The notes under the pieces: generated by a model
The model's input: only the letters and a program-made list of their open reading frames with translations
Database searches by the model: none
Told to the model about the DNA's origin: nothing
Assembly: GCA_003349885.1 (NCBI GenBank)
Contig: QFXC01000013.1
Location: 682,001 to 746,000 of the forward strand
From: an endosymbiont of Galathealinum brachiosum
GTDB lineage: Bacteria > Pseudomonadota > Gammaproteobacteria > SZUA-229
Direction of reading: 5' to 3'
DNA length: 64,000 bases
Position numbers and translations under genes: made by a program
Shown: positions 1-64,000 of the stretch, one piece after another
How positions within the stretch are numbered: position 1 is the stretch's first letter
How the letters are laid out: the number at the start of each line of letters is the position of its first letter

Positions 1-186
1 TCACCCGGTGCTGCGGTATTCACTGATGTTGGCCAGACCGTTTCTGAAGGCGACACACTTTGCATTATTGAAGCAATGAAAATCCTTAACCAAATTGAAG
101 CTGACAAGTCTGGCAAAGTTAAAGCCATTCTGGTTGAAAACGGTCAGCCTGTTGAGTTTGGTCAACCTCTCTTTATTATTGAATAG
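1..186 (+). CDS. accB: Biotin carboxyl carrier protein of acetyl-CoA carboxylase, C-terminal part (cut by window start)
   Basis: The reading frame is open from the first base and ends in TAG at 184-186, giving the last 61 residues. They form the biotinyl domain, with the EAMK motif whose lysine carries biotin, followed by an NQIEADKSG stretch typical of AccB. The carrier shuttles carboxybiotin between the carboxylase (AccC) and the carboxyltransferase in the first step of fatty acid synthesis. accC starts 9 bases downstream, which is the usual accBC operon. The N-terminal part lies outside the window. Confidence 0.95.
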
Positions 187-195
187 TCCAGTATC

Positions 196-1542
196 ATGAT
201 AGAAAAAGTAGTTATAGCTAACCGGGGTGAAATAGCCCTGCGTATTTTACGAGCCTGTCGTGAAATGGACATTAAAACTGTTGCCATTCATTCTGAAGCA
301 GATCGTGATTTGAAACATGTGCGCCTTGCTGATGAATCAGTTTGTATCGGCCCCGCACCTTCCGATCAAAGTTACTTAAATATCCCCGCTATTATTAGTG
401 CGGCTGAAGTAACTGATGCCATGGCAATTCACCCGGGTTATGGTTTCTTATCTGAAAATGCTGACTTTGCAGAACGCGTAGAAGACAGTGGTTTTATTTT
501 CATTGGCCCTAAAGCAGACTCAATTCGTATTATGGGTGACAAAGTTCAGGCAATTGCAGCCATGCAAAAAGCCGGTGTTCCCTGTGTTCCTGGTTCTGAT
601 GGCGCAATTAATGAAGACAATAAAGAAGAAAACATGCGCATTGCCAAAGAAATTGGCTACCCGATTATTATAAAAGCATCGGGCGGCGGCGGTGGTCGTG
701 GCATGCGTGTTGTACACACTGAAAGCGCTTTAATCAGCTCAATTTCTTTAACGAAAGCTGAAGCGGGTGCTGCATTTGGTAATGATGAAGTTTATATGGA
801 AAAATATCTGGAGCATCCTCGCCATGTGGAAATTCAGGTTCTTTCAGATGGACAGGGCAATGCAGTTCATTTAGGCGAGCGTGATTGCTCCATGCAACGT
901 CGCAACCAGAAAGTGGTTGAAGAAGCACCTGCACCTGGTATTACTGAAGAAGTTCGAAATAAAATTGGTGCGGTTTGCGTAAATGCATGCAATGAAATTA
1001 ACTATCGTGGCGCCGGCACATTTGAATTTTTATTCGAAGATGGCGAATTTTATTTCATCGAAATGAATACACGTGTTCAGGTTGAACACCCTGTAACAGA
1101 AATGATTACCGGTGTAGATATTGTTAAAGAACAATTATTTATTGCCGCTGGTGAACCCTTACGCATTAAGCAGGAAGATGTGAAAATAACGGGCCATGCT
1201 ATTGAATGTCGTATCAATGCAGAACATCACAAAACGTTTATTCCTTCACCTGGCTTAATTACTCGATACCACCCACCGGGTGGCCCGGGTGTTCGCGTTG
1301 AGTCACACATTTATGCTGGCTACAGAGTTCCGCCACATTACGATTCAATGATCGGTAAATTGATTTGTCACGGTGATACACGTGATGTTGCTATTGCTCG
1401 TATGCAGGGTGCATTATCTGAAATGGTAATTGACGGTATCAATACCAGCACAAAATTACAGATGAGTATTATGCAGGATGCAAACTTTCAGGCTGGTGGT
1501 GCAAATATTCACTATCTTGAAAAGAAACTGGAAAAACCTTAA
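196..1542 (+). CDS. accC: Acetyl-CoA carboxylase, biotin carboxylase subunit
   Basis: This 448-residue protein has the normal biotin carboxylase length (E. coli about 449). It uses ATP and bicarbonate to carboxylate biotin on AccB. Visible features are the N-terminal fold (about 1-110), an ATP-grasp domain (about 114-320) with the glycine-rich loop GGGGGRGM at 163-170 and the [14 protein letters not shown] signature near 290, and a C-terminal domain. It follows accB by 9 bases and should be co-transcribed with it. An inverted repeat lies just downstream, before prmA, and may limit read-through. Nothing looks damaged. Confidence 0.98.
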
Positions 1543-1549
1543 AACCATT

Positions 1550-1628
1550 GCCACAGAGACGCAGAGAACACAGAGTTAATTAAAATAAAAAACTCTTTTT
1601 CTCTGTGAACTCCGTGTCTCTGTGGCGA
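1550..1628. repeat. Imperfect inverted repeat between accC and prmA (CCACAGAGAC... type)
   Basis: Arm one (about 1550-1575, containing CCACAGAGACGCAGAGAAC) is complementary, with a few mismatches, to arm two (about 1600-1627, containing CTCCGTGTCTCTGTGGC). An A/T-rich centre separates them. The arms could form a long hairpin. Similar CACAGAGA/TCTCTGTG palindromes occur as dispersed intergenic repeats in environmental proteobacteria (recollection, not searched). The second arm covers the GTG at 1622 and ends just before the prmA ATG. Confidence 0.7.
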
Positions 1629-1633
1629 GCATC

Positions 1634-2530
1634 ATGCCCTGGATTCAATTAATACTTCAAACCGATAAAGCCAATAACGATAAAGCCGAAGAGACTTTAC
1701 TCGATGCCGGCGCACTTTCTGTTACTTTTAAAGATGCAGAAGATAATCCTGTACTAGAACCTCTTCCCGGTGAAACACCTTTGTGGGATAAAATTATTCT
1801 TACGGGCTTATTCGAAGCTGATATCAATACCGAATCTTTAAAATCACAAATACTATCTCAACTTGGCGAACAGACATCACTCAAACTCGAAGCACTGGAA
1901 GATAAAGACTGGGTTCGTGCATGGATGGATGATTACAAACCTATGCAGTTTGGAAATCGTTTATGGGTTTGCCCTAAACATTTACCACCGCCACAAGCCG
2001 ATGCGGTAAATTTAATGCTCGACCCGGGTCTGGCATTTGGCACCGGCACCCACCCCACTACCGCCTTATGCCTTGAGTGGCTAGATTCAATAGATGCAGA
2101 GAACGGAATTACTAATAAAAGTGTTCTTGATTTTGGTTGTGGCTCTGGCGTATTAGCCATTGCAGCACTTTTACTGGGCGCTGAACATTGCGATGGCACA
2201 GACATTGATCCACAGGCTATTATCGCAAGTAAAGACAATGCGCTTGAAAACAATGTAAATGATAAATTAGACCTATACTTACCCAAAGACATGCCCGACA
2301 ACCAGTCACATGAATATTATGATATTGTATTAGCTAATATTTTAGCCGGCCCATTAACAGAGCTTGCGGAACAACTGGCAAATTATTGCAGGACGGGGGG
2401 TGACATTGTTTTATCAGGTATACTGGAGACTCAATCAGATAAAATAATTCAGGCCTACTCTCCCTGGTTTAATCTTGACCCCATTGCAGTAAAAGATGAC
2501 TGGATTCGTGTTACCGGCAAGAAAAAATAA
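1634..2530 (+). CDS. prmA: Ribosomal protein L11 methyltransferase
   Basis: The protein (298 residues from this start; E. coli PrmA 293) methylates ribosomal protein L11 using S-adenosylmethionine. The N-terminal L11-recognition domain is followed by a Rossmann methyltransferase domain with DPGLAFGTGTHPTT, the SAM-binding VLDFGCGSGVLAIAA and the NILAGPL motif. I chose the ATG at 1634, whose product begins MPWIQLIL as in PrmA orthologues. The in-frame GTG at 1622 lies inside the arm of an inverted repeat and is unlikely to be used. The accC-prmA neighbourhood is common in gammaproteobacteria. Confidence 0.96.
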   Translation: MPWIQLILQTDKANNDKAEETLLDAGALSVTFKDAEDNPVLEPLPGETPLWDKIILTGLFEADINTESLKSQILSQLGEQTSLKLEALEDKDWVRAWMDDYKPMQFGNRLWVCPKHLPPPQADAVNLMLDPGLAFGTGTHPTTALCLEWLDSIDAENGITNKSVLDFGCGSGVLAIAALLLGAEHCDGTDIDPQAIIASKDNALENNVNDKLDLYLPKDMPDNQSHEYYDIVLANILAGPLTELAEQLANYCRTGGDIVLSGILETQSDKIIQAYSPWFNLDPIAVKDDWIRVTGKKK

Positions 2531-2555
2531 TACTTAAATTTAATTACAAAATTAT

Positions 2556-3305
2556 ATGCAAACTGAATGTCCCCATTGTAATACTGTATTTCGAGTAAAA
2601 GAGTCCGAGTTAGAACAGGCTGACGGGCAAGTTCGTTGCGGCCACTGTCTGGCTATATTCACTGCTGACAATCCATATAATGCCATTAATTATCAAACCG
2701 AAAATAACGCAGTTGAGTCACCTGACATTAATGAAGAAGAAACTGACAGTTCGCCGGATACTCAACACATAGTTGCTGATGTTATTCCCCCGGAATTACG
2801 TGCTGAATCGAGAAAAGGAAAAAAACGATTTGGATTTATCGGCACTTTAATTTTAACTCTGGCAATCTTAACGGGTATATCAGCCATATTTTTACAATAT
2901 GCTTTTTACAATCGTGACAAGCTGGTAAAAATTGCAGAACTACGCCCCTGGTTGAATATTTTATGCCAACAAACAGGCTGCACACTACCGCCACCAAAAG
3001 ATAGAAAATTAATTATTCTTACCAGTAAAAATATTTTTTCTCACCCGAATGTTGAAAATGCGCTAATGGTATCAGCAAGCATCGTAAATCAGGCTGATTT
3101 TGCTCAGGACTTTCCTGTTATTGAATTGCGTTTTGAAAATGTACGGGGGAAAACAATTGCAGGTCGTCGCTTTAATGCCGTTGAATACCTGGGCATTCCT
3201 AAAGAGCAGATTTCAAAAATGCAGCCCGACATTTCTATTAATATCAATCTGGAAATAAAAGATCCGGGTAGCGATATGGTTAGTTATGAGTTTGCTTTTT
3301 TATAA
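2556..3305 (+). CDS. Zinc-ribbon (MJ0042-type) and DUF3426 membrane protein
   Basis: The first 40 residues hold a zinc-ribbon with two CxxC pairs (CPHC and CGHC, about 22 residues apart), as in the MJ0042 family. An acidic, Ser/Thr-rich linker leads to one membrane segment near residues 94-116 (FIGTLILTLAILTGI). The C-terminal part resembles the DUF3426 domain and would be periplasmic. Proteins of this build often sit next to prmA in gammaproteobacteria; their role is unknown. It follows prmA by 25 bases and is probably co-transcribed. Confidence 0.85.
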   Translation: MQTECPHCNTVFRVKESELEQADGQVRCGHCLAIFTADNPYNAINYQTENNAVESPDINEEETDSSPDTQHIVADVIPPELRAESRKGKKRFGFIGTLILTLAILTGISAIFLQYAFYNRDKLVKIAELRPWLNILCQQTGCTLPPPKDRKLIILTSKNIFSHPNVENALMVSASIVNQADFAQDFPVIELRFENVRGKTIAGRRFNAVEYLGIPKEQISKMQPDISININLEIKDPGSDMVSYEFAFL

Positions 3306-3335
3306 AAGTGGATTTCTCACGTGCTTGCTTTGCTC

Positions 3336-3368
3336 GGGGATGGGCCGCGTTTTTTGCGCTCCGTCCCC
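3336..3368. terminator. G+C-rich hairpin downstream of the zinc-ribbon gene
   Basis: Arm 3336-3348 (GGGGATGGGCCGC) pairs with 3356-3368 (GCGCTCCGTCCCC) with one mismatch and two G-T pairs, around a G-T6 loop. It lies between two convergent genes, so a terminator for either side is plausible. However, the T run is in the loop and not after the stem, so it may instead be a dispersed palindromic repeat. Confidence 0.5.
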
Positions 3369-3408
3369 TGTTGTGATTCCGATCAGATTGGCAGAGCAAT
3401 GAACTACT

Positions 3409-3948
3409 TCACCAGACCAGATCATCCGGCACTTCATAATCAGCATACGGATCATTTTCATCTTTCACTTCTTCTTCAAGAATAACAACACGCTTCGCAT
3501 TACGCTGCTGTATTTTTTCTGCAATATCTAACGGTATAAGCTCATAGATACCTTCTATACGAGCAATACCTAACTTACCCTTAACCAGTTGCTGTTTCAT
3601 CTCAGCATTAATATAAATTTTCTTAACTTTATTCTGATGTTCAAAGTTATATGATAGGTCACAGCCTTCATCACGATTGAGTTTATTCGCAAGAATGAGC
3701 TGATTAATTTCAGCTGAAAGCGCTTTACCTTTTGCCTGATCCTGCTTCTTTTTATTTAATTCTCGATCGCGAGCCGCTTTTTCTTCTTCTGCTTTTATTC
3801 TTTTAAGCTCAGCCGTATTATCGACTTTAATTTTTTTATTATTATGCTGCTGTTTTTTCTTTTTATTTTTTTCCTGTTTAGCCTTTTGAACTTGCTGTTT
3901 ACTTACCACACCGGCTTTAAGAAATTGTTCTGCGAAAGGGTTGCTCAT
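3409..3948 (-). CDS. DUF2058 family protein (YaiL-like)
   Basis: The 179-residue protein starts MSNPFAEQFLKAG, the usual start of DUF2058/YaiL proteins. A very Lys/Gln-rich coiled segment follows (about 20-70) and then a compact C-terminal half. It ends in an acidic tail (DENDPYADYEVPDDLVW) that is also typical of the family. E. coli YaiL has been reported to be nucleoprotein- or ribosome-associated, but its function is unsettled. It is convergent with the zinc-ribbon gene and appears to be a single-gene unit. Confidence 0.85.
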   Translation of the reverse strand: MSNPFAEQFLKAGVVSKQQVQKAKQEKNKKKKQQHNNKKIKVDNTAELKRIKAEEEKAARDRELNKKKQDQAKGKALSAEINQLILANKLNRDEGCDLSYNFEHQNKVKKIYINAEMKQQLVKGKLGIARIEGIYELIPLDIAEKIQQRNAKRVVILEEEVKDENDPYADYEVPDDLVW

Positions 3949-4024
3949 TGTTCTATCTCAATAATGTATCTGTATAGGGCTATTTTACCGTGATTTCATT
4001 ACAATGTCTTGAACTAGACACAAC

Positions 4025-4915
4025 TCAGTCCCACAGCCACGCAGCCCCTCTAACGCCACTAGAATCACCATATACCGGCGCAAGCAGACGTGTGTTTACC
4101 ACATCAGAGAAAACATACTGGCCCCACAACTCAGGTACATTTTTATACAGCCTCGACACATTAGACATTCCCCCTCCTAACACGATCACGTCCGGATCAA
4201 GTACATTAATAATGTGTGCCAGGCCTCGTGCCATCCTGTCTTCATAGCGCAGCAGGCATACCTCAGCCTGTGAATCAGCCTTTGACAGAGCCACAACGTC
4301 AACAGCGTCTAGCTGTTCTCCCGTACTTGAAAAATAGTCAGCCGATAAACCTGGCCCCGATAAAAAAGTTTCTATACAGCCGTACTTCCCGCAATAACAC
4401 TCAGAACCGGGAAGCTCGTTGCTTTCTGGCCAGGGCAAAGGGTTATGCCCCCATTCACCTGCAATTGCATTTGCTCCCGTTAATACCTTTCCGTTAACAA
4501 CAATACCTGCACCCGTTCCTGTTCCAACAATTACACCAAAAACAATATTTTCACCTTTTGCAGCACCATCCGTGGCTTCAGATAAAGCAAAGCAGTTAGC
4601 ATCATTACTCATACGAATTTCACGATTCAGCAACTTTTCTAAATCCTGCTTCACCGGCTGACCGTTCATACAAACAGAATTTGAATTTCGTAGTAACTGA
4701 TTTACTGGAGATAAAGAACCGGGCGTACCAATACCAATGCTTGCGCAGTGTTTGATTGATGACTCTATATAACCAACTAAATCAACTATCGCATTTAATG
4801 TTCCCTGATAATCACCCGCTGGTGTTAAAACCCTATGACGAATTAACTGTTTACCATTATCATCAAGTGCAATACCTTCAACTTTAGTTCCACCGAGGTC
4901 TATTCCAATTCGCAT
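4025..4915 (-). CDS. mak: ROK family sugar kinase, fructokinase type
   Basis: This 296-residue ROK kinase closely resembles E. coli Mak (fructo/mannokinase, 302 residues) along its whole length. It has the phosphate loop DLGGTK (6-11), the catalytic Asp in SNDANC (about 105), GEWGHNPLPW, the zinc-binding CYCGKYGCIE (Cys 173, 175, 180) and the late motif VIVLGGGMSN. It should phosphorylate a free hexose, most likely fructose, with ATP in the cytoplasm. The pduO-type gene lies 27 bases upstream on the same strand, so the two may share a transcript. Substrate choice is inferred from similarity only. Confidence 0.85.
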   Translation of the reverse strand: MRIGIDLGGTKVEGIALDDNGKQLIRHRVLTPAGDYQGTLNAIVDLVGYIESSIKHCASIGIGTPGSLSPVNQLLRNSNSVCMNGQPVKQDLEKLLNREIRMSNDANCFALSEATDGAAKGENIVFGVIVGTGTGAGIVVNGKVLTGANAIAGEWGHNPLPWPESNELPGSECYCGKYGCIETFLSGPGLSADYFSSTGEQLDAVDVVALSKADSQAEVCLLRYEDRMARGLAHIINVLDPDVIVLGGGMSNVSRLYKNVPELWGQYVFSDVVNTRLLAPVYGDSSGVRGAAWLWD

Positions 4916-4942
4916 ACTAAATGCCCGTTACTTAATTAATGA

Positions 4943-5497
4943 TTAATTATTAAGACGATCTGACTGCCAGTAAACTTCAGCTTCATCGTCGATTTGATTC
5001 ATAATTCTACTCGCAACAAATAACCAGTCCGACAGACGATTTACATATGCCAGCAACTCGGTTTTAATTACGGTCTCTGAATTTAAAGAAACCATCACCC
5101 TTTCTGTTCGTCGGCAAATTGTACGTGCCATATGACAGAAGCAGGCTGCTTCTCCTCCGCCCGGCAGAATAAACTCCTTGAGTGGCTGCAACTTCTCATT
5201 CATTTCATCTAAGGTAGACTCTAACCAGTCAATACGCGACTGATTTATCTTTTCATAATCAGGCATAACCAGTTCACCGCCCAGATTAAAAAGATCATGC
5301 TGAATGGTAATCATATTCTCCCGAACCTCACCCGGCTGACATTTGTTGACGACCACCCCCAGCATACTATTTAGTTCGTCTAAATCACCGATTGCATGCA
5401 TTCGTAAACTGTCTTTAGCTACTCGGCTACCATCGGCCATGCCGGTAGTTCCACTGTCACCCTTTCGGGTATAAATTTTTGAAAGTCGATAACCCAC
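4943..5497 (-). CDS. pduO: Cob(I)alamin adenosyltransferase, PduO type
   Basis: The 184-residue protein matches the PduO class of ATP:corrinoid adenosyltransferases, which transfer the adenosyl group of ATP to cob(I)alamin to make coenzyme B12. The N-terminal ATP-binding segment KGDSGTTGMADGSRV and the C-terminal ARTICRRTERV helix with its conserved arginines are present. It is divergent from the B12 importer gene btuC, with about 45 bases between starts, which fits a role in using imported cobalamin. It is not a CobA/BtuR-type enzyme. The symbol follows the family name. Confidence 0.9.
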   Translation of the reverse strand: MGYRLSKIYTRKGDSGTTGMADGSRVAKDSLRMHAIGDLDELNSMLGVVVNKCQPGEVRENMITIQHDLFNLGGELVMPDYEKINQSRIDWLESTLDEMNEKLQPLKEFILPGGGEAACFCHMARTICRRTERVMVSLNSETVIKTELLAYVNRLSDWLFVASRIMNQIDDEAEVYWQSDRLNN

Positions 5498-5543
5498 TAT
5501 TTAAACCTGCGTGTTAATTAAGTTAATTAAGCTTATAATCACT

Positions 5544-6581
5544 ATGCCATTAAATAAACCCATAGATACTGATTTTTTTAAAATGCGTAAACCTCTAACC
5601 ATACTCTTTCTACTTATATTATTGAGCATTGTCAGTTTTTTATTTGCACTTTCAGTTGGCAGCCTGTCTTTATCTTTTAACGATATACTAAAAACACTAA
5701 TGGGTGATGGCTCAGACATAACACGCACTGTGATTTATGAATTACGCCTGCCTCGCGCATATGTGGCATTTATTACAGGGGCTCTGCTATCGTTAGCGGG
5801 CATGTTAATGCAGGTATTATTACGCAACCCTTTGGCTGATCCATATATTCTGGGTGTTTCTGGTGGTGCATCAGTAGGTGCCATACTGGCTATAGGTGCA
5901 GGTTTGGCAACTGGCCTTGTATCAGCAAGCGCGTTTGTTGGTGCACTTATTTCTATTACTCTGGTTTTTGGTCTAGCGCATGGCAGAGGTAGCTGGAACC
6001 CTTCTCGCTTACTACTGACAGGTGTGGTTGTTGCATCCGGCTGGGGCGCTACAATTAATTTCATCTTATCGGTGAGCCCTGACCAGTCACTTAAAGGTAT
6101 GCTGTTCTGGTTGATGGGAGATTTAAGTTACGCGCATTCTGAACAGCTAAGTAACCCGGTATTACCTCTTGTATTAATTATAGGCCTGGCACTCAGTTTA
6201 ATAATGGCACGTTCACTCAATGTATTATCACGGGGGGAAATGCAGGCCAGTGTATTAGGTATTTCACTTAAACCGCTTCGCCTAAGCCTTTTTTTACTCG
6301 CCTCAGCCCTCACCGCAATTGCAGTCACTCAGGCTGGCAGTATCGGTTTTGTGGGATTAATCATCCCACACATGATGCGTTTATTAATCAGCAGTGACCA
6401 TCGCTGGTTAGCCCCCGCCTGTGTATTTGCGGGGGGTAGCTTATTGCTTTTATCAGACACGTTAGCACGTAGCATTATTGCACCACAGCAATTACCCGTT
6501 GGCGTCATAACCGCATTTATTGGTGTACCATTATTTTTATTTTTATTAAGCCGTGGTTATAAACAGCAGGAGATGTCATGA
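5544..6581 (+). CDS. btuC: Cobalamin ABC transporter permease, FecCD family
   Basis: This FecCD/BtuC-type permease has about ten hydrophobic segments and the conserved ELRLPRAYVAFITG and NPLADPYILGVSGG motifs. The C-terminal SIGFVGLIIPH segment forms the coupling region to the ATPase. The ATG at 5544 gives 345 residues (E. coli BtuC 326). An ATG at 5583 is also possible, and the codon at 5511 seems too far upstream. The ATPase gene overlaps its stop by 4 bases. Neighbouring B12 genes favour cobalamin over iron-siderophore as substrate; this is inference from context. Confidence 0.85.
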   Translation: MPLNKPIDTDFFKMRKPLTILFLLILLSIVSFLFALSVGSLSLSFNDILKTLMGDGSDITRTVIYELRLPRAYVAFITGALLSLAGMLMQVLLRNPLADPYILGVSGGASVGAILAIGAGLATGLVSASAFVGALISITLVFGLAHGRGSWNPSRLLLTGVVVASGWGATINFILSVSPDQSLKGMLFWLMGDLSYAHSEQLSNPVLPLVLIIGLALSLIMARSLNVLSRGEMQASVLGISLKPLRLSLFLLASALTAIAVTQAGSIGFVGLIIPHMMRLLISSDHRWLAPACVFAGGSLLLLSDTLARSIIAPQQLPVGVITAFIGVPLFLFLLSRGYKQQEMS

Positions 6582-7345
6582 GCTTGTTATCTACTTCAAA
6601 TTTAAGAATAAAAATAAGCAACACCCTGGTTTGTGATGATTTGAACATTGAATGCAAACAATCAGAAGTCTGGGGCATTCTCGGTCGCAATGGAAAAGGA
6701 AAAACAACTCTACTTCATACATTGGCAGGATTACGTCCGGCATTAAACGGCAACATAACTATTCAGAAAAAAAACATTTTAGAGTTAACACGTAAACAAA
6801 TTGCACAACAACTGGGTGTACTATTACAACATCATGAAGACAGCTTCCCATGCAGTGTAATTGAAACCGTAATAACAGGACGTCACCCACATATCAGTAA
6901 CTGGCAGTGGGAAAGTAAAAACGACTACGAAATTGCACACAATGCACTAAATAGTGTTCAGCTTTCTCATTTAGCAGAACGTCCGATCAATCAACTCTCC
7001 GGTGGTGAGCGCCAACGAGTTGCCATTGCGACACTGATAACACAAAACCCACAGATATTATTACTGGATGAACCGAATAGTCACCTGGATTTAAAATATC
7101 AGATTCAGATATTAGAAACATTATGTAATCAGGCAATACATCAGAAAAAAATAATTATGATGACCTTACATGATTTAAATTTAGCTGCCCGGTTTTGTGA
7201 CAAACTAATGTTACTGCTAGGTGATGGAAAAGTGTTAGTCGGAAACACCAATGAACTGCTTAGTGAAGAGAATTTACTGAAGCTTTTTGATTACCCGATA
7301 ACTCGAATTAACTCTGGTAAATACCCGATATTTATAGCCGGATAG
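6578..7345 (+). CDS. btuD: Cobalamin ABC transporter ATP-binding protein
   Basis: The 255-residue ATPase has Walker A GRNGKGKTT, the ABC signature LSGGERQRVAIA, Walker B ILLLDEPNSHLD and the switch histidine in TLHDLN. It resembles the FecE/BtuD group that energises B12 and siderophore import. Its ATG overlaps the permease stop by 4 bases, so the two subunits are translationally coupled. The matching binding protein, btuF, is encoded about 3 kb away on the other strand. Confidence 0.88.
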   Translation: MSLLSTSNLRIKISNTLVCDDLNIECKQSEVWGILGRNGKGKTTLLHTLAGLRPALNGNITIQKKNILELTRKQIAQQLGVLLQHHEDSFPCSVIETVITGRHPHISNWQWESKNDYEIAHNALNSVQLSHLAERPINQLSGGERQRVAIATLITQNPQILLLDEPNSHLDLKYQIQILETLCNQAIHQKKIIMMTLHDLNLAARFCDKLMLLLGDGKVLVGNTNELLSEENLLKLFDYPITRINSGKYPIFIAG

Positions 7346-7371
7346 TAAGAGTATATTATTGGTTAGATATA

Positions 7372-8055
7372 TCAGTTTAATCTGAAATCAATATCTATAT
7401 TAAACAGCTCTGCTTTTTTTAAATGATTTTCAGCAATTAAAAATGGAGAAGCATCCATAACTGCCGATTTTGCTGCTTCATCCAGCAAGCCATAACGACT
7501 TGATTTCACAATAGCTATATTAGATACCTGTCCATCTGGATACAGCATAAATTTAATTTTTACCAGACCTTCACGTCTTTGCCTGATAGCCATGAATGGA
7601 TAATTTTTATGTTTATTAATTTCACGATGCAACAAACCCAATAACAGATTTTTCTGCTCACCTAATAACTCTCTGTTCTCAGCCTCTGCTAATTCTACTA
7701 TTTTCTCCTGATAATCATTACCTCTATCTAATTCATCTAATTCTTCATCCGACTCATCAATCGCACTGAATTCAATTATTTCTTCGGGCTCTTTTTTAAC
7801 AGATGGACTTTTTACTTCATGATAATCATTTACTACAGATTTATGGTTATCTATTTTTTTTAATTTATTACTTTTCTTACTAGAAACTTTTTCAACTCTA
7901 TTGTTCTTTGCTTCTAGTTTTACTGAAATAAAATTAGAAACCTCTTCAACCCCCCCATAACTGAAATCATTAATATAATAAAAAATAAACACACCATGCA
8001 CCAGCCCCGAAAAGGCCAGTGCAATAACAATTATTTTTTTAGAACACTTAAACAA
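7372..8055 (-). CDS. tonB: TonB-family energy transducer
   Basis: The 227-residue protein has an N-terminal membrane anchor (about 8-28), a Lys/Glu-rich periplasmic spacer and a C-terminal TonB domain (about 145-225). The latter includes the MAIRQRREGLVKIKFMLYPDGQV pattern with the family Tyr/Pro and the closing beta strands. The spacer is rich in Glu/Lys/Ser, not in the Pro-Glu/Pro-Lys repeats of E. coli TonB. The gene begins 3 bases after btuB ends and so should be under the same cobalamin riboswitch, which suggests a TonB dedicated to B12 uptake. No exbB/exbD are nearby. Confidence 0.85.
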   Translation of the reverse strand: MFKCSKKIIVIALAFSGLVHGVFIFYYINDFSYGGVEEVSNFISVKLEAKNNRVEKVSSKKSNKLKKIDNHKSVVNDYHEVKSPSVKKEPEEIIEFSAIDESDEELDELDRGNDYQEKIVELAEAENRELLGEQKNLLLGLLHREINKHKNYPFMAIRQRREGLVKIKFMLYPDGQVSNIAIVKSSRYGLLDEAAKSAVMDASPFLIAENHLKKAELFNIDIDFRLN

Positions 8056-8058
8056 TTT

Positions 8059-10011
8059 TTATTCAAATCTCACTGCAGCACTCAACCAGAAATTTCTTTC
8101 TGGTGAAGGGAAGAACGAAACAGCACCAAAAGATTCATTAGCACTGGCGGAATACTCTTTATCAAAAACATTATTAATTCGAGCAGAGAATGTCCATTCT
8201 TTTAACTGATATCTAAGGTTAGCATTCACAACAGTATAACCATCCAGTTTTGGATTGCTGTTTGCATTATCGCCAGAAACAAAGTGGTCATCAGTATAAA
8301 TAACTTCTACGTATGTTTTCAGGTTTTCTCTTATACGATAATCAGCCGCCATTGATGCTTTACGCTCTGGCACACCTGATATTTTATTTCCAGCAAACAC
8401 ACCGGAATCAAATATTGCATCTGTATAGGTAAATGCTGCATTTACATTTAAATCACTATATACCTTATAATCAGCTTCAACAATAAGCCCATCATGGGTC
8501 GTTGGATCCAGGTTAACATTTGCACCTGTACCTGGCCCGAATGGACCTTCTGCACCCGGGTCATAAGCAATCTCATCTTCCAGTTCAAGCCTATAAACTT
8601 GCGCCTTGACGGCATAACTTGCTACAGTCCACTCTATGCCCACCTCATTTGAATCACCTGTCTGTGTTTTTAATGGTGCGGTCGGAGAAGCAAACGAAAG
8701 CTCATCAACTTTGGCAAATCTAAAGTTTTGGTCAAATCGAGCAAATAACACCAGATTATCTGACAACGCACTTTGAATACCTAACTCATAAGCGGAAACA
8801 CGCTCAGTTAACTCACCATTGGTAAAACTGGATACCATCTCATTTTCAACTCTGGCTTTTCGACCACCAAGAGTCAGTGATGTTTTAGACGCCAAAGGTA
8901 CAACAGCCTGCATATAGTACGACAGTGCTTTTTGTTCATCTGTTAAATATGATTCATAATCTGCTTTCAAATAATCTATGCCCGTTGTAATAATTGCCTC
9001 ACCACCATTAAATGAAAATATACCGATCATACGGGGAGTGAATTCCAGCTGTTCGCTGTTTATAAAAAATGGTGTGGTATTTTTACCAAAACTGGAACTT
9101 TGAACACTTTCATATTCAAACTCATGAGATATCAACTCAGCCTCAACAAACCAGTTATCACTCACTGATGTTTTAGTACCTACTCGTGAAACCTTAGTAT
9201 CTTCATCTAAATAATCATCTGAAAAGTTTATAGTCGATTGTCTTCTATCTGCTTCGACCTCATTTGAAAATAACGCGCCAGGTAGTTCCTGCTCTCTTGT
9301 TATAACCTGGTATTCAGCGTAAACATTACCAGATGAAAACTCATAATCTATTCGCCCAAGCAAATTAACATTTTCTAACTCATTATTATCTCTATAATTA
9401 TCTGCCTCTAATACATCACCAGATAACACATAACTTACACCATTTGAAATTTTATCAGTTATTCTTGCTAAAACTTGTTTACGTCCATAACTACCTGTTC
9501 GTGCTTCAATATCTGCAGTGAACTCTTTAGGCTTTCTGGTAATAACATTAATCACACCACCGACGGCCTGATCACCATACAATACACCTGCACTACTCTG
9601 TATGATTTCAATCTGCTCAATATCTTTTATTGAAACAGCATTAAGATCCGGACCCGATAAATCAATATTATTCACTCGACGACCATCGATAATAATTAAT
9701 GTATTCGATATAGCTGTACTATTACTAAACCCTCGCATTGATACCGTAGCCTCAGTGCCATCACCATATAAATCCGTAACATGCACTCCACCTACGCCAC
9801 TAATTACTTCAGCAAAGTTACTTGCTCCGCTCGCTTCAATTTGCTCGCGTGTAATCACTTTAATATTCATTGGAATTGTTACAGTCGACTGATTTGATCT
9901 AAATGCACTAACAACAACAGTTGGCACATCTTCTGCCATAACGCTATGACATGGCAGGAAACTGGAAGATATAACAGCCAGTAATAAAGTATTTTTTTTA
10001 TTCAATAACAT
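8059..10011 (-). CDS. btuB: TonB-dependent vitamin B12 receptor
   Basis: I place the start at the ATG at 10009-10011, preceded by GGGTGAG. It gives 650 residues with a signal peptide ending near VMA-ED. An upstream in-frame codon at 10185 would run through the riboswitch and can be discounted. After a TonB-box-like PTVVVSA come a plug domain (about 30-150, with SMRGFSNS and GVLYGDQAVGGVINV) and a 22-strand-type barrel ending in an aromatic-rich strand. The riboswitch upstream, tonB immediately downstream and btuF nearby support cobalamin as ligand. It is slightly longer than E. coli BtuB (614 with signal). Confidence 0.9.
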   Translation of the reverse strand: MLLNKKNTLLLAVISSSFLPCHSVMAEDVPTVVVSAFRSNQSTVTIPMNIKVITREQIEASGASNFAEVISGVGGVHVTDLYGDGTEATVSMRGFSNSTAISNTLIIIDGRRVNNIDLSGPDLNAVSIKDIEQIEIIQSSAGVLYGDQAVGGVINVITRKPKEFTADIEARTGSYGRKQVLARITDKISNGVSYVLSGDVLEADNYRDNNELENVNLLGRIDYEFSSGNVYAEYQVITREQELPGALFSNEVEADRRQSTINFSDDYLDEDTKVSRVGTKTSVSDNWFVEAELISHEFEYESVQSSSFGKNTTPFFINSEQLEFTPRMIGIFSFNGGEAIITTGIDYLKADYESYLTDEQKALSYYMQAVVPLASKTSLTLGGRKARVENEMVSSFTNGELTERVSAYELGIQSALSDNLVLFARFDQNFRFAKVDELSFASPTAPLKTQTGDSNEVGIEWTVASYAVKAQVYRLELEDEIAYDPGAEGPFGPGTGANVNLDPTTHDGLIVEADYKVYSDLNVNAAFTYTDAIFDSGVFAGNKISGVPERKASMAADYRIRENLKTYVEVIYTDDHFVSGDNANSNPKLDGYTVVNANLRYQLKEWTFSARINNVFDKEYSASANESFGAVSFFPSPERNFWLSAAVRFE

Positions 10012-10100
10012 TAGCTCACCCAAAATTTTAGATAAAGTTAATGTTGCAAAGGAATTGGTAAGACTAAAAAGCTGATAGACAGATAGATGAGTCTGAACCG

Positions 10101-10117
10101 AGTTGCCCTCCGCAACT
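10101..10117 (-). other. Small hairpin between riboswitch and btuB start, GGAGG in loop
   Basis: On the minus strand AGTTGC and GCAACT form a perfect 6-bp stem around the loop GGAGG. It lies about 20 bases downstream of the riboswitch aptamer and about 90 bases before the btuB ATG. It has no T run, so it does not look like a terminator. It could be part of the expression platform, but I cannot show this. Confidence 0.4.
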
Positions 10118-10136
10118 ATAAACAGTAAACATCTCA

Positions 10137-10324
10137 GGCAGGTCTCCGGACTTATGAGGCTAAATAATATGAATCGCCTTCCCACATTTGTAGTGGCTTA
10201 GTCAGTTATTACACTAACTTTGACTCATGTTTACTCAATTACCGTTGCGGGGGCAGTGCCAGATTCTTTTACTCAAGGCAATAATCACTGGCTTCCCTAT
10301 TATCCTGATTGCTCAGGACCTGAA
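10137..10324 (-). promoter_or_regulatory. Cobalamin (AdoCbl) riboswitch upstream of btuB
   Basis: Read on the minus strand, this leader shows the conserved cobalamin riboswitch blocks in order. They are a closing arm CAGGTCC (near 10316-10322), GGGAAGCCAGTGA (about 10285-10300), the B12 box CTGCCCCCGCAACGG (about 10244-10258), AAGCCACTAC...GGGAAGGCG (about 10178-10200) and the 3' arm GGAGACCTGCC (about 10139-10149) that pairs with the first. It precedes btuB and tonB and should lower their expression when adenosylcobalamin is plentiful. The mechanism (transcription or translation) is not clear; no strong terminator follows. Confidence 0.93.
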
Positions 10325-10418
10325 ACTGGGGCGACTATACCCCATGAATTTTAGAATAACAATTGAATTAGTACAGCTTATTAAGCATCTCCACTTTAAC
10401 CCATTGTTTTAATTGATT

Positions 10419-11300
10419 TTATTTTTTATATTTTGAAAAAATCTCACATATTTTTTCGGCACCATCAAGAATTCGAGGCGTTTGTCTTACTATCAAACCG
10501 GCATCTATGGCATAAACATGATTATTTTTAACTGCCTCAATAGCTTCCCAACGCAGCCATTCACTTAACCAGTCTTCTCGCCCCTTTGCCATACCCGCCA
10601 ATATTACATCTGGATTTTTTTTCATAACACTTTCCATATCAATAGTGGGTGCAATATTATCCATGTCTGCAAATACATTAACACCTCCACAAAATTCAAT
10701 GACATCATTGACCAGATGATCTTTATTAATCGTCATCAATGGCTGGTTCCAGACCTGATAAAAAACTCTGATTTTGTCATTATCGCCAACTTTATCAGAA
10801 TATTTTTTTCTAAGACTCTTAAGGCGCTTAAGATATTCATTTGCCTGCACTTCAGCAACATGTTCTGTTCCAAGCAACTTACCCAACACTCTTAGAGATT
10901 CTGCCACATCTTCAAACTCATCCGGTTCATTATTAAATATTGGTATACCCAGATCTTTAATGCCATTAATCATGTCGACCGGATTTCCACTTTTCCAGTA
11001 AATGATAAGCTCTGGCTGTAAAGCTAAAATCTTTTCTTTATCAACTTTTTTATAACTTCCTATTCTGGGTATTTTTTTTGCTCTCTCAGGATAATCACTA
11101 AAACTAACGGTACCTAATACCTGTTTGTCAGCTCCTGCCGCAAAAAGTAATTCAGCTACATGGGGCGCAAGACTAATAATACGTTTCACCGGTTTATCAA
11201 AAGTTATTTTTTTTCCGCTGTCATCAGTAACCACTATTTCTGATAATGCATTCGTCGATACAACGGAAAATATCAATATAAATATTACTTTCAACTTCAC
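10419..11300 (-). CDS. btuF: Periplasmic cobalamin-binding protein
   Basis: This 293-residue protein begins with a signal peptide (about 1-21, ending NALS) and continues as a helical-backbone type III binding protein. Signs are KRIISLAPHVAELLFAAGA, GSYKKVDKEKILALQPELIIYW and DVILAGMAKG. This is the BtuF/FecB family, which captures B12 in the periplasm for the BtuCD importer. The start is a GTG at 11298-11300, preceded by GGAAG at good spacing; no ATG is available. It is upstream of the btuB riboswitch and so is not controlled by it. Confidence 0.88.
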   Translation of the reverse strand: MKLKVIFILIFSVVSTNALSEIVVTDDSGKKITFDKPVKRIISLAPHVAELLFAAGADKQVLGTVSFSDYPERAKKIPRIGSYKKVDKEKILALQPELIIYWKSGNPVDMINGIKDLGIPIFNNEPDEFEDVAESLRVLGKLLGTEHVAEVQANEYLKRLKSLRKKYSDKVGDNDKIRVFYQVWNQPLMTINKDHLVNDVIEFCGGVNVFADMDNIAPTIDMESVMKKNPDVILAGMAKGREDWLSEWLRWEAIEAVKNNHVYAIDAGLIVRQTPRILDGAEKICEIFSKYKK

Positions 11301-11408
11301 TAATTACTTCCAGATGCTTCTGATTTGAATTTATTACACAAAGACTATACGCTCCATGACTTTATCTCAAGTTGCTTTATTTAAATAACGGGACGTTACA
11401 ACCTCACC

Positions 11409-12863
11409 ATGACCTCTAAAACACTTATGATTCAGGGCACAACCTCAGATGCGGGTAAAACAATCCTCGTTGCAGGATTGTGTCGAGTATTAAAAAACCA
11501 TGGCATTAACGTAGCGCCTTTTAAACCACAAAATATGGCATTAAATAGTGCAGTAACGGCTGACGGCGGTGAAATTGGCAGAGCACAGGCAGTACAGGCT
11601 CAGGCCTGTGGTATTGAGCCTACTACTGATATGAATCCTGTGTTGCTAAAACCCAATACAGATGTTGGCGCACAGGTAATTATTCATGGTAAAGCATTAC
11701 AGGACATGGATGCTAAAACATTCCATAACTATAAATCAATTGCCATGAAAGCTGTTTTAGATTCACATCAACGTTTAAGCGACCAATATGAAGTAATTAT
11801 GGTTGAAGGTGCCGGTAGCCCCGCAGAAATTAATTTACGTGATCGTGATATTGCCAATATGGGATTTGCTGAAGCCGTTGATTGCCCTGTCGTTCTAATT
11901 GCCGATATTGATAGAGGTGGTGTATTTGCGCACCTGATTGGTACTCTTGAATTATTATCTGAATCAGAACAAAACCGCATCAAAGGTTTTGTCATCAATC
12001 GTTTTCGTGGTGATATAACATTACTGCAGTCAGGCCTTGACTGGCTGGAAGAAAAAACAGGAAAACCTGTTCTGGGCGTTTTACCTTATTTGCACGGTCT
12101 GCATATTGAAGCAGAAGATGCTATTAATAATCTATCAGTTTGCACTGAAAACAAAGAAAAAACATTAAAAGTTATCGTGCCTGTTTTACCCCGCATTAGC
12201 AATCATACCGATTTCGATCCCTTACGCTTACACCCTCAGGTTGATTTTGAATACGTTTCACACAACTCACCGATCCCACCCTGCGACCTGATAATTTTAC
12301 CCGGCAGTAAAAGTGTACGAGCTGATCTTGAATTTCTACAGAACAATAACTGGGCAGAAAATTTACAAAAACATTTAAGATATGGCGGAAAAATAATAGG
12401 CATTTGCGGTGGTTTTCAGATGCTTGGCAACAGTATTTATGATCCATCAGGCATTGAAGGAAAAGCCGGATTTGCTGATGGATTTGGTTTTTTTGATATG
12501 CAAACTGAAATACATAGAACAAAACAACTACATAATAAAACGGGAAGACTTTTTCTAAATAACACAAAAGTATCTGGTTATGAAATTCATGCTGGCATTA
12601 GTAAAGGTCCGGTTTTAGAACATCCGGCTATTATCACTAATAACGGTTCTGACGGTGCTGTTTCTTCAGATAATAATATTATGGGTAGTTATTTTCATGG
12701 TTTATTTAATGAGACTGAAGCTTGTAATGCGATTTTGGAATGGGCAGGGCTACGGGAGGTGGAGTCTGTGGATTATTTAGCTTTGCAGGAAAGGGAGATT
12801 GAGCGACTGGCTATTTCTATTGAGGAGCATTTGGATGTTTCTCGTATTTTAAAATTAATTTAA
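11409..12863 (+). CDS. cobQ: Cobyric acid synthase
   Basis: The 484-residue protein amidates adenosylcobyrinic acid a,c-diamide four times to give cobyric acid, using glutamine and ATP. The N-terminal dethiobiotin-synthetase-like domain begins [12 protein letters not shown] and holds the DADGGE-type segment [11 protein letters not shown]. The C-terminal class I amidotransferase domain has the nucleophile Cys333 ([11 protein letters not shown]) and a catalytic histidine in SYFHGLF. The length matches CobQ/CbiP (about 485). It is divergent from btuF and convergent with the cobUTCS run. Earlier corrin-ring genes are not in this window. Confidence 0.96.
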
Positions 12864-12879
12864 TTGCACATTTATGATT

Positions 12880-12923
12880 TTTGGCTACTGGATTAGAGCG
12901 TGTAAACATACTAGTGGCCCAAA
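12880..12923. terminator. Hairpin between convergent cobQ and cobS
   Basis: TTTGGCTACTGG (12880-12891) can pair with CTAGTGGCCCAAA (12911-12923) with one bulge and some G-T pairs. It sits exactly between two convergent genes, which suggests a shared terminator, but neither side has a good T run. Confidence 0.35.
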
Positions 12924-12926
12924 CAA

Positions 12927-13658
12927 CTAAAACACAATAGCCATCAAAACAACCACTTCCACAAACTCAATCGCTGCACCAATCGTATCCCCGGTCATCC
13001 CACCAATAAACTTAACCATCAAATACCGCAAATACCAGAGCACACAAGCTACAACCAGAATCAAAACTACAGCCTGCACAAAACCCAGAAAAAACAAACT
13101 AACAATAGATACAACACTCAACACAGTCCAGGCTAACTCTCGTGGTAAATACGCCGCCATAGCACTACCCAACCCCTGCTCTCTTACATAAGGCGTAGTT
13201 AAAAACAACGTTAAAGGAACACAACGAGCAATAACAGGTGCAGCAATTAATAGATAAATTTCATTATTTAAAATCAGGCTATTAATAGCCGAAAATTTTA
13301 TTAACAAAACCAGCACCAGAACAATAACCGCAATGGGCCCAGCCTGTGGGTCTTTCATTATTTCTAATGCACGTTTTTTATCGCCATGACTACCCACCCA
13401 TGCATCCGCACTATCCGCTAAACCATCTAAATGCAGCCCTCCGGTAATGATCACCCAGACAGATAAAATAATCGCCGCAACTAATATTGAGTTTTGTTCC
13501 GCTAACAATGAAGAAATAACAAATATACACAACCCGATAAGAAAACCTACAACCGGATACCAGAGCAATGACCTGGCAACGTTTTCATCTGTCCACTCAA
13601 TATTAAAATTAAGTGGAAACCGAGTTAGAAACTGAAGTGCAATTAAAAAAGCGGTCAT
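12927..13658 (-). CDS. cobS: Adenosylcobinamide-GDP ribazoletransferase (cobalamin synthase)
   Basis: This 243-residue polytopic membrane protein joins alpha-ribazole (phosphate) to adenosylcobinamide-GDP to finish cobalamin. The CobS signatures TRFPLN near the N-terminus, GGLHLDGLADSADAW (about 95-110), the KDPQAGPIAVI segment and GMTGDTIGAAIE near the C-terminus are all present. The length matches the family (about 247). It begins 2 bases downstream of cobC, so the two genes are tightly coupled. Confidence 0.96.
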   Translation of the reverse strand: MTAFLIALQFLTRFPLNFNIEWTDENVARSLLWYPVVGFLIGLCIFVISSLLAEQNSILVAAIILSVWVIITGGLHLDGLADSADAWVGSHGDKKRALEIMKDPQAGPIAVIVLVLVLLIKFSAINSLILNNEIYLLIAAPVIARCVPLTLFLTTPYVREQGLGSAMAAYLPRELAWTVLSVVSIVSLFFLGFVQAVVLILVVACVLWYLRYLMVKFIGGMTGDTIGAAIEFVEVVVLMAIVF

Positions 13659-13660
13659 AA

Positions 13661-14260
13661 TTAAAGTTTATTAACTTGCTGATTAATAAAATGCAGGCTC
13701 AAATTTCCGTCATAACTGGTAACTCTGGTTAAACCTGCATAATCAATATTTATTTTTTGAGACTTTTTAAACGTTATGGACAATATTTCTGAAATAATCT
13801 GCCTTATCACACCGCCATGTACGACCAGCAGAATATGTTCATTTTTATGTTTGTTCGCTACATGTTCAAACGCACTATTTACACGACTCTTAAAATCTGA
13901 AAATCCTTCTGCATTGGGTGGTGTATTGCTCTCAGGGTCTTCCCAGAACATACTCAGTTTTTCCTGATCGGTACGCCATAAATCTTCCGCGGTTAGTCCT
14001 TCCCAGTCACCAAAATCTATTTCACGTAAATCATCTTCTATCTCCAGGTCCAGACCATTTTCTTTTGCTAGTGTTTGTGAAAAATCTGCACAGCGTATTA
14101 AAGGAGAACTAATAATCCGTTGATATAACTGCCCTTTAACAGCTAACTGCATATGTTCCCAGCCCTGTTTACTAAGAGATGCATCCGTAGACCCCAGAAA
14201 ACAGTTACCTTTAGTTGTTTCTCCATGACGTAATAAATCAATAGTTGTTAACTTCTGCAT
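13661..14260 (-). CDS. cobC: Alpha-ribazole phosphatase, histidine phosphatase superfamily
   Basis: The 199-residue enzyme has the RHGE motif at 11-14 with the phosphohistidine His12, the acid segment IDFGDWEGLT and the second catalytic histidine in VVHGGVIRQI. This is the phosphoglycerate-mutase fold of CobC, which dephosphorylates alpha-ribazole-5'-phosphate or cobalamin phosphate. Fold alone cannot fix the substrate, but its place between cobT and cobS, with gaps of 2-3 bases, makes the assignment strong. Confidence 0.9.
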   Translation of the reverse strand: MQKLTTIDLLRHGETTKGNCFLGSTDASLSKQGWEHMQLAVKGQLYQRIISSPLIRCADFSQTLAKENGLDLEIEDDLREIDFGDWEGLTAEDLWRTDQEKLSMFWEDPESNTPPNAEGFSDFKSRVNSAFEHVANKHKNEHILLVVHGGVIRQIISEILSITFKKSQKINIDYAGLTRVTSYDGNLSLHFINQQVNKL

Positions 14261-14263
14261 TAT

Positions 14264-15325
14264 TTACATATTATCTTTATTTGAAACACTTGCCTGCTCA
14301 AATGTTGCCATATTATTATGCAGCACACAGGCCATTCTCATTAATGGAACAACGATAGCTGCACCGCTGGCTTCACCTAAACGCATATTCATATCAAGTA
14401 ACGGTTTAACATCCATTACCTGCATAATCATCGCATGCCCTGGCTCCGCAGAAGCATGTGAAAAAAACATCCACTGTTTTACCTGAGGTTTTATCTTTAT
14501 TGCCATAAGAGCTGCAACACTACTTATAAAACCATCAACTAAAACCGGTAAGGAGTTTTGTGCACAGGATATATACGCACCAACAAGCGCTGCAATTTCA
14601 AAACCGCCTACCGACTGCAAAACACCTACTGGTGATTTCATGTTATCTTTATGTAACTCAATACTTTTCTGTATTACAGAAGCTTTATATGAAACTCCAT
14701 CTTTATCAAGCCCTGTCCCAGGGCCGGTTAATTTTTCAGCGCTTTCATTCAATAATGCACAGGCAATTGCAGTAGCTGATGTTGTATTTGCAATACCCAT
14801 ATCACCGCCAATAAATAAATCAGCTGATTCGTTTATCGCACGTTTAACCGACTCACTCCCCACATTCAAAGCTTCTAACAATTGACTCTGTGACATTGCA
14901 GGTCGTTTACTGAAATTTTGTGTACCCGGAGCAATACGTTGATTGTATACCGACAACATCTCCTCATGATCATTAACGGTACCCGCATTAATCACTTCAA
15001 GTTTAGCATCTAGCGTTTTAGCTAAAACACTTATTGCTGCGCCACCCCTGGCAAAATTTTTCACCATTTCCAGTGTTACCACCTGAGGAAATGCAGATAC
15101 ATTTTCCTCAGCAACACCATGATCTGCAGCAAATACAGCTATATGCACATTATTAACTGCAGGTTTATCAGTAAACTGCATTGCAGATAACTGTATAGCA
15201 ATATCTTCCATTCTACCTAATGAACCCGGTGGTTTGGTTAAGCTATTCTGACGCTGCTTTGCAAGTATTTTAAATTTATTACTAACATCTTTAACCGGGT
15301 TATCTAACCAACTTTTTTCAACCAT
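14264..15325 (-). CDS. cobT: Nicotinate-nucleotide-dimethylbenzimidazole phosphoribosyltransferase
   Basis: The 353-residue protein makes alpha-ribazole-5'-phosphate from nicotinate mononucleotide and dimethylbenzimidazole. Family features include KPPGSLGRMEDIA near the N-terminus, AADHGVAEENVSAFPQ, the GDMGIANTT motif and the late RLGEASGAAI segment, whose glutamate is the catalytic base in Salmonella CobT. The length matches CobT (about 356). It is third in the minus-strand run that starts at the acyltransferase gene and is followed at once by cobC. Confidence 0.96.
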   Translation of the reverse strand: MVEKSWLDNPVKDVSNKFKILAKQRQNSLTKPPGSLGRMEDIAIQLSAMQFTDKPAVNNVHIAVFAADHGVAEENVSAFPQVVTLEMVKNFARGGAAISVLAKTLDAKLEVINAGTVNDHEEMLSVYNQRIAPGTQNFSKRPAMSQSQLLEALNVGSESVKRAINESADLFIGGDMGIANTTSATAIACALLNESAEKLTGPGTGLDKDGVSYKASVIQKSIELHKDNMKSPVGVLQSVGGFEIAALVGAYISCAQNSLPVLVDGFISSVAALMAIKIKPQVKQWMFFSHASAEPGHAMIMQVMDVKPLLDMNMRLGEASGAAIVVPLMRMACVLHNNMATFEQASVSNKDNM

Positions 15326-15402
15326 TTACATTCTTCTTTTGTTTTACTCTTATCGACACTCATTCGAAAGTTATTTATTTAAATAAAAATAACAGAGAAC
15401 CA

Positions 15403-15912
15403 TTATTTTAAAACTTGTGGCAGCCCCGCTGTTATAAATACAACACGTTCACAAACCTGTGCTATTTTCTGATGTAACCGTCCAGACTCATCCACAAATT
15501 TTCTACCCAGCTCACTCATTGGCACAATACCCTGCCCAACCTCATTACTCACGAGTATTAAATCAGATTTCAGCTCAGTTATAACGTTTATCAATTCATT
15601 CTGTTTCTGTAGAACAAAATCTTCATCATCTATTGCCATGCAGTTACTCAACCACAAAGTCAGGCAATCAATTAAAAGACAATTCCCCGGATTATTGTTT
15701 TCTATTAAAACATCAGGCAGGTTTACAGGCTCTTCAATTAACTGCCAGTGTTCGGGTCTCTGTTGCTGATGCAGGCGTATACGCTGGCTCATTTCCTCAT
15801 CACCTGCTGTTGCGGTAGCTATATAAATGACCTTTTTATCACTCGCTTTTGCTAACTGCTCAGCATAGGTGCTTTTACCTGATCTGGCCCCGCCTAATAT
15901 AAATTGCTTCAT
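15403..15912 (-). CDS. cobU: Bifunctional adenosylcobinamide kinase / guanylyltransferase
   Basis: This 169-residue enzyme phosphorylates adenosylcobinamide and then transfers GMP to it. The P-loop GGARSGKST (7-15), the His48 region RIRLHQQQRPEHW (the guanylylated histidine in CobU) and LLIDCLTLWLSN with VSNEVGQGIVP are all conserved. It is slightly shorter than the Salmonella enzyme (181). The next gene, cobT, follows after 77 bases. An upstream acyltransferase gene ends 26 bases before its start, so co-transcription is likely. Confidence 0.95.
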   Translation of the reverse strand: MKQFILGGARSGKSTYAEQLAKASDKKVIYIATATAGDEEMSQRIRLHQQQRPEHWQLIEEPVNLPDVLIENNNPGNCLLIDCLTLWLSNCMAIDDEDFVLQKQNELINVITELKSDLILVSNEVGQGIVPMSELGRKFVDESGRLHQKIAQVCERVVFITAGLPQVLK

Positions 15913-15938
15913 ATTTGATACTTTTTAAAAATCTCACA

Positions 15939-16493
15939 TTATTTTTTTATTATCAGGTCACTCTGATTTTTCGGGTTACACCCTGTTTTATCCTGATAAA
16001 AGCTTTTTATAATTTCAAAATCCGAATCAATATCGCCTGTTGTCTCTACCATTTTACCTACACCTATTTTCTTATTTTTATAATCAAGATATGCCAGTGC
16101 TATAGGCACATTCGCGCCATCAGCTATATGATAAAAACCTGTTTTCCATTTATCTGTCTTTGACCTTGTTCCCTCGGGCATAAGACCAAGAACAAAACAC
16201 TCTCTGGAATTAAATAAATCAATATTTTTTTGAATAAAACCCGATGCTTTGCCCCTGTTAACTGGCACGCCACCCATTGCAACGAATATAGGTCCAAACG
16301 GCCCCCAGAACATACTGTGTTTTGCTACCCAGTTAAGCGGCATATTCATAGCCCACTTAGCTAACATGCCCATAATAAAATCCCAGTTACTCGTATGCGG
16401 GTACCCGATCAACACGTATTTATTAATGGCTGGTAACTGTTCATCCAGCTGCCAACCAAGCATTTTTAATATTATTCGACTTAAAAATCTCAT
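15939..16493 (-). CDS. Lysophospholipid acyltransferase family protein (PlsC-like)
   Basis: The 184-residue protein has the acyltransferase motif HTSNWD (HX4D, His33 and Asp38) and a PEGTRSK block III near residue 124. These are the hallmarks of the PlsC/glycerol-phosphate acyltransferase superfamily. It lacks long membrane segments beyond a short N-terminal hydrophobic stretch. The exact acceptor is unknown. It heads the run that continues into cobU, which may be a chance operon partner; no B12-related role is obvious. Confidence 0.8.
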   Translation of the reverse strand: MRFLSRIILKMLGWQLDEQLPAINKYVLIGYPHTSNWDFIMGMLAKWAMNMPLNWVAKHSMFWGPFGPIFVAMGGVPVNRGKASGFIQKNIDLFNSRECFVLGLMPEGTRSKTDKWKTGFYHIADGANVPIALAYLDYKNKKIGVGKMVETTGDIDSDFEIIKSFYQDKTGCNPKNQSDLIIKK

Positions 16494-16602
16494 TTTTTGT
16501 TATCAACTTAAACTTTTGTTTCTAATATTGGTCTTTATTCTTAGCGTGTAAATGATAAAATTTGCCGCAATCTTAAATTACAGCCTGTTATCGGAGAACA
16601 CA

Positions 16603-17571
16603 TTGTCGCAGCATAACGCTATTTCACAACTCAGAGAATATGTTGGCCAGCAAATACTTGGCCAGTCAACGCTTGTCGACCGACTCATTATAGCGCTTTT
16701 AGCAAATGGTCACCTGTTAGTAGAAGGCGCACCTGGCCTGGCAAAGACACGCGCAATCAAAGTACTGAGTGAAGGTGTTGAAGGAGAATTCCACCGGGTA
16801 CAGTTTACACCGGACCTGTTACCAGCAGATTTAACCGGCACAGAAATTTATAGGCCTCAGGACTCTTCATTTCAATTTCAGAAAGGACCTCTGTTCCATA
16901 ATCTGATTCTTGCAGATGAAATTAACCGTGCCCCCGCCAAGGTTCAATCGGCATTACTTGAAGCAATGGGGGAGCGCCAGATTACTGTGGGCTCCGTAAC
17001 CTATGCCTTACCCGAGTTATTTCTGGTAATGGCCACGCAAAACCCGCTGGAACAGGAAGGCACATACCCCTTACCTGAAGCCCAGTTAGACCGTTTTTTA
17101 ATGCATGTATTTGTAGATTATCCGAGCGCAGCAACTGAACGGGATATCTTACACCTGACTCGATCTGAAGCACGTCAGCGACTTAGCGAGCCCGCTAAAC
17201 CTGAAAATATAATGCTGCAAACCGCTTTATTTGATGCACGTAATGAAGTGCTCGATATCTATATGTCAGATGAGCTTGAAAACTACCTGTTACAACTGGT
17301 ACTCGCTACACGTGAACCGGGTAAATATGATGAGAAATTAGCCGACTGGCTGGAATATGGTGCATCTCCTCGTGCTTCAATCGCACTTGACCGCTGTGCC
17401 CGCGCACACGCCTGGCTTGCGGGCCGTGATTTTGTTGGCCCTGAAGATATTCAGGCTATCGCACATGATGTATTACGCCACCGCATTATTTTAAGTTTTG
17501 AGGCCGAAGCGGAAGGCATTACCAAAGATCACTTCATTGACGAACTAATATCACGTATCGCTGTACCTTAA
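16603..17571 (+). CDS. MoxR-family AAA+ ATPase
   Basis: This AAA+ ATPase has Walker A GAPGLAKTRA, Walker B LADEINRAPAKVQSALLEAM and sensor-1 ATQNPLEQEGTYPLPEAQLDRF, the MoxR signature. MoxR proteins act as chaperones or activators of partner VWA-domain proteins, which are encoded just downstream. I chose the TTG at 16603 (322 residues). It has GGAGA 6-7 bases upstream and gives a product starting SQHNAISQLREYVGQ like orthologues. The in-frame ATG at 16552 would add 17 residues and lacks a clear ribosome site. It opens a tight six-gene operon. Confidence 0.88.
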   Translation: MSQHNAISQLREYVGQQILGQSTLVDRLIIALLANGHLLVEGAPGLAKTRAIKVLSEGVEGEFHRVQFTPDLLPADLTGTEIYRPQDSSFQFQKGPLFHNLILADEINRAPAKVQSALLEAMGERQITVGSVTYALPELFLVMATQNPLEQEGTYPLPEAQLDRFLMHVFVDYPSAATERDILHLTRSEARQRLSEPAKPENIMLQTALFDARNEVLDIYMSDELENYLLQLVLATREPGKYDEKLADWLEYGASPRASIALDRCARAHAWLAGRDFVGPEDIQAIAHDVLRHRIILSFEAEAEGITKDHFIDELISRIAVP

Positions 17572-18545
17572 TGACAAGAGAAGCATCAAAAACTGAACTG
17601 ACTGCTGATGATATTGTACGCATTAAGCAATCTACCCTGATTGGACTGAACCGGGATGCCCGACAACTTCCACTAAACTCCGCAAGTATTCGTGCCCAGT
17701 TTAACGGCCAGTATTTATCGACTTTTAAAGGTCGCGGCATGGAGTTTGATGAGTCACGTCCCTACCAGCCCGGTGATGATATTCGCTCAATGGACTGGAA
17801 AGTCACCGCTCGCACCGGCAAGGCACACTCAAAAGTATTTAGAGAAGAACGTGAGCGCCCTGTTTTATTATGGGTCGATTATCGGCAGCCCATGTTTTTT
17901 GGCACACAACAACATTTCAAATCTGTGCTGGCAGCTAAAATATCTGCACTACTTGCCTGGAGCACAGCACATCATGGCGATAGATTAGGCGGTCTTATCT
18001 TCTCGGAAAGCTCACACATTGAACTTCGCCCAAGTAGAGGTAAATCGGCAAGTTTGCACTTTATAAAACAGCTTGCCCAACATACCGCCTGGGATAATTC
18101 ATTAAACACTCACGAACATAGCAAAAGTGCAGCCGATGCACTGGCTCGATTACAGCGAGTAAATAAACCCGGTTCTTTGATTTTTCTTATCAGTGATTTT
18201 CGTAATATGGATGATTTAAGCTGGTCACAGATATCCCGCTTAAACCATCACTCGGATATTATTTTAATTTCAATCCACGATCCGCTTGAGCAACAACTGC
18301 CTCCTGCCGGCAATTATAAAATCAGTAATGGCGAGACTGAGCTTAATTTAAATACCTATAATAAAAAGCAGCGTAAGGAATATCAAAATCGCTTTCTGAA
18401 CCAGCAACTGGAACTGCAAAACACCTGTCGAAAACAGGGTATGCACTATTTAAGTGTATCCACCATTGATGACGTTTTACCTACACTGCAACAAAAACTA
18501 GGGATAAGTCCGATTGCCGGTAAAAACAGGGTGCGAAGAAAATGA
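17571..18545 (+). CDS. DUF58 domain protein of the MoxR/Bat operon
   Basis: The 324-residue protein carries the DUF58 signature FDESRPYQPGDDIRSMDWKVTART near residues 60-85, followed by a VWA-like half (VLLWVDYRQPM, FLISDFRNM). No membrane segments are evident, so it is probably cytoplasmic. DUF58 proteins accompany MoxR ATPases and VWA proteins almost everywhere and are thought to work in the same complex. Its ATG overlaps the MoxR stop by 1 base and its stop overlaps the next gene by 4. Confidence 0.9.
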   Translation: MTREASKTELTADDIVRIKQSTLIGLNRDARQLPLNSASIRAQFNGQYLSTFKGRGMEFDESRPYQPGDDIRSMDWKVTARTGKAHSKVFREERERPVLLWVDYRQPMFFGTQQHFKSVLAAKISALLAWSTAHHGDRLGGLIFSESSHIELRPSRGKSASLHFIKQLAQHTAWDNSLNTHEHSKSAADALARLQRVNKPGSLIFLISDFRNMDDLSWSQISRLNHHSDIILISIHDPLEQQLPPAGNYKISNGETELNLNTYNKKQRKEYQNRFLNQQLELQNTCRKQGMHYLSVSTIDDVLPTLQQKLGISPIAGKNRVRRK

Positions 18546-19048
18546 ACGAATTACCTCTTCGCGACATTCACCTGCCGGCAGAAATAAGCTGGTGGCCACT
18601 GGCTATTGGCTGGTGGTTATTACCAGTATTAATAACATTAAGCATATTTTTAATCATTAAATTCATAAAATATAAACGACTAAACAGAAAAGTTGCCTTT
18701 AGAAAAATTGCACTTAATGAACTCAATCAATTACGTTCAAAATTTAAAGACGAGAACAACTCAATTGAATTGATACGTTCTGTTTCATCCCTGTTACGGC
18801 GCATAGCACTAAGTTATTTACCTAGAGAAAACGCGGCCAGTTTAACGGGTAAAAACTGGGTATCATTATTAAACGATCTCAGCACACAAACTGTATTTAC
18901 AGATAAAACCGGCTCACTACTTGAGCAGGGCCCATATATGAAACAATGTGAATTTAATCATAGCGAATTACTTTCAATATGCGAAACATGGATAAAAACT
19001 CTGCCAGAAACAAATAACACTGATAGCATTACAGGTGTTACATCGTGA
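18542..19048 (+). CDS. DUF4381 domain membrane protein
   Basis: This 168-residue protein has the short motif LPLRDIHLPAEISWWPLAIGWWLLP followed by one membrane segment (about 20-42) and a helical cytoplasmic part. This is the DUF4381 arrangement found between DUF58 and BatA genes. Its molecular role is unknown. Both ends overlap their neighbours by 4 bases, which implies coupled translation and a shared assembly. Confidence 0.88.
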   Translation: MNELPLRDIHLPAEISWWPLAIGWWLLPVLITLSIFLIIKFIKYKRLNRKVAFRKIALNELNQLRSKFKDENNSIELIRSVSSLLRRIALSYLPRENAASLTGKNWVSLLNDLSTQTVFTDKTGSLLEQGPYMKQCEFNHSELLSICETWIKTLPETNNTDSITGVTS

Positions 19049-20091
19049 TATCCATAAGTAACATACAGTTTATCTGGCCCTGGATATTTATATTATTACC
19101 CTTGCCTCTTTTAGTACGATTAATATTACCCGACAGTGATAAAAATCAGGATGCGCCTTTACACATTCCTTTTATAGAAGACTTTAATTCCGCGCCCCAA
19201 AATGCCGGCTTTATAAACAAAAGTAAACTACTTACTGCACTGGCAGCACTGGCCTGGATTTTACTTATTTTTGCCGCTTCCCGTCCTCAGTGGTTAGGTG
19301 AGAGAATAGACATACCCGTAAGTGGCAGAGACCTGATGATGGCTGTCGATTTATCCGGCAGTATGGCCGCAGAAGATTTTGATATAAATGGCCAGACAAT
19401 CAATCGATTACAGGCGGTTAAAATTGTTGCGGGTGAATTCATAAAACACCGTGAAGGTGATCGCATTGGTTTGATTTTATTTGGTCAACAGGCCTATTTG
19501 CAAACACCGCTTACATTTGACACACAGACAATTAATACTATGTTGCAGGAATCATTAATTGGCATTGCCGGAAAAATGACCGCTATTGGTGATGCGATTG
19601 GCCTTGCCATAAAACGGCTGAACGGAAAGAGCGCTGATAAACAGGTATTAATACTACTGACTGATGGTACCAATACTGCAGGTGAAGTTCCCCCGTTAAA
19701 AGCAGCAGAACTTGCAGCTAAGGAAAATTTAAAAATTTATACCATTGGCATCGGTGCAGCTTCCCGTGAAGTCGGTAGTTTTATGTTTAAACGAACCGTA
19801 AAAAACAATGAAATAGATGAAAAGACGCTTAACGAAATTGCTGAAATAACCGGCGGAAAATACTTCAGGGCACATAATACAAAAGAATTAAATAAAATTT
19901 ATTCATTGATTGATGAGCTGGAACCGGTAGAGCAGGAAACACAGAGCTTTCGCCCTGTCATGTCTCTTTTTATGTGGCCTTTAACGGTTGCATTTATTCT
20001 CTCCCTGCTTATTGCAATAGCCCCTTTTATGAGTCAATTAACACATAAAGTAACGGGACTGTTTTCAAAGGGGGCTGCTAGCAATGGATAG
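19045..20091 (+). CDS. batA: VWA-domain membrane protein (BatA-like)
   Basis: The protein (348 residues, GTG start) has two N-terminal membrane segments (about 8-26 and 60-80), a von Willebrand A domain (about 90-290) and a C-terminal membrane segment (about 308-330). The metal-binding MIDAS motif is intact: DLSGSMAAEDF, a threonine in the loop MTAIGDA, and LLTDGTN. This is the BatA layout from the Bacteroides aerotolerance (Bat) cluster. It overlaps DUF4381 by 4 bases and the next VWA gene by 8. Confidence 0.9.
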   Translation: MISISNIQFIWPWIFILLPLPLLVRLILPDSDKNQDAPLHIPFIEDFNSAPQNAGFINKSKLLTALAALAWILLIFAASRPQWLGERIDIPVSGRDLMMAVDLSGSMAAEDFDINGQTINRLQAVKIVAGEFIKHREGDRIGLILFGQQAYLQTPLTFDTQTINTMLQESLIGIAGKMTAIGDAIGLAIKRLNGKSADKQVLILLTDGTNTAGEVPPLKAAELAAKENLKIYTIGIGAASREVGSFMFKRTVKNNEIDEKTLNEIAEITGGKYFRAHNTKELNKIYSLIDELEPVEQETQSFRPVMSLFMWPLTVAFILSLLIAIAPFMSQLTHKVTGLFSKGAASNG

Positions 20092-21946
20092 TCTACTATG
20101 GATTCAGCAGTTTCATTTAATTCGCCCTTACTGGTTACTGGCTTTGTTTCCACTTGCCCTGTGCATCTGGTTATATAGTCGCACGCAAATTCATAGTCGT
20201 AACTGGGCATCCGTCATCGACAAGCGATTGCTGCCCCATTTATTACAGGGCGTAACTGAACAGAAAAAATCAAAGTCTATTATTTCCTTATTTCTGCCTT
20301 TGTTTGTTATCGGTTTCATCATTATTTTTGCGCTTGCAGGCCCAGCATTTGAAAAGCGGCCTCAACCGGTTTTTAAAACCCAGTCTGCACTGGTTATTCT
20401 TTTAGACTTATCCCGTTCAATGGATGCAACCGATATAAAACCCAGCCGATTAAGCCGGGCACATTTCAAGATAAATGATATTTTAGACTTACGTAAAGAA
20501 GGCCAAACCGCCTTAATTGCCTATGCTGCAAATGCCTATACGGTAAGCCCGCTAACCGATGATGCAGACACCATCGCCTCACAGATACCCGCTTTAGAAA
20601 CACATATAATGCCCGCACAGGGCAGTCGCCTTGATATTGCACTTGATAAAGCATTAGCGCTTTTTAATAATGCAGGCCATTCTAGAGGTGATATTTTAGT
20701 TATAACTGATAGCATCAATTCAAATGACCAACATGCATTAAAAAGACTAAGTTCTAAAAACTTTAAGACATCTATTCTGGCTATAGGAACAACTGAAGGC
20801 GCTCCCATTGCCAGTAAAAATGGCGGTTTTGTAAAAGATAGTAGTGGATCAATCGTTGTGCCTAAATTAGATGTCAGTCACCTGAAAAGCGCAGCATTAT
20901 CCAGCGGTGGGAAGTTTAGTTTATTAACCTCTAATGACAATGATATCACTCACCTATTGTCATCTATCGATATCAATAGAGACGCACCAAAGGATAATCA
21001 ATCAGAAGAAAATGCCTTAAAATTTAAAACCGATACCTGGCATGAAGAAGGCCCATGGCTGTTATTACTGGTTATCCCTTTTGCGGCTTACGCCTTTCGC
21101 AAAGGTCTCATATTTGTACTGCTTATTTTCATACTACCCCTGCCCCAGCCTGCGCAGGCATTTGGCTGGTCTGATTTATGGAGTAACAACAACCAGCAAG
21201 GTAAAGCGGCCTTACAACAGGGAAATATTGAGCAAGCTGCTGAACTATTTAACAATCCCGAATGGAAATCTGCGGCTCAATATAAAGCAGGAGAATATCA
21301 GCAATCAGCTGATCTTCTAAAAAACATTGATACTGCTGATGCTAATTACAATCGAGGCAATGCATTAGCAAAAACAGGTAATCTGCAAGCGGCGATTAAA
21401 GCCTATGATCGAACACTAGAAATAGACTCACAGCATGAAGATGCTAAATTTAATAAACAGTTACTGAAAAAAGCCCAGCAAGACAAGAAAGATCAAGAGA
21501 AAAATAGCGATGAAGACAAAAGGGATGATCAGAACTCTGATTCTAAAGATAAACAGGATCAAAATGAGTCTGGTGAACAATCTGAAAATCAGGACTCGTC
21601 TCAGAATGACTCACAGAACGATTCACAGGAAAACTCTCAACAACAGTCAGAGAAAGACGATAAAAACAACAAATCAGATTCTGAGAACAAGCAAAAGAAT
21701 AATGAAGAAAAAGAGAGCGAAGCTGAACAAAAAGAAGCATCAGAGTCCGAGAACGATCAGAAAAACAAAGAAGAGAATCAGGCCTCTCAGCCTTTAACTG
21801 AATCTGAAGACACCCCTGACCTTGAAAAACAGCAAACACAACAATGGCTTAAAAAAATACCTGATGACCCGGGTGGCTTATTACGCCGTAAATTTAAATA
21901 TCAATATAGTCGCGAACAAAACCAGAACGAAAAAAATCCATGGTGA
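20084..21946 (+). CDS. batB: VWA plus TPR membrane protein (BatB-BatC fusion type)
   Basis: The 620-residue protein joins a BatB-like half to a BatC-like half. Two N-terminal membrane segments precede a VWA domain (about 100-300, DLSRSMDATDI). Another hydrophobic stretch follows (about 328-350). The TPR region (about 370-465, ANYNRGNALAKTG...AIKAYDRTLEID) leads to a very polar tail (about 470-590) made almost only of Glu, Asp, Lys, Gln, Ser and Asn. Single-chain versions of this kind are common in proteobacteria. The tail is probably disordered and periplasmic. It lies between batA and batD in one operon. Confidence 0.88.
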   Translation: MDSLLWIQQFHLIRPYWLLALFPLALCIWLYSRTQIHSRNWASVIDKRLLPHLLQGVTEQKKSKSIISLFLPLFVIGFIIIFALAGPAFEKRPQPVFKTQSALVILLDLSRSMDATDIKPSRLSRAHFKINDILDLRKEGQTALIAYAANAYTVSPLTDDADTIASQIPALETHIMPAQGSRLDIALDKALALFNNAGHSRGDILVITDSINSNDQHALKRLSSKNFKTSILAIGTTEGAPIASKNGGFVKDSSGSIVVPKLDVSHLKSAALSSGGKFSLLTSNDNDITHLLSSIDINRDAPKDNQSEENALKFKTDTWHEEGPWLLLLVIPFAAYAFRKGLIFVLLIFILPLPQPAQAFGWSDLWSNNNQQGKAALQQGNIEQAAELFNNPEWKSAAQYKAGEYQQSADLLKNIDTADANYNRGNALAKTGNLQAAIKAYDRTLEIDSQHEDAKFNKQLLKKAQQDKKDQEKNSDEDKRDDQNSDSKDKQDQNESGEQSENQDSSQNDSQNDSQENSQQQSEKDDKNNKSDSENKQKNNEEKESEAEQKEASESENDQKNKEENQASQPLTESEDTPDLEKQQTQQWLKKIPDDPGGLLRRKFKYQYSREQNQNEKNPW

Positions 21947-21983
21947 TTTTCAAACGTTTTAAACACTATTATCAAAATATATT

Positions 21984-23711
21984 ATGAAACTATTTATTAA
22001 AGCATTTTTCTTACTTTTATTATTAATCTCATTCAATGCACATGCCGTTGATATCAATGTGAAAGCTGACCGCACTCAAATTGAAATTAACGAAACATTT
22101 ACACTTATTTTTGAGGCCGATGGCGACACCGACGACGAGCCTGACTTTTCACCTCTTGAAAAAGATTTTCAGATATTAGGTACAAGCACCGGCAGTAATA
22201 TAAGCATCATTAACGGTGAATATAAACGTTCAAAAAAATGGAATATTTCCCTCGTTGCACGTCGTAAAGGCAATATAACAATTCCTCAAATATACTTTGG
22301 CAACGATGTAAGCCCGAGTTATCAGATAAGCATCAAAGAGCCACAAAAATCAACTGGCAAGCCAGGGGAAACACTAATTTCAGAACTGATTATTAGCTCT
22401 GACACTGTCTATCCGCAAGCTCAACTTATTGTGACCCAACGATTACTCAGCTCAAGTAATCTCGCTGGTTATGAGTTTGCCCCATTAAAAATTAGCGGCG
22501 TTGAAAACACAAAAGAAACACTGGGAGAAGTTAACCAATATCAAACCAAACTTGGTAATACGCCATATCTGGTGCTTGAACAGCGATATGCTATTTATCC
22601 TCAATCAGCAGGTAAGTTAGTAATTAACCCAAGCATTGCTACTGTTCGTGTAGCCATTCAAAATTCACGAGGCAACCGATCCACTTTCGATCCATTTCGT
22701 AGTAACACAAAAACCATACGTCGCTCATCAGACAAGAAAATAATCACAGTTAAATCGATACCCGATTCATTCAAAGGCAAACACTGGCTGGCGGCAAAAG
22801 AAGTTCAGTTAGTTGAAGAATTCCCTGAAGCAACAAGTTTTAAAGCCGGTGAACCCATTACCCGAACACTTTTATTAATTGCAGATGGCCAAAACGCATC
22901 TCAGCTACCTGAATTCAGCATTACCAATATAAAAGGACTTAAGCAATATCCTGATAAACCCTTACTGAAAAACAATTTAAGTGAAGATAGCATTACCGGC
23001 ATTCAGCAAATTAAAGTTGCACTGATACCCTCATCTTCAGGTAGCTACACCCTGCCAGCTATATCAATACCCTGGTGGAATACTCAAACAGATAAATTAG
23101 AAATCGCCAGTATAAAAGCCCGAACATTTACGGTTGATAGTGCATCGTTTTCTGAAACAACAGACATAAAACCAGATCAACCGGAACCTGCGAGAATAAC
23201 ATCACTCCCTGAAAAAGAAGCCGACATCAGAACAGGCATGCCAGCAAACGTCACAAATCCAGCCGATAAAAGCCTGCCCTGGATCATTACTTCACTTCTA
23301 CTGGCAACGGCTCTATTATTCACGCTATTTTTATTATGGAAAAGCAAACGCAGAAATTCTTCTCAGGTTAAAAACACTCAGACAGATAACACATCCCTGA
23401 AACAGGCCTTAACTAAGCTTGAACAAAGCTGTAATGAATCTGATGCAAAAGCCTCTAAGGATGCTCTGTTATTATGGGGTAAATCATTATTTGAAAATGA
23501 ATCCGTTCATTCCATTGCAGACCTGTCCGGCAAAGTAGATAACGAACTCACGATTCATATAAACGCACTTAATTCATATTTGTACCGTGATAACAGTGAC
23601 CAATGGAAGTGTAATGAGTTGTTTAATCTTTGTGTGAAATTCACTGAGAACTATAAAAGTAAACAGTCAACAACAGGCCATGAAGATAAACTCGAAAGTT
23701 TATATAAATAA
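21984..23711 (+). CDS. batD: BatD family protein
   Basis: This 575-residue protein has a clear signal peptide (about 1-22, ending AHA), a long beta-rich periplasmic region (about 23-430) and one membrane segment (about 432-452, PWIITSLLLATALLFTLF). A helical cytoplasmic tail follows. The oxygen-tolerance/BatD domain is recognisable from VDINVKADRTQIEINETFTL and later segments. It closes the MoxR-to-Bat operon, 37 bases after the VWA-TPR gene. It probably scaffolds BatA/B in the inner membrane; that is inference from the family. Confidence 0.88.
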   Translation: MKLFIKAFFLLLLLISFNAHAVDINVKADRTQIEINETFTLIFEADGDTDDEPDFSPLEKDFQILGTSTGSNISIINGEYKRSKKWNISLVARRKGNITIPQIYFGNDVSPSYQISIKEPQKSTGKPGETLISELIISSDTVYPQAQLIVTQRLLSSSNLAGYEFAPLKISGVENTKETLGEVNQYQTKLGNTPYLVLEQRYAIYPQSAGKLVINPSIATVRVAIQNSRGNRSTFDPFRSNTKTIRRSSDKKIITVKSIPDSFKGKHWLAAKEVQLVEEFPEATSFKAGEPITRTLLLIADGQNASQLPEFSITNIKGLKQYPDKPLLKNNLSEDSITGIQQIKVALIPSSSGSYTLPAISIPWWNTQTDKLEIASIKARTFTVDSASFSETTDIKPDQPEPARITSLPEKEADIRTGMPANVTNPADKSLPWIITSLLLATALLFTLFLLWKSKRRNSSQVKNTQTDNTSLKQALTKLEQSCNESDAKASKDALLLWGKSLFENESVHSIADLSGKVDNELTIHINALNSYLYRDNSDQWKCNELFNLCVKFTENYKSKQSTTGHEDKLESLYK

Positions 23712-23808
23712 ATTAAGCTTAACAAAACATTAATAAGCTTGATGAAAACTATTTAAGTCAGCCATTGTCAAAAACACAATCTTTAACCTGAATTTACAGC
23801 AGAACATT

Positions 23809-24345
23809 ATGAAGTTACCTGATTTTATTAAAAATACCCTTATTATTACATTACTCACATTCTCTACTTCATTGTCCGCAGTTGAGTTACCAAATTCCGA
23901 GTTATTAGGTAGTGACGGAAAAAAACACCACCTGAAAGACTATCTGGGCAAAGGTAAATGGACAACTATCATAGTCTGGGGCCCCAAATGCCCCGCCTGC
24001 ACTGAAGAAATGCCTGAAATTCAGAGCTTATATGATGATAAAGACAAAACGGGTATTAATGTACTGGGACTTGCAGTCGACTTCCCCAGTTTTTCATATG
24101 CAAAGTTGAAACAGGTACAACAGTTCGAAGAGGACTATTTCATCACTTTTCCTAACCTGCTCATTAGCTCTGCACTATATTATGAGTTAGGCCTGGGCCC
24201 ATTAAAGGGCACACCAACAGTTATACTCGTTTCCCCTGAAGGAAGTGTATCCGCCGTGCAATTAGGTGGCGTACCCAGAGACATCATAGAAAAATTTATC
24301 ACCAAACAGAATGCAAAAGCGTTAAATTTATCTCAAAAACAATAA
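23809..24345 (+). CDS. Exported thioredoxin-fold protein (TlpA/peroxiredoxin-like)
   Basis: The 178-residue protein has a signal peptide (about 1-24, ending LSA) and a thioredoxin fold with the redox pair in WGPKCPACTEEMPEI. The active-site motif is CPAC, not the usual CxPC order of TlpA (CGPC/CVPC). A cis-proline region is visible as KGTPTVILV. It is likely a periplasmic thiol reductase. It follows batD by about 100 bases and could be a separate transcript; a role in protecting Bat proteins is only a guess. Confidence 0.8.
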   Translation: MKLPDFIKNTLIITLLTFSTSLSAVELPNSELLGSDGKKHHLKDYLGKGKWTTIIVWGPKCPACTEEMPEIQSLYDDKDKTGINVLGLAVDFPSFSYAKLKQVQQFEEDYFITFPNLLISSALYYELGLGPLKGTPTVILVSPEGSVSAVQLGGVPRDIIEKFITKQNAKALNLSQKQ

Positions 24346-24410
24346 AACAGAACAAGCTTATGCCTCTGTAACGTATACTCTATGACTCTTCAAAGAAATG
24401 GATATCCGTT

Positions 24411-25961
24411 ATGTCAGATAAACCAACCATGGGTGTTGAAGTTAATGTCCGTTCAAATGGCACACCCGAATTAAAAACAGCTCATTCTAAAGGCCCTGAA
24501 ACTCAGGCTAACACCCCCTTTTGTATAGCGATACTGGGAGACTTCAGTGGTGGTTTAAAAAACACATCTGATCTTAAAAACAAACGGCGCCTAATTGAGA
24601 TAGATCGGGATAATCTGGAAGAGGTTATGGCCGATTTTAAAATCAATTTGAATTTAAATTTATCTGATAGTGAAACAATCAATATAGCCCTTAACGAACT
24701 GGATGACTTCCACCCTGATGAGTTATATGAAAAACTCGAATCATTTAGTAAATTAAGAAGCTTACGTCGCCGCTTAAAGAGCAAGAACAACTTTGCTGAT
24801 GCCGCTGCTGAAATACAGGGCTGGATACCCTATATTAAACAAACGCAAGCCACTACAGTTGAAAAGACCTCATCTGATAACAGCCCTGACTCGGCCATCA
24901 ACTCTGACAACCTGCTAGATGACATTCTTGGTTCTCATCAGGAACAGTCAGGGAATAACACCGCGACAGAAGCAACTCATATTGATAAATTAATCAAAAG
25001 CATCGTAGCCCCTTATGTAGAAGCCGCCACTGACCCAAGACAGGACGACATGATATCGATGGTTGATAAAGCCACCGAATCTCATATGCGTGATATTTTA
25101 CATCACCCTGATTTTCAGTCTATGGAATCGGCATGGCTTTCTTTATACTTTTTAATTAAACGCATTGAAACCGGTTCGAAGTTAAAATTATTTATTTTAG
25201 ATATCACAAAAAAGGAATTACAGAACGACCTTGCTGTAGATGATATTTCAACATCAGGCGTTTACAAATTATTTTGCGACCCGGCTGAAGGAGATGCACC
25301 GTGGAGCGTATTACTGGGTAACTATAGCTTTACAGACAGCATTGAAGATGTTTTGTCACTCGTAAATATTGGTGCCATCGCTCAACAGACTAACGCGCCA
25401 TTTATTGCCGCTGCTAATGAACACCTGGCCTGTTGTGAATCTTTTTCTAAAACACCTGATTATGAAGACTGGAACCATATAATCAGCGAAGGTACTCGAA
25501 AAGCCTGGGAGATGTTAAGGCAATCACCTGTAGCATCATACATAGGTCTTGCATTACCTCGTTTTTTACTTCGCCTGCCTTATGGAAAAAAAAGCAAACC
25601 AATTGATACATTCACATTTGAAGAACTGACTGATGAAAACGATCATGAATCTTATCTATGGGGAAATGCTGCTTTTATAAAAACAGAATGCCTTGCCAGA
25701 AACTTTTATAACAATCACTGGAATATGCGGTTAACCGAAGTTTTTCAAACCGATAATTTGCCCGTACATTATTTTCAGGATGATGGCGAGACTGTAAATA
25801 AACCCGTAGCTGAAATTATGCTGACTGAAAAAGGTGGTGAAATTTTAAATGACAATGGATTAATCTCTTTATGGTCTGTTAGAAACATGGACTGCATAAG
25901 ATCAACAGACTATCGTTCTATTCATAAAAACTCTCTTAACATATCAGGACGCTGGGATTAG
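24411..25961 (+). CDS. Type VI secretion contractile-sheath protein, TssB-TssC-like fusion, orphan
   Basis: The 516-residue protein looks like both sheath subunits in one chain. Residues about 35-145 resemble TssB (FCIAILGDFSGG, RRLIEIDRDNLEEVMADF, LDDFHPDELYEKL). A polar linker (about 146-190) follows. Residues about 191-516 resemble TssC, with MVDKATESHMRDILHHPDFQSMESAWLSL split across the usual helix and a C-terminal FIKTECLARNF region. Such proteins normally build the tail sheath of a contractile injection machine. No tube (Hcp), baseplate, ClpV or membrane-complex gene lies within reach here, so this copy is isolated. It could serve a system encoded elsewhere or have another role. Confidence 0.82.
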   Translation: MSDKPTMGVEVNVRSNGTPELKTAHSKGPETQANTPFCIAILGDFSGGLKNTSDLKNKRRLIEIDRDNLEEVMADFKINLNLNLSDSETINIALNELDDFHPDELYEKLESFSKLRSLRRRLKSKNNFADAAAEIQGWIPYIKQTQATTVEKTSSDNSPDSAINSDNLLDDILGSHQEQSGNNTATEATHIDKLIKSIVAPYVEAATDPRQDDMISMVDKATESHMRDILHHPDFQSMESAWLSLYFLIKRIETGSKLKLFILDITKKELQNDLAVDDISTSGVYKLFCDPAEGDAPWSVLLGNYSFTDSIEDVLSLVNIGAIAQQTNAPFIAAANEHLACCESFSKTPDYEDWNHIISEGTRKAWEMLRQSPVASYIGLALPRFLLRLPYGKKSKPIDTFTFEELTDENDHESYLWGNAAFIKTECLARNFYNNHWNMRLTEVFQTDNLPVHYFQDDGETVNKPVAEIMLTEKGGEILNDNGLISLWSVRNMDCIRSTDYRSIHKNSLNISGRWD

Positions 25962-25999
25962 TTAAGCAATACAGTTATTTCTTAGCCAATTAACTTATT

Positions 26000-26458
26000 A
26001 TGATAAATTTAAAAGCATTGATCTCAATTACTTTCATCACTTACGCTGGGTTTTCTCATTCTGATGAAACTGATTTTTATGAAAATTTAATTTATGACAA
26101 TGTAATCCAGACTCATTATTCAGCACTCATAAAAAATGCTTCCGCAGACCCTGTAATAGACATACGCACTGACTCAGGAAAAACAGGATATATCACATAT
26201 CGTTTTATCGCTGAAGTTCAACATATATTCAAAGGAGCATCAAATAATCAGATTGAATATCGTGTAACTTATGAAGCAGGTATTAAACCTATTATTAACA
26301 ACAAAATACAGATCATTAGCCTTTGTCGTTCAGATGATAATACATTTTATGTGCCGGGAAATGGTTATAGAATTGATGCAACTGAAAAATTAATCAACAT
26401 CGCTAAACAGGCAACGAACAAAAACTCTTCCCTTAAAAATATTTGTGAGGGCATTTAA
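26000..26458 (+). CDS. Hypothetical secreted protein
   Basis: The 152-residue protein starts with a short signal-like hydrophobic stretch (LKALISITFITYAGFSHS) and continues as a beta-rich polar protein with two cysteines (near 110 and 148). I do not recognise the family. It lies 38 bases after the sheath-like gene on the same strand and is convergent with the tau-like operon. The segment TYRFIAEVQHIFKG resembles small proteins predicted to bind surfaces or act as inhibitors, but this is too weak to name. Confidence 0.6.
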   Translation: MINLKALISITFITYAGFSHSDETDFYENLIYDNVIQTHYSALIKNASADPVIDIRTDSGKTGYITYRFIAEVQHIFKGASNNQIEYRVTYEAGIKPIINNKIQIISLCRSDDNTFYVPGNGYRIDATEKLINIAKQATNKNSSLKNICEGI

Positions 26459-26474
26459 AGATTCAAATATATAA

Positions 26475-27743
26475 CTAAACTTTACCCTTCCACGGAATAA
26501 GTTTTCTTTCAGCAATACGCATCAACATATCAATGCTATACCCAATAACACCAATTAGAATAACCCCTATCAGAACAACATCTGTTTGTTGAAATTTTGA
26601 TGCCGCAATAATCATTTTTCCTGCACCTTTTTCTGCTGCGACTAATTCTGCTGCAACCACTGTGCCCCAGCAAACGCCCATAGCAACTCTGGCCCCGGTA
26701 AATATTTCTGGTAATGAATTAGGAATAATTACTTTTGTTAACACCTGAAACCTAGATGCTCCAAGTGAATAAGCCGCATGCACTTTTGAAATATTGACAC
26801 CGGATACCCCCGCGCGTGCAGCGATAGTCATAATCCATAAAGCCGCGAGAAACAGCAGGCTAATTTTTCCTGTTTCCCAGATACCAAACCAGATAATGAT
26901 TAACGGAATAAGTGCCAGTGGAGGGATAGGGCGCATAAACTCAACAATCGGATCAAACCAGCCTCTGAACCAGCTATTCAACCCCATCGCATAACCGAGT
27001 GGGATACCCACCAGACTTCCCAGTAAAAACCCCGCTATAACTCTTAATAATGACCAGCCAAGATTCTCAGTCAATGTTACATTTTGATAACCATCTCGAC
27101 TAATTTCAATCAGACGAGTAAACACCGCTTCCGGTGCAGGCAACCAGACAGATTCCATCTGCCAGCCTTTATCCGGCACAAAACTCAGACTGCCTTTGGT
27201 TGTCATTTTCACAACGCCATTATCAACTTCTACAGACTGTTTAGGCTCAATGGCCTGATTATTAATAGCAGTAACCCTGTAACCTTTTACCTTGCCACCT
27301 TCATCATTTTTCTGAACCTTGATAAGCGCGCTACGCCATGCCACTACTTTCATAACATCATCTTTAGCAAAACCTGCCTGAACTTTGTCAGTTATATCGG
27401 GTTTGCTAAATTTTTCATCATTATGTTTAACGCGTATATAAACGGTAGCATTGTCAGATTTGTTTTGCGCATTCGTTGCGGTATATATAAAAGAGGTATC
27501 GCCCGTAAACGGGCCGGGCACATGAACAGGTATAAGAGTTGAACCAGTAAATGCCGCCCATATAATAAATAAAACAATAATAGAAAAAACAGATGCAACC
27601 CGGTTTGGTTTTACTGAACTTTCATCCCCAAAAGTAACGGTTTTTCTATCACTTGAAGTTTTTTTAAAAAATGAATTCTGAACAAATGTATACGCAACAT
27701 AGGCTAGAACAAACAAACTTATATAGATTGCGAGAATTAACAT
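26475..27743 (-). CDS. tauC: Taurine-type ABC transporter permease with large extracytoplasmic insert
   Basis: The C-terminal half (about 198-422) is an ordinary TauC/SsuC-type permease with six or so membrane segments and the EAA-like loop AAYSLGASRFQVLTKVIIPNSLPEIF. The N-terminal half is unusual. There is an additional membrane segment at 1-20, the usual first segment at about 49-67 (FSIIVLFIIWAAF), then about 130 polar residues (68-198) before LPAPEAVFTRL, where E. coli TauC continues at once. The total is 422 residues against about 275. The insert should face the periplasm. It ends the tauABC-like operon, 3 bases after tauB. Confidence 0.82.
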   Translation of the reverse strand: MLILAIYISLFVLAYVAYTFVQNSFFKKTSSDRKTVTFGDESSVKPNRVASVFSIIVLFIIWAAFTGSTLIPVHVPGPFTGDTSFIYTATNAQNKSDNATVYIRVKHNDEKFSKPDITDKVQAGFAKDDVMKVVAWRSALIKVQKNDEGGKVKGYRVTAINNQAIEPKQSVEVDNGVVKMTTKGSLSFVPDKGWQMESVWLPAPEAVFTRLIEISRDGYQNVTLTENLGWSLLRVIAGFLLGSLVGIPLGYAMGLNSWFRGWFDPIVEFMRPIPPLALIPLIIIWFGIWETGKISLLFLAALWIMTIAARAGVSGVNISKVHAAYSLGASRFQVLTKVIIPNSLPEIFTGARVAMGVCWGTVVAAELVAAEKGAGKMIIAASKFQQTDVVLIGVILIGVIGYSIDMLMRIAERKLIPWKGKV

Positions 27744-27746
27744 GGC

Positions 27747-28550
27747 TTATTCTTTTCTGCCCATAATGTCTTCTTCCATTTCCCATATCATGGAAAGAAT
27801 CTCTTCTCGTTGTTTAGTGTAATCTTCACACTTTTTAACTTCACGTAAACCAGTTTCAATCGCACGCAGTGCAAAAGGCAAGTTATATTCCTTATGAATA
27901 TGACCGGGCCGTGGTGCCATAACCAGAAGTCGCTCACCTAGCAGTAATGCCTCTTCAACCGAATGAGTTATGAGAATAATTGTCTTGCCGGTTTCTTTCC
28001 AGAGTTTGAGTATGAGGCCCTGCATTTTTTCCCGTGTTAATGCATCCAGTGCACCAAGTGGTTCATCCATTAAAATCACATCCGGATCATTGGCAAGACA
28101 GCGTGCCAATGCAACTCGTTGCTGCATACCACCAGAAAGTTCGTATACATTTTTATCTGCAAAACCATGCAATCCAACAGTTTCTAAAAGCTCATCAACA
28201 AGTTGGCGGCTCTGATCAGCCGAAACGCCTTTCATAGCAGGGCCAAAAGCAATGTTTTTACGCACATTCATCCATTCAAAAAGTGCGCCTTGCTGAAATA
28301 CCATACCTCGTTCTGCACCTGGCCCGGTAACCTGTTTTTCATTAAGCGTTACCTGACCTGAGCTTGGCGCAAGAAACCCGGCAACAATATTTAAAAGGGT
28401 GGTTTTCCCGCAGCCTGAAGGCCCAAGTATTGAAAGTAACTCACCTTTATTTAAATCGAGTGAAACATTTTTTAACGCCTCAACAGATCCGCCATCCGGC
28501 AGATCAAATACCATTGAGACATTGTTTATTTTTAAACTGGAATTATTCAA
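27747..28550 (-). CDS. tauB: Taurine-type ABC transporter ATP-binding protein
   Basis: This 267-residue ATPase has Walker A GPSGCGKTTLLN, the signature LSGGMQQRVALARCLA and Walker B DVILMDEPLGALD. The pattern is that of the TauB/SsuB/nitrate branch of ABC importers. It lies between the binding protein and permease genes with short gaps (28 and 3 bases). Substrate assignment depends on the neighbouring binding protein. Confidence 0.87.
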   Translation of the reverse strand: MNNSSLKINNVSMVFDLPDGGSVEALKNVSLDLNKGELLSILGPSGCGKTTLLNIVAGFLAPSSGQVTLNEKQVTGPGAERGMVFQQGALFEWMNVRKNIAFGPAMKGVSADQSRQLVDELLETVGLHGFADKNVYELSGGMQQRVALARCLANDPDVILMDEPLGALDALTREKMQGLILKLWKETGKTIILITHSVEEALLLGERLLVMAPRPGHIHKEYNLPFALRAIETGLREVKKCEDYTKQREEILSMIWEMEEDIMGRKE

Positions 28551-28578
28551 AATAAGTTTCGTTATCTATTCAAACAAG

Positions 28579-29589
28579 TTACATTTTTGAAGCGGCTTCA
28601 AGGTAACTGGAATCCACTGCACTTTCATAATCAGACCGCGCTTTCGGTATAACGCCCTGCTTTACAAAAAAATCACCCACTTCTTTAAGAAATTTCTGTG
28701 TGCCACCGCCCAGCCATTTTTTACTGAGTTGCTCGTTAATACCTGGAAACTTAAATCCAGCCATTGTTTCTTCACCTGCTTCAATATCCATGCCCGCTGC
28801 TTTCGCAATCACCGGCAACATATCAGCTGCCCCGTTGGCAGCAAACCGGGCATTCATATCAGCCGTAACCTTAAGAAACTTTGCCAGTACTTCAGGATTT
28901 TCCTGAGCCCATTGCGATGAGACTGTCGTCGCATCAAACACCTGAATTCCCAGTTTTTCTTTTTCTGCTCCGGTCATAAGCACATTGCCATGCTCTTTCA
29001 TACGAAGCAAAGCCCCTCCCCAGCCACAGACCATATCAAGATTACCGTTAGCAAATGCGGCAGCACTATCTGCAGGCGCCATATCTACAATTTTCATGGT
29101 CGATGTATTTACACCCAGATGCTGCATCTGTTTTAAGAAACCATAATGAACTGCCGTACCAAGTGGGATAGCAATCTGCTTACCCTCAAGCTCTTTTGCA
29201 TTATCTTTATCTATTTCAAGACTGGAGCGGACAACACAGTTATCGTTTTCAGAATAAGATACCGCAACATCAACAACCTGTAGGTCCTGCCCCGCAGACG
29301 CCGCAATAACAAAGGGCGGAATCCCCTGAGAGAAAGATATTTGCACATCACCAGACGCCATTGCTGCTGACATAGCTGTTCCTGCGTCAAAAGACACCCA
29401 TTTCACATCTAAGCCGAGTTCTTTATCGTAAATTTTCTTCACCTGGGCAAACTGACTGGGTGTAGGCCACTCAAGAAAATAAGCCACCGTTAGATCTGCT
29501 GCCCGAATTGTCGATGCATACATGAGTGAAACTGAGAAAATTATTGAGACAATGTAAATATTACGTAATAAAGCTTTAATTGATTTCAT
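28579..29589 (-). CDS. tauA: Taurine-type ABC transporter periplasmic binding protein
   Basis: The 336-residue protein has a signal peptide (about 1-30, ending IRA-AD) and a TauA/SsuA-type binding fold. Visible signs are LTVAYFLEWPTPSQFA, MASGDVQISFSQGIPPFV, GKQIAIPLGTAVHYGFL and ANGNLDMVCGWGGAL. This looks closer to taurine-binding proteins of marine bacteria than to E. coli TauA (recollection only). It would deliver taurine or another small sulfonate to TauBC. No taurine dioxygenase, transaminase or sulfoacetaldehyde lyase is in the window, so downstream metabolism must be elsewhere. Confidence 0.82.
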   Translation of the reverse strand: MKSIKALLRNIYIVSIIFSVSLMYASTIRAADLTVAYFLEWPTPSQFAQVKKIYDKELGLDVKWVSFDAGTAMSAAMASGDVQISFSQGIPPFVIAASAGQDLQVVDVAVSYSENDNCVVRSSLEIDKDNAKELEGKQIAIPLGTAVHYGFLKQMQHLGVNTSTMKIVDMAPADSAAAFANGNLDMVCGWGGALLRMKEHGNVLMTGAEKEKLGIQVFDATTVSSQWAQENPEVLAKFLKVTADMNARFAANGAADMLPVIAKAAGMDIEAGEETMAGFKFPGINEQLSKKWLGGGTQKFLKEVGDFFVKQGVIPKARSDYESAVDSSYLEAASKM

Positions 29590-29677
29590 ATTGTGACTTT
29601 CTAATTTAATAAAATAATTTTAATACATATTACATGAAAAAGTTTTAAAACTTTACTTATTAAGTCTATTCCACAGC

Positions 29678-30895
29678 CTATTTCTTACATAAGCCTGATA
29701 TGCCCCATAACAACAATCCCGCAATGAGCAGAAGCATTTGTAATGAAGCATATGCGGTTATACTTTGAGGGAGTGATGGCAGCATCAAACCAGCAACCAG
29801 ACCCGACATCATTATTTGCGAAAAGCTCTGAACAGCAGAGGCTGCGCCCCTGTTATCTGGAAAACAGTCTAATGCCAGTATCCCTAAACCCGGCATAGAC
29901 AACGCGACACCAAATGCGTATATAACGATGGGTGCAATTATCCAGATTGGTTCAGGTAAAAACAAACTCGACTGAGTAGAATTTGCATGGATAACACTGG
30001 AATGCATAACATTAATTACCATACCAATAAACATAATCACAAATGCCAGATTAATCGTTTTCACACTTGACCAGTGCCGGGTCAGTTTACCCGCTAAAAA
30101 TGAACCCACAATAATACCCGCAGTCATGGGCACAAACTGTATCCAGAAATCTGTGCTTTCGAGTGACAGAAAATCAAACATCACCGTGGGTGCCCCGGCA
30201 ATATATACAAACAGCCCACCAAAACTAAAGCCCAGTGAAATCACAATAGTTAAGAAACGAAGATGCAATAACGTTCGTGCGTAAATTCTTAATACATGAA
30301 ATGGATGAAAAGACTGTTGCTTAGATTTATGTAATGTTTCACTCAGTATAAAACTGGATAACAGCAACATGGTGACGCCATATAAACATAAAAAATAAAA
30401 TATACTGCGCCAACCGAATAACTCATGTAATAAACCGCCAATAATCGGCGCAATCGCCGGTGCTAGAGCAAATAACATCAACACATAAGCCATAACCCGT
30501 TGAGCATTATTACTGTCATAAACATCTCGCACCATTGCACGACCGGCTACCAGCCCCCCACTTGCAGCCATACCCTGAAAAATGCGAAATAATAAAAACT
30601 CAGAATAGTCAGTTGCTAACGCACAACCCAGCGATGCAATTGAATAAAAAAAAAGAGAACCCGAAATAACATGTTTACGACCCAGCCTGTCAGATAACGG
30701 CCCCCAGAACAAACTGGATATGGCCGTTGCGATCATATAAAAAGCAATAGACTGGGAAAGTTGAGACCGACTACTGCCAAACTCAGCTTCAATAGAAGGG
30801 AAAGAAGGTAAATAGGTATCAATGCTGAATGGACCAATCATCGACACAAACGCGACGATGACAACCATTGCTATTAAATTATTATCCTGTTTCAC
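29678..30895 (-). CDS. Bcr/CflA family drug resistance transporter (MFS)
   Basis: This 405-residue protein has about 12 membrane segments and the DHA1 motif A variant GPLSDRLGRKHVI after segment two. The N-terminal MIGPFSIDTYLPSFPSIEAEF is typical of Bcr/CflA exporters. These use the proton gradient to expel drugs such as bicyclomycin or sulfonamides. The substrate is not predictable here. It is a single-gene unit between tauA and the peroxidase gene. Confidence 0.88.
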   Translation of the reverse strand: MKQDNNLIAMVVIVAFVSMIGPFSIDTYLPSFPSIEAEFGSSRSQLSQSIAFYMIATAISSLFWGPLSDRLGRKHVISGSLFFYSIASLGCALATDYSEFLLFRIFQGMAASGGLVAGRAMVRDVYDSNNAQRVMAYVLMLFALAPAIAPIIGGLLHELFGWRSIFYFLCLYGVTMLLLSSFILSETLHKSKQQSFHPFHVLRIYARTLLHLRFLTIVISLGFSFGGLFVYIAGAPTVMFDFLSLESTDFWIQFVPMTAGIIVGSFLAGKLTRHWSSVKTINLAFVIMFIGMVINVMHSSVIHANSTQSSLFLPEPIWIIAPIVIYAFGVALSMPGLGILALDCFPDNRGAASAVQSFSQIMMSGLVAGLMLPSLPQSITAYASLQMLLLIAGLLLWGISGLCKK

Positions 30896-30930
30896 AAAGC
30901 TCTCTTAATTTTTATAACATAAGAAAAATA

Positions 30931-31950
30931 TTATTTCTTATGGGCTTTACTTTTAAACTCTCTCTTTTTATCCGTTAATGCCTGAAGAAAAAGCACAATA
31001 TCTTCAACCTGTGAGTCCGTTAGTTTTTTATCCAGTTGTAAATACGCCATTTCTTTTACCGCATCATTTAGCTTTTCAATTTTTCCATCATGAAAATATG
31101 GAGCAGTTAACGCCACATTTCGAAGCGATGCGACTTTAAATGTCAGCCGGTCATCTTCATCGCCAGTGAGCGCAAATAAACCAGTATCACTCTGATTCTC
31201 ATAGGGGTTTTCTTTGCCCAGGGTTTCATAGGTCTCACCACCCAGTAATTTTCCATCATGACATGATTTGCAATCAAGTTTGATAAATGACTTTAGGCCT
31301 CGCTGTTCCGACTGATTTAATGCACTTGCGTCCCCATTCATAAAATCATCAAAACGTGAAGGGGTAATTAAGGTGCGCTCGAATGCAGCTATAGCTTCTG
31401 CAATATTCTGATAGGTAATAGCCGGTTTATCTTTTGGGTAAACACTGGAAAACAATTTTTGATACTCGGTTATACCGCGTATTTTCTTTTCGACCGTTTG
31501 CTCATCCGGCATCCCCATTTCCACCGGGTTGAGAATCGGGCCTTTCGCCTGCTCGACTAAATCTTTTGCTCGACCATCCCAGAACTGACTATCCTGCCAA
31601 CCCGCATTTAACACGGTCGGGCTATTACGTGTTCCAAACTCACCTTTTGCACCGGGGGACGTAGACAGGTTATCCACACCCGCCATTCCATTTTCAAGCT
31701 CATGACAGGATGCACAGGCCTGTGTATCATTAATTGAAAGGCGTTTATCAAAGAAGAGTTTTTTACCCAGGGCTATGCGTGCTGGCGTATCATTTTCAGC
31801 GCCGGGCATGCTGGCAGGCAATGGCGAGAAATAACGATTTGCACTGCGCATTAATCGATCAGTTTTATCCGCAAATGCACTATTTGTAAATATCAGTATA
31901 AAACCCAATGTAAACGCGGGCGTAAACCCTGTGATTTTTTTCATATTCAT
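30931..31950 (-). CDS. Di-haem cytochrome c peroxidase
   Basis: The 339-residue exported protein has a signal peptide (about 1-27, ending AFA) and two haem c motifs: CASCH (Cys79, Cys82, His83) and CKSCH (Cys227, Cys230, His231). The order and spacing match bacterial cytochrome c peroxidases of the CcpA/MauG superfamily, which reduce hydrogen peroxide in the periplasm with electrons from small cytochromes. The NSPTVLNAGWQDSQFWDGRA segment is typical of the family. MauG-like roles cannot be excluded. It ends 35 bases upstream of the MFS gene and may share its transcript. Confidence 0.9.
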   Translation of the reverse strand: MNMKKITGFTPAFTLGFILIFTNSAFADKTDRLMRSANRYFSPLPASMPGAENDTPARIALGKKLFFDKRLSINDTQACASCHELENGMAGVDNLSTSPGAKGEFGTRNSPTVLNAGWQDSQFWDGRAKDLVEQAKGPILNPVEMGMPDEQTVEKKIRGITEYQKLFSSVYPKDKPAITYQNIAEAIAAFERTLITPSRFDDFMNGDASALNQSEQRGLKSFIKLDCKSCHDGKLLGGETYETLGKENPYENQSDTGLFALTGDEDDRLTFKVASLRNVALTAPYFHDGKIEKLNDAVKEMAYLQLDKKLTDSQVEDIVLFLQALTDKKREFKSKAHKK

Positions 31951-32063
31951 ACGTCATATCCAAGTTTAAGAAAATACCCATAATCTATCATTAGTTGCTT
32001 TCAATTTGTAACATGCGCAATCAACGACTAACATTATCATATCAGCTCACAGAACCTATAAAC

Positions 32064-32432
32064 ATGTCTAAATATATAGAAATTCAATGTAATGAAGCAA
32101 TGAAAGACATCATCTGTAGCTCATTAAGAAACTTTGCTTATCTGGCTTACCCTAAAGCTCATAATTCTGAGTGTAATCTGGTTGCCAGTGATGCATTGCT
32201 GAATGCTGCTGATTACTTTGAAAAACACTTTTCCGAGTGTGGCGCAGGTTTATTAAACAGGCGAATGCGCATGATGGTAAAAACAGCCATTGAAACACAT
32301 TACAAAATTCTTTCTGAACTTAAAAATCACTCAACCGAAAAACAATGTGAAGTTATGCTTAAAGTTTGCAAAGGCGATCTGGTAAACAACGAGGAGCTGA
32401 TAGAAGCTGAACAACTTGATCAGCAGTCTTAA
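32064..32432 (+). CDS. Hypothetical protein, small and helical
   Basis: From the ATG at 32064 the protein has 122 residues, begins MSKYIEIQCNEA and is predicted to be mostly helical with several cysteines. An in-frame codon at 31995 would add 23 residues and seems less likely. I do not recognise the family. It is divergent from the peroxidase gene and convergent with the macrodomain gene. Confidence 0.6.
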   Translation: MSKYIEIQCNEAMKDIICSSLRNFAYLAYPKAHNSECNLVASDALLNAADYFEKHFSECGAGLLNRRMRMMVKTAIETHYKILSELKNHSTEKQCEVMLKVCKGDLVNNEELIEAEQLDQQS

Positions 32433-32453
32433 TTTGGCCGTATATAGTAAACT

Positions 32454-32960
32454 TTAATTATATTTACCAAGCGCTTTATTCAGGCCACTCTCCACCTTAT
32501 CATTAAAACAAGCAAATATAATATGCTGTAATATCGTATTCTGTTTCGAAGCTTTTACTTCATCAACCGCAATTTCACAGGCACGTTGAACTGGAAAACC
32601 ATAAACACCACAACTAATCGCCGGAAATGCGAGAGATGACAATTCATTCTCAATAGCCAGATTTATACACTCACGATAACAGGATGCCAGTAACCGCTCT
32701 TCACCATTACCACCACCCATCCAGACCGGACCCACGGTATGAATCACAAATTTTGCGGGCAAGTCATAAGCTTTTGTCATTTTTGCATAACCCGTTTCAC
32801 AGCCGTTGAGTGTACGACATTCTGCCAGCAATTTTTCTCCCGCTGCACGATGTATTGCGCCATCTACACCCCCACCCCCAAGCAGTGAATTATTCGCCGC
32901 ATTTACAATAGCATCAACTTTGAGCCGTGTGATATCGGTTTGTAGAATATCTATTTTCAT
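32454..32960 (-). CDS. ymdB: Macrodomain protein, O-acetyl-ADP-ribose deacetylase type
   Basis: The 168-residue protein is a single macrodomain with the ADP-ribose-binding signature [27 protein letters not shown], of which the key Asn and Gly/Asp residues are present, and the loop [11 protein letters not shown]. coli YmdB (177 residues) removes acetyl from O-acetyl-ADP-ribose and influences RNase III. Its start overlaps the end of the NnrU gene by 4 bases, so the pair is co-translated. Confidence 0.9.
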
Positions 32961-33514
32961 ATCACTGGCACACCAATTAGATATGGGTGTATAACTAAAA
33001 CAAATACGGCATAAGCAACTAGACCTGCAATAAAACTACCAATATCATTTTTTACCGGGTACTTTTCTGTTTGCAGTAACGCCCCTCTTAAATTTGCCGA
33101 CACTATCGCAAACAAAGAATAAATAGCAAACGAGCCAAACAGAGTTATTGATGCGAGATCACCGTTTGCGAATAAATGAACACATGACCAGAGAAACACG
33201 CCAAAAAGCATCGGGTGGCGTATGAATCGCTTAATATTTGATTTCATATCCGCCGCAACAAACAAATAAAAAACAAGCAGCATAGTCACTATGACTACCT
33301 TTCTACTCCAATATGGTGGCTCCCATATCGGTTGATATTCTGCCTCGGACATACCATATATAATTAGAACCAGACCCAGTAGTGCCGTAATAGAATACAG
33401 TCCTTTATACCTGGCCTCCCCTAAACCATTTATCGCTTTCTTTCGAAAGTTTACAAAACTGGGCACCAGATGCACCCCAAAGAAGATTGTTATTCCGAGC
33501 AGTAAAATATCCAT
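32957..33514 (-). CDS. nnrU: NnrU family membrane protein
   Basis: This 185-residue protein has about five or six membrane segments and the NnrU-type features [32 protein letters not shown] and [18 protein letters not shown]. NnrU was described with nitric-oxide-related genes in denitrifiers and is related to the isoprenoid-modifying/NnrU superfamily. Its reaction is not known. No denitrification genes lie nearby. It is the upstream partner of the macrodomain gene. Confidence 0.86.
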
Positions 33515-33607
33515 ATTTCCTCTTGCAGTTAATAGTGAGTTAATTATTCGGAATTAAATATTAATCGGTTATGAATAATATACTCTATTATTGAAGTATA
33601 CTGTTTT

Positions 33608-33636
33608 TTGAACCGGTAAATTCTCGACTTTAATAT
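33608..33636 (+). promoter_or_regulatory. Possible sigma-70 promoter for the cytochrome-like gene
   Basis: TTGAAC (33608-33613) and TAATAT (33631-33636) are separated by 17 bases and match the -35 and -10 consensus well. The likely start of transcription is only about 9 bases before the ATG at 33652, leaving GAGG as part of a very short leader. Spacing supports the call; there is no further evidence. Confidence 0.4.
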
Positions 33637-33651
33637 ACTAGAGGTTGAATA

Positions 33652-34089
33652 ATGCAACTATCTTTAAAACACAGGGCTTTCACGTTACTAGTGACTACTT
33701 TGATTATCGCTGGCAATATTGGCTGTGCTCAAGTTCGTAAACTAACTTATTCAGAAGACTTTACTTATGTAGAAGACAGGGAAGTAAAGAGCCTAATGAG
33801 AAAGATGAGCAAGGGTGTTGAGAGACTCGGACAGATTGCCGAAAAAGCATCTACAAATAACAGGACTCAACAACAACAGATTATTTCGGAACTAGGTGAT
33901 TTACAAAGCATCGCTGCTCGACTCAGCGCCGGCCATACACAAACCAATCAATTATTTATAAGAGATCATATTGAGCAGTTTATTACTGACATTGGAGAAG
34001 CCAAGATGTTTGCGAAAACGACTCCGCCTGATTATTCAAAAATTGGAGATATTGTAAATAGTTGCGAAGAGTGTCATACGTCGCGTTAA
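33652..34089 (+). CDS. Small exported protein with a C-terminal haem c motif (cytochrome c'-like)
   Basis: The 145-residue protein has a signal sequence (about 1-24) ending in a possible lipobox NIGC at Cys25; the -3 residue is Asn, so lipidation is uncertain. The rest is helical. The last eight residues include CEECH (Cys138, Cys141, His142), a haem c attachment site placed at the very C-terminus, as in cytochrome c'. Other cytochrome c' residues could not be checked. It may bind a gas or carry electrons. It is divergent from nnrU. Confidence 0.65.
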   Translation: MQLSLKHRAFTLLVTTLIIAGNIGCAQVRKLTYSEDFTYVEDREVKSLMRKMSKGVERLGQIAEKASTNNRTQQQQIISELGDLQSIAARLSAGHTQTNQLFIRDHIEQFITDIGEAKMFAKTTPPDYSKIGDIVNSCEECHTSR

Positions 34090-34141
34090 AAAACAGAACT
34101 GATTAGTACCAGATAATTATTAACTCTAATATTACAGGTCA

Positions 34142-35401
34142 TTATTCAGCCGGAATAGCAAAGAAAATAATATATAGAAGAATCAGTGCAACACTCATGA
34201 ATAACATACGTCTCCATACAGTCATGCGTGAATCTGGTGAGCAGTCACGATAACAAAAATTAAGCGCAAGCAGTGCCTGTAAAAAATAATAAAAGGCGAA
34301 TGCACGAGATGCGAGGGTGATAATTTCAATTAAATCAACGGCCCAAACCAGTAAAACAGCACAAATTGATATACCCAGATAACTAATGCGTGTAGATAGT
34401 TTTTTACCACTATTCTCACTTAACAACCCACCACCACCACCTGTGTCAGCAACTGCTGCACTAAACTGACTCATCAATGCCGCACCTATCAACATAAAGG
34501 GCAATACCAGTGCTGCCTGACCCGTTACATCAACAATTTTGGCTAATTGGACATGTTGAAGATCAAGATACTGAACAACGGGTAAAAAGAGGATGACTGA
34601 AACTACATAGAGTATCCCTGAAATGATTTGTGCTTTTTTCATTGTCGCTACGCGCACCTCCGGACTGTATTTTTCACCAAGGAAACGCGACGTTTCAAAA
34701 CCTTGCACGACCAGTAATGCACCTGCAAGTATACGTACCTGCGTGCTAACATCACGTTGTGGATAATCGAAACTTAAGCTTCCACCTGATGTATAAAACA
34801 CATAAGAAAAAGCACCTAAACCCAATAATAATGACACCACAATAGAAAGCTGCACAGTCATTGATACAGCTTCTAGTTTTTCCAGCCCACCTAGTCCGCG
34901 TTGATACCCAACGAACGAAATAAAGAGAATAATGACTGTAGTTAACCATCGTTCAGCATCAATATTGTCGACACCGAGATAGCTCAATAAAAAGGAAGAT
35001 AGAAGCGACAGATAAAATGCAACGGCGACCATATAGGCAAGAACCAGCGCTATATCACCCAGATACTCTACCTCTCTTGTTCTTTGTGATAATGAACCAT
35101 CCTTTATCCGTGGTTCGACATGCATAATATTAAATCGTATTACACTACCTATGGCGTACGCTAGTATGACTATACCGGTTACAGCCACAGGTGAAAGTAT
35201 ACCGACAACACTGGCCAGTAACGGAGACATAATCAGGAAACCACTACCGATAATTGATGATAACGGTGTCAGGGTTGCCTGCCATGACTCGCTTTTTTGG
35301 AAATTGGGTCTTCGAAGGTAATAAATAGTAAACAATGCTGCGAGAATTAATCCCGAATTGAGAATCATGCTTGAGGCACTGAGTAATGAATCGGTGTTCA
35401 T
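34142..35401 (-). CDS. Multi-spanning membrane transporter, APC-superfamily-like
   Basis: The 419-residue protein has about 11-12 hydrophobic segments and no other clear domain. The start ILNSGLILAALFTIYYLRR and the loop LTPLSSIIGSGFLIMSPLL, with a conserved IGSGFL-like unwound-helix pattern, suggest an APC-type fold. I cannot name the substrate. It stands alone between the cytochrome-like gene and a 325-base gap that contains a perfect 14-base palindrome. Confidence 0.6.
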   Translation of the reverse strand: MNTDSLLSASSMILNSGLILAALFTIYYLRRPNFQKSESWQATLTPLSSIIGSGFLIMSPLLASVVGILSPVAVTGIVILAYAIGSVIRFNIMHVEPRIKDGSLSQRTREVEYLGDIALVLAYMVAVAFYLSLLSSFLLSYLGVDNIDAERWLTTVIILFISFVGYQRGLGGLEKLEAVSMTVQLSIVVSLLLGLGAFSYVFYTSGGSLSFDYPQRDVSTQVRILAGALLVVQGFETSRFLGEKYSPEVRVATMKKAQIISGILYVVSVILFLPVVQYLDLQHVQLAKIVDVTGQAALVLPFMLIGAALMSQFSAAVADTGGGGGLLSENSGKKLSTRISYLGISICAVLLVWAVDLIEIITLASRAFAFYYFLQALLALNFCYRDCSPDSRMTVWRRMLFMSVALILLYIIFFAIPAE

Positions 35402-35726
35402 AGTTCAACTCTAGTTGTAAAAAATTAGATTACAATAAGTCCAATGCAATTATTATTGGCTATTCCCCAGTAATTAGCATCAAAGCTTTGATGAAGCTCT
35501 TACATATAATGCTCTTAGCACCCTCCAATAATAGAGGTAGACTAGTATTTATTATTTTGATCAGTATTACACTTTAAACAGTGCTATTCAAGAAAACCGT
35601 TAATCCTATTCTGCCCCTGATTTATTCTTAATTGTTATTACGTCAACTGTAAGAGACTCTACATTTTTGTTCTCACGCAAAGCGTGAAAATGATATCACC
35701 TCTAACTCTGCACTTGAACAAAGAGT
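35402..35726. other. Gene-free interval with a 14-bp palindrome
   Basis: I see no gene here. It holds the perfect palindrome ATCAAAGCTTTGAT (35479-35492), 78-91 bases upstream of the transporter start. It also has the direct repeat GCTCTTA just beyond the palindrome and a small hairpin TCACGC-AAA-GCGTGA near 35679-35693, downstream of the EAL gene. Confidence 0.5.
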
Positions 35727-37121
35727 TTATTTACAACCTGTTTTTGAGGGATTGATTTCTATTTCATCTAATACAACCTGACTTAAACCATTTTTTAATA
35801 ATTTTATAAATTCTGCTTCTGCCACTGGTCTGGAATATAAATAACCCTGAGCATAATCACTATTTATCTGTCTTAATTTATTATCTACATCTGCGGTTTC
35901 TATTCCTTCCGCTATTACATTCATACCCAAATTATGGGCCAGACTATTTAAGGTGGAAACAATTTCAAAACTTTTTTTGTCTTCACACATGGTACCGACA
36001 AATGTCTGATCTATTTTTAAAGTATCGATAGGAAAATGGTGAAGATAACTAAAGCTTGAATATCCAGTTCCAAAATCATCTATTGCTAATGTCACTCCCA
36101 GTTGTTTTAAGTTTTTTAATGCTTCTAATGCCCGGTCTGGATTTGCCATTAATAATGTTTCGGTTATTTCAAACTTCACATTCGCGGGCACTATTTTTAA
36201 ATTATTAAGTACATTTGAAATATCTTTAATTAAATCAGGGTGCTCAAACTGCCTTGCTGACAAGTTGATACTGACATATAAAAAAGAACCCTTACTGCCT
36301 GATGTTTTTAAAAACCGAATTAAGGCTTCGCAGGCTTCTTCAATAATCCACTGCCCTAGTGGCACTATTAACCCACACTCTTCTGCTTTGGGTATAAAAT
36401 CGGCTGGAGACACAAAACCTAAGACCGGATTATTCCACCTTATTAACGCCTCACAACCCGCTATATGATTATTTTTTATATCAATTATCGGCTGGTAATA
36501 AAGCTCAAACTCATTATTTTCTATTGCATTGCGTAAATTATGTTCAAGATTTAATGTGCTTACGGTAGACATCACCTCATCTGGGTGTGCCACATGATTT
36601 TCATCACTGTGTGTGCTGGTATTCACTGCACCCATTATTCTGTCTTGCATTTCTATATATTGCTTCATTAATGATTTAACAATATTAGTTGTATTGTTAA
36701 ACATTGACTGATATTCATCTTCAGATGCATGGTGTGTTATGCCTTCTACTACATGCATCATTCGAGCATGCATATCACGGTATCGCTCCATTATCACCTG
36801 CAGGAAAAATCGTACGGTTGGATCTGATATATCAATTTTATGTTTTATATATTCACGGGGTATAACAATAAGCTGTGAGTCTTCAATAGCAATTGCCGTT
36901 GCATTTCTCACGTGATCATCAATGAGCGCCATCTCACCTAATAAATCACCATCCGTTAACAATGCAATAATGAGTTTTTTTTCGTCTTTAATTATTGAAA
37001 CTTCAACCATACCTTTTTCAATAATATAAGCGCAGTCTGCAGGGTCACCATCAGAGAAAATAAGAGAGTCGAGGGGGTAGTCTTTTTTATATTCAGTACT
37101 TATCATTTTACTAAACCACAA
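35727..37121 (-). CDS. Cyclic-nucleotide-binding (cNMP) and EAL domain signalling protein
   Basis: The 464-residue cytoplasmic protein pairs an N-terminal cNMP-binding/CRP-type domain (about 10-115, GDLLGEMALIDDHVRNATA) with an EAL phosphodiesterase domain (about 195-440). A helical linker joins them. The EAL domain keeps the catalytic pattern: CEALIRW, NLSARQF, FEITETLLM, DDFGTGYSSFSYL, KIDQTFV and AEGIE. It should therefore break down c-di-GMP, perhaps under control of a cyclic nucleotide or another small ligand. It is divergent from the HDOD gene, with 133 bases between starts. Confidence 0.9.
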   Translation of the reverse strand: MWFSKMISTEYKKDYPLDSLIFSDGDPADCAYIIEKGMVEVSIIKDEKKLIIALLTDGDLLGEMALIDDHVRNATAIAIEDSQLIVIPREYIKHKIDISDPTVRFFLQVIMERYRDMHARMMHVVEGITHHASEDEYQSMFNNTTNIVKSLMKQYIEMQDRIMGAVNTSTHSDENHVAHPDEVMSTVSTLNLEHNLRNAIENNEFELYYQPIIDIKNNHIAGCEALIRWNNPVLGFVSPADFIPKAEECGLIVPLGQWIIEEACEALIRFLKTSGSKGSFLYVSINLSARQFEHPDLIKDISNVLNNLKIVPANVKFEITETLLMANPDRALEALKNLKQLGVTLAIDDFGTGYSSFSYLHHFPIDTLKIDQTFVGTMCEDKKSFEIVSTLNSLAHNLGMNVIAEGIETADVDNKLRQINSDYAQGYLYSRPVAEAEFIKLLKNGLSQVVLDEIEINPSKTGCK

Positions 37122-37254
37122 CTGAACGGGTACAAGCTAGAAATCTATTTATCTAATTTCCAATTAAAAGTATAGCAAAGCTTTTTTAAAAAATTGTCGT
37201 CTATAATCATAATATATGGACATACAAGAACAAGAACAGTCATAGAATACATTT

Positions 37255-38118
37255 ATGGTTATGATCATGAAAAATGATATCAAGTCTGCCGTTTCTGAAT
37301 TAATTCATAAAGAGATGGAATTATCATCATTACCGGATATTTATATTCGTGCTTCAGAAGTACTTGACGACAAAAACTCTACCAATGAACAAATAGCTGC
37401 GGTTGTTCAAATCGACCCGGTTATATCAGCCCGTTTACTCAAAGTTGTTAACAGTTCATTTTTTGGTTTTGAGCATAATATTGCCAGTGTATCTCAGGCA
37501 GCCGCAATTCTTGGCCGAGCAACCTTACGAAATATGATTTTAGGCGCTGTAATATCAGGCGTTATATCCCGTATAAGTATTGATGTTTTCCCCATGGATG
37601 ATTACTGGAATCACAGTGTGCGCACTGCCGTACTCACAAAACTACTGGCAAACCAGTTAAAAGGTCTGGATGCTGAGGCGCTTTTCATTGCGGGTTTAAT
37701 TCATAATATCGGTAAACTGGTCATTGCACATGAGTTACCTAACGAATCGATGAGCATACAGCGCCATATTATTAATGATCAGCTTGAGACCCATATAGCT
37801 GAAATACAGTTACTTGGTTTTGATCACTGTGAAGTAGGGGCTGCTTTAATCGCTTACTGGGGGTTACCTGATATTTTTATCAATACGACCCGTTATCACA
37901 ATTACCCGTCAGATACTGTTGATTACAAAATAGAAACGCTTGTAATATCAATTGCCTGCACCATTTCACACCTCTCATCAAGTGCTCAGGAGATTGATTT
38001 AGATACATTAATTGATGAGCATGAACACTGGTTAACTAGTGGGTTAACTAAAGAACAAATTATAGATACTGTTGAAAACCTGGAAGAGCATTTCAAACTG
38101 GCGATTTCTATTTTGTGA
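37255..38118 (+). CDS. HDOD domain signalling protein
   Basis: The 287-residue protein is a single HDOD domain (about 20-220), with EQIAAVVQIDPVISARLLKVVNSSFFG and the GLIHNIGKLV segment. HDOD proteins resemble HD phosphohydrolases but usually lack catalysis and act in signalling or stress control. Three in-frame ATGs (37255, 37261, 37267) are possible starts. It is divergent from the cNMP-EAL gene and may belong to the same regulatory unit. Confidence 0.88.
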   Translation: MVMIMKNDIKSAVSELIHKEMELSSLPDIYIRASEVLDDKNSTNEQIAAVVQIDPVISARLLKVVNSSFFGFEHNIASVSQAAAILGRATLRNMILGAVISGVISRISIDVFPMDDYWNHSVRTAVLTKLLANQLKGLDAEALFIAGLIHNIGKLVIAHELPNESMSIQRHIINDQLETHIAEIQLLGFDHCEVGAALIAYWGLPDIFINTTRYHNYPSDTVDYKIETLVISIACTISHLSSSAQEIDLDTLIDEHEHWLTSGLTKEQIIDTVENLEEHFKLAISIL

Positions 38119-38213
38119 TTCAGGGCCGCATTATGATGACTTATCCTGATGATGTTTGCATTTTTCTACGGCTCGCTTCTATAAATCGGCAGCTTAAACT
38201 ACCCACTACGACA

Positions 38214-38678
38214 TTAAGATGCCAGAGCATTACCCCTCACCTGTTTGGTGTTCGCGTATGATTTATTACTCGCTTTCCAGCCAAACTGACCACTCCATTG
38301 CCCATTCTTAAAATCTATATTTAACCAGCCCGGCACATAAGCTCCCTGTTTTTTTATGGTGAAATCTGTCACAGGGGGTGGACCAATATAATCACCAACC
38401 GGACAGCTTTTCGTCATTACCGTATTAAAGCGCACATAAACATTATCAGTTAATGACTGAGCATTCCGCAATACATCTGCGAGCTCATCTGCGGATAAAT
38501 GCCACGCGCCTTCAATCTCCTGCTCACTATAAAATGCCAGTCGTTTGCCTAACAGGCAGCTGAAATAGATTTGAATTTCAATCACTAATACTGATGTCAG
38601 TTTCCGGCTCTGCTCTCTTGCCGCATTTGAGAGTTTTATATCGACCGTTTTATTATGGAATGTCAGCTGCTCACTCAT
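38214..38678 (-). CDS. Hypothetical protein
   Basis: This 154-residue protein has no signal peptide or membrane segment. It shows SVLVIEIQIYFSCLLGKRL and a cysteine-containing VMTKSCPVGDYIGPPP. The C-terminal half is rich in aromatic and charged residues. I do not recognise the family. It is divergent from the LysR regulator gene, with 122 bases between starts, so it is a candidate target of that regulator. Confidence 0.6.
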   Translation of the reverse strand: MSEQLTFHNKTVDIKLSNAAREQSRKLTSVLVIEIQIYFSCLLGKRLAFYSEQEIEGAWHLSADELADVLRNAQSLTDNVYVRFNTVMTKSCPVGDYIGPPPVTDFTIKKQGAYVPGWLNIDFKNGQWSGQFGWKASNKSYANTKQVRGNALAS

Positions 38679-38800
38679 ACAACCTGCCCTTATTTATGTG
38701 TTCATTATCTGGCGTTTAATTCATGTTTTATCTTATAGCCTAACCTATCAAGTCAAATTTGTTTAGTAAACTTCTAAAACTAACTATATAATATTCATAT

Positions 38801-39688
38801 ATGAATAGCATGGATTGGGATGGGATACGATTTTTTTTGGCCGCTGCTGAAACTGGCAGCCTGTCTGCGGCTGCAAAAAAACTTGCAACAAACCAGCCCA
38901 CCGTTGGGCGACATATCAATAGTCTTGAAGAATCTCTAGGTGTTAAATTATTTCAGCGCTCTGTTAAAGGATTGAGCCTGACAGAAGAAGGTAAGCGAAT
39001 TCATGAAGAATCACAGCAAATCCAAAGCAGTGTCGTAAAAATTCAAAGAACAGTTCAAGCTGAAAGCGAAACCATAAGCGGCACCGTTAAACTCTCGCTG
39101 CCCGAAGGCATATGCCATGAAGCAATTATGCCTGTATTAGGTGTTTTTTATAAACAGTACCCTGACATTAAACTTCAACTAGATCTTTCATCTTCAAGTG
39201 CAAACCTGACTCGCGGTGATGCTGATATTGCAATTCGATTATTCAGACCCAAACAGGCCGATCTGGTGATTAAAAAATTAGGTGATATGCAAATGGGCTT
39301 ATTTTCGTCAGATGAATATTCCAGAAACTTCGGTTCTCCCATCACCTTAGATGAACTTAAAAATCACCGGATCATTTCTTATGGTGATTTATTACATAAC
39401 CTGCCTGAAAATCAATGGCTACTCAAACACTCAGATAAAACCTTAAACATAACAACTAGTGACAGCACAATTGCACGACTTAAAGCGACATTGTCGGGTT
39501 GCGGCATTTCGATACAGCCCGTTTTTTTTAAACGGGCTAATAACCCGTTAGTTCCCGTATTAGTATCTGAAAAAATACCCAGCCATGAAGTGTGGCTTGT
39601 TTATCACAAAGACTTAAGGCATTTATCTCGTATGCGTGTGGCGCTTGAGTTTTTATCTGCACACATGATTAAAATTTTAAGCCCGTAA
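38801..39688 (+). CDS. LysR-family transcriptional regulator
   Basis: The 295-residue protein has an N-terminal winged helix-turn-helix (about 5-65, RFFLAAAETGSLSAAAKKL, QPTVGRHINSLE) and a LysR effector domain (about 90-290). The N-terminal part is similar to the group that includes regulators starting MDWDGIRFFLAA. ATG at 38801 or 38810 could be used. A TATAAT at 38787-38792 would place the transcription start almost on the first ATG, so the second may be the true start. Target genes are unknown; the divergent hypothetical gene is a candidate. Confidence 0.9.
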   Translation: MNSMDWDGIRFFLAAAETGSLSAAAKKLATNQPTVGRHINSLEESLGVKLFQRSVKGLSLTEEGKRIHEESQQIQSSVVKIQRTVQAESETISGTVKLSLPEGICHEAIMPVLGVFYKQYPDIKLQLDLSSSSANLTRGDADIAIRLFRPKQADLVIKKLGDMQMGLFSSDEYSRNFGSPITLDELKNHRIISYGDLLHNLPENQWLLKHSDKTLNITTSDSTIARLKATLSGCGISIQPVFFKRANNPLVPVLVSEKIPSHEVWLVYHKDLRHLSRMRVALEFLSAHMIKILSP

Positions 39689-39698
39689 AAAAATCAGA

Positions 39699-39989
39699 TT
39701 ATTTATTTTCTAAATAATCCTTATAATTCTTTTCATAATCATTTAAATTCTCCATTAATACTTTTCTATATTCCTGCGTCAAAAACTCAACTGCCAACTC
39801 TTTATCTTTTGCAAAATCTTCCAGATTTTTTGCTGTAGAGGCATACATAAATGAATTAAAACGAGCGGCTGAAAATAAAATAGATGTACTTACTTTTCCA
39901 TTTTTATGTTTATCACACTGCTCATTGGCAAGCTCAATAAACTTATCTGTTATTTCCCAGAATTCTTCATCTCGGGTTTCTTTGGTCAT
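39699..39989 (-). CDS. DUF3144 domain protein
   Basis: The 96-residue protein matches DUF3144, a small helical family common in gammaproteobacteria. It begins with ETRDEEFWEITDKFIELAN and contains SILFSAARFNSFMYAS. There is no signal peptide. The function is unknown. It lies convergent with the LysR gene, 10 bases away. Confidence 0.85.
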   Translation of the reverse strand: MTKETRDEEFWEITDKFIELANEQCDKHKNGKVSTSILFSAARFNSFMYASTAKNLEDFAKDKELAVEFLTQEYRKVLMENLNDYEKNYKDYLENK

Positions 39990-40150
39990 AGGGGAGTTTC
40001 TCTTTTATAGTGTTTTGTATAAGCATTTATACAGCTTTATTTTAACTGAGCAAATATTAAATCATTTTCCGATTTTATTCTTTAGTGATTTTTATTTGGC
40101 TACAGATAAGCAATCTACTTCGTACGTTTCTGATTTGCAGGAGTACAGGC

Positions 40151-40219
40151 ACATATCCATCGGAGAATTTGCCGTCCACTTCATATGGATTTAGGGTGCA
40201 ATGTCCCCGATGAATATGT
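40151..40219. repeat. Inverted repeat in the gap before the end of moaA
   Basis: ACATATCCATCGG (40151-40163) and CCGATGAATATGT (40207-40219) are complementary over 12 of 13 bases, separated by 43 bases. The pair lies 17 bases beyond the moaA stop. It may be a terminator-like structure or a small repeat element; no T run follows. Confidence 0.45.
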
Positions 40220-40235
40220 AACTCGGAGATAAAAT

Positions 40236-41222
40236 CTAGCCGCCGGTATAAGACATAAACCTTAATACTTTTTCAGGATTTTCATTAAACTCATGTTTTT
40301 CTGGTTTCAAATCTATTGCTGTGCGAATGGCCTGTTCCAGCTCTTCATCTGTAATGCCTGCACGTAATAATGGACGTAATTCAAAATTATCCTCCTGACC
40401 CAGGCAGGTATAAATTGTGCCGTCTACAGACAGGCGCACCCGATTACAGGTTTCACAGAAGTGTTGCGATAAAGGCGTAATAAAACCAATATTAATATCG
40501 GTTCCCTGCACATTCATATAACGTGCCGGGCCACCACCGGGCATAACACCCGGTACCAGGTCAAAACTTTTTGCCAGGCGTTGCTTTATATCCTGAAGGT
40601 TTACAAATTTATCGGTGGCTTTACGTCCCATATCACCCACCGGCATGGTTTCTATAAAGCGTAGTGTAAATCCGTGTTTCGCACAAAACTCAACCATGCT
40701 TTCTACTTCATGATCGTTTGTATCTTTCATTAACACCATATTTACTTTTATAGGACTAAGGCCAGCCGCTTTCGCGGCCATTAAACCATCAACAACTTTT
40801 TCTAACTTGCCACCGGTTAATTCTTTAAACGTATCTGCATTTAAACTATCAAGGCTTACATTGATACGGCTGATACCCGCCGCTTTTAATTCCTCTGCAT
40901 GTTTATTCATGCGAGTGCAATTAGTACTCAGTGATAAATCTTCTAAACCGGGAAGTGCAGATAATCGATGCGCAAGTTGTGGCAGGTTTTTTCTAACTAG
41001 CGGTTCGCCACCAGTTAAACGTATGCGGCGTGTGCCCATTCTTGCGAAAGCAGCTACCACTCTTTCAATCTCATCAAAGGTCAGCCACTCATCTGGCTCA
41101 TGAAAATCTTTAAAGTGCTTAGGCATGCAATACGTACAGCGCAGATCACATCTGTCGGTAACGGATATACGAACATAATCTATGCTTCGTCCAAACTGAT
41201 CTATTAATGCTGTTTCTGACAT
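40236..41222 (-). CDS. moaA: GTP 3',8-cyclase (molybdenum cofactor biosynthesis)
   Basis: This 328-residue radical-SAM enzyme starts the molybdenum-cofactor pathway by converting GTP to 3',8-cyclo-7,8-dihydro-GTP. It has the N-terminal cluster CDLRCTYC (CX3CX2C), the C-terminal cluster CETCNRV...TCLG (CX2CX13C) and the terminal Gly-Gly needed for activity (SYTGG). Length is normal. It is divergent from soeA, the molybdoenzyme gene, across 517 bases, which fits cofactor supply. Confidence 0.97.
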   Translation of the reverse strand: MSETALIDQFGRSIDYVRISVTDRCDLRCTYCMPKHFKDFHEPDEWLTFDEIERVVAAFARMGTRRIRLTGGEPLVRKNLPQLAHRLSALPGLEDLSLSTNCTRMNKHAEELKAAGISRINVSLDSLNADTFKELTGGKLEKVVDGLMAAKAAGLSPIKVNMVLMKDTNDHEVESMVEFCAKHGFTLRFIETMPVGDMGRKATDKFVNLQDIKQRLAKSFDLVPGVMPGGGPARYMNVQGTDINIGFITPLSQHFCETCNRVRLSVDGTIYTCLGQEDNFELRPLLRAGITDEELEQAIRTAIDLKPEKHEFNENPEKVLRFMSYTGG

Positions 41223-41690
41223 GACTGTCTACCTTGCGTAATACCTGCACATGAGTATGACCTGTTGAAGGTTGAAATGTTTCGACTCATTCTATAAGTA
41301 TAAACAGAACAGATCATTGGGCCTGATCAAGAACGAGATACATATATAATATAAGATAAATCAAATATACGCTACATTACTCAGTGTAAGGTTATGTCAC
41401 CGTTTGTCGAGTTAATTTTTTCAGCATAAATAACCTCTCACTCAAACGAACTATTACCGTTAGTTATAAAAACTCGTAAAAACAATGAGTTAGATAAAAT
41501 AAAACTTTATTGCAATAGAAGCATATTGCGCTAAAACGCAGCCACAGCAGGCTTTCAACTATGTGAAGCGGATATTTCTATGCTATACCTCATATCCATT
41601 TAGTAATAATCAAATTTAAGCTAACTATTAAATTTAATAATATCCTATATAAGTATTTTATGATTAACTTAACAATCCTGATTAGCTTTA
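41223..41690. other. Gene-free interval between moaA and soeA
   Basis: The moaA-soeA gap is AT-rich and holds no supported gene. I looked for a Moco-riboswitch-like pattern ahead of moaA and did not recognise one. The last part, near 41691-41710, carries the FNR-type site and -10 element that are listed separately. Confidence 0.6.
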
Positions 41691-41710
41691 TTGATTTCGA
41701 TCAATATAAT
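41691..41710 (+). promoter_or_regulatory. FNR/CRP-family site overlapping the soeA core promoter
   Basis: TTGATTTCGATCAA (41691-41704) matches the FNR consensus TTGAT-N4-ATCAA exactly. The next six bases, TATAAT (41705-41710), are a perfect -10 hexamer. The site centre lies about 20 bases before the expected transcription start, so a bound regulator would block RNA polymerase. FNR/Anr-type proteins bind when oxygen is scarce; Dnr/NnrR-type proteins use similar sites. AGGA at 41729-41732 lies 7 bases before the soeA ATG. Confidence 0.7.
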
Positions 41711-41739
41711 CGTTCGACACTTTAAAACAGGACTTTAGT

Positions 41740-44649
41740 ATGACATCCAGTGTGATACATGATGCGACCAAACAACCCGTTGGCCGTATTGAAACCAAAA
41801 ATACTACCTGCTATATGTGTGCTTGTCGTTGTGGTATTCGCGTAACATTGCGAGACAACGAAGTACGTTACATACAGGGCAACCCTGAACACCCTTTAAA
41901 TAAGGGCGTAATCTGCGCTAAAGGCGCATCAGGCATAATGAAGCAGTACTCACCTGCTCGTTTAACGAAACCGTTATTGCGCAAGAAAGGCTCTCTACGT
42001 GGCGACTCTGAATTCGAGGAAATTTCCTGGGATAAAGCGTTCGACATTATGGAAGATCGCCTGGCAAATATTCGTGCTACAGATCCTAAAAAATTCACCT
42101 TAATCACTGGTCGCGACCAGATGCAGGCATTAACCGGTATGTTCGCGAAGAACTACGGTACGCCTAACTACTCGGCACACGGTGGTTTCTGCTCGGTTAA
42201 TATGGCTGCCGGCATGATCTACTCTATCGGTGGTTCTTTCTGGGAATTTGGTGGTCCTGATCTGGAACGCTCCAAGCTGTTCATTATGATCGGCACAGCG
42301 GAAGATCATCACTCCAATCCGATGAAAATTGCCCTGTCTGAATTTAAACGTAACGGTGGTCGTTTTATTTCGATCAATCCGGTACGCACGGGTTACTCTG
42401 CGATTGCTGATGAATGGGTGCCAATTAAACCAGGTACTGATAATGCGTTAATTTTAGCGATCGTACGTGAGTTAATTGAAACCGGTTTATATGACCGTGA
42501 GTTTGTTAAAGATTACTCTAACTCAGGTCAGCTGGTTAACTGTGATGAAAATTCAGAACAGCACGGCATGTTCTATCGCATGGATATCAATGACCCTGAA
42601 GAGGGTTGTTTCGATCACCAGAATCAAATGTGGTGGGATCGTCATACAGACAAACCTGTTCGTACACACACTGAAGGAACCGATCCATTCTTAATGGGTG
42701 AGTTCACTATGGAAGATGGCACGCCGGTTAAACCTGCATTCCAGCTTCTTAAAGAATCAGTTGAAGAATACACACCTGAATGGGCTGCTTCTGTTACGGG
42801 CATTCCAGCTGAAACAATTCGTCGTCTGGCCCATGAAATGGGCATAGTGGCACGTGATGAGAAAATTGAATTACCGATTGCCTGGACTGACACATGGGGT
42901 CGTGAACATGCTTCTGTAACCGGTAACCCGGTTGCCTTCCACGCAATGCGTGGCCTGGCTGCTCACTCTAATGGTTTCCAGACTATTCGTGGTTTATCTA
43001 TCTTAATGTCGATACTGGGCACCATTGATCGCCCGGGCGGATTCCGCCATAAAGCACCATTCCCGCGCCCAATTCCACCCTGCCCTAAAACACCAAAAGG
43101 GCCAGAAGGCGTTAAACCCAATACACCATTAGGCGGTATGCCACTTGGCTTCCCCGCATCACCTGAAGATTTATTTATTGACGATAAAGGTGAGCCGGTT
43201 CGACTGGATAAAGGCTTCTCATGGGAGTTCCCATTATCTGCTCACGGCTTAATGCACAATGCTATCACCAATGCATGGCGCGGCGACCCGTACAAAGTTG
43301 ATACGATGATGATTTTCATGTCTAACATGGCATGGAACTCAACCATGAACACCACCGATGTTCGTGGCATGTTGAACGACAAAGATGAAGATGGTGAATA
43401 CAAAATTCCATTCTTAATTGTCTCTGATGCATTCCACTCAGAAACCGTTGCATTTGCTGATCTGGTGCTTCCAGATACAACTTATCTTGAGCGTCACGAT
43501 GTTATGTCAATGCTTGATCGTCCTATTTCAGAATTTGACGGCCCGGTTGATTCAGTTCGTGTTCCGGTTGTTCCACCTAAGGGTGATTGCAAACCATTTC
43601 AGGAAGTTTTAATTGAACTGGGTTCACGTTTGAAATTACCCGTATTCGTTAATGATGATGGTTCACGTAAATATCGTAACTACCCTGAGTTCATTACCAA
43701 CTTTGAAACTGAGCCGGGTTCTGGTATTGGTTTCCTTGCTGGCTGGCGCGGTAAAGGTGGCGAGAAATTCATGAAAGGTGAACCGAATCCGAACCAGTGG
43801 GAAATGTACGAAAAGAATAACTGTGTTTACCAGTATCACTTACCGGTTTCTTATCAGTACATGCGTAACTGGAACCAGGGTTACTTAACCTGGGCACAGG
43901 ATCACCGTTTAACACGTTACGATGAACCGATTAATATTCATATTTATTCTGAAGTTCTGCAGAAGTTCAGATTAGCTGCACAGGGTAAACGCCCTGGTCG
44001 TCAGCCACCTGATCATTTACGTGCACGTGTTGAAGAACACTTTAATCCGCTACCTTTCTACTCTGAAACATTAGAAGGTAAGTTAACGGATAAACAGAAG
44101 TACCCGATTAATGCATTAACTCAGCGTCCGATGGCGATGTATCATTCATGGGATTCTCAGAACGCCTGGTTGCGTCAGATTCATGCACATAACTATATGC
44201 ATGTGCATCCATCGTTAGGTGAGAAACATAACTTTAAAGATGGCGACTGGATTTACGTTGAATCAATGCACGGTAAAGTACGTTGCATGGCCCGTTTCTC
44301 TGAAGCGGTTGAGCCGGGCACTATCTGGACATGGAATGCGGTAGGAAAAGCAAAAGGCGCCTGGAACTTAAGTGATGATGCAAATGAATCACAACAGGGC
44401 TTCCTGCTTAACCACTTAATTGCGGAAGAGCTGCCTAAGAATGAATGTGGTGAACACATATCTAACTCTGACCCGGTAACGGGACAGGCTGCATGGTATG
44501 ACGTACGTGTACGTGTTTATAAAGCAGAAGATGATGCGGACCACACACTGCCTCAGTTTAAATCAATGAAAGTTTTACCGGGTATGAATATACGCCGTAA
44601 ATGGCAGGGTTTCTTTGCCGGTAAATTTGACAAGAAGGGAGCTAAATAA
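41740..44649 (+). CDS. soeA: Sulfite dehydrogenase, molybdopterin catalytic subunit (SoeA-like)
   Basis: The 969-residue protein is a DMSO-reductase-family molybdoenzyme. It has an N-terminal 4Fe-4S site (Cys24, Cys27, Cys31, Cys59) and Moco-binding domains throughout. There is no Tat signal, so it faces the cytoplasm. Size, lack of signal and the soeBC neighbours match SoeABC of purple sulfur bacteria, which oxidises sulfite to sulfate in the cytoplasm. Related complexes (Psr, Phs, Dms) usually carry Tat signals. It is coupled to soeB by a 1-base overlap. The exact substrate is inferred. Confidence 0.85.
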   Translation: MTSSVIHDATKQPVGRIETKNTTCYMCACRCGIRVTLRDNEVRYIQGNPEHPLNKGVICAKGASGIMKQYSPARLTKPLLRKKGSLRGDSEFEEISWDKAFDIMEDRLANIRATDPKKFTLITGRDQMQALTGMFAKNYGTPNYSAHGGFCSVNMAAGMIYSIGGSFWEFGGPDLERSKLFIMIGTAEDHHSNPMKIALSEFKRNGGRFISINPVRTGYSAIADEWVPIKPGTDNALILAIVRELIETGLYDREFVKDYSNSGQLVNCDENSEQHGMFYRMDINDPEEGCFDHQNQMWWDRHTDKPVRTHTEGTDPFLMGEFTMEDGTPVKPAFQLLKESVEEYTPEWAASVTGIPAETIRRLAHEMGIVARDEKIELPIAWTDTWGREHASVTGNPVAFHAMRGLAAHSNGFQTIRGLSILMSILGTIDRPGGFRHKAPFPRPIPPCPKTPKGPEGVKPNTPLGGMPLGFPASPEDLFIDDKGEPVRLDKGFSWEFPLSAHGLMHNAITNAWRGDPYKVDTMMIFMSNMAWNSTMNTTDVRGMLNDKDEDGEYKIPFLIVSDAFHSETVAFADLVLPDTTYLERHDVMSMLDRPISEFDGPVDSVRVPVVPPKGDCKPFQEVLIELGSRLKLPVFVNDDGSRKYRNYPEFITNFETEPGSGIGFLAGWRGKGGEKFMKGEPNPNQWEMYEKNNCVYQYHLPVSYQYMRNWNQGYLTWAQDHRLTRYDEPINIHIYSEVLQKFRLAAQGKRPGRQPPDHLRARVEEHFNPLPFYSETLEGKLTDKQKYPINALTQRPMAMYHSWDSQNAWLRQIHAHNYMHVHPSLGEKHNFKDGDWIYVESMHGKVRCMARFSEAVEPGTIWTWNAVGKAKGAWNLSDDANESQQGFLLNHLIAEELPKNECGEHISNSDPVTGQAAWYDVRVRVYKAEDDADHTLPQFKSMKVLPGMNIRRKWQGFFAGKFDKKGAK

Positions 44650-45380
44650 TGACTCAGCTAGCTCTGATAATAGACCTGAATGTTTGTGTAGGCTGTAGTG
44701 CCTGCGTAACATCCTGTAAAGAATGGAATACATCTGGCCCTGCGGGTTTTATGTCTGATGACAACCCATACCAGAAAGATCCAACCGGTACTTTCTTTAA
44801 CCGTGTACAAACTTATGAAGTGGGTGAGTTTCCAAAAACGGAAACGGTTCACTTTCCAAAATCATGTTTACATTGTGAAGAGCCTCCCTGCGTTCCTGTG
44901 TGCCCAACGGGTGCCAGTTACAAACGCGAACAGGATGGTATTGTTCTGGTTGATTACGATAAGTGTATCGGCTGTAAATATTGTTCATGGGCCTGCCCTT
45001 ATGGCGCTCGTGAAATCGATGAACACCAGAAAGTAATGAAAAAATGTACTTTATGTGTTGATCGTATTTATGATGAATCTTTACCCGAATCTGAGCGCAA
45101 GCCGGCCTGTGTATTAGCCTGCCCGACTAACGCACGTTTATTTGGTGATGTACATGATGCTCATTCAGATGTATCTGAATTAATTCGTGATGCAGGTGGT
45201 TACCAGCTTATGCCTGAATGGGGCACCAAGCCTTCTAACCATTATTTACCTCGCCGTAAAAACAAAATTACGATTCATAAAGATGAACTGGTTCGTGTTG
45301 ATAATCCGCTTAATAAAGAGCAGAAAGAACACCATAAACCGGTTGATGGTTCGGTACTTGATGATAACTCATTCATCTAA
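44649..45380 (+). CDS. soeB: Sulfite dehydrogenase iron-sulfur subunit (SoeB-like)
   Basis: This 243-residue ferredoxin-like subunit has four cysteine clusters for 4Fe-4S centres: CVGCSACVTSC, CLHCEEPPCVPVC, CIGCKYCSWAC and CTLC...CVLAC. It passes electrons from SoeA to the membrane subunit. It starts 1 base inside the soeA stop. The next gene, soeC, is separated by 129 bases that contain an inverted repeat, which is unusual within such an operon. Confidence 0.9.
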   Translation: MTQLALIIDLNVCVGCSACVTSCKEWNTSGPAGFMSDDNPYQKDPTGTFFNRVQTYEVGEFPKTETVHFPKSCLHCEEPPCVPVCPTGASYKREQDGIVLVDYDKCIGCKYCSWACPYGAREIDEHQKVMKKCTLCVDRIYDESLPESERKPACVLACPTNARLFGDVHDAHSDVSELIRDAGGYQLMPEWGTKPSNHYLPRRKNKITIHKDELVRVDNPLNKEQKEHHKPVDGSVLDDNSFI

Positions 45381-45384
45381 CCCC

Positions 45385-45453
45385 ATCGCGAGCTAAAGCT
45401 GCGCTCCTACATCAAGTAATTAATACATGTAGGAGTTAGCTTTAGCTGACGAT
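45385..45453. repeat. REP-like inverted repeat between soeB and soeC
   Basis: ATCGCGAGCTAAAGCTGCGCTCCTACAT (about 45385-45412) is the imperfect reverse complement of the sequence at 45427-45453 (ATGTAGGAG then TTAGCTTTAGCTGACGAT). The GTAGGAGC...CTTTAGCTCGCGAT type palindrome is a dispersed repeat in Pseudomonas and relatives (recollection, not searched). Here it interrupts the soeB-soeC spacer. Confidence 0.75.
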
Positions 45454-45509
45454 CGGTGTACCCAAACTTTATGTATACGCAAATAATTTAACAAACTAAG
45501 GAGAGAATT

Positions 45510-46487
45510 ATGCATCCCGCATTTTCTGTCATATTTTTAACAACATTAATCGGTGCAGGACAGGGTTTATTTCTGGCGCTGTTTTCAACACAGGTTTACT
45601 CTGAATTTGATCTGTTACCCGGTATTGGTGACACCAACTTCTACGGTATCGGTGCAGCTATCTCACTAGCGCTATTAATAGGTGGTTTAGTTTCATCAAT
45701 ATTTCATTTAGGGCACCCTGAACGCGCATGGCGCTCGGCTGCACGCTGGAAAACTTCATGGTTATCTCGTGAAGTTATTGCATTACCCACTACAATGGCT
45801 GCCGTTTTCGCATATGGCCTTATCCATCTTATGGGGCTTGATAGCATTGCTTTCACTCATGGTGAAATCAATTTAAGCATGAGTCTGTTTGTTGGGGTTT
45901 TTGCTGTTATCGCCACCTTTGCATTATTTCTTTGCACTGCAATGATTTACGCCTGCATTAAGTTTTTACAGGAATGGTCTAGCCCATTAACTGTTATTAA
46001 CTACTTTCTGTTTGGAACTGCTTCGGGTTTTACATTAGCAACTGCACTATCAAGTTACCTCGGCCTTACTGAACAGACACTGTTTCTTGGTGGCTGGGCA
46101 ATTGCATTGACGGTTCTTGTTTTTATTACCCGCTCTGCATCTCTTTACCGAAATAGCCGCATAAAACATAAATCATCTATCCAGACCGCAATTGGTGTTC
46201 GCCATAACAAAATTGAGCAGAAATCACAGGGTGCGATGGGTGGCTCATTTAATACTCGCGAATATTTTCATGGCAAGACAGCGATGTTTCTAAAATCCAT
46301 TAAATTTATTTTTATGATTTTAGTATTCCCTGTTCCTTTGGTTATGCTTTCTGCTGCAATGTCTAATGGAAATACAGAGGTATTACTGGCTGCATTCCTG
46401 ATTCAGTACCTCGGACTGGTAGCTGAACGCTGGCTCTTCTTTGCACAGGCAAATCATCCACAAAATATTTACTACCAAACTGTCTAG
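45510..46487 (+). CDS. soeC: Sulfite dehydrogenase membrane anchor (SoeC/DmsC-like)
   Basis: The 325-residue protein has about eight membrane segments and DmsC/NrfD-type features, including HPAFSVIFLTTLIGAGQGLF and SIFHLGHPERAWRSAARWKTSWLSREV. It should anchor SoeAB and pass electrons to quinone. AAGGAGAG directly before the ATG gives a strong ribosome site, so its translation does not depend on soeB. A good terminator follows. Confidence 0.88.
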   Translation: MHPAFSVIFLTTLIGAGQGLFLALFSTQVYSEFDLLPGIGDTNFYGIGAAISLALLIGGLVSSIFHLGHPERAWRSAARWKTSWLSREVIALPTTMAAVFAYGLIHLMGLDSIAFTHGEINLSMSLFVGVFAVIATFALFLCTAMIYACIKFLQEWSSPLTVINYFLFGTASGFTLATALSSYLGLTEQTLFLGGWAIALTVLVFITRSASLYRNSRIKHKSSIQTAIGVRHNKIEQKSQGAMGGSFNTREYFHGKTAMFLKSIKFIFMILVFPVPLVMLSAAMSNGNTEVLLAAFLIQYLGLVAERWLFFAQANHPQNIYYQTV

Positions 46488-46497
46488 TCAATCCCAG

Positions 46498-46531
46498 AAA
46501 ACACAGCATAACTCTATGCTGTGTTTTTTTT
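46498..46531 (+). terminator. Rho-independent terminator after soeC
   Basis: ACACAGCATA (46501-46510) pairs exactly with TATGCTGTGT (46515-46524) around the loop ACTC, and eight Ts follow. It lies 11 bases after the soeC stop. Confidence 0.9.
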
Positions 46532-46624
46532 CGCCTGTAGATTGTGTATGATGCGCTTGTGCGAACTATTCACTGAATAAACAATCACACATATGTAATA
46601 ACACTCTTTAATCCAGGAAACACT

Positions 46625-47194
46625 ATGTTAAAAAAGATAGCATTTGCAATTACTCTTCTCGCTATATCAGCACAAAGTCACTCTCGTGGCATTGATATCA
46701 AGCTTGCAGATGAAATGGCTGAATTCACCTACCTGACAGAATCATCAACATTTGGCTACGGCGGTGCAGATATTGGTTTTGGTATATTGTTTACGGAAGA
46801 TGATGATTATCAGATAAATGCTGGCATTATGGTTACTGGTAACCCGGCCGGAAATAACAAAGCACTTCAGTTTGGTGTTGGTGGTAAGCTGGTATTTGTA
46901 ACACTGGATGCAGCAAATGAAGATGCGGGCGCTGTCGCGATTGCAGGTCAGTTACGCTATATCATTGCATCAGAAATGCCTATCGCATTTGTAGTCGGCG
47001 CCGCTTTCGCGCCTAGCGTTACCTCGTTCAGTGGTGCTGACCAGTACAGCGAATTCGAATTTGCTATCGAACTTGAAGTAACCCCAAGCGCAAGAGCATA
47101 TTTAGGATATAGAAACATTGAGTATGAATTTGATGGTGGCGGAGAATTTGAATTAGACGATGGCGCACATATTGGCGTTAAATTTGAATTTTAA
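46625..47194 (+). CDS. YfaZ-family outer membrane protein
   Basis: This 189-residue protein has a signal peptide (about 1-20, ending QSHS) and a series of alternating beta strands ending in phenylalanine (VKFEF), as for a small barrel. The gene resembles the YfaZ family of predicted outer-membrane proteins. A strong ribosome site (CAGGAAACACT) precedes the ATG. Its function is unknown. A long palindrome lies between it and lipA. Confidence 0.75.
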   Translation: MLKKIAFAITLLAISAQSHSRGIDIKLADEMAEFTYLTESSTFGYGGADIGFGILFTEDDDYQINAGIMVTGNPAGNNKALQFGVGGKLVFVTLDAANEDAGAVAIAGQLRYIIASEMPIAFVVGAAFAPSVTSFSGADQYSEFEFAIELEVTPSARAYLGYRNIEYEFDGGGEFELDDGAHIGVKFEF

Positions 47195-47207
47195 AACCCA
47201 GATGTAA

Positions 47208-47250
47208 CAGTTTGTTAGTGCATAACAAAATTACGCACTAACAAACTTAA
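47208..47250. terminator. Bidirectional hairpin between the yfaZ-like gene and lipA
   Basis: GTTTGTTAGTGC (47210-47221) and GCACTAACAAAC (47235-47246) form a perfect 12-bp stem. It begins exactly at the lipA stop codon on one side and 15 bases after the yfaZ stop on the other. T runs are short, so it may be only a weak terminator. Confidence 0.7.
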
Positions 47251-48194
47251 AATTTTCCTGATGCCTGTAAATCCGCATGATAGGACGATCGAACCATAGG
47301 CGCACTCGCAACCTGCTCAAACCCCATCTCTTCTGCCAGGACTTTATACTCTTCAAATTCATCAGGCGTCACAAAACGCTTAACCGGCAAATGATGCAAT
47401 GTTGGCTGCAAATACTGCCCCAGTGTTAACATCGTGACACCATGTTCACGTAAATCTTTTAACACATCGAGAACTTCTTCTTTTTCTTCACCCAGACCTA
47501 ACATCAAACCTGATTTAGTCGGCACATCTTTACAGACGTCACCAAAGGTTCTTAATAAATCTAACGAGCCCTGATAATCTGCACCGGGACGACACTCTTT
47601 ATATAATCGAGGCACTGTTTCTAAATTATGATTTAACACATCAGGTGGTGATATTTTCAAAATATCCATAGCAACATCAACACGACCACGAAAATCAGGT
47701 ATCAGCGTTTCAATTTTTATCTGTGGATTCTGTGCACGAGTTTTTTCTATGCATTCTACAAAATGAGCTGCACCGCCATCACGTAAATCATCTCGATCTA
47801 CTGAGGTAATAACAACGTATTTTAATTGCATTGCCTGAATTGTATCTGCCATATTTTGTGGCTCTTCTGTATCAAGCGGTAAAGGCCGACCATGGCCCAC
47901 ATCACAGAACGGACAACGGCGAGTGCATATTTCACCCATAATCATAAATGTAGCTGTGCCATGACCAAAACATTCACCTAAATTGGGGCAGGATGCTTCT
48001 TCACAAACGGTAAATAATTTTTGCTCACGTAGAATTTTTTTAAGACGTTTTACATTTGGATCAGTTGGCGCTTTAGCTCTAATCCATTCAGGTTTGCGCG
48101 GCATTTTTTCAGTTTTTTCTATCTTCACAGGAATACGCGAAACTTTTTCAGCACCGGTCTGCTTTACACCTGCAACAACTTTATTCTTGCTCAT
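47247..48194 (-). CDS. lipA: Lipoyl synthase
   Basis: The 315-residue radical-SAM enzyme inserts sulfur into octanoyl groups to make lipoate. Both iron-sulfur cysteine sets are present: [12 protein letters not shown] and CTRRCPFC. Length is close to E. coli LipA (321). It overlaps lipB by 4 bases, giving the standard lipBA pair. It has the normal serine near the C-terminus (RSSYHA). Confidence 0.97.
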
Positions 48195-48841
48195 AATTTC
48201 TGTTCACTAATATTTACAATATTTAACTGCAGACATAATTCACTCATTATCTTCCAGGTAACCTGCTGCATACTCATGGGTCTACCCAGTTTCTTCAAGC
48301 TAGTCACTTTTAAATCAGAATATCCACATGGATTTATTCTATCAAAATCTGACAGATCCATTTCCACATTCAAACTAAGCCCATGGTAACAACCCTTTTG
48401 CTTAAACCTTAAACCCAGTGCGGCAATTTTTTCACCATCAACATATACACCCGGGGCTTTAGGGTCTGCATTCGCTTCTATTCCTAATTTGGCTAAAAAT
48501 TTAATAACTGCAGTTTCTAATGCGGTAACGATCTGGCGCACCCCCATGCCTTTACGTTTCACATCAATCATTACATACGCAATTAATTGACCGGGCGCAT
48601 GATAGGTAACCTGGCCACCTCGGTCAGACTGGACGACTGGAATATTTTCCGGGTTGAGTAAATGCTCAGATTTACTATTGGTACCTAAAGTAAAAACTGC
48701 GGGATGCTCTAAAAACCAGATTTCATCTGCAGTATTTTCATCACGCTGAGCATTGAACTCCTGCATTTTTACCTGAGTTTCTGCGTAGTCTTTAACGCCG
48801 AGATATTTGATGATTGCAAATTGATCTAGTGGCTGTGACAT
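48191..48841 (-). CDS. lipB: Octanoyltransferase
   Basis: The 216-residue enzyme transfers octanoyl from acyl carrier protein to lipoyl domains. The family signature [15 protein letters not shown], the KIAALGLR lysine segment and the catalytic cysteine in INPCGYSDL are present. It precedes lipA with a 4-base overlap and follows the ybeD-like gene by 25 bases. Confidence 0.96.
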
Positions 48842-48866
48842 TATAATTGAAAAGGGAAAATAAAAC

Positions 48867-49172
48867 TTACAGGCAATATAAAACGTGATCGCACGCTGTC
48901 AGCTCAATATACAAATTATCAAGATGATCTTTACTATGAGCAGTGAAAGTAATTGTGATACTGGTAAACTTACCCTTACTACTCTGATTAAATTTAACCG
49001 CTCCTTCAGATAATTCATTCACATGACGATTTACTATTTCCAGCACGGCTTTTTCGAGTTCATCACCCGTACGGCCCATCGCTTTAATAGGAAATTCACA
49101 GGGAAACTCAAAACAGGTTTCCTGCTCTTCATCATAAAACACATCTTTTGGATCTATCTTTTTTCTGCTCAT
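48867..49172 (-). CDS. ybeD: DUF493 protein (YbeD-like)
   Basis: This 101-residue protein matches the YbeD/DUF493 family, with EFPCEFPIKAMGR and SITITFTAHSKDHLDNLYIEL. E. coli YbeD is 87 residues; the extra length is an N-terminal stretch. It resembles the regulatory domain of phosphoglycerate dehydrogenase and is usually found just before lipB, as here. Its molecular role is unclear. Confidence 0.88.
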   Translation of the reverse strand: MSRKKIDPKDVFYDEEQETCFEFPCEFPIKAMGRTGDELEKAVLEIVNRHVNELSEGAVKFNQSSKGKFTSITITFTAHSKDHLDNLYIELTACDHVLYCL

Positions 49173-49184
49173 GCCTTAATACCG

Positions 49185-50060
49185 TTAACTCGATTCACCA
49201 GACCTGAGTTTTACTTTATAAGCCTGATAAATATCTATCATCTTCTCCCATATGGGGCCAGACTGACCATTTGCAACAGGTTTACCATTAAGTAAGACAA
49301 CCGGCATTATTTCCTTAGTTGAGCTGGAGAACCATATCTCGGAGGCAGATAATAATTCCTCTTCGGTAAAATCACGCTCTTCATAAGCCACGCCATTTTC
49401 GGCCGCTAATTCAATAATCAGATCACGAGTAATACCAGGCAATAAACGAGAGCCTGTAGGCGCTGTCACCAGCATGCCGTTTATCACTGCAAACACATTA
49501 CTGGCTGCACCTTCGGTCACCAGCCCGTCATTAATTAAAATCGCTTCTGCCGCTTCATTATCATGCGCCTGCTGACGCAATAATATATTACCTAACAGTG
49601 AAATTGACTTAACGTTACAGGCCTTCCAGCGAATATCATCCAGTGTAATAGCTGCAACACCAGAACGTAACTCTTCCTTATCCACCGGTACCATCTCACT
49701 AACCATCATAAACACGGTCTGATTAACTTCATCAGGAAAACCATGATTACGTTTTGCTGCAACACCACGTGTTACCTGTAAATAGACATATTTATCTTCA
49801 CCAGGTCCGGTATTCGGGTTATCCGCTAAGAGTTTTTCTGTTATTTCCAGCCATTGCTCATTTGACAGGGGATTTTCAAGACGAATAGCATCCAGACTAT
49901 TCTGTAAGCGCTGCATATGCTCCTGCATTCTCAACAGACGACCACCATAAGCGGGAATGACTTCATACACACCATCTGCAAACAAAAAACCTCTATCAAG
50001 CACAGAAATCTTTGCCTGATCAAGAGGTAGATACTCACCATTTAAATAAACAATAGACAT
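49185..50060 (-). CDS. dat: D-amino-acid aminotransferase, class IV
   Basis: The 291-residue PLP enzyme has the class IV pattern: FADGVYEVIPAY, a PLP lysine in ACNVKSISLLGN, EAILINDGLVTEGAASNVFAV and a late WFSSSTKEIMPV. This closely follows Bacillus D-amino-acid aminotransferase, which makes D-Glu and D-Ala. ADC lyase or branched-chain aminotransferase are alternatives; the context of dacA and mltB supports a D-amino acid/peptidoglycan role. Confidence 0.85.
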   Translation of the reverse strand: MSIVYLNGEYLPLDQAKISVLDRGFLFADGVYEVIPAYGGRLLRMQEHMQRLQNSLDAIRLENPLSNEQWLEITEKLLADNPNTGPGEDKYVYLQVTRGVAAKRNHGFPDEVNQTVFMMVSEMVPVDKEELRSGVAAITLDDIRWKACNVKSISLLGNILLRQQAHDNEAAEAILINDGLVTEGAASNVFAVINGMLVTAPTGSRLLPGITRDLIIELAAENGVAYEERDFTEEELLSASEIWFSSSTKEIMPVVLLNGKPVANGQSGPIWEKMIDIYQAYKVKLRSGESS

Positions 50061-50085
50061 GTATATAAACCTGATGTTTTAAATT

Positions 50086-51234
50086 TTACTTAAATAACTG
50101 AATAATGTGATCTTTACCACGTTGCCACAAACTACCTTCACCAATTGACTGTAATGCGATTAATGGTTGTGAAATTATTTCTTTACCTTCTAATTTTATA
50201 CTAACAACGCCAAGCTGTTGACCTTTTTTAACAGGTGCTTCAATACTATTGTTAACATCAATCACCGCATCCAGTTTTTTGTATTGTCCTCTTGGAATAG
50301 TAACAACCAGATCTTCGCTTAGACCCAGATCCAGGTTTTCACTCTCTCCCATCCAGATACGGGCTTTATTAAGTGTTTCACCTGCACTGTACAATTTATT
50401 ACTTTCATAAAATCGAAAGCCATAACTCAATAATGACTGGCTAACATTTTCTCTGGCTTTTTCACTTTTAGTTCCCAGAACAATCGAAATCAAACGCATA
50501 TCTTTACGCTGAGCCGATGCAACCAGACAATAACCTGCAGATTCTGTATGACCGGTTTTAAATCCATCTACACTTTTATCACGCCACAATAATTTATTAC
50601 GGTTATATTGTTTAATACCATTGTAAGTAAACTGCTTTTCTTTATAGCGCTGATAATGCTCTGGAAACTCTCTAATTATTGCACTTGCCAGTTTTGCCAG
50701 ATCGGCCGCTGTTGTTATATGATTTTTATTGGGCCAGCCTGTTGCATTAACAAAATTAGTGTCTGTCATTCCCAGTTGCTGCGCATACTGATTCATATAA
50801 TCTGCAAATGTAGATTCACTGCCCGCAATATGCTCTGCCAGTGCAACGGTTGCATCATTACCCGATTGAATAATCAGACCTTTCAATAAGTTTTCAACAG
50901 ATACTTTTTTACCCACTTCAATAAACATTTTTGAGCCTTTCATTTTCCAGGCTTTTTTACTGATAGTGACATCTTCTTCAAGCGTCAGTCGTCCAGATTC
51001 GATTTCCTTATAAATAACATATGCTGTCATTAATTTGGTAATACTGGCCGGCTCAACTTTTTTATTAATGTTTTTTTCAGCTAATATTCGACCGCTATTA
51101 AAATCAACCAGAAGAAAACTTTTAGCGGCAAGCTTAGGAGGGGAAGGCACTGGCGCAGCCTGCACCACAGCAAATAGAGTACCAACAACTAATATTAACG
51201 TTGTAAAAAGCGCGTTCATTGTAATTTTTTTCAT
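50086..51234 (-). CDS. dacA: D-alanyl-D-alanine carboxypeptidase (PBP5/6 type)
   Basis: The 382-residue protein has a signal peptide (about 1-26, ending AQA). The serine active-site motifs are SITK, SGN and KTG (in DGFKTGHTESAGYC). A C-terminal PBP5-like domain and a final short amphipathic helix (GSLWQRGKDHIIQLF) for membrane binding follow. It trims pentapeptides in peptidoglycan. The gene lies between rlpA and dat in a co-directional cell-envelope cluster. Confidence 0.95.
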   Translation of the reverse strand: MKKITMNALFTTLILVVGTLFAVVQAAPVPSPPKLAAKSFLLVDFNSGRILAEKNINKKVEPASITKLMTAYVIYKEIESGRLTLEEDVTISKKAWKMKGSKMFIEVGKKVSVENLLKGLIIQSGNDATVALAEHIAGSESTFADYMNQYAQQLGMTDTNFVNATGWPNKNHITTAADLAKLASAIIREFPEHYQRYKEKQFTYNGIKQYNRNKLLWRDKSVDGFKTGHTESAGYCLVASAQRKDMRLISIVLGTKSEKARENVSQSLLSYGFRFYESNKLYSAGETLNKARIWMGESENLDLGLSEDLVVTIPRGQYKKLDAVIDVNNSIEAPVKKGQQLGVVSIKLEGKEIISQPLIALQSIGEGSLWQRGKDHIIQLFK

Positions 51235-51267
51235 CTTAATATTTTTTAGCCTGTCTTTTCTGTGGAG

Positions 51268-52062
51268 TTAGTCAACAATGACACGGGCCTTATCCAGGCC
51301 TATTTCATTTAATTCATTTATAACCTGATATGCCAGATCAACATTTGGAATAGGCCCTATACGAACCCGGTATAATTTTTTACCATCATTTTCAATTACG
51401 TGCACTCGTACACTGGGTATCTTTTTATCACGCAAATTACCCGCCATCTTTTCAGCAGCCGACTCACTTCCCATTGCTGCTACCTGCACATGTATTTTAC
51501 CACCCGTATTAATTTCCTCTGGCAAAACAACTTCACTGGTTTTCAAATCTAGCGCTGACGTATTAATTACACGAAGGCTAACTGGCCCAGTGCCGGTTGC
51601 AGAAATACCCAGTTTACGAGCTGCGGCATAAGATAAGTCAATAACCCTGCCTTCATGAAAAGGCCCGCGATCATTCACTTTTAAAATAACTTTTCGCCCA
51701 TTTCCGGTGTGCGTGACTTCAACATATGTGGGAAGCGGCAACGTTTTATGTGCCGCAGTCATTGCATACATATTGTATGGCTCTCCACTGGAAGTTTTTC
51801 TACCGTGAAATTTTGTACCATACCAGGATGCAATACCCTTCTGCGTAAAACCATTAGAGCTTTTTAAAACATGATAGGTTTTACCACGCACCGTATAACT
51901 TGGCATATTGCCATAACGACTTAATGGTTCATTTGCAGGAATGGCATCCGGCGTATCATCTCGAATGTAATCATCCGGCGCACTATCACCTGTAACACAA
52001 CCGACTAGATTGAGACTGAACGCCAGTAAAAGAAAACGGTAAAAAACTTTATTTATTGGCAT
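51268..52062 (-). CDS. rlpA: Septal-ring lytic transglycosylase RlpA
   Basis: The 264-residue lipoprotein has a lipobox ending NLVGC near residue 22. A double-psi beta-barrel follows (about 75-165, with GIASWYGTKFHGRKTSSGE and VKVNDRGPF), and then a C-terminal SPOR domain (about 190-264). RlpA of Pseudomonas cuts glycan strands free of stem peptides. Its start overlaps the mltB end by 14 bases, so both are translated together. Confidence 0.95.
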   Translation of the reverse strand: MPINKVFYRFLLLAFSLNLVGCVTGDSAPDDYIRDDTPDAIPANEPLSRYGNMPSYTVRGKTYHVLKSSNGFTQKGIASWYGTKFHGRKTSSGEPYNMYAMTAAHKTLPLPTYVEVTHTGNGRKVILKVNDRGPFHEGRVIDLSYAAARKLGISATGTGPVSLRVINTSALDLKTSEVVLPEEINTGGKIHVQVAAMGSESAAEKMAGNLRDKKIPSVRVHVIENDGKKLYRVRIGPIPNVDLAYQVINELNEIGLDKARVIVD

Positions 52063-53089
52063 TTAACTGCGCATTATACTTTTCTGATACGGCCTGACTA
52101 AGCTGATATACAGCCATTGCATACAGTGGGCTGTGATTGTATCGGGTAATGACATAAAAGTTATTCAGTGTCATCCAGTATTCGTCACCCTGTTTGCCAT
52201 TCAGCTTTAGTAAAGTCGCCCGTTCTGTACTATTAAATTGATCAACCGGTACTACACCCGCTTTTTTATATTCAGCTACGGTTTTTTTAGGCTTAACGTC
52301 TTTACTGCCTAATTTTTTAGATGCTTCCTTAACCGATGCTCGACTCGCAACAGGCTGATTTTTCACCCAACCATGTTTTTTAAAATAATTAGCAACACTT
52401 CCAATTGAGTCTTCAGAACCTTTCCAGAAATTACGTACACCATTGCCATCAAAATCAACAGCATAATGCCTGAAACTACTCGGTATAAACTGAGGCATTC
52501 CCATTGCACCAGCATAAGATCCTTTTAGAGAAACCGGATCAAGTTTTTCTTCTCGAGTCATCAACAAAAATTGCACTAACTCTTTTCTAAAAAACTTTTC
52601 TCTTCTGTCTCTTCTTTCCTGTGTGGTGTTTTCAATAGGGTAATCAAAGCCTAATGTTGTCAGCGCGTCCAGCACTAGATAGTTACCCGCTCGTTTACCG
52701 TAATATGTTTCCACGCCTATTATTGCAACTAGAAACTCAGCTGGCACACCATATTCTTTTTCAGCTCTTGCTAAAACAGCAGCATTATCACGCCAAAACT
52801 TTACACCTTTATTAATACGACTATCAGTCATGAAAATCTTGCGGTATTTACCCCAGGTTAACTCACCTTCCGCAGTGCGTGAAATCGCTTTAATTGCTGT
52901 TTTCTGTTTTTCAACACCGGACATCCACTTACTCATAAGCGTTTTATCGAAGCCGTGCTCTTTATGCATCTTTACAATAAACTGCTGCACATCTTCTCGC
53001 TGAGTGTAACTGGCATTAACACTAACGGGCAGTAAACAAAGAAATAATGTACTTACAGTGAGTTTTTTTAACATTGATAATTTTTTCAT
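52049..53089 (-). CDS. mltB: Membrane-bound lytic murein transglycosylase B family
   Basis: The 346-residue exported enzyme has a signal peptide (about 1-26, ending VNA) with no lipobox, unlike E. coli MltB. The catalytic glutamate is in AIIGVETYYGKRAGNY, and the DFDGNGVRNFW loop resembles the calcium site of Slt35. GAMGMPQFIPSSFRHYAVD is the family signature. It cleaves glycan strands with formation of anhydromuramic ends. It sits between rodA and rlpA as in many gammaproteobacteria. Confidence 0.93.
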   Translation of the reverse strand: MKKLSMLKKLTVSTLFLCLLPVSVNASYTQREDVQQFIVKMHKEHGFDKTLMSKWMSGVEKQKTAIKAISRTAEGELTWGKYRKIFMTDSRINKGVKFWRDNAAVLARAEKEYGVPAEFLVAIIGVETYYGKRAGNYLVLDALTTLGFDYPIENTTQERRDRREKFFRKELVQFLLMTREEKLDPVSLKGSYAGAMGMPQFIPSSFRHYAVDFDGNGVRNFWKGSEDSIGSVANYFKKHGWVKNQPVASRASVKEASKKLGSKDVKPKKTVAEYKKAGVVPVDQFNSTERATLLKLNGKQGDEYWMTLNNFYVITRYNHSPLYAMAVYQLSQAVSEKYNAQLNANK

Positions 53090-53125
53090 ATATATTTTAA
53101 TTTCTATTGGCTTATCGGCATTGAC

Positions 53126-54250
53126 TTACTTGGACCATAATTTCCGGTGAGAGTTTATTGACATTAACATGCCAAAACTGGCCATTAATGTCACCATTGA
53201 GGTTCCACCATAACTGATCAATGGCAATGGTACCCCAACCACCGGCAAAATACCTGATACCATTCCCACATTTACAAATAAATAAACAAAAAAAGTCAGA
53301 CTTAAACTACCACCCAACAGGCGCGCATAGGTATCCTGCCCCTGCACTGCAATCATTAATCCGCGAATAATTATAAATCCATATAACACCAGCAATAACA
53401 AACCACCTAACAGGCCGAATTCTTCTGCAAATACAGCAAATATAAAGTCTGTTGACTGCTCGGGTAAAAAATTGAGATGAGACTGACTACCGTTAAGCCA
53501 GCCACGCCCATAAACTCCGCCAGAGCCAATTGCAATTTGCGACTGAATGATATGGTAACCCGCGCCAAGTGGGTCACGCTGCGGATCGAGCAGGGTCATA
53601 ACACGACTCTTCTGATAATCATGCATAAAATGCCATAATACCGGTAACATTGATGCGGCCAGCACACTCATACCAATCATAAGACGCCAACTTAAGCCTC
53701 CCAGAAACAGCACGAAAAAACCTGCTGCAAATATAAGTAGCGAAGTACCAAGGTCTGGTTGTCTGGCAATCAAAAACGTGGGCACCAGTATTAAAACCAC
53801 CGCAACACCCAGTGTGCTCCATGAAGGTGGCAACGGTTTTTCCGCAAAATACCAGGCTATCATCATAGGGGTTACCAGCTTCATCATTTCAGATGGCTGA
53901 AACCGTATAAAACCCAGATCTAACCAGCGCTGCGCACCTTTACCCATATCACCCATCACCAGCACAAGCACGAGTAGAATCACCCCGGCTATATACATCC
54001 AGGGAGACCAGAAACGCAATGTTGACGAAGGTATTTGGGCAATAATCAACATCACAAATACAGCCAGGCCTATTCGCGTAAGCTGGCGATTCATCAGCGC
54101 TGATGATTCATCACCGGCACTATATAACACCACTAGCCCCAGCAACATCAGGATTCCTATGCCAAGCAGCAGAACATGATCCATGTGCAACAAACGTAAA
54201 AGCCGCAAACTGAAACTGGGGTAATAATACTTATCCTGAATTTTATTCAC
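53126..54250 (-). CDS. rodA: Peptidoglycan glycosyltransferase RodA
   Basis: This 374-residue SEDS protein has about ten membrane segments and conserved QPDLGTSLLI and PLPLISYGGTSM motifs. It polymerises glycan strands in the elongasome together with PBP2, encoded just upstream with a 4-base overlap. The final GGTSM segment and length match RodA, not FtsW. No defect is visible. Confidence 0.97.
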   Translation of the reverse strand: MNKIQDKYYYPSFSLRLLRLLHMDHVLLLGIGILMLLGLVVLYSAGDESSALMNRQLTRIGLAVFVMLIIAQIPSSTLRFWSPWMYIAGVILLVLVLVMGDMGKGAQRWLDLGFIRFQPSEMMKLVTPMMIAWYFAEKPLPPSWSTLGVAVVLILVPTFLIARQPDLGTSLLIFAAGFFVLFLGGLSWRLMIGMSVLAASMLPVLWHFMHDYQKSRVMTLLDPQRDPLGAGYHIIQSQIAIGSGGVYGRGWLNGSQSHLNFLPEQSTDFIFAVFAEEFGLLGGLLLLVLYGFIIIRGLMIAVQGQDTYARLLGGSLSLTFFVYLFVNVGMVSGILPVVGVPLPLISYGGTSMVTLMASFGMLMSINSHRKLWSK

Positions 54251-56109
54251 TTACTGATATTTCCTTTCTTATTGCGTTCCCATTCATCAATAACCTTACG
54301 TGCAATAGGAGCTGCCACACTACTACCATGACTACCATTTTCAGCAATCACCGCCACGGCAATTTCTGGATTTTTATAAGGAGCAAAAGCAATAAATAAG
54401 GCGTGGTCACGTAATTTTTTGGCAATTGTTTCTTCGTCATACTCTGCATCCTGTGCAATACCAAATACCTGTGCTGTACCTGTTTTTCCTGCAATTTTGT
54501 AATTCAGCCCATAACCCGAGCTTCTCGCTGTTCCTCTTACACTATGAACCACACTTACCATACCTTTTATAGCGTGCCGCCAGTTACTTTCACGCTTAAG
54601 TTTAACCGGCTCCTTTGCGGCCCAGTTAATTACCACTTTCTCCTCATTACCCGGCTCACCGATCTTCTTTAACAGATGAGGTGGATGCACCTCACCACGC
54701 ATACCAAGAATAGAGGTTGCACTTGCCAGCTGTAACGGTGTAGCTAACATATAACCCTGTCCTATTCCCGTTATAAGCGTTTCTCCCGGAAACCAGATTT
54801 TATTCTTTACACGTTTTTTCCACTCTCTTGATGGCAACAACCCCGAGCGCTCCCCGAGTAAGTCAACACCGGTTTTCTCACCAAAGCCAAACGGTTGTAA
54901 AAAATCATGAATACGATTAATACCCATACGATAAGCCAGCTCATAATAATAAACATCACAGGACTGCTCGATTGATTTATTCAAATCAACAAGACCATGC
55001 CCTTTCTTTTTCCAGTCTCGATACTTACGATCGTCATTAGGTAACAGGTAATGCCCTTTGCAATCAATAGTCTCCTTATGCCCTATTGATCTGCTCTCCA
55101 GACCACCCAGGCCTACAAAAGCTTTTACAGTTGATCCCGGAGGGTACTGTCCCTTAATTGATCGATTAAATAAAGGCCGGTCAGGCGAGTCACGTAATCG
55201 TTTGTAATCTTTGTGACTAATTCCATGAACAAATAAATTGGGGTCAAACGATGGCAAACTAACCATCGCCAGTATTTCGCCTGTATGCGGCTTCATTACC
55301 ACTACTGATCCATTAAAACCTTCTAGCGCTTTCTCCGCCACTTTCTGTATGCGTGCATCAAGCGTCAGCCATAAATTATTACCCGGTAACGGGGGTATTT
55401 TATCCAGTACGCGCAACTCACGCCCCTGAACATTAACCTCTATATTTTCATAACCAACCAATCCGTGAAGCTGATCTTCATAATAACGCTCAAGCCCGTT
55501 CTTCCCGATATGAGTTGTACCTTTATAATTTGTTTCATCAACACGCTTTAATTCTTTTTCATCAATACGCCCTACATACCCCACCACATGAGCCATGCTT
55601 TTTGCCAGCGGATAGTAACGCCCCAGCCGAGCATTAACTTCCACACCGGGAAACCGATGCCTGTTCACCGCCAGCCTGGCGACTTCTTCTTCAGATAACT
55701 TGGTTCGCAACGGAATCGCTTCAAATTTTCGACTACGCTTTAGCAACCGATCAAAACGTTTCAAAACATCTTCATCCAGCGCAACAATCCGCCCCAGCTC
55801 AAACAATGTTTCCCGCATATTTTTAATTTGTTCGGGAATAAGCTCTAACTGATATGAGGGTCTGTTTTCAGCCAGAACCACACCATTACGGTCATAAATC
55901 AACCCCCGGTTAGGCACTAATGGAGTAAGGCGTACGCGGTTATTTTCTGACAGTGATGAAAAATGACTAAACTCAAAAAATTGCAAATAAACCAGACGAG
56001 ACAACAGCACCAGCAATAACAGCACACTAAATATCGCAGCCACCAGTGCTCGCCGCTTAAATAGCAGTGCTTCTAGCGTATGGTTTTTAATTACTGCACG
56101 ACGAGACAT
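54247..56109 (-). CDS. mrdA: Penicillin-binding protein 2
   Basis: The 620-residue class B PBP has a short cytoplasmic start, one membrane segment (about 20-44), a pedestal domain and a transpeptidase domain. The motifs are STVK (in YPPGSTVKAF), SCD (in IEQSCDVYYYE) and KTGTAQV. A zinc-like or stabilising loop DCKGHYLLPNDDRKYRDWKKKGHG lies between the first two (only its position is given as meaningful). It cross-links the lateral wall with RodA as partner. It overlaps rodA by 4 bases. Upstream neighbours rlmH/rsfS are not present here; ppa lies there instead. Confidence 0.97.
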   Translation of the reverse strand: MSRRAVIKNHTLEALLFKRRALVAAIFSVLLLLVLLSRLVYLQFFEFSHFSSLSENNRVRLTPLVPNRGLIYDRNGVVLAENRPSYQLELIPEQIKNMRETLFELGRIVALDEDVLKRFDRLLKRSRKFEAIPLRTKLSEEEVARLAVNRHRFPGVEVNARLGRYYPLAKSMAHVVGYVGRIDEKELKRVDETNYKGTTHIGKNGLERYYEDQLHGLVGYENIEVNVQGRELRVLDKIPPLPGNNLWLTLDARIQKVAEKALEGFNGSVVVMKPHTGEILAMVSLPSFDPNLFVHGISHKDYKRLRDSPDRPLFNRSIKGQYPPGSTVKAFVGLGGLESRSIGHKETIDCKGHYLLPNDDRKYRDWKKKGHGLVDLNKSIEQSCDVYYYELAYRMGINRIHDFLQPFGFGEKTGVDLLGERSGLLPSREWKKRVKNKIWFPGETLITGIGQGYMLATPLQLASATSILGMRGEVHPPHLLKKIGEPGNEEKVVINWAAKEPVKLKRESNWRHAIKGMVSVVHSVRGTARSSGYGLNYKIAGKTGTAQVFGIAQDAEYDEETIAKKLRDHALFIAFAPYKNPEIAVAVIAENGSHGSSVAAPIARKVIDEWERNKKGNISK

Positions 56110-56201
56110 TTAGTAAACTACAAAGCCTTTATGTTCATATTAAGAACATGGAATAACGTTTATCTTTTTGAATACTATTCATACTGGAGAAATACAAATA
56201 G

Positions 56202-56738
56202 TTAACCCAGTGTACGATTATAACGATTAATACTACCAAGAATTTCTTCATGGGCACGATCTGTACCGACCCAGCTCTCAACTTTTACCCACTTTCCTGA
56301 TTCCAGTGCTTTATATTGCTCAAAAAAATGCGTGATCTGGCCTAACATATCATCATGTAAATCCTGAGGTGACTCCACATCATCATACAGTTTAGTCAGC
56401 TGCTTAACGGGAACCGCAAGTATTTTATGATCTTCACCTGCTTCATCCACCATTTCCAGCATGCCAATAGGTCGACAACGAATAACCGAACCAGAGATAA
56501 GAGGCACAGGTGTTACCACTAGAACATCAACCGGATCACCATCTTCGGAAAGCGTATGGGGAAGGAACCCGTAATTACACGGATAAAACATGGCCGTTCC
56601 CATAAACCGGTCAACCGTCAGCGTTCCACTGTCCTTATCAACTTCATACTTTACCGGCGGTCCATGAGCCGGTATCTCAATAACAACATTAATATCACGG
56701 GGTACATCTTCACCTAATGGGAGATTATCAAGATTCAT
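56202..56738 (-). CDS. ppa: Inorganic pyrophosphatase
   Basis: The 178-residue family I pyrophosphatase (E. coli 176) hydrolyses pyrophosphate to phosphate. It contains the metal-binding signature DGDPVDVLV, preceded by [12 protein letters not shown] and followed by [13 protein letters not shown]. The gene is divergent from adk, with 190 bases between the starts. It appears to be a single-gene unit. Confidence 0.96.
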
Positions 56739-56928
56739 ATGATTCTTACCTTATGATTGCAACTCATGAGAGTTTTTTCAGAATTATTTCTGATAATTTT
56801 GGATTATATCAAGAAGCAGCACCAGAGAATACTCGACATCTTCTGCGCATTGATTACAATCCCTTGACTATTAAGCCATTAATCTAGAAAAATCCTGAAC
56901 AACCTGTAACAGGGGGGAGAAAAAGGAT

Positions 56929-58128
56929 ATGAGACTCGTACTACTAGGGGCACCCGGCTCCGGTAAAGGCACACAAGCCAAATTATTAGTTGATAAATTA
57001 AATATTCCACAAATATCAACCGGTGATTTACTACGCGCAGCTGTAGAAGCACAAACGCCACTAGGCAGACAGGCCAAGACCATTATGGATGCAGGCCAAC
57101 TCGTTCCTAATGATCTGGTACTGGGCATGATTCGAGAACGCCTGAATAGCCCTGATGCTATGAACGGATTCATTCTGGATGGTTTCCCCCGTAATCTGGA
57201 ACAGGCTCAGGAACTAGACCAATTACTGACAGGCATGTCCATGCCAATTCAGAAGTCTATTTTAATTGACGTAGATTTCGATATTCTTATGCAACGACTC
57301 ACCGGACGATTAACCTGTGAAGACTGTGGCGAAGTATTTAATACCTTCACTAACCCACCGGCACTTGATGAAGAATGCGATAAGTGCGGAGGCAAATTAC
57401 ATCACCGCTCTGACGATAATGAAGAAACTATTGGTAAACGCTTACGGGTGTACGAGACACAGACCCAACCCGTTGCTGATTTTTATAAGAATCAGGGCAA
57501 ACTATCTGTAGTAGAAGGTAAAGGCGATATTAAAGATATCTTTGCCGACATGCAGAAAGCTTTAATCAGCGCTCGCCCTGCAACCGGTTTAAATTCAACG
57601 GCAACAGCTGAGCCAGTAAAAGCGCCAGAAGCAAGGCCGGCTCCGACTGAAATCCCAGTAACTGAAAAGCCGACACCGATGGAAACCCCCATAGCTGAAA
57701 AACCGGTGATTGAACCAGTTAAGACAATTGAGCCTACACCTGCTCCAGCTTCCACGAAAAAACCGGTTATCCTTAAGAAGACCAAACCAGCAGCCGGGAA
57801 AAAGACAAAAGTCAAAAAAGCAGTTACGAAGAAAGCACCTGTTAAAAAGGCTACAAAGAAAGCGGCTTCAGGCAAATCGGCGATTAAAAAGAAGAGCGCT
57901 GCAAAGAAAAAGCCGATTATTAAAAAGAAACAGAGCAAACCCGTAAGTGACCAGGACCTACTTAAGCAATTAAAAGCAGAGCTGAAATTAGTAAATGCTG
58001 AAATTACTTTAACTGAAAAACGGAACAAGACACTTACCAGCATTGAACTGAATAAGGACTTGATTCGTAAGCAATTTTCAGAAAAACTTCAAAGAGATAT
58101 GAAGAAAGCCCTGAAAAAAATCAAATAA
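56929..58128 (+). CDS. adk: Adenylate kinase with long lysine-rich C-terminal extension
   Basis: Residues 1-215 are a complete adenylate kinase (P-loop GAPGSGKGT, STGDLLRAAV, DGFPRNLEQA). The lid carries four cysteines (130, 133, 150, 153), which implies a zinc-binding lid like that of Gram-positive enzymes. Then follow a Pro/Glu/Thr-rich linker (about 216-276), a Lys/Ala-rich, histone H1-like stretch (about 277-337) and a helical, basic C-terminus (340-399). Normal enzymes are about 215 residues, so the gene is nearly twice the usual length. The frame is open and continuous, with strong codon usage. The tail might bind nucleic acids or polyphosphate; that is a guess. AGGGGGGAG lies before the ATG. 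Confidence 0.93.
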   Translation: MRLVLLGAPGSGKGTQAKLLVDKLNIPQISTGDLLRAAVEAQTPLGRQAKTIMDAGQLVPNDLVLGMIRERLNSPDAMNGFILDGFPRNLEQAQELDQLLTGMSMPIQKSILIDVDFDILMQRLTGRLTCEDCGEVFNTFTNPPALDEECDKCGGKLHHRSDDNEETIGKRLRVYETQTQPVADFYKNQGKLSVVEGKGDIKDIFADMQKALISARPATGLNSTATAEPVKAPEARPAPTEIPVTEKPTPMETPIAEKPVIEPVKTIEPTPAPASTKKPVILKKTKPAAGKKTKVKKAVTKKAPVKKATKKAASGKSAIKKKSAAKKKPIIKKKQSKPVSDQDLLKQLKAELKLVNAEITLTEKRNKTLTSIELNKDLIRKQFSEKLQRDMKKALKKIK

Positions 58129-58152
58129 TTTGACCACTTAACCTGCAAACTA

Positions 58153-58186
58153 GACAAAGGCCGCCCGCTATTAGCGGTCTTTGCCT
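58153..58186 (+). terminator. Hairpin after adk
   Basis: CAAAGGCCGC (58155-58164) pairs with GCGGTCTTTG (58174-58183), with one G-T pair, 27 bases after the adk stop. The T run is short and lies within the second arm. It is probably the adk terminator. Confidence 0.6.
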
Positions 58187-58609
58187 TAGTGTAAATATAT
58201 TCGACAAGCCACTTATTCATATCTTGTTGTTTTTTATTAAAAAAAACAACTTTAAATCACTGCCTCAGATAAGTGTAAACTAATTCGTCACATGAGGGAT
58301 TACGCATAACCAATTGTTTTTTATGAATTTTATTTAAAGCGCCCTTGAGGTGCACACACAATTATTTACACTAAATATTTAGCAATTTCATCATGTTTTT
58401 ATAACTTATTGTTTCCTAAACGTTTATCCAAAGTGGAATACTCTATGCTTTAGCTAACCCTTACCTGCATCATACCGAGCCATTCATTTGGGTGAGCAGT
58501 TAAAATGATAAAAAAACATGGAAGATACGACTCACAGACTAAACTATGAGCGATATTTGCAAACGGAGCCACGCAATTTTAAGTTTAACTTTGTTAATGG
58601 ACGTTTATT
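58187..58609. other. AT-rich gene-free interval upstream of the Sel1-like gene
   Basis: No gene is supported in these 420 bases. A perfect inverted repeat GTTGTTTTTT/AAAAAACAAC lies at about 58225-58248. The leader near 58540-58590 contains GCAAACGGAGCCACGC, which slightly recalls conserved bits of c-di-GMP riboswitches but not in the right order. I do not assign a function. Confidence 0.45.
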
Positions 58610-59104
58610 ATGTGGTCAAATACTATACCCGCATCAGGAAGAATGCTGTGCCTGATATTTGCTCTAAGCCCCCTCTGTGTCAACGCTGAAATAACAACAC
58701 ACACAACAGCATTAAACACATCATCTGTTATTAACCAGTCGAACCCGCTAATGGTTTACCAGCAGGCTCTGGATTATTTACTGGGCCGAAATGGTGCCGT
58801 AAAATCAGCCGAAAAAGCAGCCGGCCTGTTTAAAACACTAGCCGAACAAAACTGGAGCTCAGCTCAGCATATGTTAGGAAACATGTATTTACGCGGCAAA
58901 GGTGTGGAAAAAAATGATTTACTTGCATACAAATGGTTAAGCCTGGCCTCAAAAAACAATTTACAACTAGCTAAAGCTATTCACAACAAACGTCGTCAAT
59001 TATACGAAAACCTACAAAATAACCTTTCCTTACAGTCACTCAACAAGGTCGAGACATGGATTACCGAATGGGAACCCACTAAAACCAGAACACAGTTAAA
59101 CTAA
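58610..59104 (+). CDS. Exported Sel1-like repeat protein
   Basis: The 164-residue protein has a signal peptide (about 1-26, ending VNA) and one clear Sel1/SLR repeat (about 78-115, AQHMLGNMYLRGKGVEKNDLLAYKWLSLAS), preceded by a second, weaker one. Sel1-type repeats mediate protein binding, often at the cell envelope or in signalling. The partner is unknown. The gene has a long upstream region, so it probably has its own promoter. Confidence 0.8.
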   Translation: MWSNTIPASGRMLCLIFALSPLCVNAEITTHTTALNTSSVINQSNPLMVYQQALDYLLGRNGAVKSAEKAAGLFKTLAEQNWSSAQHMLGNMYLRGKGVEKNDLLAYKWLSLASKNNLQLAKAIHNKRRQLYENLQNNLSLQSLNKVETWITEWEPTKTRTQLN

Positions 59105-59124
59105 AAAGACTGCACTTCGTAACG

Positions 59125-59154
59125 AAAAAGACACCCTCTCAGGGTGTCTTTTTT
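59125..59154. terminator. Bidirectional terminator between the Sel1-like and thioredoxin genes
   Basis: AAAGACACCCT (59127-59137) and AGGGTGTCTTT (59141-59151) form a perfect 11-bp stem with a CTC loop. Ts follow on the plus strand and A-rich sequence on the other side gives Ts on the minus strand. It lies between convergent genes. Confidence 0.9.
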
Positions 59155-59187
59155 ATCAATATCTTTCCACCACATCACTGATGTGAT

Positions 59188-59565
59188 TTATGCATCTTTC
59201 TCAGCTTCAGCTGCAGCTGCAATATCAGCCTTTACTTTTTCCATATCCAGCTCTTTCACCTGCTGTATAACCTGCTCAAGACCCGCCGCAGGTAACATAC
59301 CCGCCTCAGAAAAGAGCACTATCTGCTCACGAAAAATCATCAATGTTGGAATTGAGCGTATCTGAAAATGGGCCGCAATCCCCTGCTGATCTTCAGTATT
59401 CACCTTGGCAAACACAATATCAGGATGCTTTTCTGAGACCTCTTCATAAATAGGACCAAAAGACTTACAGGGACCACACCATGGCGCCCAAAAATCGATA
59501 ATAACAATATCATTATCAACTACAGTTTTTTCCAGCGATTCTTCGTTTAACTCAACAGTTGCCAC
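59188..59565 (-). CDS. Thioredoxin
   Basis: This 125-residue thioredoxin has the active site WCGPC (Cys30 and Cys33) and the cis-proline segment SIPTLMIF. It lacks a signal peptide, so it is cytoplasmic. It is about 17 residues longer than TrxA because of an Ala/Glu/Lys-rich C-terminal helix (KVKADIAAAAEAEKDA). It could be a second thioredoxin and not the main TrxA, which I cannot decide. Its own promoter region lies between it and the carbohydrate kinase gene. Confidence 0.9.
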   Translation of the reverse strand: MATVELNEESLEKTVVDNDIVIIDFWAPWCGPCKSFGPIYEEVSEKHPDIVFAKVNTEDQQGIAAHFQIRSIPTLMIFREQIVLFSEAGMLPAAGLEQVIQQVKELDMEKVKADIAAAAEAEKDA

Positions 59566-59758
59566 AGGTTTATCTCCGATAGATAGTGAGGGACAGATGG
59601 ATCCTGCAGCAGTATCTACCGACCGGACCCTATAATTTTATTTTCTAAATATTAACATTAACTTATATTGAGATCGAGCTAGATTATTCAAGGTTATTCA
59701 TGTTTTTTAAGCAAATATAATCTTTAATTAGAAGTACAGCTCCTTTATAAGCAACCAT

Positions 59759-61228
59759 ATGCCAACACAAACCTGCCATAATCCGAATTTAACACTCGTC
59801 ATAGATCAGGGATCACATGCAAGCCGCATCGTATTATTCTCTGAAACAGGTGAGCTGATCTACCTGAAATCTATCCGTATTTCTACTCACTCTACAAAAG
59901 AATCCATTCATCACAATATTTATGAGCACGATGCAAACGAAATACTGCTATCTATTCAGACTTTACTAGAAAACATCCCTTCAGAGTTAAGCCACAATAT
60001 TACATGCTGCGGTTTGTGCACACAACGCTCAACGATTGTTGCCTGGCATAAAACAAGTGGTGAGACACTATCACCGGCAATAAGCTGGAGAGACACACGC
60101 TGCCAGCCATTAATAGACAAACTCACGCCGTCCGCGAATGAAATCAGGAAAATATCCGGCTTGCCATTATCAGCTCATTATTCAGCAGGAAAAATGAGCT
60201 GGTTATTAAACAACAATAAAACAGTTAAAAGCGCATGTGATAACAGTCAACTCTGTATCTCTCCTCTTGCCAGCTACCTGATATTTCACCTACTCAAAGA
60301 AAAAACCATAAAAATTGATCACAGCAATGCTCAACGCTGCCAGCTATTCGACATTCAGAAACTGAGCTGGTCTGATAAATTATTATCGCTCTATAAAATT
60401 GAAAAAAACATCCTCCCGAAATGTGTACCCGTCATTTATAACTATGGTGAGCTTAAATTCAATAATATTCCATTAACTACCGTATGCGGTGACCAGAATG
60501 CTGTTTTATACGCATACCCTGCTTTGCCTGAAAGCACAGCCCTGATCAACATAGGTACAGGCGCATTTATATTATCAACATCTTCCGAGTCTCATACAAA
60601 TTCGCCCAGATTACTACACACTATCGCTAGCAGTGACACCGAAAAGGCCAACTACATTACAGAGGGTACCGTTAATGGCGCGGGGTCGGCAATTAGCTGG
60701 GCTCAAAAAAAATACCCCTGTGAAGACGTTTTTACTCAACTCCCTGACTGGTTGGAAAAGGTTAAATCTCCACCTGTTTTTATTAACAGCATCTCTAATT
60801 TAGGGTCTCCATGGTGGTGCAATGCAGGCGAACCGGCTTTTATCGGAAAACATAAAGCTCAGCAAGCTGAACGTTATGTCGCCATTATAGAAAGCATCCT
60901 GTTTCTAATACAAAGCAACCTTCAATGTTTAACCATAACGCCAGACAGCCTTTTTATTAGCGGAGGTTTATCTCAGCTCGATACCTTATGTCAGAAACTT
61001 GCAACCCTGGCAGGGATAAAGGTTTACCGATTTACCAACACAGAGGCAACAGCAAGAGGATGCGCATGGCTTGCCAATCAGCTATTAGAAAACAATAACT
61101 TAAGCTGGAAAACGCTGGAATTTTCTGAATATTTTTACCCGGAGAAAAAAACGCCTGAAGACAGTGAAATAGGTGACAGATACGAGCAGTTTGTCGGAGA
61201 GTTAAACAAGCGCTGCAACAGTGACTAA
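59759..61228 (+). CDS. FGGY-family carbohydrate kinase, glycerol kinase-like
   Basis: The 489-residue protein has the FGGY fold with DQGSHASRIVLF near the N-terminus (DQGTTSSR in glycerol kinase), GLCTQRSTIVAWHKTSG and SWRDTRCQP, and a late SGGLSQLDTLC motif. It is quite divergent from GlpK, so glycerol is a guess from the two genes after it. It begins the kinase-phosphodiesterase-dehydrogenase trio, with gaps of 39 and 55 bases. No GlpF gene is present here. Confidence 0.78.
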   Translation: MPTQTCHNPNLTLVIDQGSHASRIVLFSETGELIYLKSIRISTHSTKESIHHNIYEHDANEILLSIQTLLENIPSELSHNITCCGLCTQRSTIVAWHKTSGETLSPAISWRDTRCQPLIDKLTPSANEIRKISGLPLSAHYSAGKMSWLLNNNKTVKSACDNSQLCISPLASYLIFHLLKEKTIKIDHSNAQRCQLFDIQKLSWSDKLLSLYKIEKNILPKCVPVIYNYGELKFNNIPLTTVCGDQNAVLYAYPALPESTALINIGTGAFILSTSSESHTNSPRLLHTIASSDTEKANYITEGTVNGAGSAISWAQKKYPCEDVFTQLPDWLEKVKSPPVFINSISNLGSPWWCNAGEPAFIGKHKAQQAERYVAIIESILFLIQSNLQCLTITPDSLFISGGLSQLDTLCQKLATLAGIKVYRFTNTEATARGCAWLANQLLENNNLSWKTLEFSEYFYPEKKTPEDSEIGDRYEQFVGELNKRCNSD

Positions 61229-61267
61229 ACTTAAGATAAACAGACATGAATTATATTGGGTTTTAAC

Positions 61268-62032
61268 ATGGCAATACCACACCTTGTTGCACACCGCGGC
61301 CTTATGGAGACATACCCTGAAAACACACTGGTTTCACTGGAATCAGCTTTACTAAGTGGTGCCGACTATATTGAGTTTGACGTTCAGTGCACCGCAGATG
61401 GACAACTGGTTGTATTTCACGACACCGAGTTATTACGCACTACCGGGATAAAGGGGAATCTTTTCGAAATGAGCTATGAAGAACTGAAAAATATTCGAGC
61501 TCATGAACCGGAACGATTTTCACTCGCTTTTTTCAACCAACATATTCCGCTATTAAGTGATGTTGTGCAGCTATTACAACGCTACCCTCGTGCAACTGCA
61601 TTTGTGGAAATAAAAGAAGAAACGTTAGAACAATATGGTACCAGTCAGGTTATGCCTGATCTTTTAAAAATACTGGATATTATTCACTCCCAATGCGTCA
61701 TTATTTCATATGATGAAAGCGCTATTGAATACACAAAAAATAACAGTGATTTCCTAACTGGCTGGGTATTACATGATTATGATGACGCCAATCATGTCAT
61801 TGCAAAAAGATTAAAACCTGACTATCTAATTGCAAATCATCGAAAAATACCAAAAAACACAGACCCATGGCCTGGCAGTTGGCACTGGATGGTTTATGAT
61901 ATTACCGACCCTGAACTGGCATTACATTATGCTAGCCATAACATCCCTCTGATTGAAACACGAGATATCAGCAGCATGTTAGAACATCCGATACTTGCAT
62001 TGAATTTATCAAACAATCTGGCGAATAATTAA
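61268..62032 (+). CDS. ugpQ: Glycerophosphodiester phosphodiesterase
   Basis: The protein (254 residues from the ATG at 61268) is a GDPD-type TIM barrel. It has HRG (9-11), PENT (17-20), EFDVQCTADGQLVVFHD and FVEIKEE. These residues bind the metal and the phosphodiester. It lacks a signal peptide, so it acts in the cytoplasm like UgpQ, releasing glycerol-3-phosphate from headgroup diesters. A TTG at 61256 would add four residues and is less likely. Confidence 0.9.
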   Translation: MAIPHLVAHRGLMETYPENTLVSLESALLSGADYIEFDVQCTADGQLVVFHDTELLRTTGIKGNLFEMSYEELKNIRAHEPERFSLAFFNQHIPLLSDVVQLLQRYPRATAFVEIKEETLEQYGTSQVMPDLLKILDIIHSQCVIISYDESAIEYTKNNSDFLTGWVLHDYDDANHVIAKRLKPDYLIANHRKIPKNTDPWPGSWHWMVYDITDPELALHYASHNIPLIETRDISSMLEHPILALNLSNNLANN

Positions 62033-62087
62033 TTGCATTTTTATACACCGGACATTTTCTTGATAATATTAAGTTATTTTTAACATA

Positions 62088-63254
62088 ATGCCCGAAACCC
62101 CATACTACGATATTGTTATAATAGGTGCAGGAATACAGGGCTCTGGCGTAGCTCAGGCAGCGGCAGCCAGTGGTTATAAAACACTGGTTATAGAAAAGTT
62201 ACCGCAAGCCGGTCTTTGCACGTCAAGCAAATCAAGCAAACTAATCCATGGAGGCCTTAGATACCTTGAAAGCGGTCAATTTAAGCTGGTTAGAGAGTGC
62301 CTCCAGGAAAGAAAAATTCTATTAAAAAATGCGCCACAACTGGTAAAACTAATACCATTTTATATTCCCGTTTATTCTCATAGCATCCGTCCTGCCTGGT
62401 TAATCTGGATCGGCTTACTAATTTATTCTTTATTTAGTTTAAAAACCTTTTCTATTGTGAAAAAAAAGGATCAGCATTACCTTGATGGATTAAAACTGAA
62501 GAACATTAAAACCATCTTCAAATATTACGATGCACAAACCGATGATAAAAGACTAACTCAGGCAGTTATAACGTCTGCAAAAAACATGGGGGCCGACGTC
62601 TTGTATGACACTGATTTCATTAAGTCATACGCTGAAGAAAGCATTCACAATGTAAGCTACAAATCAAACAGACAATATCACAATATTAAATGCCGATGTC
62701 TGATTAACTGCACTGGCCCCTGGGTAGACTCGACGCAAGACAAGATTTCACCCCCATTAAAACTTCCTGATACTGAGCTAGTGGCAGGCACGCATATTAT
62801 CATCAATCGTCCAATCAAACAGGGTGCATACTATATAGAAGCCGCAGATAAAAGAGCTGTTTTTGTTATGCCATGGAAAGACTCTCAAACACTTATTGGG
62901 ACAACAGAAAGGACACATACAGACGACGCAGACAACTTAATGCCAACTGAAAATGAAGTATTTTATTTACTTGAAACTTACAATCACTACTTTAACGAAA
63001 AGTTAACACTCAACGACATTACTCAATCTTTTTCAGGCTTAAGAGTGCTACCCGTCAGTAACACCGCATCATTTAACAAATCAAGAGAAAGCTTAATTAT
63101 TCATAATTCAAAAACGCCTGCCCTGATCACTCTGGTTGGCGGAAAACTGACGGCCTATCGCGCAAGCTCTGAAGAGGTAATATTAAAAATAAAAAAACTT
63201 TTAGGGGATTCGAAAAATAAAAAACATTACGACACGAAAAACATTAAGCTATAG
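62088..63254 (+). CDS. glpD: FAD-dependent glycerol-3-phosphate dehydrogenase, short form
   Basis: The 388-residue protein has an N-terminal FAD-binding GAGIQGSG motif (13-20). It then has the GlpD signature SSKLIHGGLRYLESGQFKLVRECLQER and a middle domain with HIIINRPI. A normal GlpD has about 500 residues; this one ends near GGKLTAYR and so lacks the C-terminal helical cap. The stop is followed by a normal intergenic region, so it looks like a natural short form, not a truncation by frameshift. It would pass electrons from glycerol-3-phosphate to quinone, completing the trio. Confidence 0.85.
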   Translation: MPETPYYDIVIIGAGIQGSGVAQAAAASGYKTLVIEKLPQAGLCTSSKSSKLIHGGLRYLESGQFKLVRECLQERKILLKNAPQLVKLIPFYIPVYSHSIRPAWLIWIGLLIYSLFSLKTFSIVKKKDQHYLDGLKLKNIKTIFKYYDAQTDDKRLTQAVITSAKNMGADVLYDTDFIKSYAEESIHNVSYKSNRQYHNIKCRCLINCTGPWVDSTQDKISPPLKLPDTELVAGTHIIINRPIKQGAYYIEAADKRAVFVMPWKDSQTLIGTTERTHTDDADNLMPTENEVFYLLETYNHYFNEKLTLNDITQSFSGLRVLPVSNTASFNKSRESLIIHNSKTPALITLVGGKLTAYRASSEEVILKIKKLLGDSKNKKHYDTKNIKL

Positions 63255-63277
63255 GGGGTTAAATATATTTAATTTCT

Positions 63278-64000
63278 CTAAAAAATATCTTTATATTCAA
63301 ACCTAACCTGTAAAAACTGATCTATATTTTCAAAAAACACATTTATCAACAATGGATCAAAATGCTTGCCAGATTGATTTTTTAATAATTCGAATATTTT
63401 TTCATCATCCCAGGCTTTCTTGTAACAGCGGTCTGAGCCCAGAGCATCAAACACATCAGCCAATGCAGTTATTCGACCATATATGTGAATATCATTTCCA
63501 CTTGCTGCTTCAGGATAACCCGTACCATCCCACTTTTCATGATGCTCGAGAGCAATGATTGCAGCTGTACGCATTAAAGGCCGGTCACTATGTTTTAACA
63601 TATCATAACCAATTACCGCATGCGTTTTCATTACTTCAAACTCATCTTCTGTTAATCGTCCCTTTTTATTTAAAATAGCATCCGGAATACCCACTTTACC
63701 AATATCATGCATTGGTGACGCCATTGCAATGACATCTGCTTCAACTTCATTTAAACCAGACATGCAGGCCAGTAACCTCGAATACTCTGCCACGCGCTTT
63801 ACATGCAAGCCCGTTTCCTTAGATCTGGTTTCACCGATAGACCCCATTGTAAAAATTACTTCTTTTTGAGTTTCGATTATTTCTTTATTTAAAACTTTAA
63901 GCTCTGCTAATGCATTATCAATAACAATCTGCTGAGAGTCTTCAAAAGCCTTTAATTTCAAATGTGTTTTTACTCTCGCTATCAGTTCAGCCGCATTAAA
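63278..64000 (-). CDS. Response regulator with HD-GYP domain (c-di-GMP phosphodiesterase), N-terminus cut by window end
   Basis: The frame stays open to the window edge. Its first residues here, FNAAELIARVKTHLKLK, are the typical end of a receiver domain. After a helical linker comes an HD-GYP domain (about 60 onward) with HVKRVAEYSRLLA, HDIGKVGIPDAIL, HHEKWDGTGYP and ALADVFDAL. All motif residues for a metal-dependent c-di-GMP phosphodiesterase are present. A start at 63961 would be a TTG inside the receiver part and is not real. It is convergent with the glpD-like gene. Confidence 0.9.
   Translation of the reverse strand, partial: FNAAELIARVKTHLKLKAFEDSQQIVIDNALAELKVLNKEIIETQKEVIFTMGSIGETRSKETGLHVKRVAEYSRLLACMSGLNEVEADVIAMASPMHDIGKVGIPDAILNKKGRLTEDEFEVMKTHAVIGYDMLKHSDRPLMRTAAIIALEHHEKWDGTGYPEAASGNDIHIYGRITALADVFDALGSDRCYKKAWDDEKIFELLKNQSGKHFDPLLINVFFENIDQFLQVRFEYKDIF

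Follow-up and report, generated by a model that had tools for sequence, protein, structure and literature searches.

The window, by which we mean the whole stretch of 64,000 nucleotides analyzed, from an uncultured sulfur-oxidising bacterium, includes three consecutive genes on the + strand: soeA (41740..44649), which codes for a molybdopterin oxidoreductase subunit of 969 amino acids, soeB (44649..45380), coding for a 4Fe-4S dicluster subunit, and soeC (45510..46487), coding for a DmsC-type membrane anchor. The three-gene layout, consisting of a molybdenum subunit, an iron-sulfur subunit and a DmsC/NrfD-type anchor, was recovered with Pfam, and soeB adjoins soeA in 80 of the 80 named loci, as does soeC except in a few that are cut by contig ends. 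Among the 25 of 27 NCBIfam matches listed for the catalytic subunit none was over its cut-off and none was a Soe model. SoeABC is a sulfite-oxidising complex that Dahl et al. are said to have described in 2013. The name is used here on the basis of the initial annotation, the operon structure and the genomic context, which is one of sulfur oxidation (aprA and dsrA are present, and AprA and DsrA score over their cut-offs), and not of a comparison with the characterized Allochromatium vinosum enzyme; the product is a predicted sulfite oxidiser. According to the passages of PMC6397845 covered here, SoeABC belongs to the conserved components of sulfur oxidation of both the Dsr and the Hdr type, and the operon resembles that of such sulfur oxidisers in having molybdopterin, iron-sulfur and membrane subunits together; the complex occurs in sulfur oxidisers of the Dsr type, and dsrA is found here. 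Those passages name no soeABC regulator, and FNR is absent from the main text. Divergent from soeA lies moaA (40236..41222, − strand; 394.6 bits against a cut-off of 284.05). Its ATG and the box described below are separated by 468 nt, which makes control of moaA by the box improbable, and the gene was rejected as a target. Elsewhere in the window (35727-37121, − strand) a cyclic-nucleotide-binding domain is fused to an EAL (c-di-GMP phosphodiesterase) domain.

The region upstream of the soeA ATG at 41740 has the order GATTAGCTTTA-TTGATTTCGATCAA-TATAATCGTTCGACACTTTAAAACAGGACTTTAGT-ATG. The FNR-type box TTGATTTCGATCAA (41691..41704, no strand assigned), a candidate operator, is an exact match to the consensus, and its palindrome is two pairs longer than the consensus (TATTGAT...ATCAATA). 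It is directly followed by a perfect −10 hexamer, TATAAT (41705..41710, + strand), assigned to the soeABC promoter. The initial annotation had given the box with its correct sequence and coordinates and had it overlapping the −10 region; the two do adjoin, but the hexamer is not overlapped, and the box sits inside the 17-nt spacer that separates it from the putative −35, TTAGCT (41682..41687, + strand). This −35 assignment, which we infer, overlaps a conserved GATTAG (41680-41685) and matches TTGACA at only about half of its positions. Because the −35 is weak the soe promoter was missed by the consensus promoter scan, being absent from its output. The predicted transcription start, derived from the position of the −10 and located 7 nt 3' of it, is at 41717 (+ strand), which would place the center of the box (41697.5) at −19.5, close to the −20 anticipated earlier. 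A ribosome-binding site, CAGGA (41728..41732, + strand), is kept in 10 of the 10 promoters listed. Further upstream lies an AT-rich conserved element, TATATAAGTATTTTATGATTAACTTAACAATCC (41646..41678, + strand), which is similar in the five nearest promoters from other genera and in the alignment of the five genomes, and is a possible activator or UP-type site. Its first 16 nucleotides, TATATAAGTATTTTAT (window 41646-41661), have five other genomic copies within one mismatch, at sites that include G000:C11:745421 and G000:C8:453493. The copy at C8:453493 is exact and is found 21 nt past an FNR box, and the gene after one of the one-mismatch copies was named on sight as, presumably, mogA.

The history of this promoter was traced among 110 soeA loci (L024-L133), from which 2 truncated inside the gene and 6 with less than 110 nt upstream were left out, the remaining 102 loci representing 95 distinct promoters. 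A box adjoining TATAAT is found in all five genomes of the genus that were analyzed (four exact, one with one mismatch) and in 0 of the 90 other distinct promoters. When up to one mismatch is allowed anywhere within 110 nt of the ATG the numbers are 5 of 5 in the genus and 3 of 90 in the others, and in those three the box never adjoins TATAAT. Looking for the box in relatives, as the initial annotation had suggested, thus gave a divided answer: it is conserved in the genus, and none of the other genera examined has it at this position. The core promoter has a wider distribution, since GATTAG or GATTGG (GATTRG) followed after 19-21 nt by TATAAT is found in 17 of the 95 promoters, with and without a box, the five genus promoters all having a spacing of N19, while it is N20 in nine others and N21 in a further three. 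Five promoters from the three nearest other genera (L028-L032) include this core and a similar AT-rich element, and their spacer has no box. The simplest reading of these sequences is that the box came later than the core promoter (GATTAG, 19-21 nt, TATAAT) and was gained within it by the genus as an operator; loss in the other genera would be the alternative history. In the alignment of the five genomes 9 of the 10 box arm columns are invariant (G003 reads TTGAC) and 3 of the 4 core columns vary. With SoeA at 93-97% the members of the genus stand close to one another, and the promoter sequence on either side of the box has been kept as well, which makes retention of the box evidence that is independent only in part. 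In six soeA promoters from other lineages (L075, L092, L095, L100, L102 and L106) the same −35/−10 spacer holds a different dyad, ATATCA-N8-TGATAT, which on visual inspection is either perfect or one mismatch away from it; it looks as though this position had there attracted another regulator.

We consider it likely that the box is an operator gained by this genus in a pre-existing sigma-70-type soeABC promoter, at which an FNR-family dimer would block RNA polymerase under anoxic conditions, leaving soeABC on when oxygen is present. Binding, start site, direction of regulation and identity of the regulator are all inferred from the sequence. The genome includes a protein that scores 312.6 bits against a cut-off of 228 and is a bona fide FNR; the lack of any FNR-family protein, which the initial annotation had named as grounds for giving up its reading, is thereby refuted. 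The protein has the motif CX2CX5C (Cys 15/18/24), Cys 117 and an ETISR helix, features kept in 16 of the 16 orthologs inspected out of 30 loci; from E. coli FNR we take Cys 15, 18, 24 and 117 to be the Fe-S cysteines. Matches to FNR at E<=1e-40 were found in 5 of the 5 genus genomes and in 44 of the 58 genomes searched. Genes that have such a box upstream elsewhere in the genome include napF, ccoN, ubiT, aprB and coxB, an oxidase gene, each of which scores above its NCBIfam cut-off, and further genes named on sight that we take to be norC, dnr, qmoA and hppA. The possibility that fnr itself is autoregulated through the box at C13:595035 was considered unsupported: this box is as far as 823 nt upstream of the ATG of fnr, and a different ORF intervenes. 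A single porin-like gene (locus L153) is preceded by a pair of exact FNR boxes spaced by 197 nt (G000:C14:122348 and 122545), one of them sharing the core TTCG with the soe box.

FNR may not be the only protein able to read such a sequence. The genome includes eight matches to PF00325, and a Crp/FNR-family protein with the helix PETFSR adjoins the norC-like gene, which has its own box (L158), while another family member with the helix ETASR is encoded at C2:160149. The box could be read by one or more further regulators whose recognition helix is of the E..SR type. Dnr-type proteins use FNR-like boxes. If the Dnr-like protein, or another member of the family, were the reader at soeA, soeABC would be turned off by nitric oxide or denitrification and not directly by lack of oxygen. 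The sequence does not separate this reader from FNR, but a true FNR is present in all five genomes of the genus, and we regard control by another family member as unlikely.

The initial annotation was further examined with regard to chance. The window holds a single exact TTGAT-N4-ATCAA, against a mean of 0.24 in shuffled sequence, and 21 of 100 shuffles had at least one, so that one exact box per whole window is by itself unremarkable; for the stretch of 200 nt ahead of soeA, the probability that an exact box arises under shuffling is 0.001. Genome-wide there are 38 boxes, a count that took in exact sites only and missed degenerate ones, compared with 33 for the everted control ATCAA-N4-TTGAT. 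An earlier comparison of 38 with 4, in which the control was the pattern read backwards, was discarded as unfair. The everted control has the same half-sites, and the raw number was rejected as evidence. The position of the boxes differs from that of the controls: 29 of the 38 boxes are outside ORFs of at least 100 amino acids, compared with 8 of the 33 everted controls (Fisher p=1.2e-5), and the result is similar with ORF cut-offs of 80 (28/38 vs 8/33) and 120 amino acids (29/38 vs 9/33). It is the location between genes, not the raw number, that is evidence. By the same comparison about 20 of the 29 intergenic boxes are above chance and about 8 could be due to it. A scan of −10-like hexamer offsets over 76 oriented sites of this genome, which are too few for the purpose, gave no clear peak. 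Alternatively, the soeA box might have no regulator at all, having arisen by chance and been retained through shared ancestry. This would agree with exact boxes being no more numerous than everted controls, with the share of intergenic boxes that could be chance, and with the close kinship of the genus and its conserved surrounding promoter. We nevertheless find it very unlikely, given the low probability in the upstream region, the retention of the box arms while the core columns vary across the five genomes, and the many plausible FNR targets in the genome.

In E. coli, as described in the parts of PMC3688515 covered here (Myers et al. 2013), 19 of the 23 FNR-activated promoters with known starts have their site at −41.5 +/-4, and the 16 FNR-repressed promoters have sites from −125.5 to overlapping +1, examples being gadE (−22.5), can (−11.5), hisL (−11.5) and fnr (−0.5). 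Nearly all activated promoters of that set using −41.5, the soeA box could be imagined as a class II site that activates soeABC from a start near 41739, a reading rejected as most improbable because that start would fall past the CAGGA at 41728-41732, leaving the message almost leaderless, and because the perfect TATAAT adjoining the box is kept in promoters with or without a box. Occlusion within the spacer is on this account the best reading. The proposed control resembles the core-promoter repression by E. coli FNR described in those parts of the source in that the site would lie within the region covered by RNA polymerase and expression would be expected to fall under anoxic conditions; it differs from those cases in that the target is a sulfite oxidase, the site adjoins the −10, and the direction is a prediction. 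When oxygen is absent, the −35/−10 spacer would be occupied by a dimer of an FNR-family protein, the likeliest candidate being the FNR with four cysteines encoded here; RNA polymerase would be kept off, with the result that SoeABC would be lowered. When oxygen is present FNR would be inactive and soeABC would be expressed from the conserved promoter, perhaps with the help of an upstream activator.

Soe cannot be considered the only sulfite route, as aprA is present; since AprA and DsrA are encoded, it is one of two cytoplasmic routes. The initial annotation had proposed that sulfite oxidation is repressed at low oxygen, and the promoter layout would fit a shut-off of Soe, but the claim is too broad: sulfite could still be oxidised, because FNR boxes are likewise found at the aprBA and qmo operons of the APS-reductase route and at hppA, a nearby H+-pyrophosphatase gene. 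The likely effect of the soeA box would be to shut one route and not sulfite oxidation as such, and the earlier interpretation as a whole is partly supported.

The box of aprB is 427 nt upstream of the gene and has TATAAA 22 nt 3' of it, which would place its center at about −41.5 if TATAAA is the −10; that of hppA (G000:C13:135577-135590) has TATAGT 23 nt 3' of it, for a center at about −42.5 if TATAGT is the −10. Both spacings fit the class II distance expected for activation. The qmoA box is 254 nt upstream of the gene and its spacing to a −10 is ambiguous. The hppA box is found across genera, in 10 of the 10 loci with intact 5' ends (L298-L307; 4 of the 14 loci were truncated and left out), exact in four genus members and with one mismatch in six others. 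Among 30 aprB loci the box is exact in G000, G003, G006 and G018, has one mismatch in G009 and L180, and is absent in L179 (G025) and in the remaining loci; among 22 qmoA loci it is exact in G000, G009 and G025, has one mismatch in G006 and G018, and is absent in the rest. Two types of aprB, about 53% identical, swap within the genus: G000 and G003 have one (L171, L193) and G001 and G002 the other (L194, L198), the latter with no box within the 3.4-kb loci. No aprB match was found in G004, where the aprA match starts at contig base 1, so that the absence looks like a contig break. QmoA was found within the genus only in G000; the soe operator is nevertheless kept in all five. A reciprocal switch within the genus would therefore be plausible in two of the five members and unsupported at apr in two, the fifth (G004) apparently having lost its aprB at a contig end.

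In its broadest form, which we offer only as a tentative proposal, FNR would swap the sulfite routes: without oxygen SoeABC would be turned off through the spacer operator, and the APS-reductase route (aprBA, qmoAB-hdrCB) together with the membrane H+-pyrophosphatase would be turned on, conserving more energy per sulfite when respiration is limited. The apr, qmo and hppA side of such a switch would be common to neighboring genera, and the soe operator would have been added later by one genus. In Ca. Thiosymbion oneisti, likewise a sulfur-oxidising gammaproteobacterium with the APS-reductase route, the portions of PMC8269255 covered here describe aprAB, aprM, sat and qmoABC as raised without oxygen; neither 'soe' nor 'FNR' appears as a whole word in the main text of that article, and its section 6 assigns no regulator. 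The listings and passages of open-access literature surveyed held no description of FNR control of soeABC. With this genus-level FNR-family operator, a familiar type of control would gain a new target. Many sulfur oxidisers can convert sulfite to sulfate in the cytoplasm by either of two routes, and we are not aware of an agreed explanation of when a cell uses one or the other. The soeABC spacer operator, together with the FNR sites at apr, qmo and hppA, would provide a directly testable oxygen rule.

Follow-up and report, generated by a model that had tools for sequence, protein, structure and literature searches.

An Adenylate Kinase That Continues into a Histone H1-like Basic Tail in Many Gammaproteobacteria

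Adenylate Kinases and Basic Tails Described to Date

Adenylate kinase (Adk) is a textbook soluble housekeeping enzyme with a role in energy balance. The closest described enzymes to the one considered here are the zinc adenylate kinases of Bacillus and Geobacillus (1p3j, 1zin), which share its fold, its catalytic residues and a four-cysteine lid at about 48% identity, but which are tailless and end near residue 217. A second point of comparison is NCBIfam PRK13808.1 (335 positions; NF010381), a group of alphaproteobacterial adenylate kinases (our loci L240 and L241) in which a Lys/Ala-rich, H1-like tail directly follows the enzyme, as it does here; these proteins belong to a different Adk subfamily, however, and have neither the Cys4 lid nor a helix at the end of the tail.

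Tails of this kind are better known from other proteins. AlgP of Pseudomonas, a histone H1-like KPAA-repeat protein, possesses a disordered Lys/Ala/Pro C-terminal domain of net charge +55; this KPAA tail has been described as H1-like, and DNA-binding peptides have been derived from it (PMC9239181). According to the same paper, the homologous domain of the phasin PhaF is believed to anchor granules to the nucleoid, and prokaryotic lysine-rich low-complexity regions have been associated more generally with binding of DNA and RNA (PMC6821194). In neither protein is the head an adenylate kinase: that of AlgP is a small helical domain with no enzymatic function, and that of PhaF binds PHA granules.

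Architecture of the Tailed Adenylate Kinase

The window, by which we mean the whole 64,000-nucleotide stretch of DNA analysed, encodes an adenylate kinase of 399 residues in a reading frame with no internal stop codons. The features of the locus are as follows.

56202..56738, reverse strand: ppa-like soluble inorganic pyrophosphatase, a divergent neighbour kept in relatives
56912..56919, forward strand: Shine-Dalgarno-like purine-rich sequence GGGGGGAG, 9 nt upstream of the ATG
56929..58128, forward strand: tailed adenylate kinase, 399 aa plus stop, open reading frame with ATG start
56929..57573, forward strand: adenylate kinase core, residues 1-215, from profile matches and catalytic residues
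57316..57387, forward strand: Cys4 (zinc-type) lid with C130, C133, C150 and C153, from alignment and structure matches
57574..57753, forward strand: Pro/Glu/Thr/Ala linker, residues 216-275, net charge -2, predicted disordered
57754..57948, forward strand: Lys/Ala-rich H1-like stretch, residues 276-340, net charge +27, predicted disordered
57949..58125, forward strand: predicted C-terminal basic helix, residues 341-399, net charge +7
58165..58177, forward strand: downstream terminator-like hairpin, weak, since the count of such sites is about that expected by chance

Residues 1-213 match the Pfam families ADK (2.4e-54) and ADK_lid (1.3e-12) and pass the cut-offs of both PRK00279.1-2 (288.7 bits against 251) and TIGR01351 (251.4 bits against 168). 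The P-loop GAPGSGKGT is kept, as are K13, R36, D84, R88, R123, R160 and R171, and the solved structures nearest to the core are the Bacillus zinc-lid enzymes (1zin, 1p3j, 5g3y). The window protein is therefore best explained, as far as its residues allow a judgement, as a catalytically competent zinc-lid adenylate kinase. The four cysteines, which an earlier note on this DNA had singled out, are indeed present; because they are invariant across 17 aligned tailed cores and the same as in the Bacillus-type zinc lid, this part of the protein must be considered ordinary.

Beyond the core the protein changes character. The core has a computed net charge of -7 and a theoretical pI of 4.9, compared with a pI of 9.7 for the whole protein. 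AlphaFold2 returned the Adk fold for the core with moderate confidence from an alignment of only 12 sequences, gave pLDDT values below 50 for residues 218-337, and placed a helix at residues 341-398 with values of about 68-85. This end helix (341-399) aligns without gaps within the genus, and its amphipathic moment is borderline (p ~0.05). The earlier note's description, a full-length Adk running unbroken through a linker and a Lys/Ala stretch into a basic helical end, thus agrees with the reading frame, the profiles, the relatives, the computed charges and the structure prediction, and the likeness it saw to AlgP- and H1-type tails is borne out by composition and predicted disorder.

That likeness is one of composition rather than of demonstrated homology. 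The tail is predicted to be disordered, rich in Lys, Ala and Pro, and strongly basic, as are the AlgP, PhaF and HC2 types, but it is irregular where the KPAA of AlgP is a regular repeat, and it ends in a helix. The idea that the tail is homologous to some catalogued domain was rejected, since Pfam gave no match and NCBIfam only matches below threshold. The whole protein scores 195.1 bits against PRK13808.1 (cut-off 426), and 13.5 bits against the HC2 profile PF07382 (cut-off 40). The earlier note knew of no such tail on an adenylate kinase, a statement that does not hold, as PRK13808.1 already covers alphaproteobacterial enzymes with Lys/Ala tails; the PRK13808 subfamily acquired a comparable tail independently. 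The window protein joins an ordinary adenylate kinase core to a tail whose composition is of a familiar type, a pairing that the databases already list, without remark, for alphaproteobacteria. Our literature search, which covered openly licensed papers, found no description of a tailed adenylate kinase. Elsewhere in the same genome, an RND-type efflux pump (L148:1-1800; G000:C8 near 41366) ends in a short Adk-like tail, KKAAPKKKAVKKKA, a weak match and the only other similar tail found there.

Recurrence of the Fusion

Whether the core and tail are truly one protein is answered by the relatives. The adk frame continues into a basic tail in all four genomes of the same genus and in 33 of the 37 genomes of the family, the four exceptions having completeness of just 57-88%. 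A stop codon near residue 215 in close relatives, which the earlier note had named as the finding that would count against it, is therefore absent from all genomes of the genus and from 33 of 37 in the family, and the recurrence on adk that it had asked about is plain. Three artefactual origins were rejected: a frameshift or assembly join by the 33 family genomes that continue into the tail, a DNA repeat artefact by the lack of any tandem repeat found under the window's tail DNA, and a chance extension of the reading frame by the bimodal lengths and the charge of the tails. The continuous in-frame fusion is confirmed as real.

Beyond the family, a sample of 204 gammaproteobacterial genomes added many more tailed proteins. 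At a core identity of at least 57%, 71 complete tailed orthologues stand against 21 tailless ones. The length that follows the core is sharply bimodal: 55 sequences have 0-14 residues, one falls between 15 and 39 (36 residues), none between 40 and 59, and 74 have 60-318. The tails have a median length of 184 residues and a median net charge of +50. They occur in dozens of species and in many gammaproteobacterial families beyond that of the window, and among the matches listed, tailed records come from Thiotrichaceae MAGs, symbionts of Lamellibrachia and Lucinoma, Natronospirales and Steroidobacter; a search of plasmids found no similar tails. The tail is thus no local oddity, and a large share of the sampled gammaproteobacteria, including sulfur oxidisers, tubeworm and clam symbionts, Natronospirales and Steroidobacter, make their adenylate kinase as a strongly basic tailed protein. 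This suggests that the tailed species organise their adenylate balance in space, or else that Adk performs a further function while bound to the chromosome or to RNA.

What the Tail May Bind

With a charge of +30 to +110, such a tail would be expected to bind polyanions of any kind, among them polyphosphate, acidic lipids or membranes, and an acidic protein partner. A nucleic acid is the ligand we prefer, because of the comparison with AlgP and PhaF and the link between lysine-rich low-complexity regions and nucleic acids, and we give roughly even chances to the proposal that an AlgP/PhaF/H1-like tail tethers the enzyme to nucleic acid. In such a mechanism, the disordered lysine-rich tail would bind DNA and/or RNA electrostatically and without sequence specificity, and would thereby hold Adk at the nucleoid or at ribosomes and RNA; the C-terminal helix may provide a second, better conserved contact in the window's family; and the local balance of ATP, ADP and AMP, or the structure of the nucleoid, might be affected as a result. 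Running counter to this proposal, 21 orthologues manage without a tail.

Alternatively, the tail could bind polyphosphate and hold Adk at polyphosphate granules beside the polyphosphate kinases, where together they would form a module for exchange between AMP, ADP, ATP and polyphosphate. AlgP, with its similar tail, has been located on polyphosphate granules in Pseudomonas aeruginosa (PMC9239181), in E. coli polyphosphate is bound by lysine-rich disordered regions (PMC12345225), adk genes adjoin PPi-using genes, and the window's genome encodes both PPK1 and PPK2. However, two independent domain models find no PPK1 in 19 tailed genomes that are each more than 90% complete, and PPK2 is likewise missing from 13 of the 19, which makes polyphosphate unlikely as the general target; nor is PPK1 any commoner with the tail, being found in 22 of 39 tailed and 17 of 21 tailless genomes of a 60-genome set. 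We consider this explanation unlikely overall, though in the window's own genome, which has both kinases, polyphosphate is a possible target. The earlier note had suggested a tether to DNA, RNA or polyphosphate: a polyanion tether would still be the best reading, while polyphosphate is unlikely to be its general ligand, given the 13 genomes with neither kinase detected.

Active Enzyme or Altered Copies

In about 18 of the sampled genomes the tailed protein is the sole Adk found, in the sense that no further Adk is detected at E <= 1e-20, and it should therefore be a working enzyme there. The window's genome possesses a second, tailless Adk with its catalytic residues present. Altered tailed copies occur in other genomes that also have a second Adk. 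One (L209, genome G079) carries K13R, R36N and D84V; two from a single genus (L205 in G077 and L255 in G203) carry R88E; another (L214 in G111) carries G14D and D84S; and the weakest case (L204 in G164) carries G14R. These copies, which represent four lineages, have kept long basic tails, and each of their genomes also has another Adk with intact catalytic positions. They are likely tailed pseudo-kinases, to judge by the substituted residues alone, and the retention of their tails hints that tail and scaffold have a value apart from catalysis.

Such copies raise the question of whether the protein serves mainly in a structural or sensing capacity. It would then be a nucleoid-associated protein that senses adenylate levels through its Adk head, and for which catalysis is secondary and dispensable wherever another adk exists. 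The four lineages with altered catalytic residues, full tails and, in every case, an intact second Adk are what this predicts, and the fact that the only other similar tail found in the window's genome is the weak match on the membrane pump also speaks for it. Nevertheless, the altered copies are few, and catalysis must persist in the 18 or so genomes where the tailed Adk stands alone, so that we find this account unlikely. Unlikely too is a broader form of the nucleic-acid tether, in which a nucleoid- or RNA-associated Adk would use its head to report or set the adenylate charge in the immediate surroundings of the chromosome or ribosome, and would have become a non-catalytic, nucleotide-sensing architectural protein in several lineages.

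Gene Neighbourhood and Sulfur Oxidation

In the window's family the tailed adk faces ppa and a block of mrdA, rodA, mltB, rlpA and dacA, and in other families it adjoins pfp, frequently with hppA close by. Across 56 tailed loci, with gene names assigned by reading the neighbouring sequences rather than by family search, pfp is adjacent in 32, hppA is nearby in 26 and ppa is adjacent in 11; we take pfp to be the PPi-dependent phosphofructokinase and hppA the H+-pyrophosphatase. As tailless adk genes have the same settings, with pfp flanking 14 of 52 more distant ones, the neighbours do not explain the tail. In two loci, L142 (G006:C9) and L143 (G009:C17), a third, tailless Adk of 216 aa lies beside pfp, accompanied by hppA in L143, and in family genomes of this type the tailed gene is instead relocated next to the mrdA block and, in most genomes, to ppa as well.

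These neighbours invite a metabolic explanation, namely that the tailed Adk supplies AMP to APS reductase for AMP-dependent sulfur oxidation in the vicinity of PPi-using enzymes, with the tail as the scaffold of a metabolon. Consistent with this, besides the frequency of pfp, hppA and ppa at tailed loci, 23 of 39 tailed genomes encode aprA, compared with just 1 of 21 genomes with a tailless orthologue. Yet aprA is missing from the other 16 tailed genomes, its excess is inseparable from shared ancestry, there being just two independent contrasts on well-supported branches, pfp sits beside tailless adk as well, and a polycation is no obvious scaffold; we therefore think it quite improbable that this is what the tail is for.

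Selection on the Tail and Its Origins

In a tree built from 157 cores, the presence of a tail requires 6 changes, compared with 53 when labels are shuffled. Most tailed proteins cluster, but further tailed groups stand apart near Steroidobacter and within a Lucinoma-symbiont lineage. For the closest species pair, silent sites being saturated in most others, the core has a dN/dS of 0.06 and the end helix one of 0.11, compared with about 0.5 for the linker and Lys/Ala stretch, a pattern from which it follows that the composition of the tail is kept and its order is not. Moreover, the tails have a Lys/(Lys+Arg) of 0.81-0.88 whatever the GC content (r = -0.10), whereas in the core this ratio falls with GC (r = -0.68). 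By these comparisons the tail is selected for composition, with charge and lysine held while residue order drifts.

Neutral low-complexity expansion, by which the tail would have no selected role, might account for order and length that vary freely (76-318 residues) and for the near-perfect repeats in some tails (L125 and L214), but it is very unlikely given the constant lysine preference across GC contents, the lack of any sequence with a tail of 40-59 residues, the persistence of the tail in dozens of families, a tail dN/dS below 1 and an end helix conserved in the genus. In L255, part of the tail seems to be translated out of frame with the Lys/Ala repeat (RNQWPGKRRLLKRQLPRKRR) and is still strongly basic.
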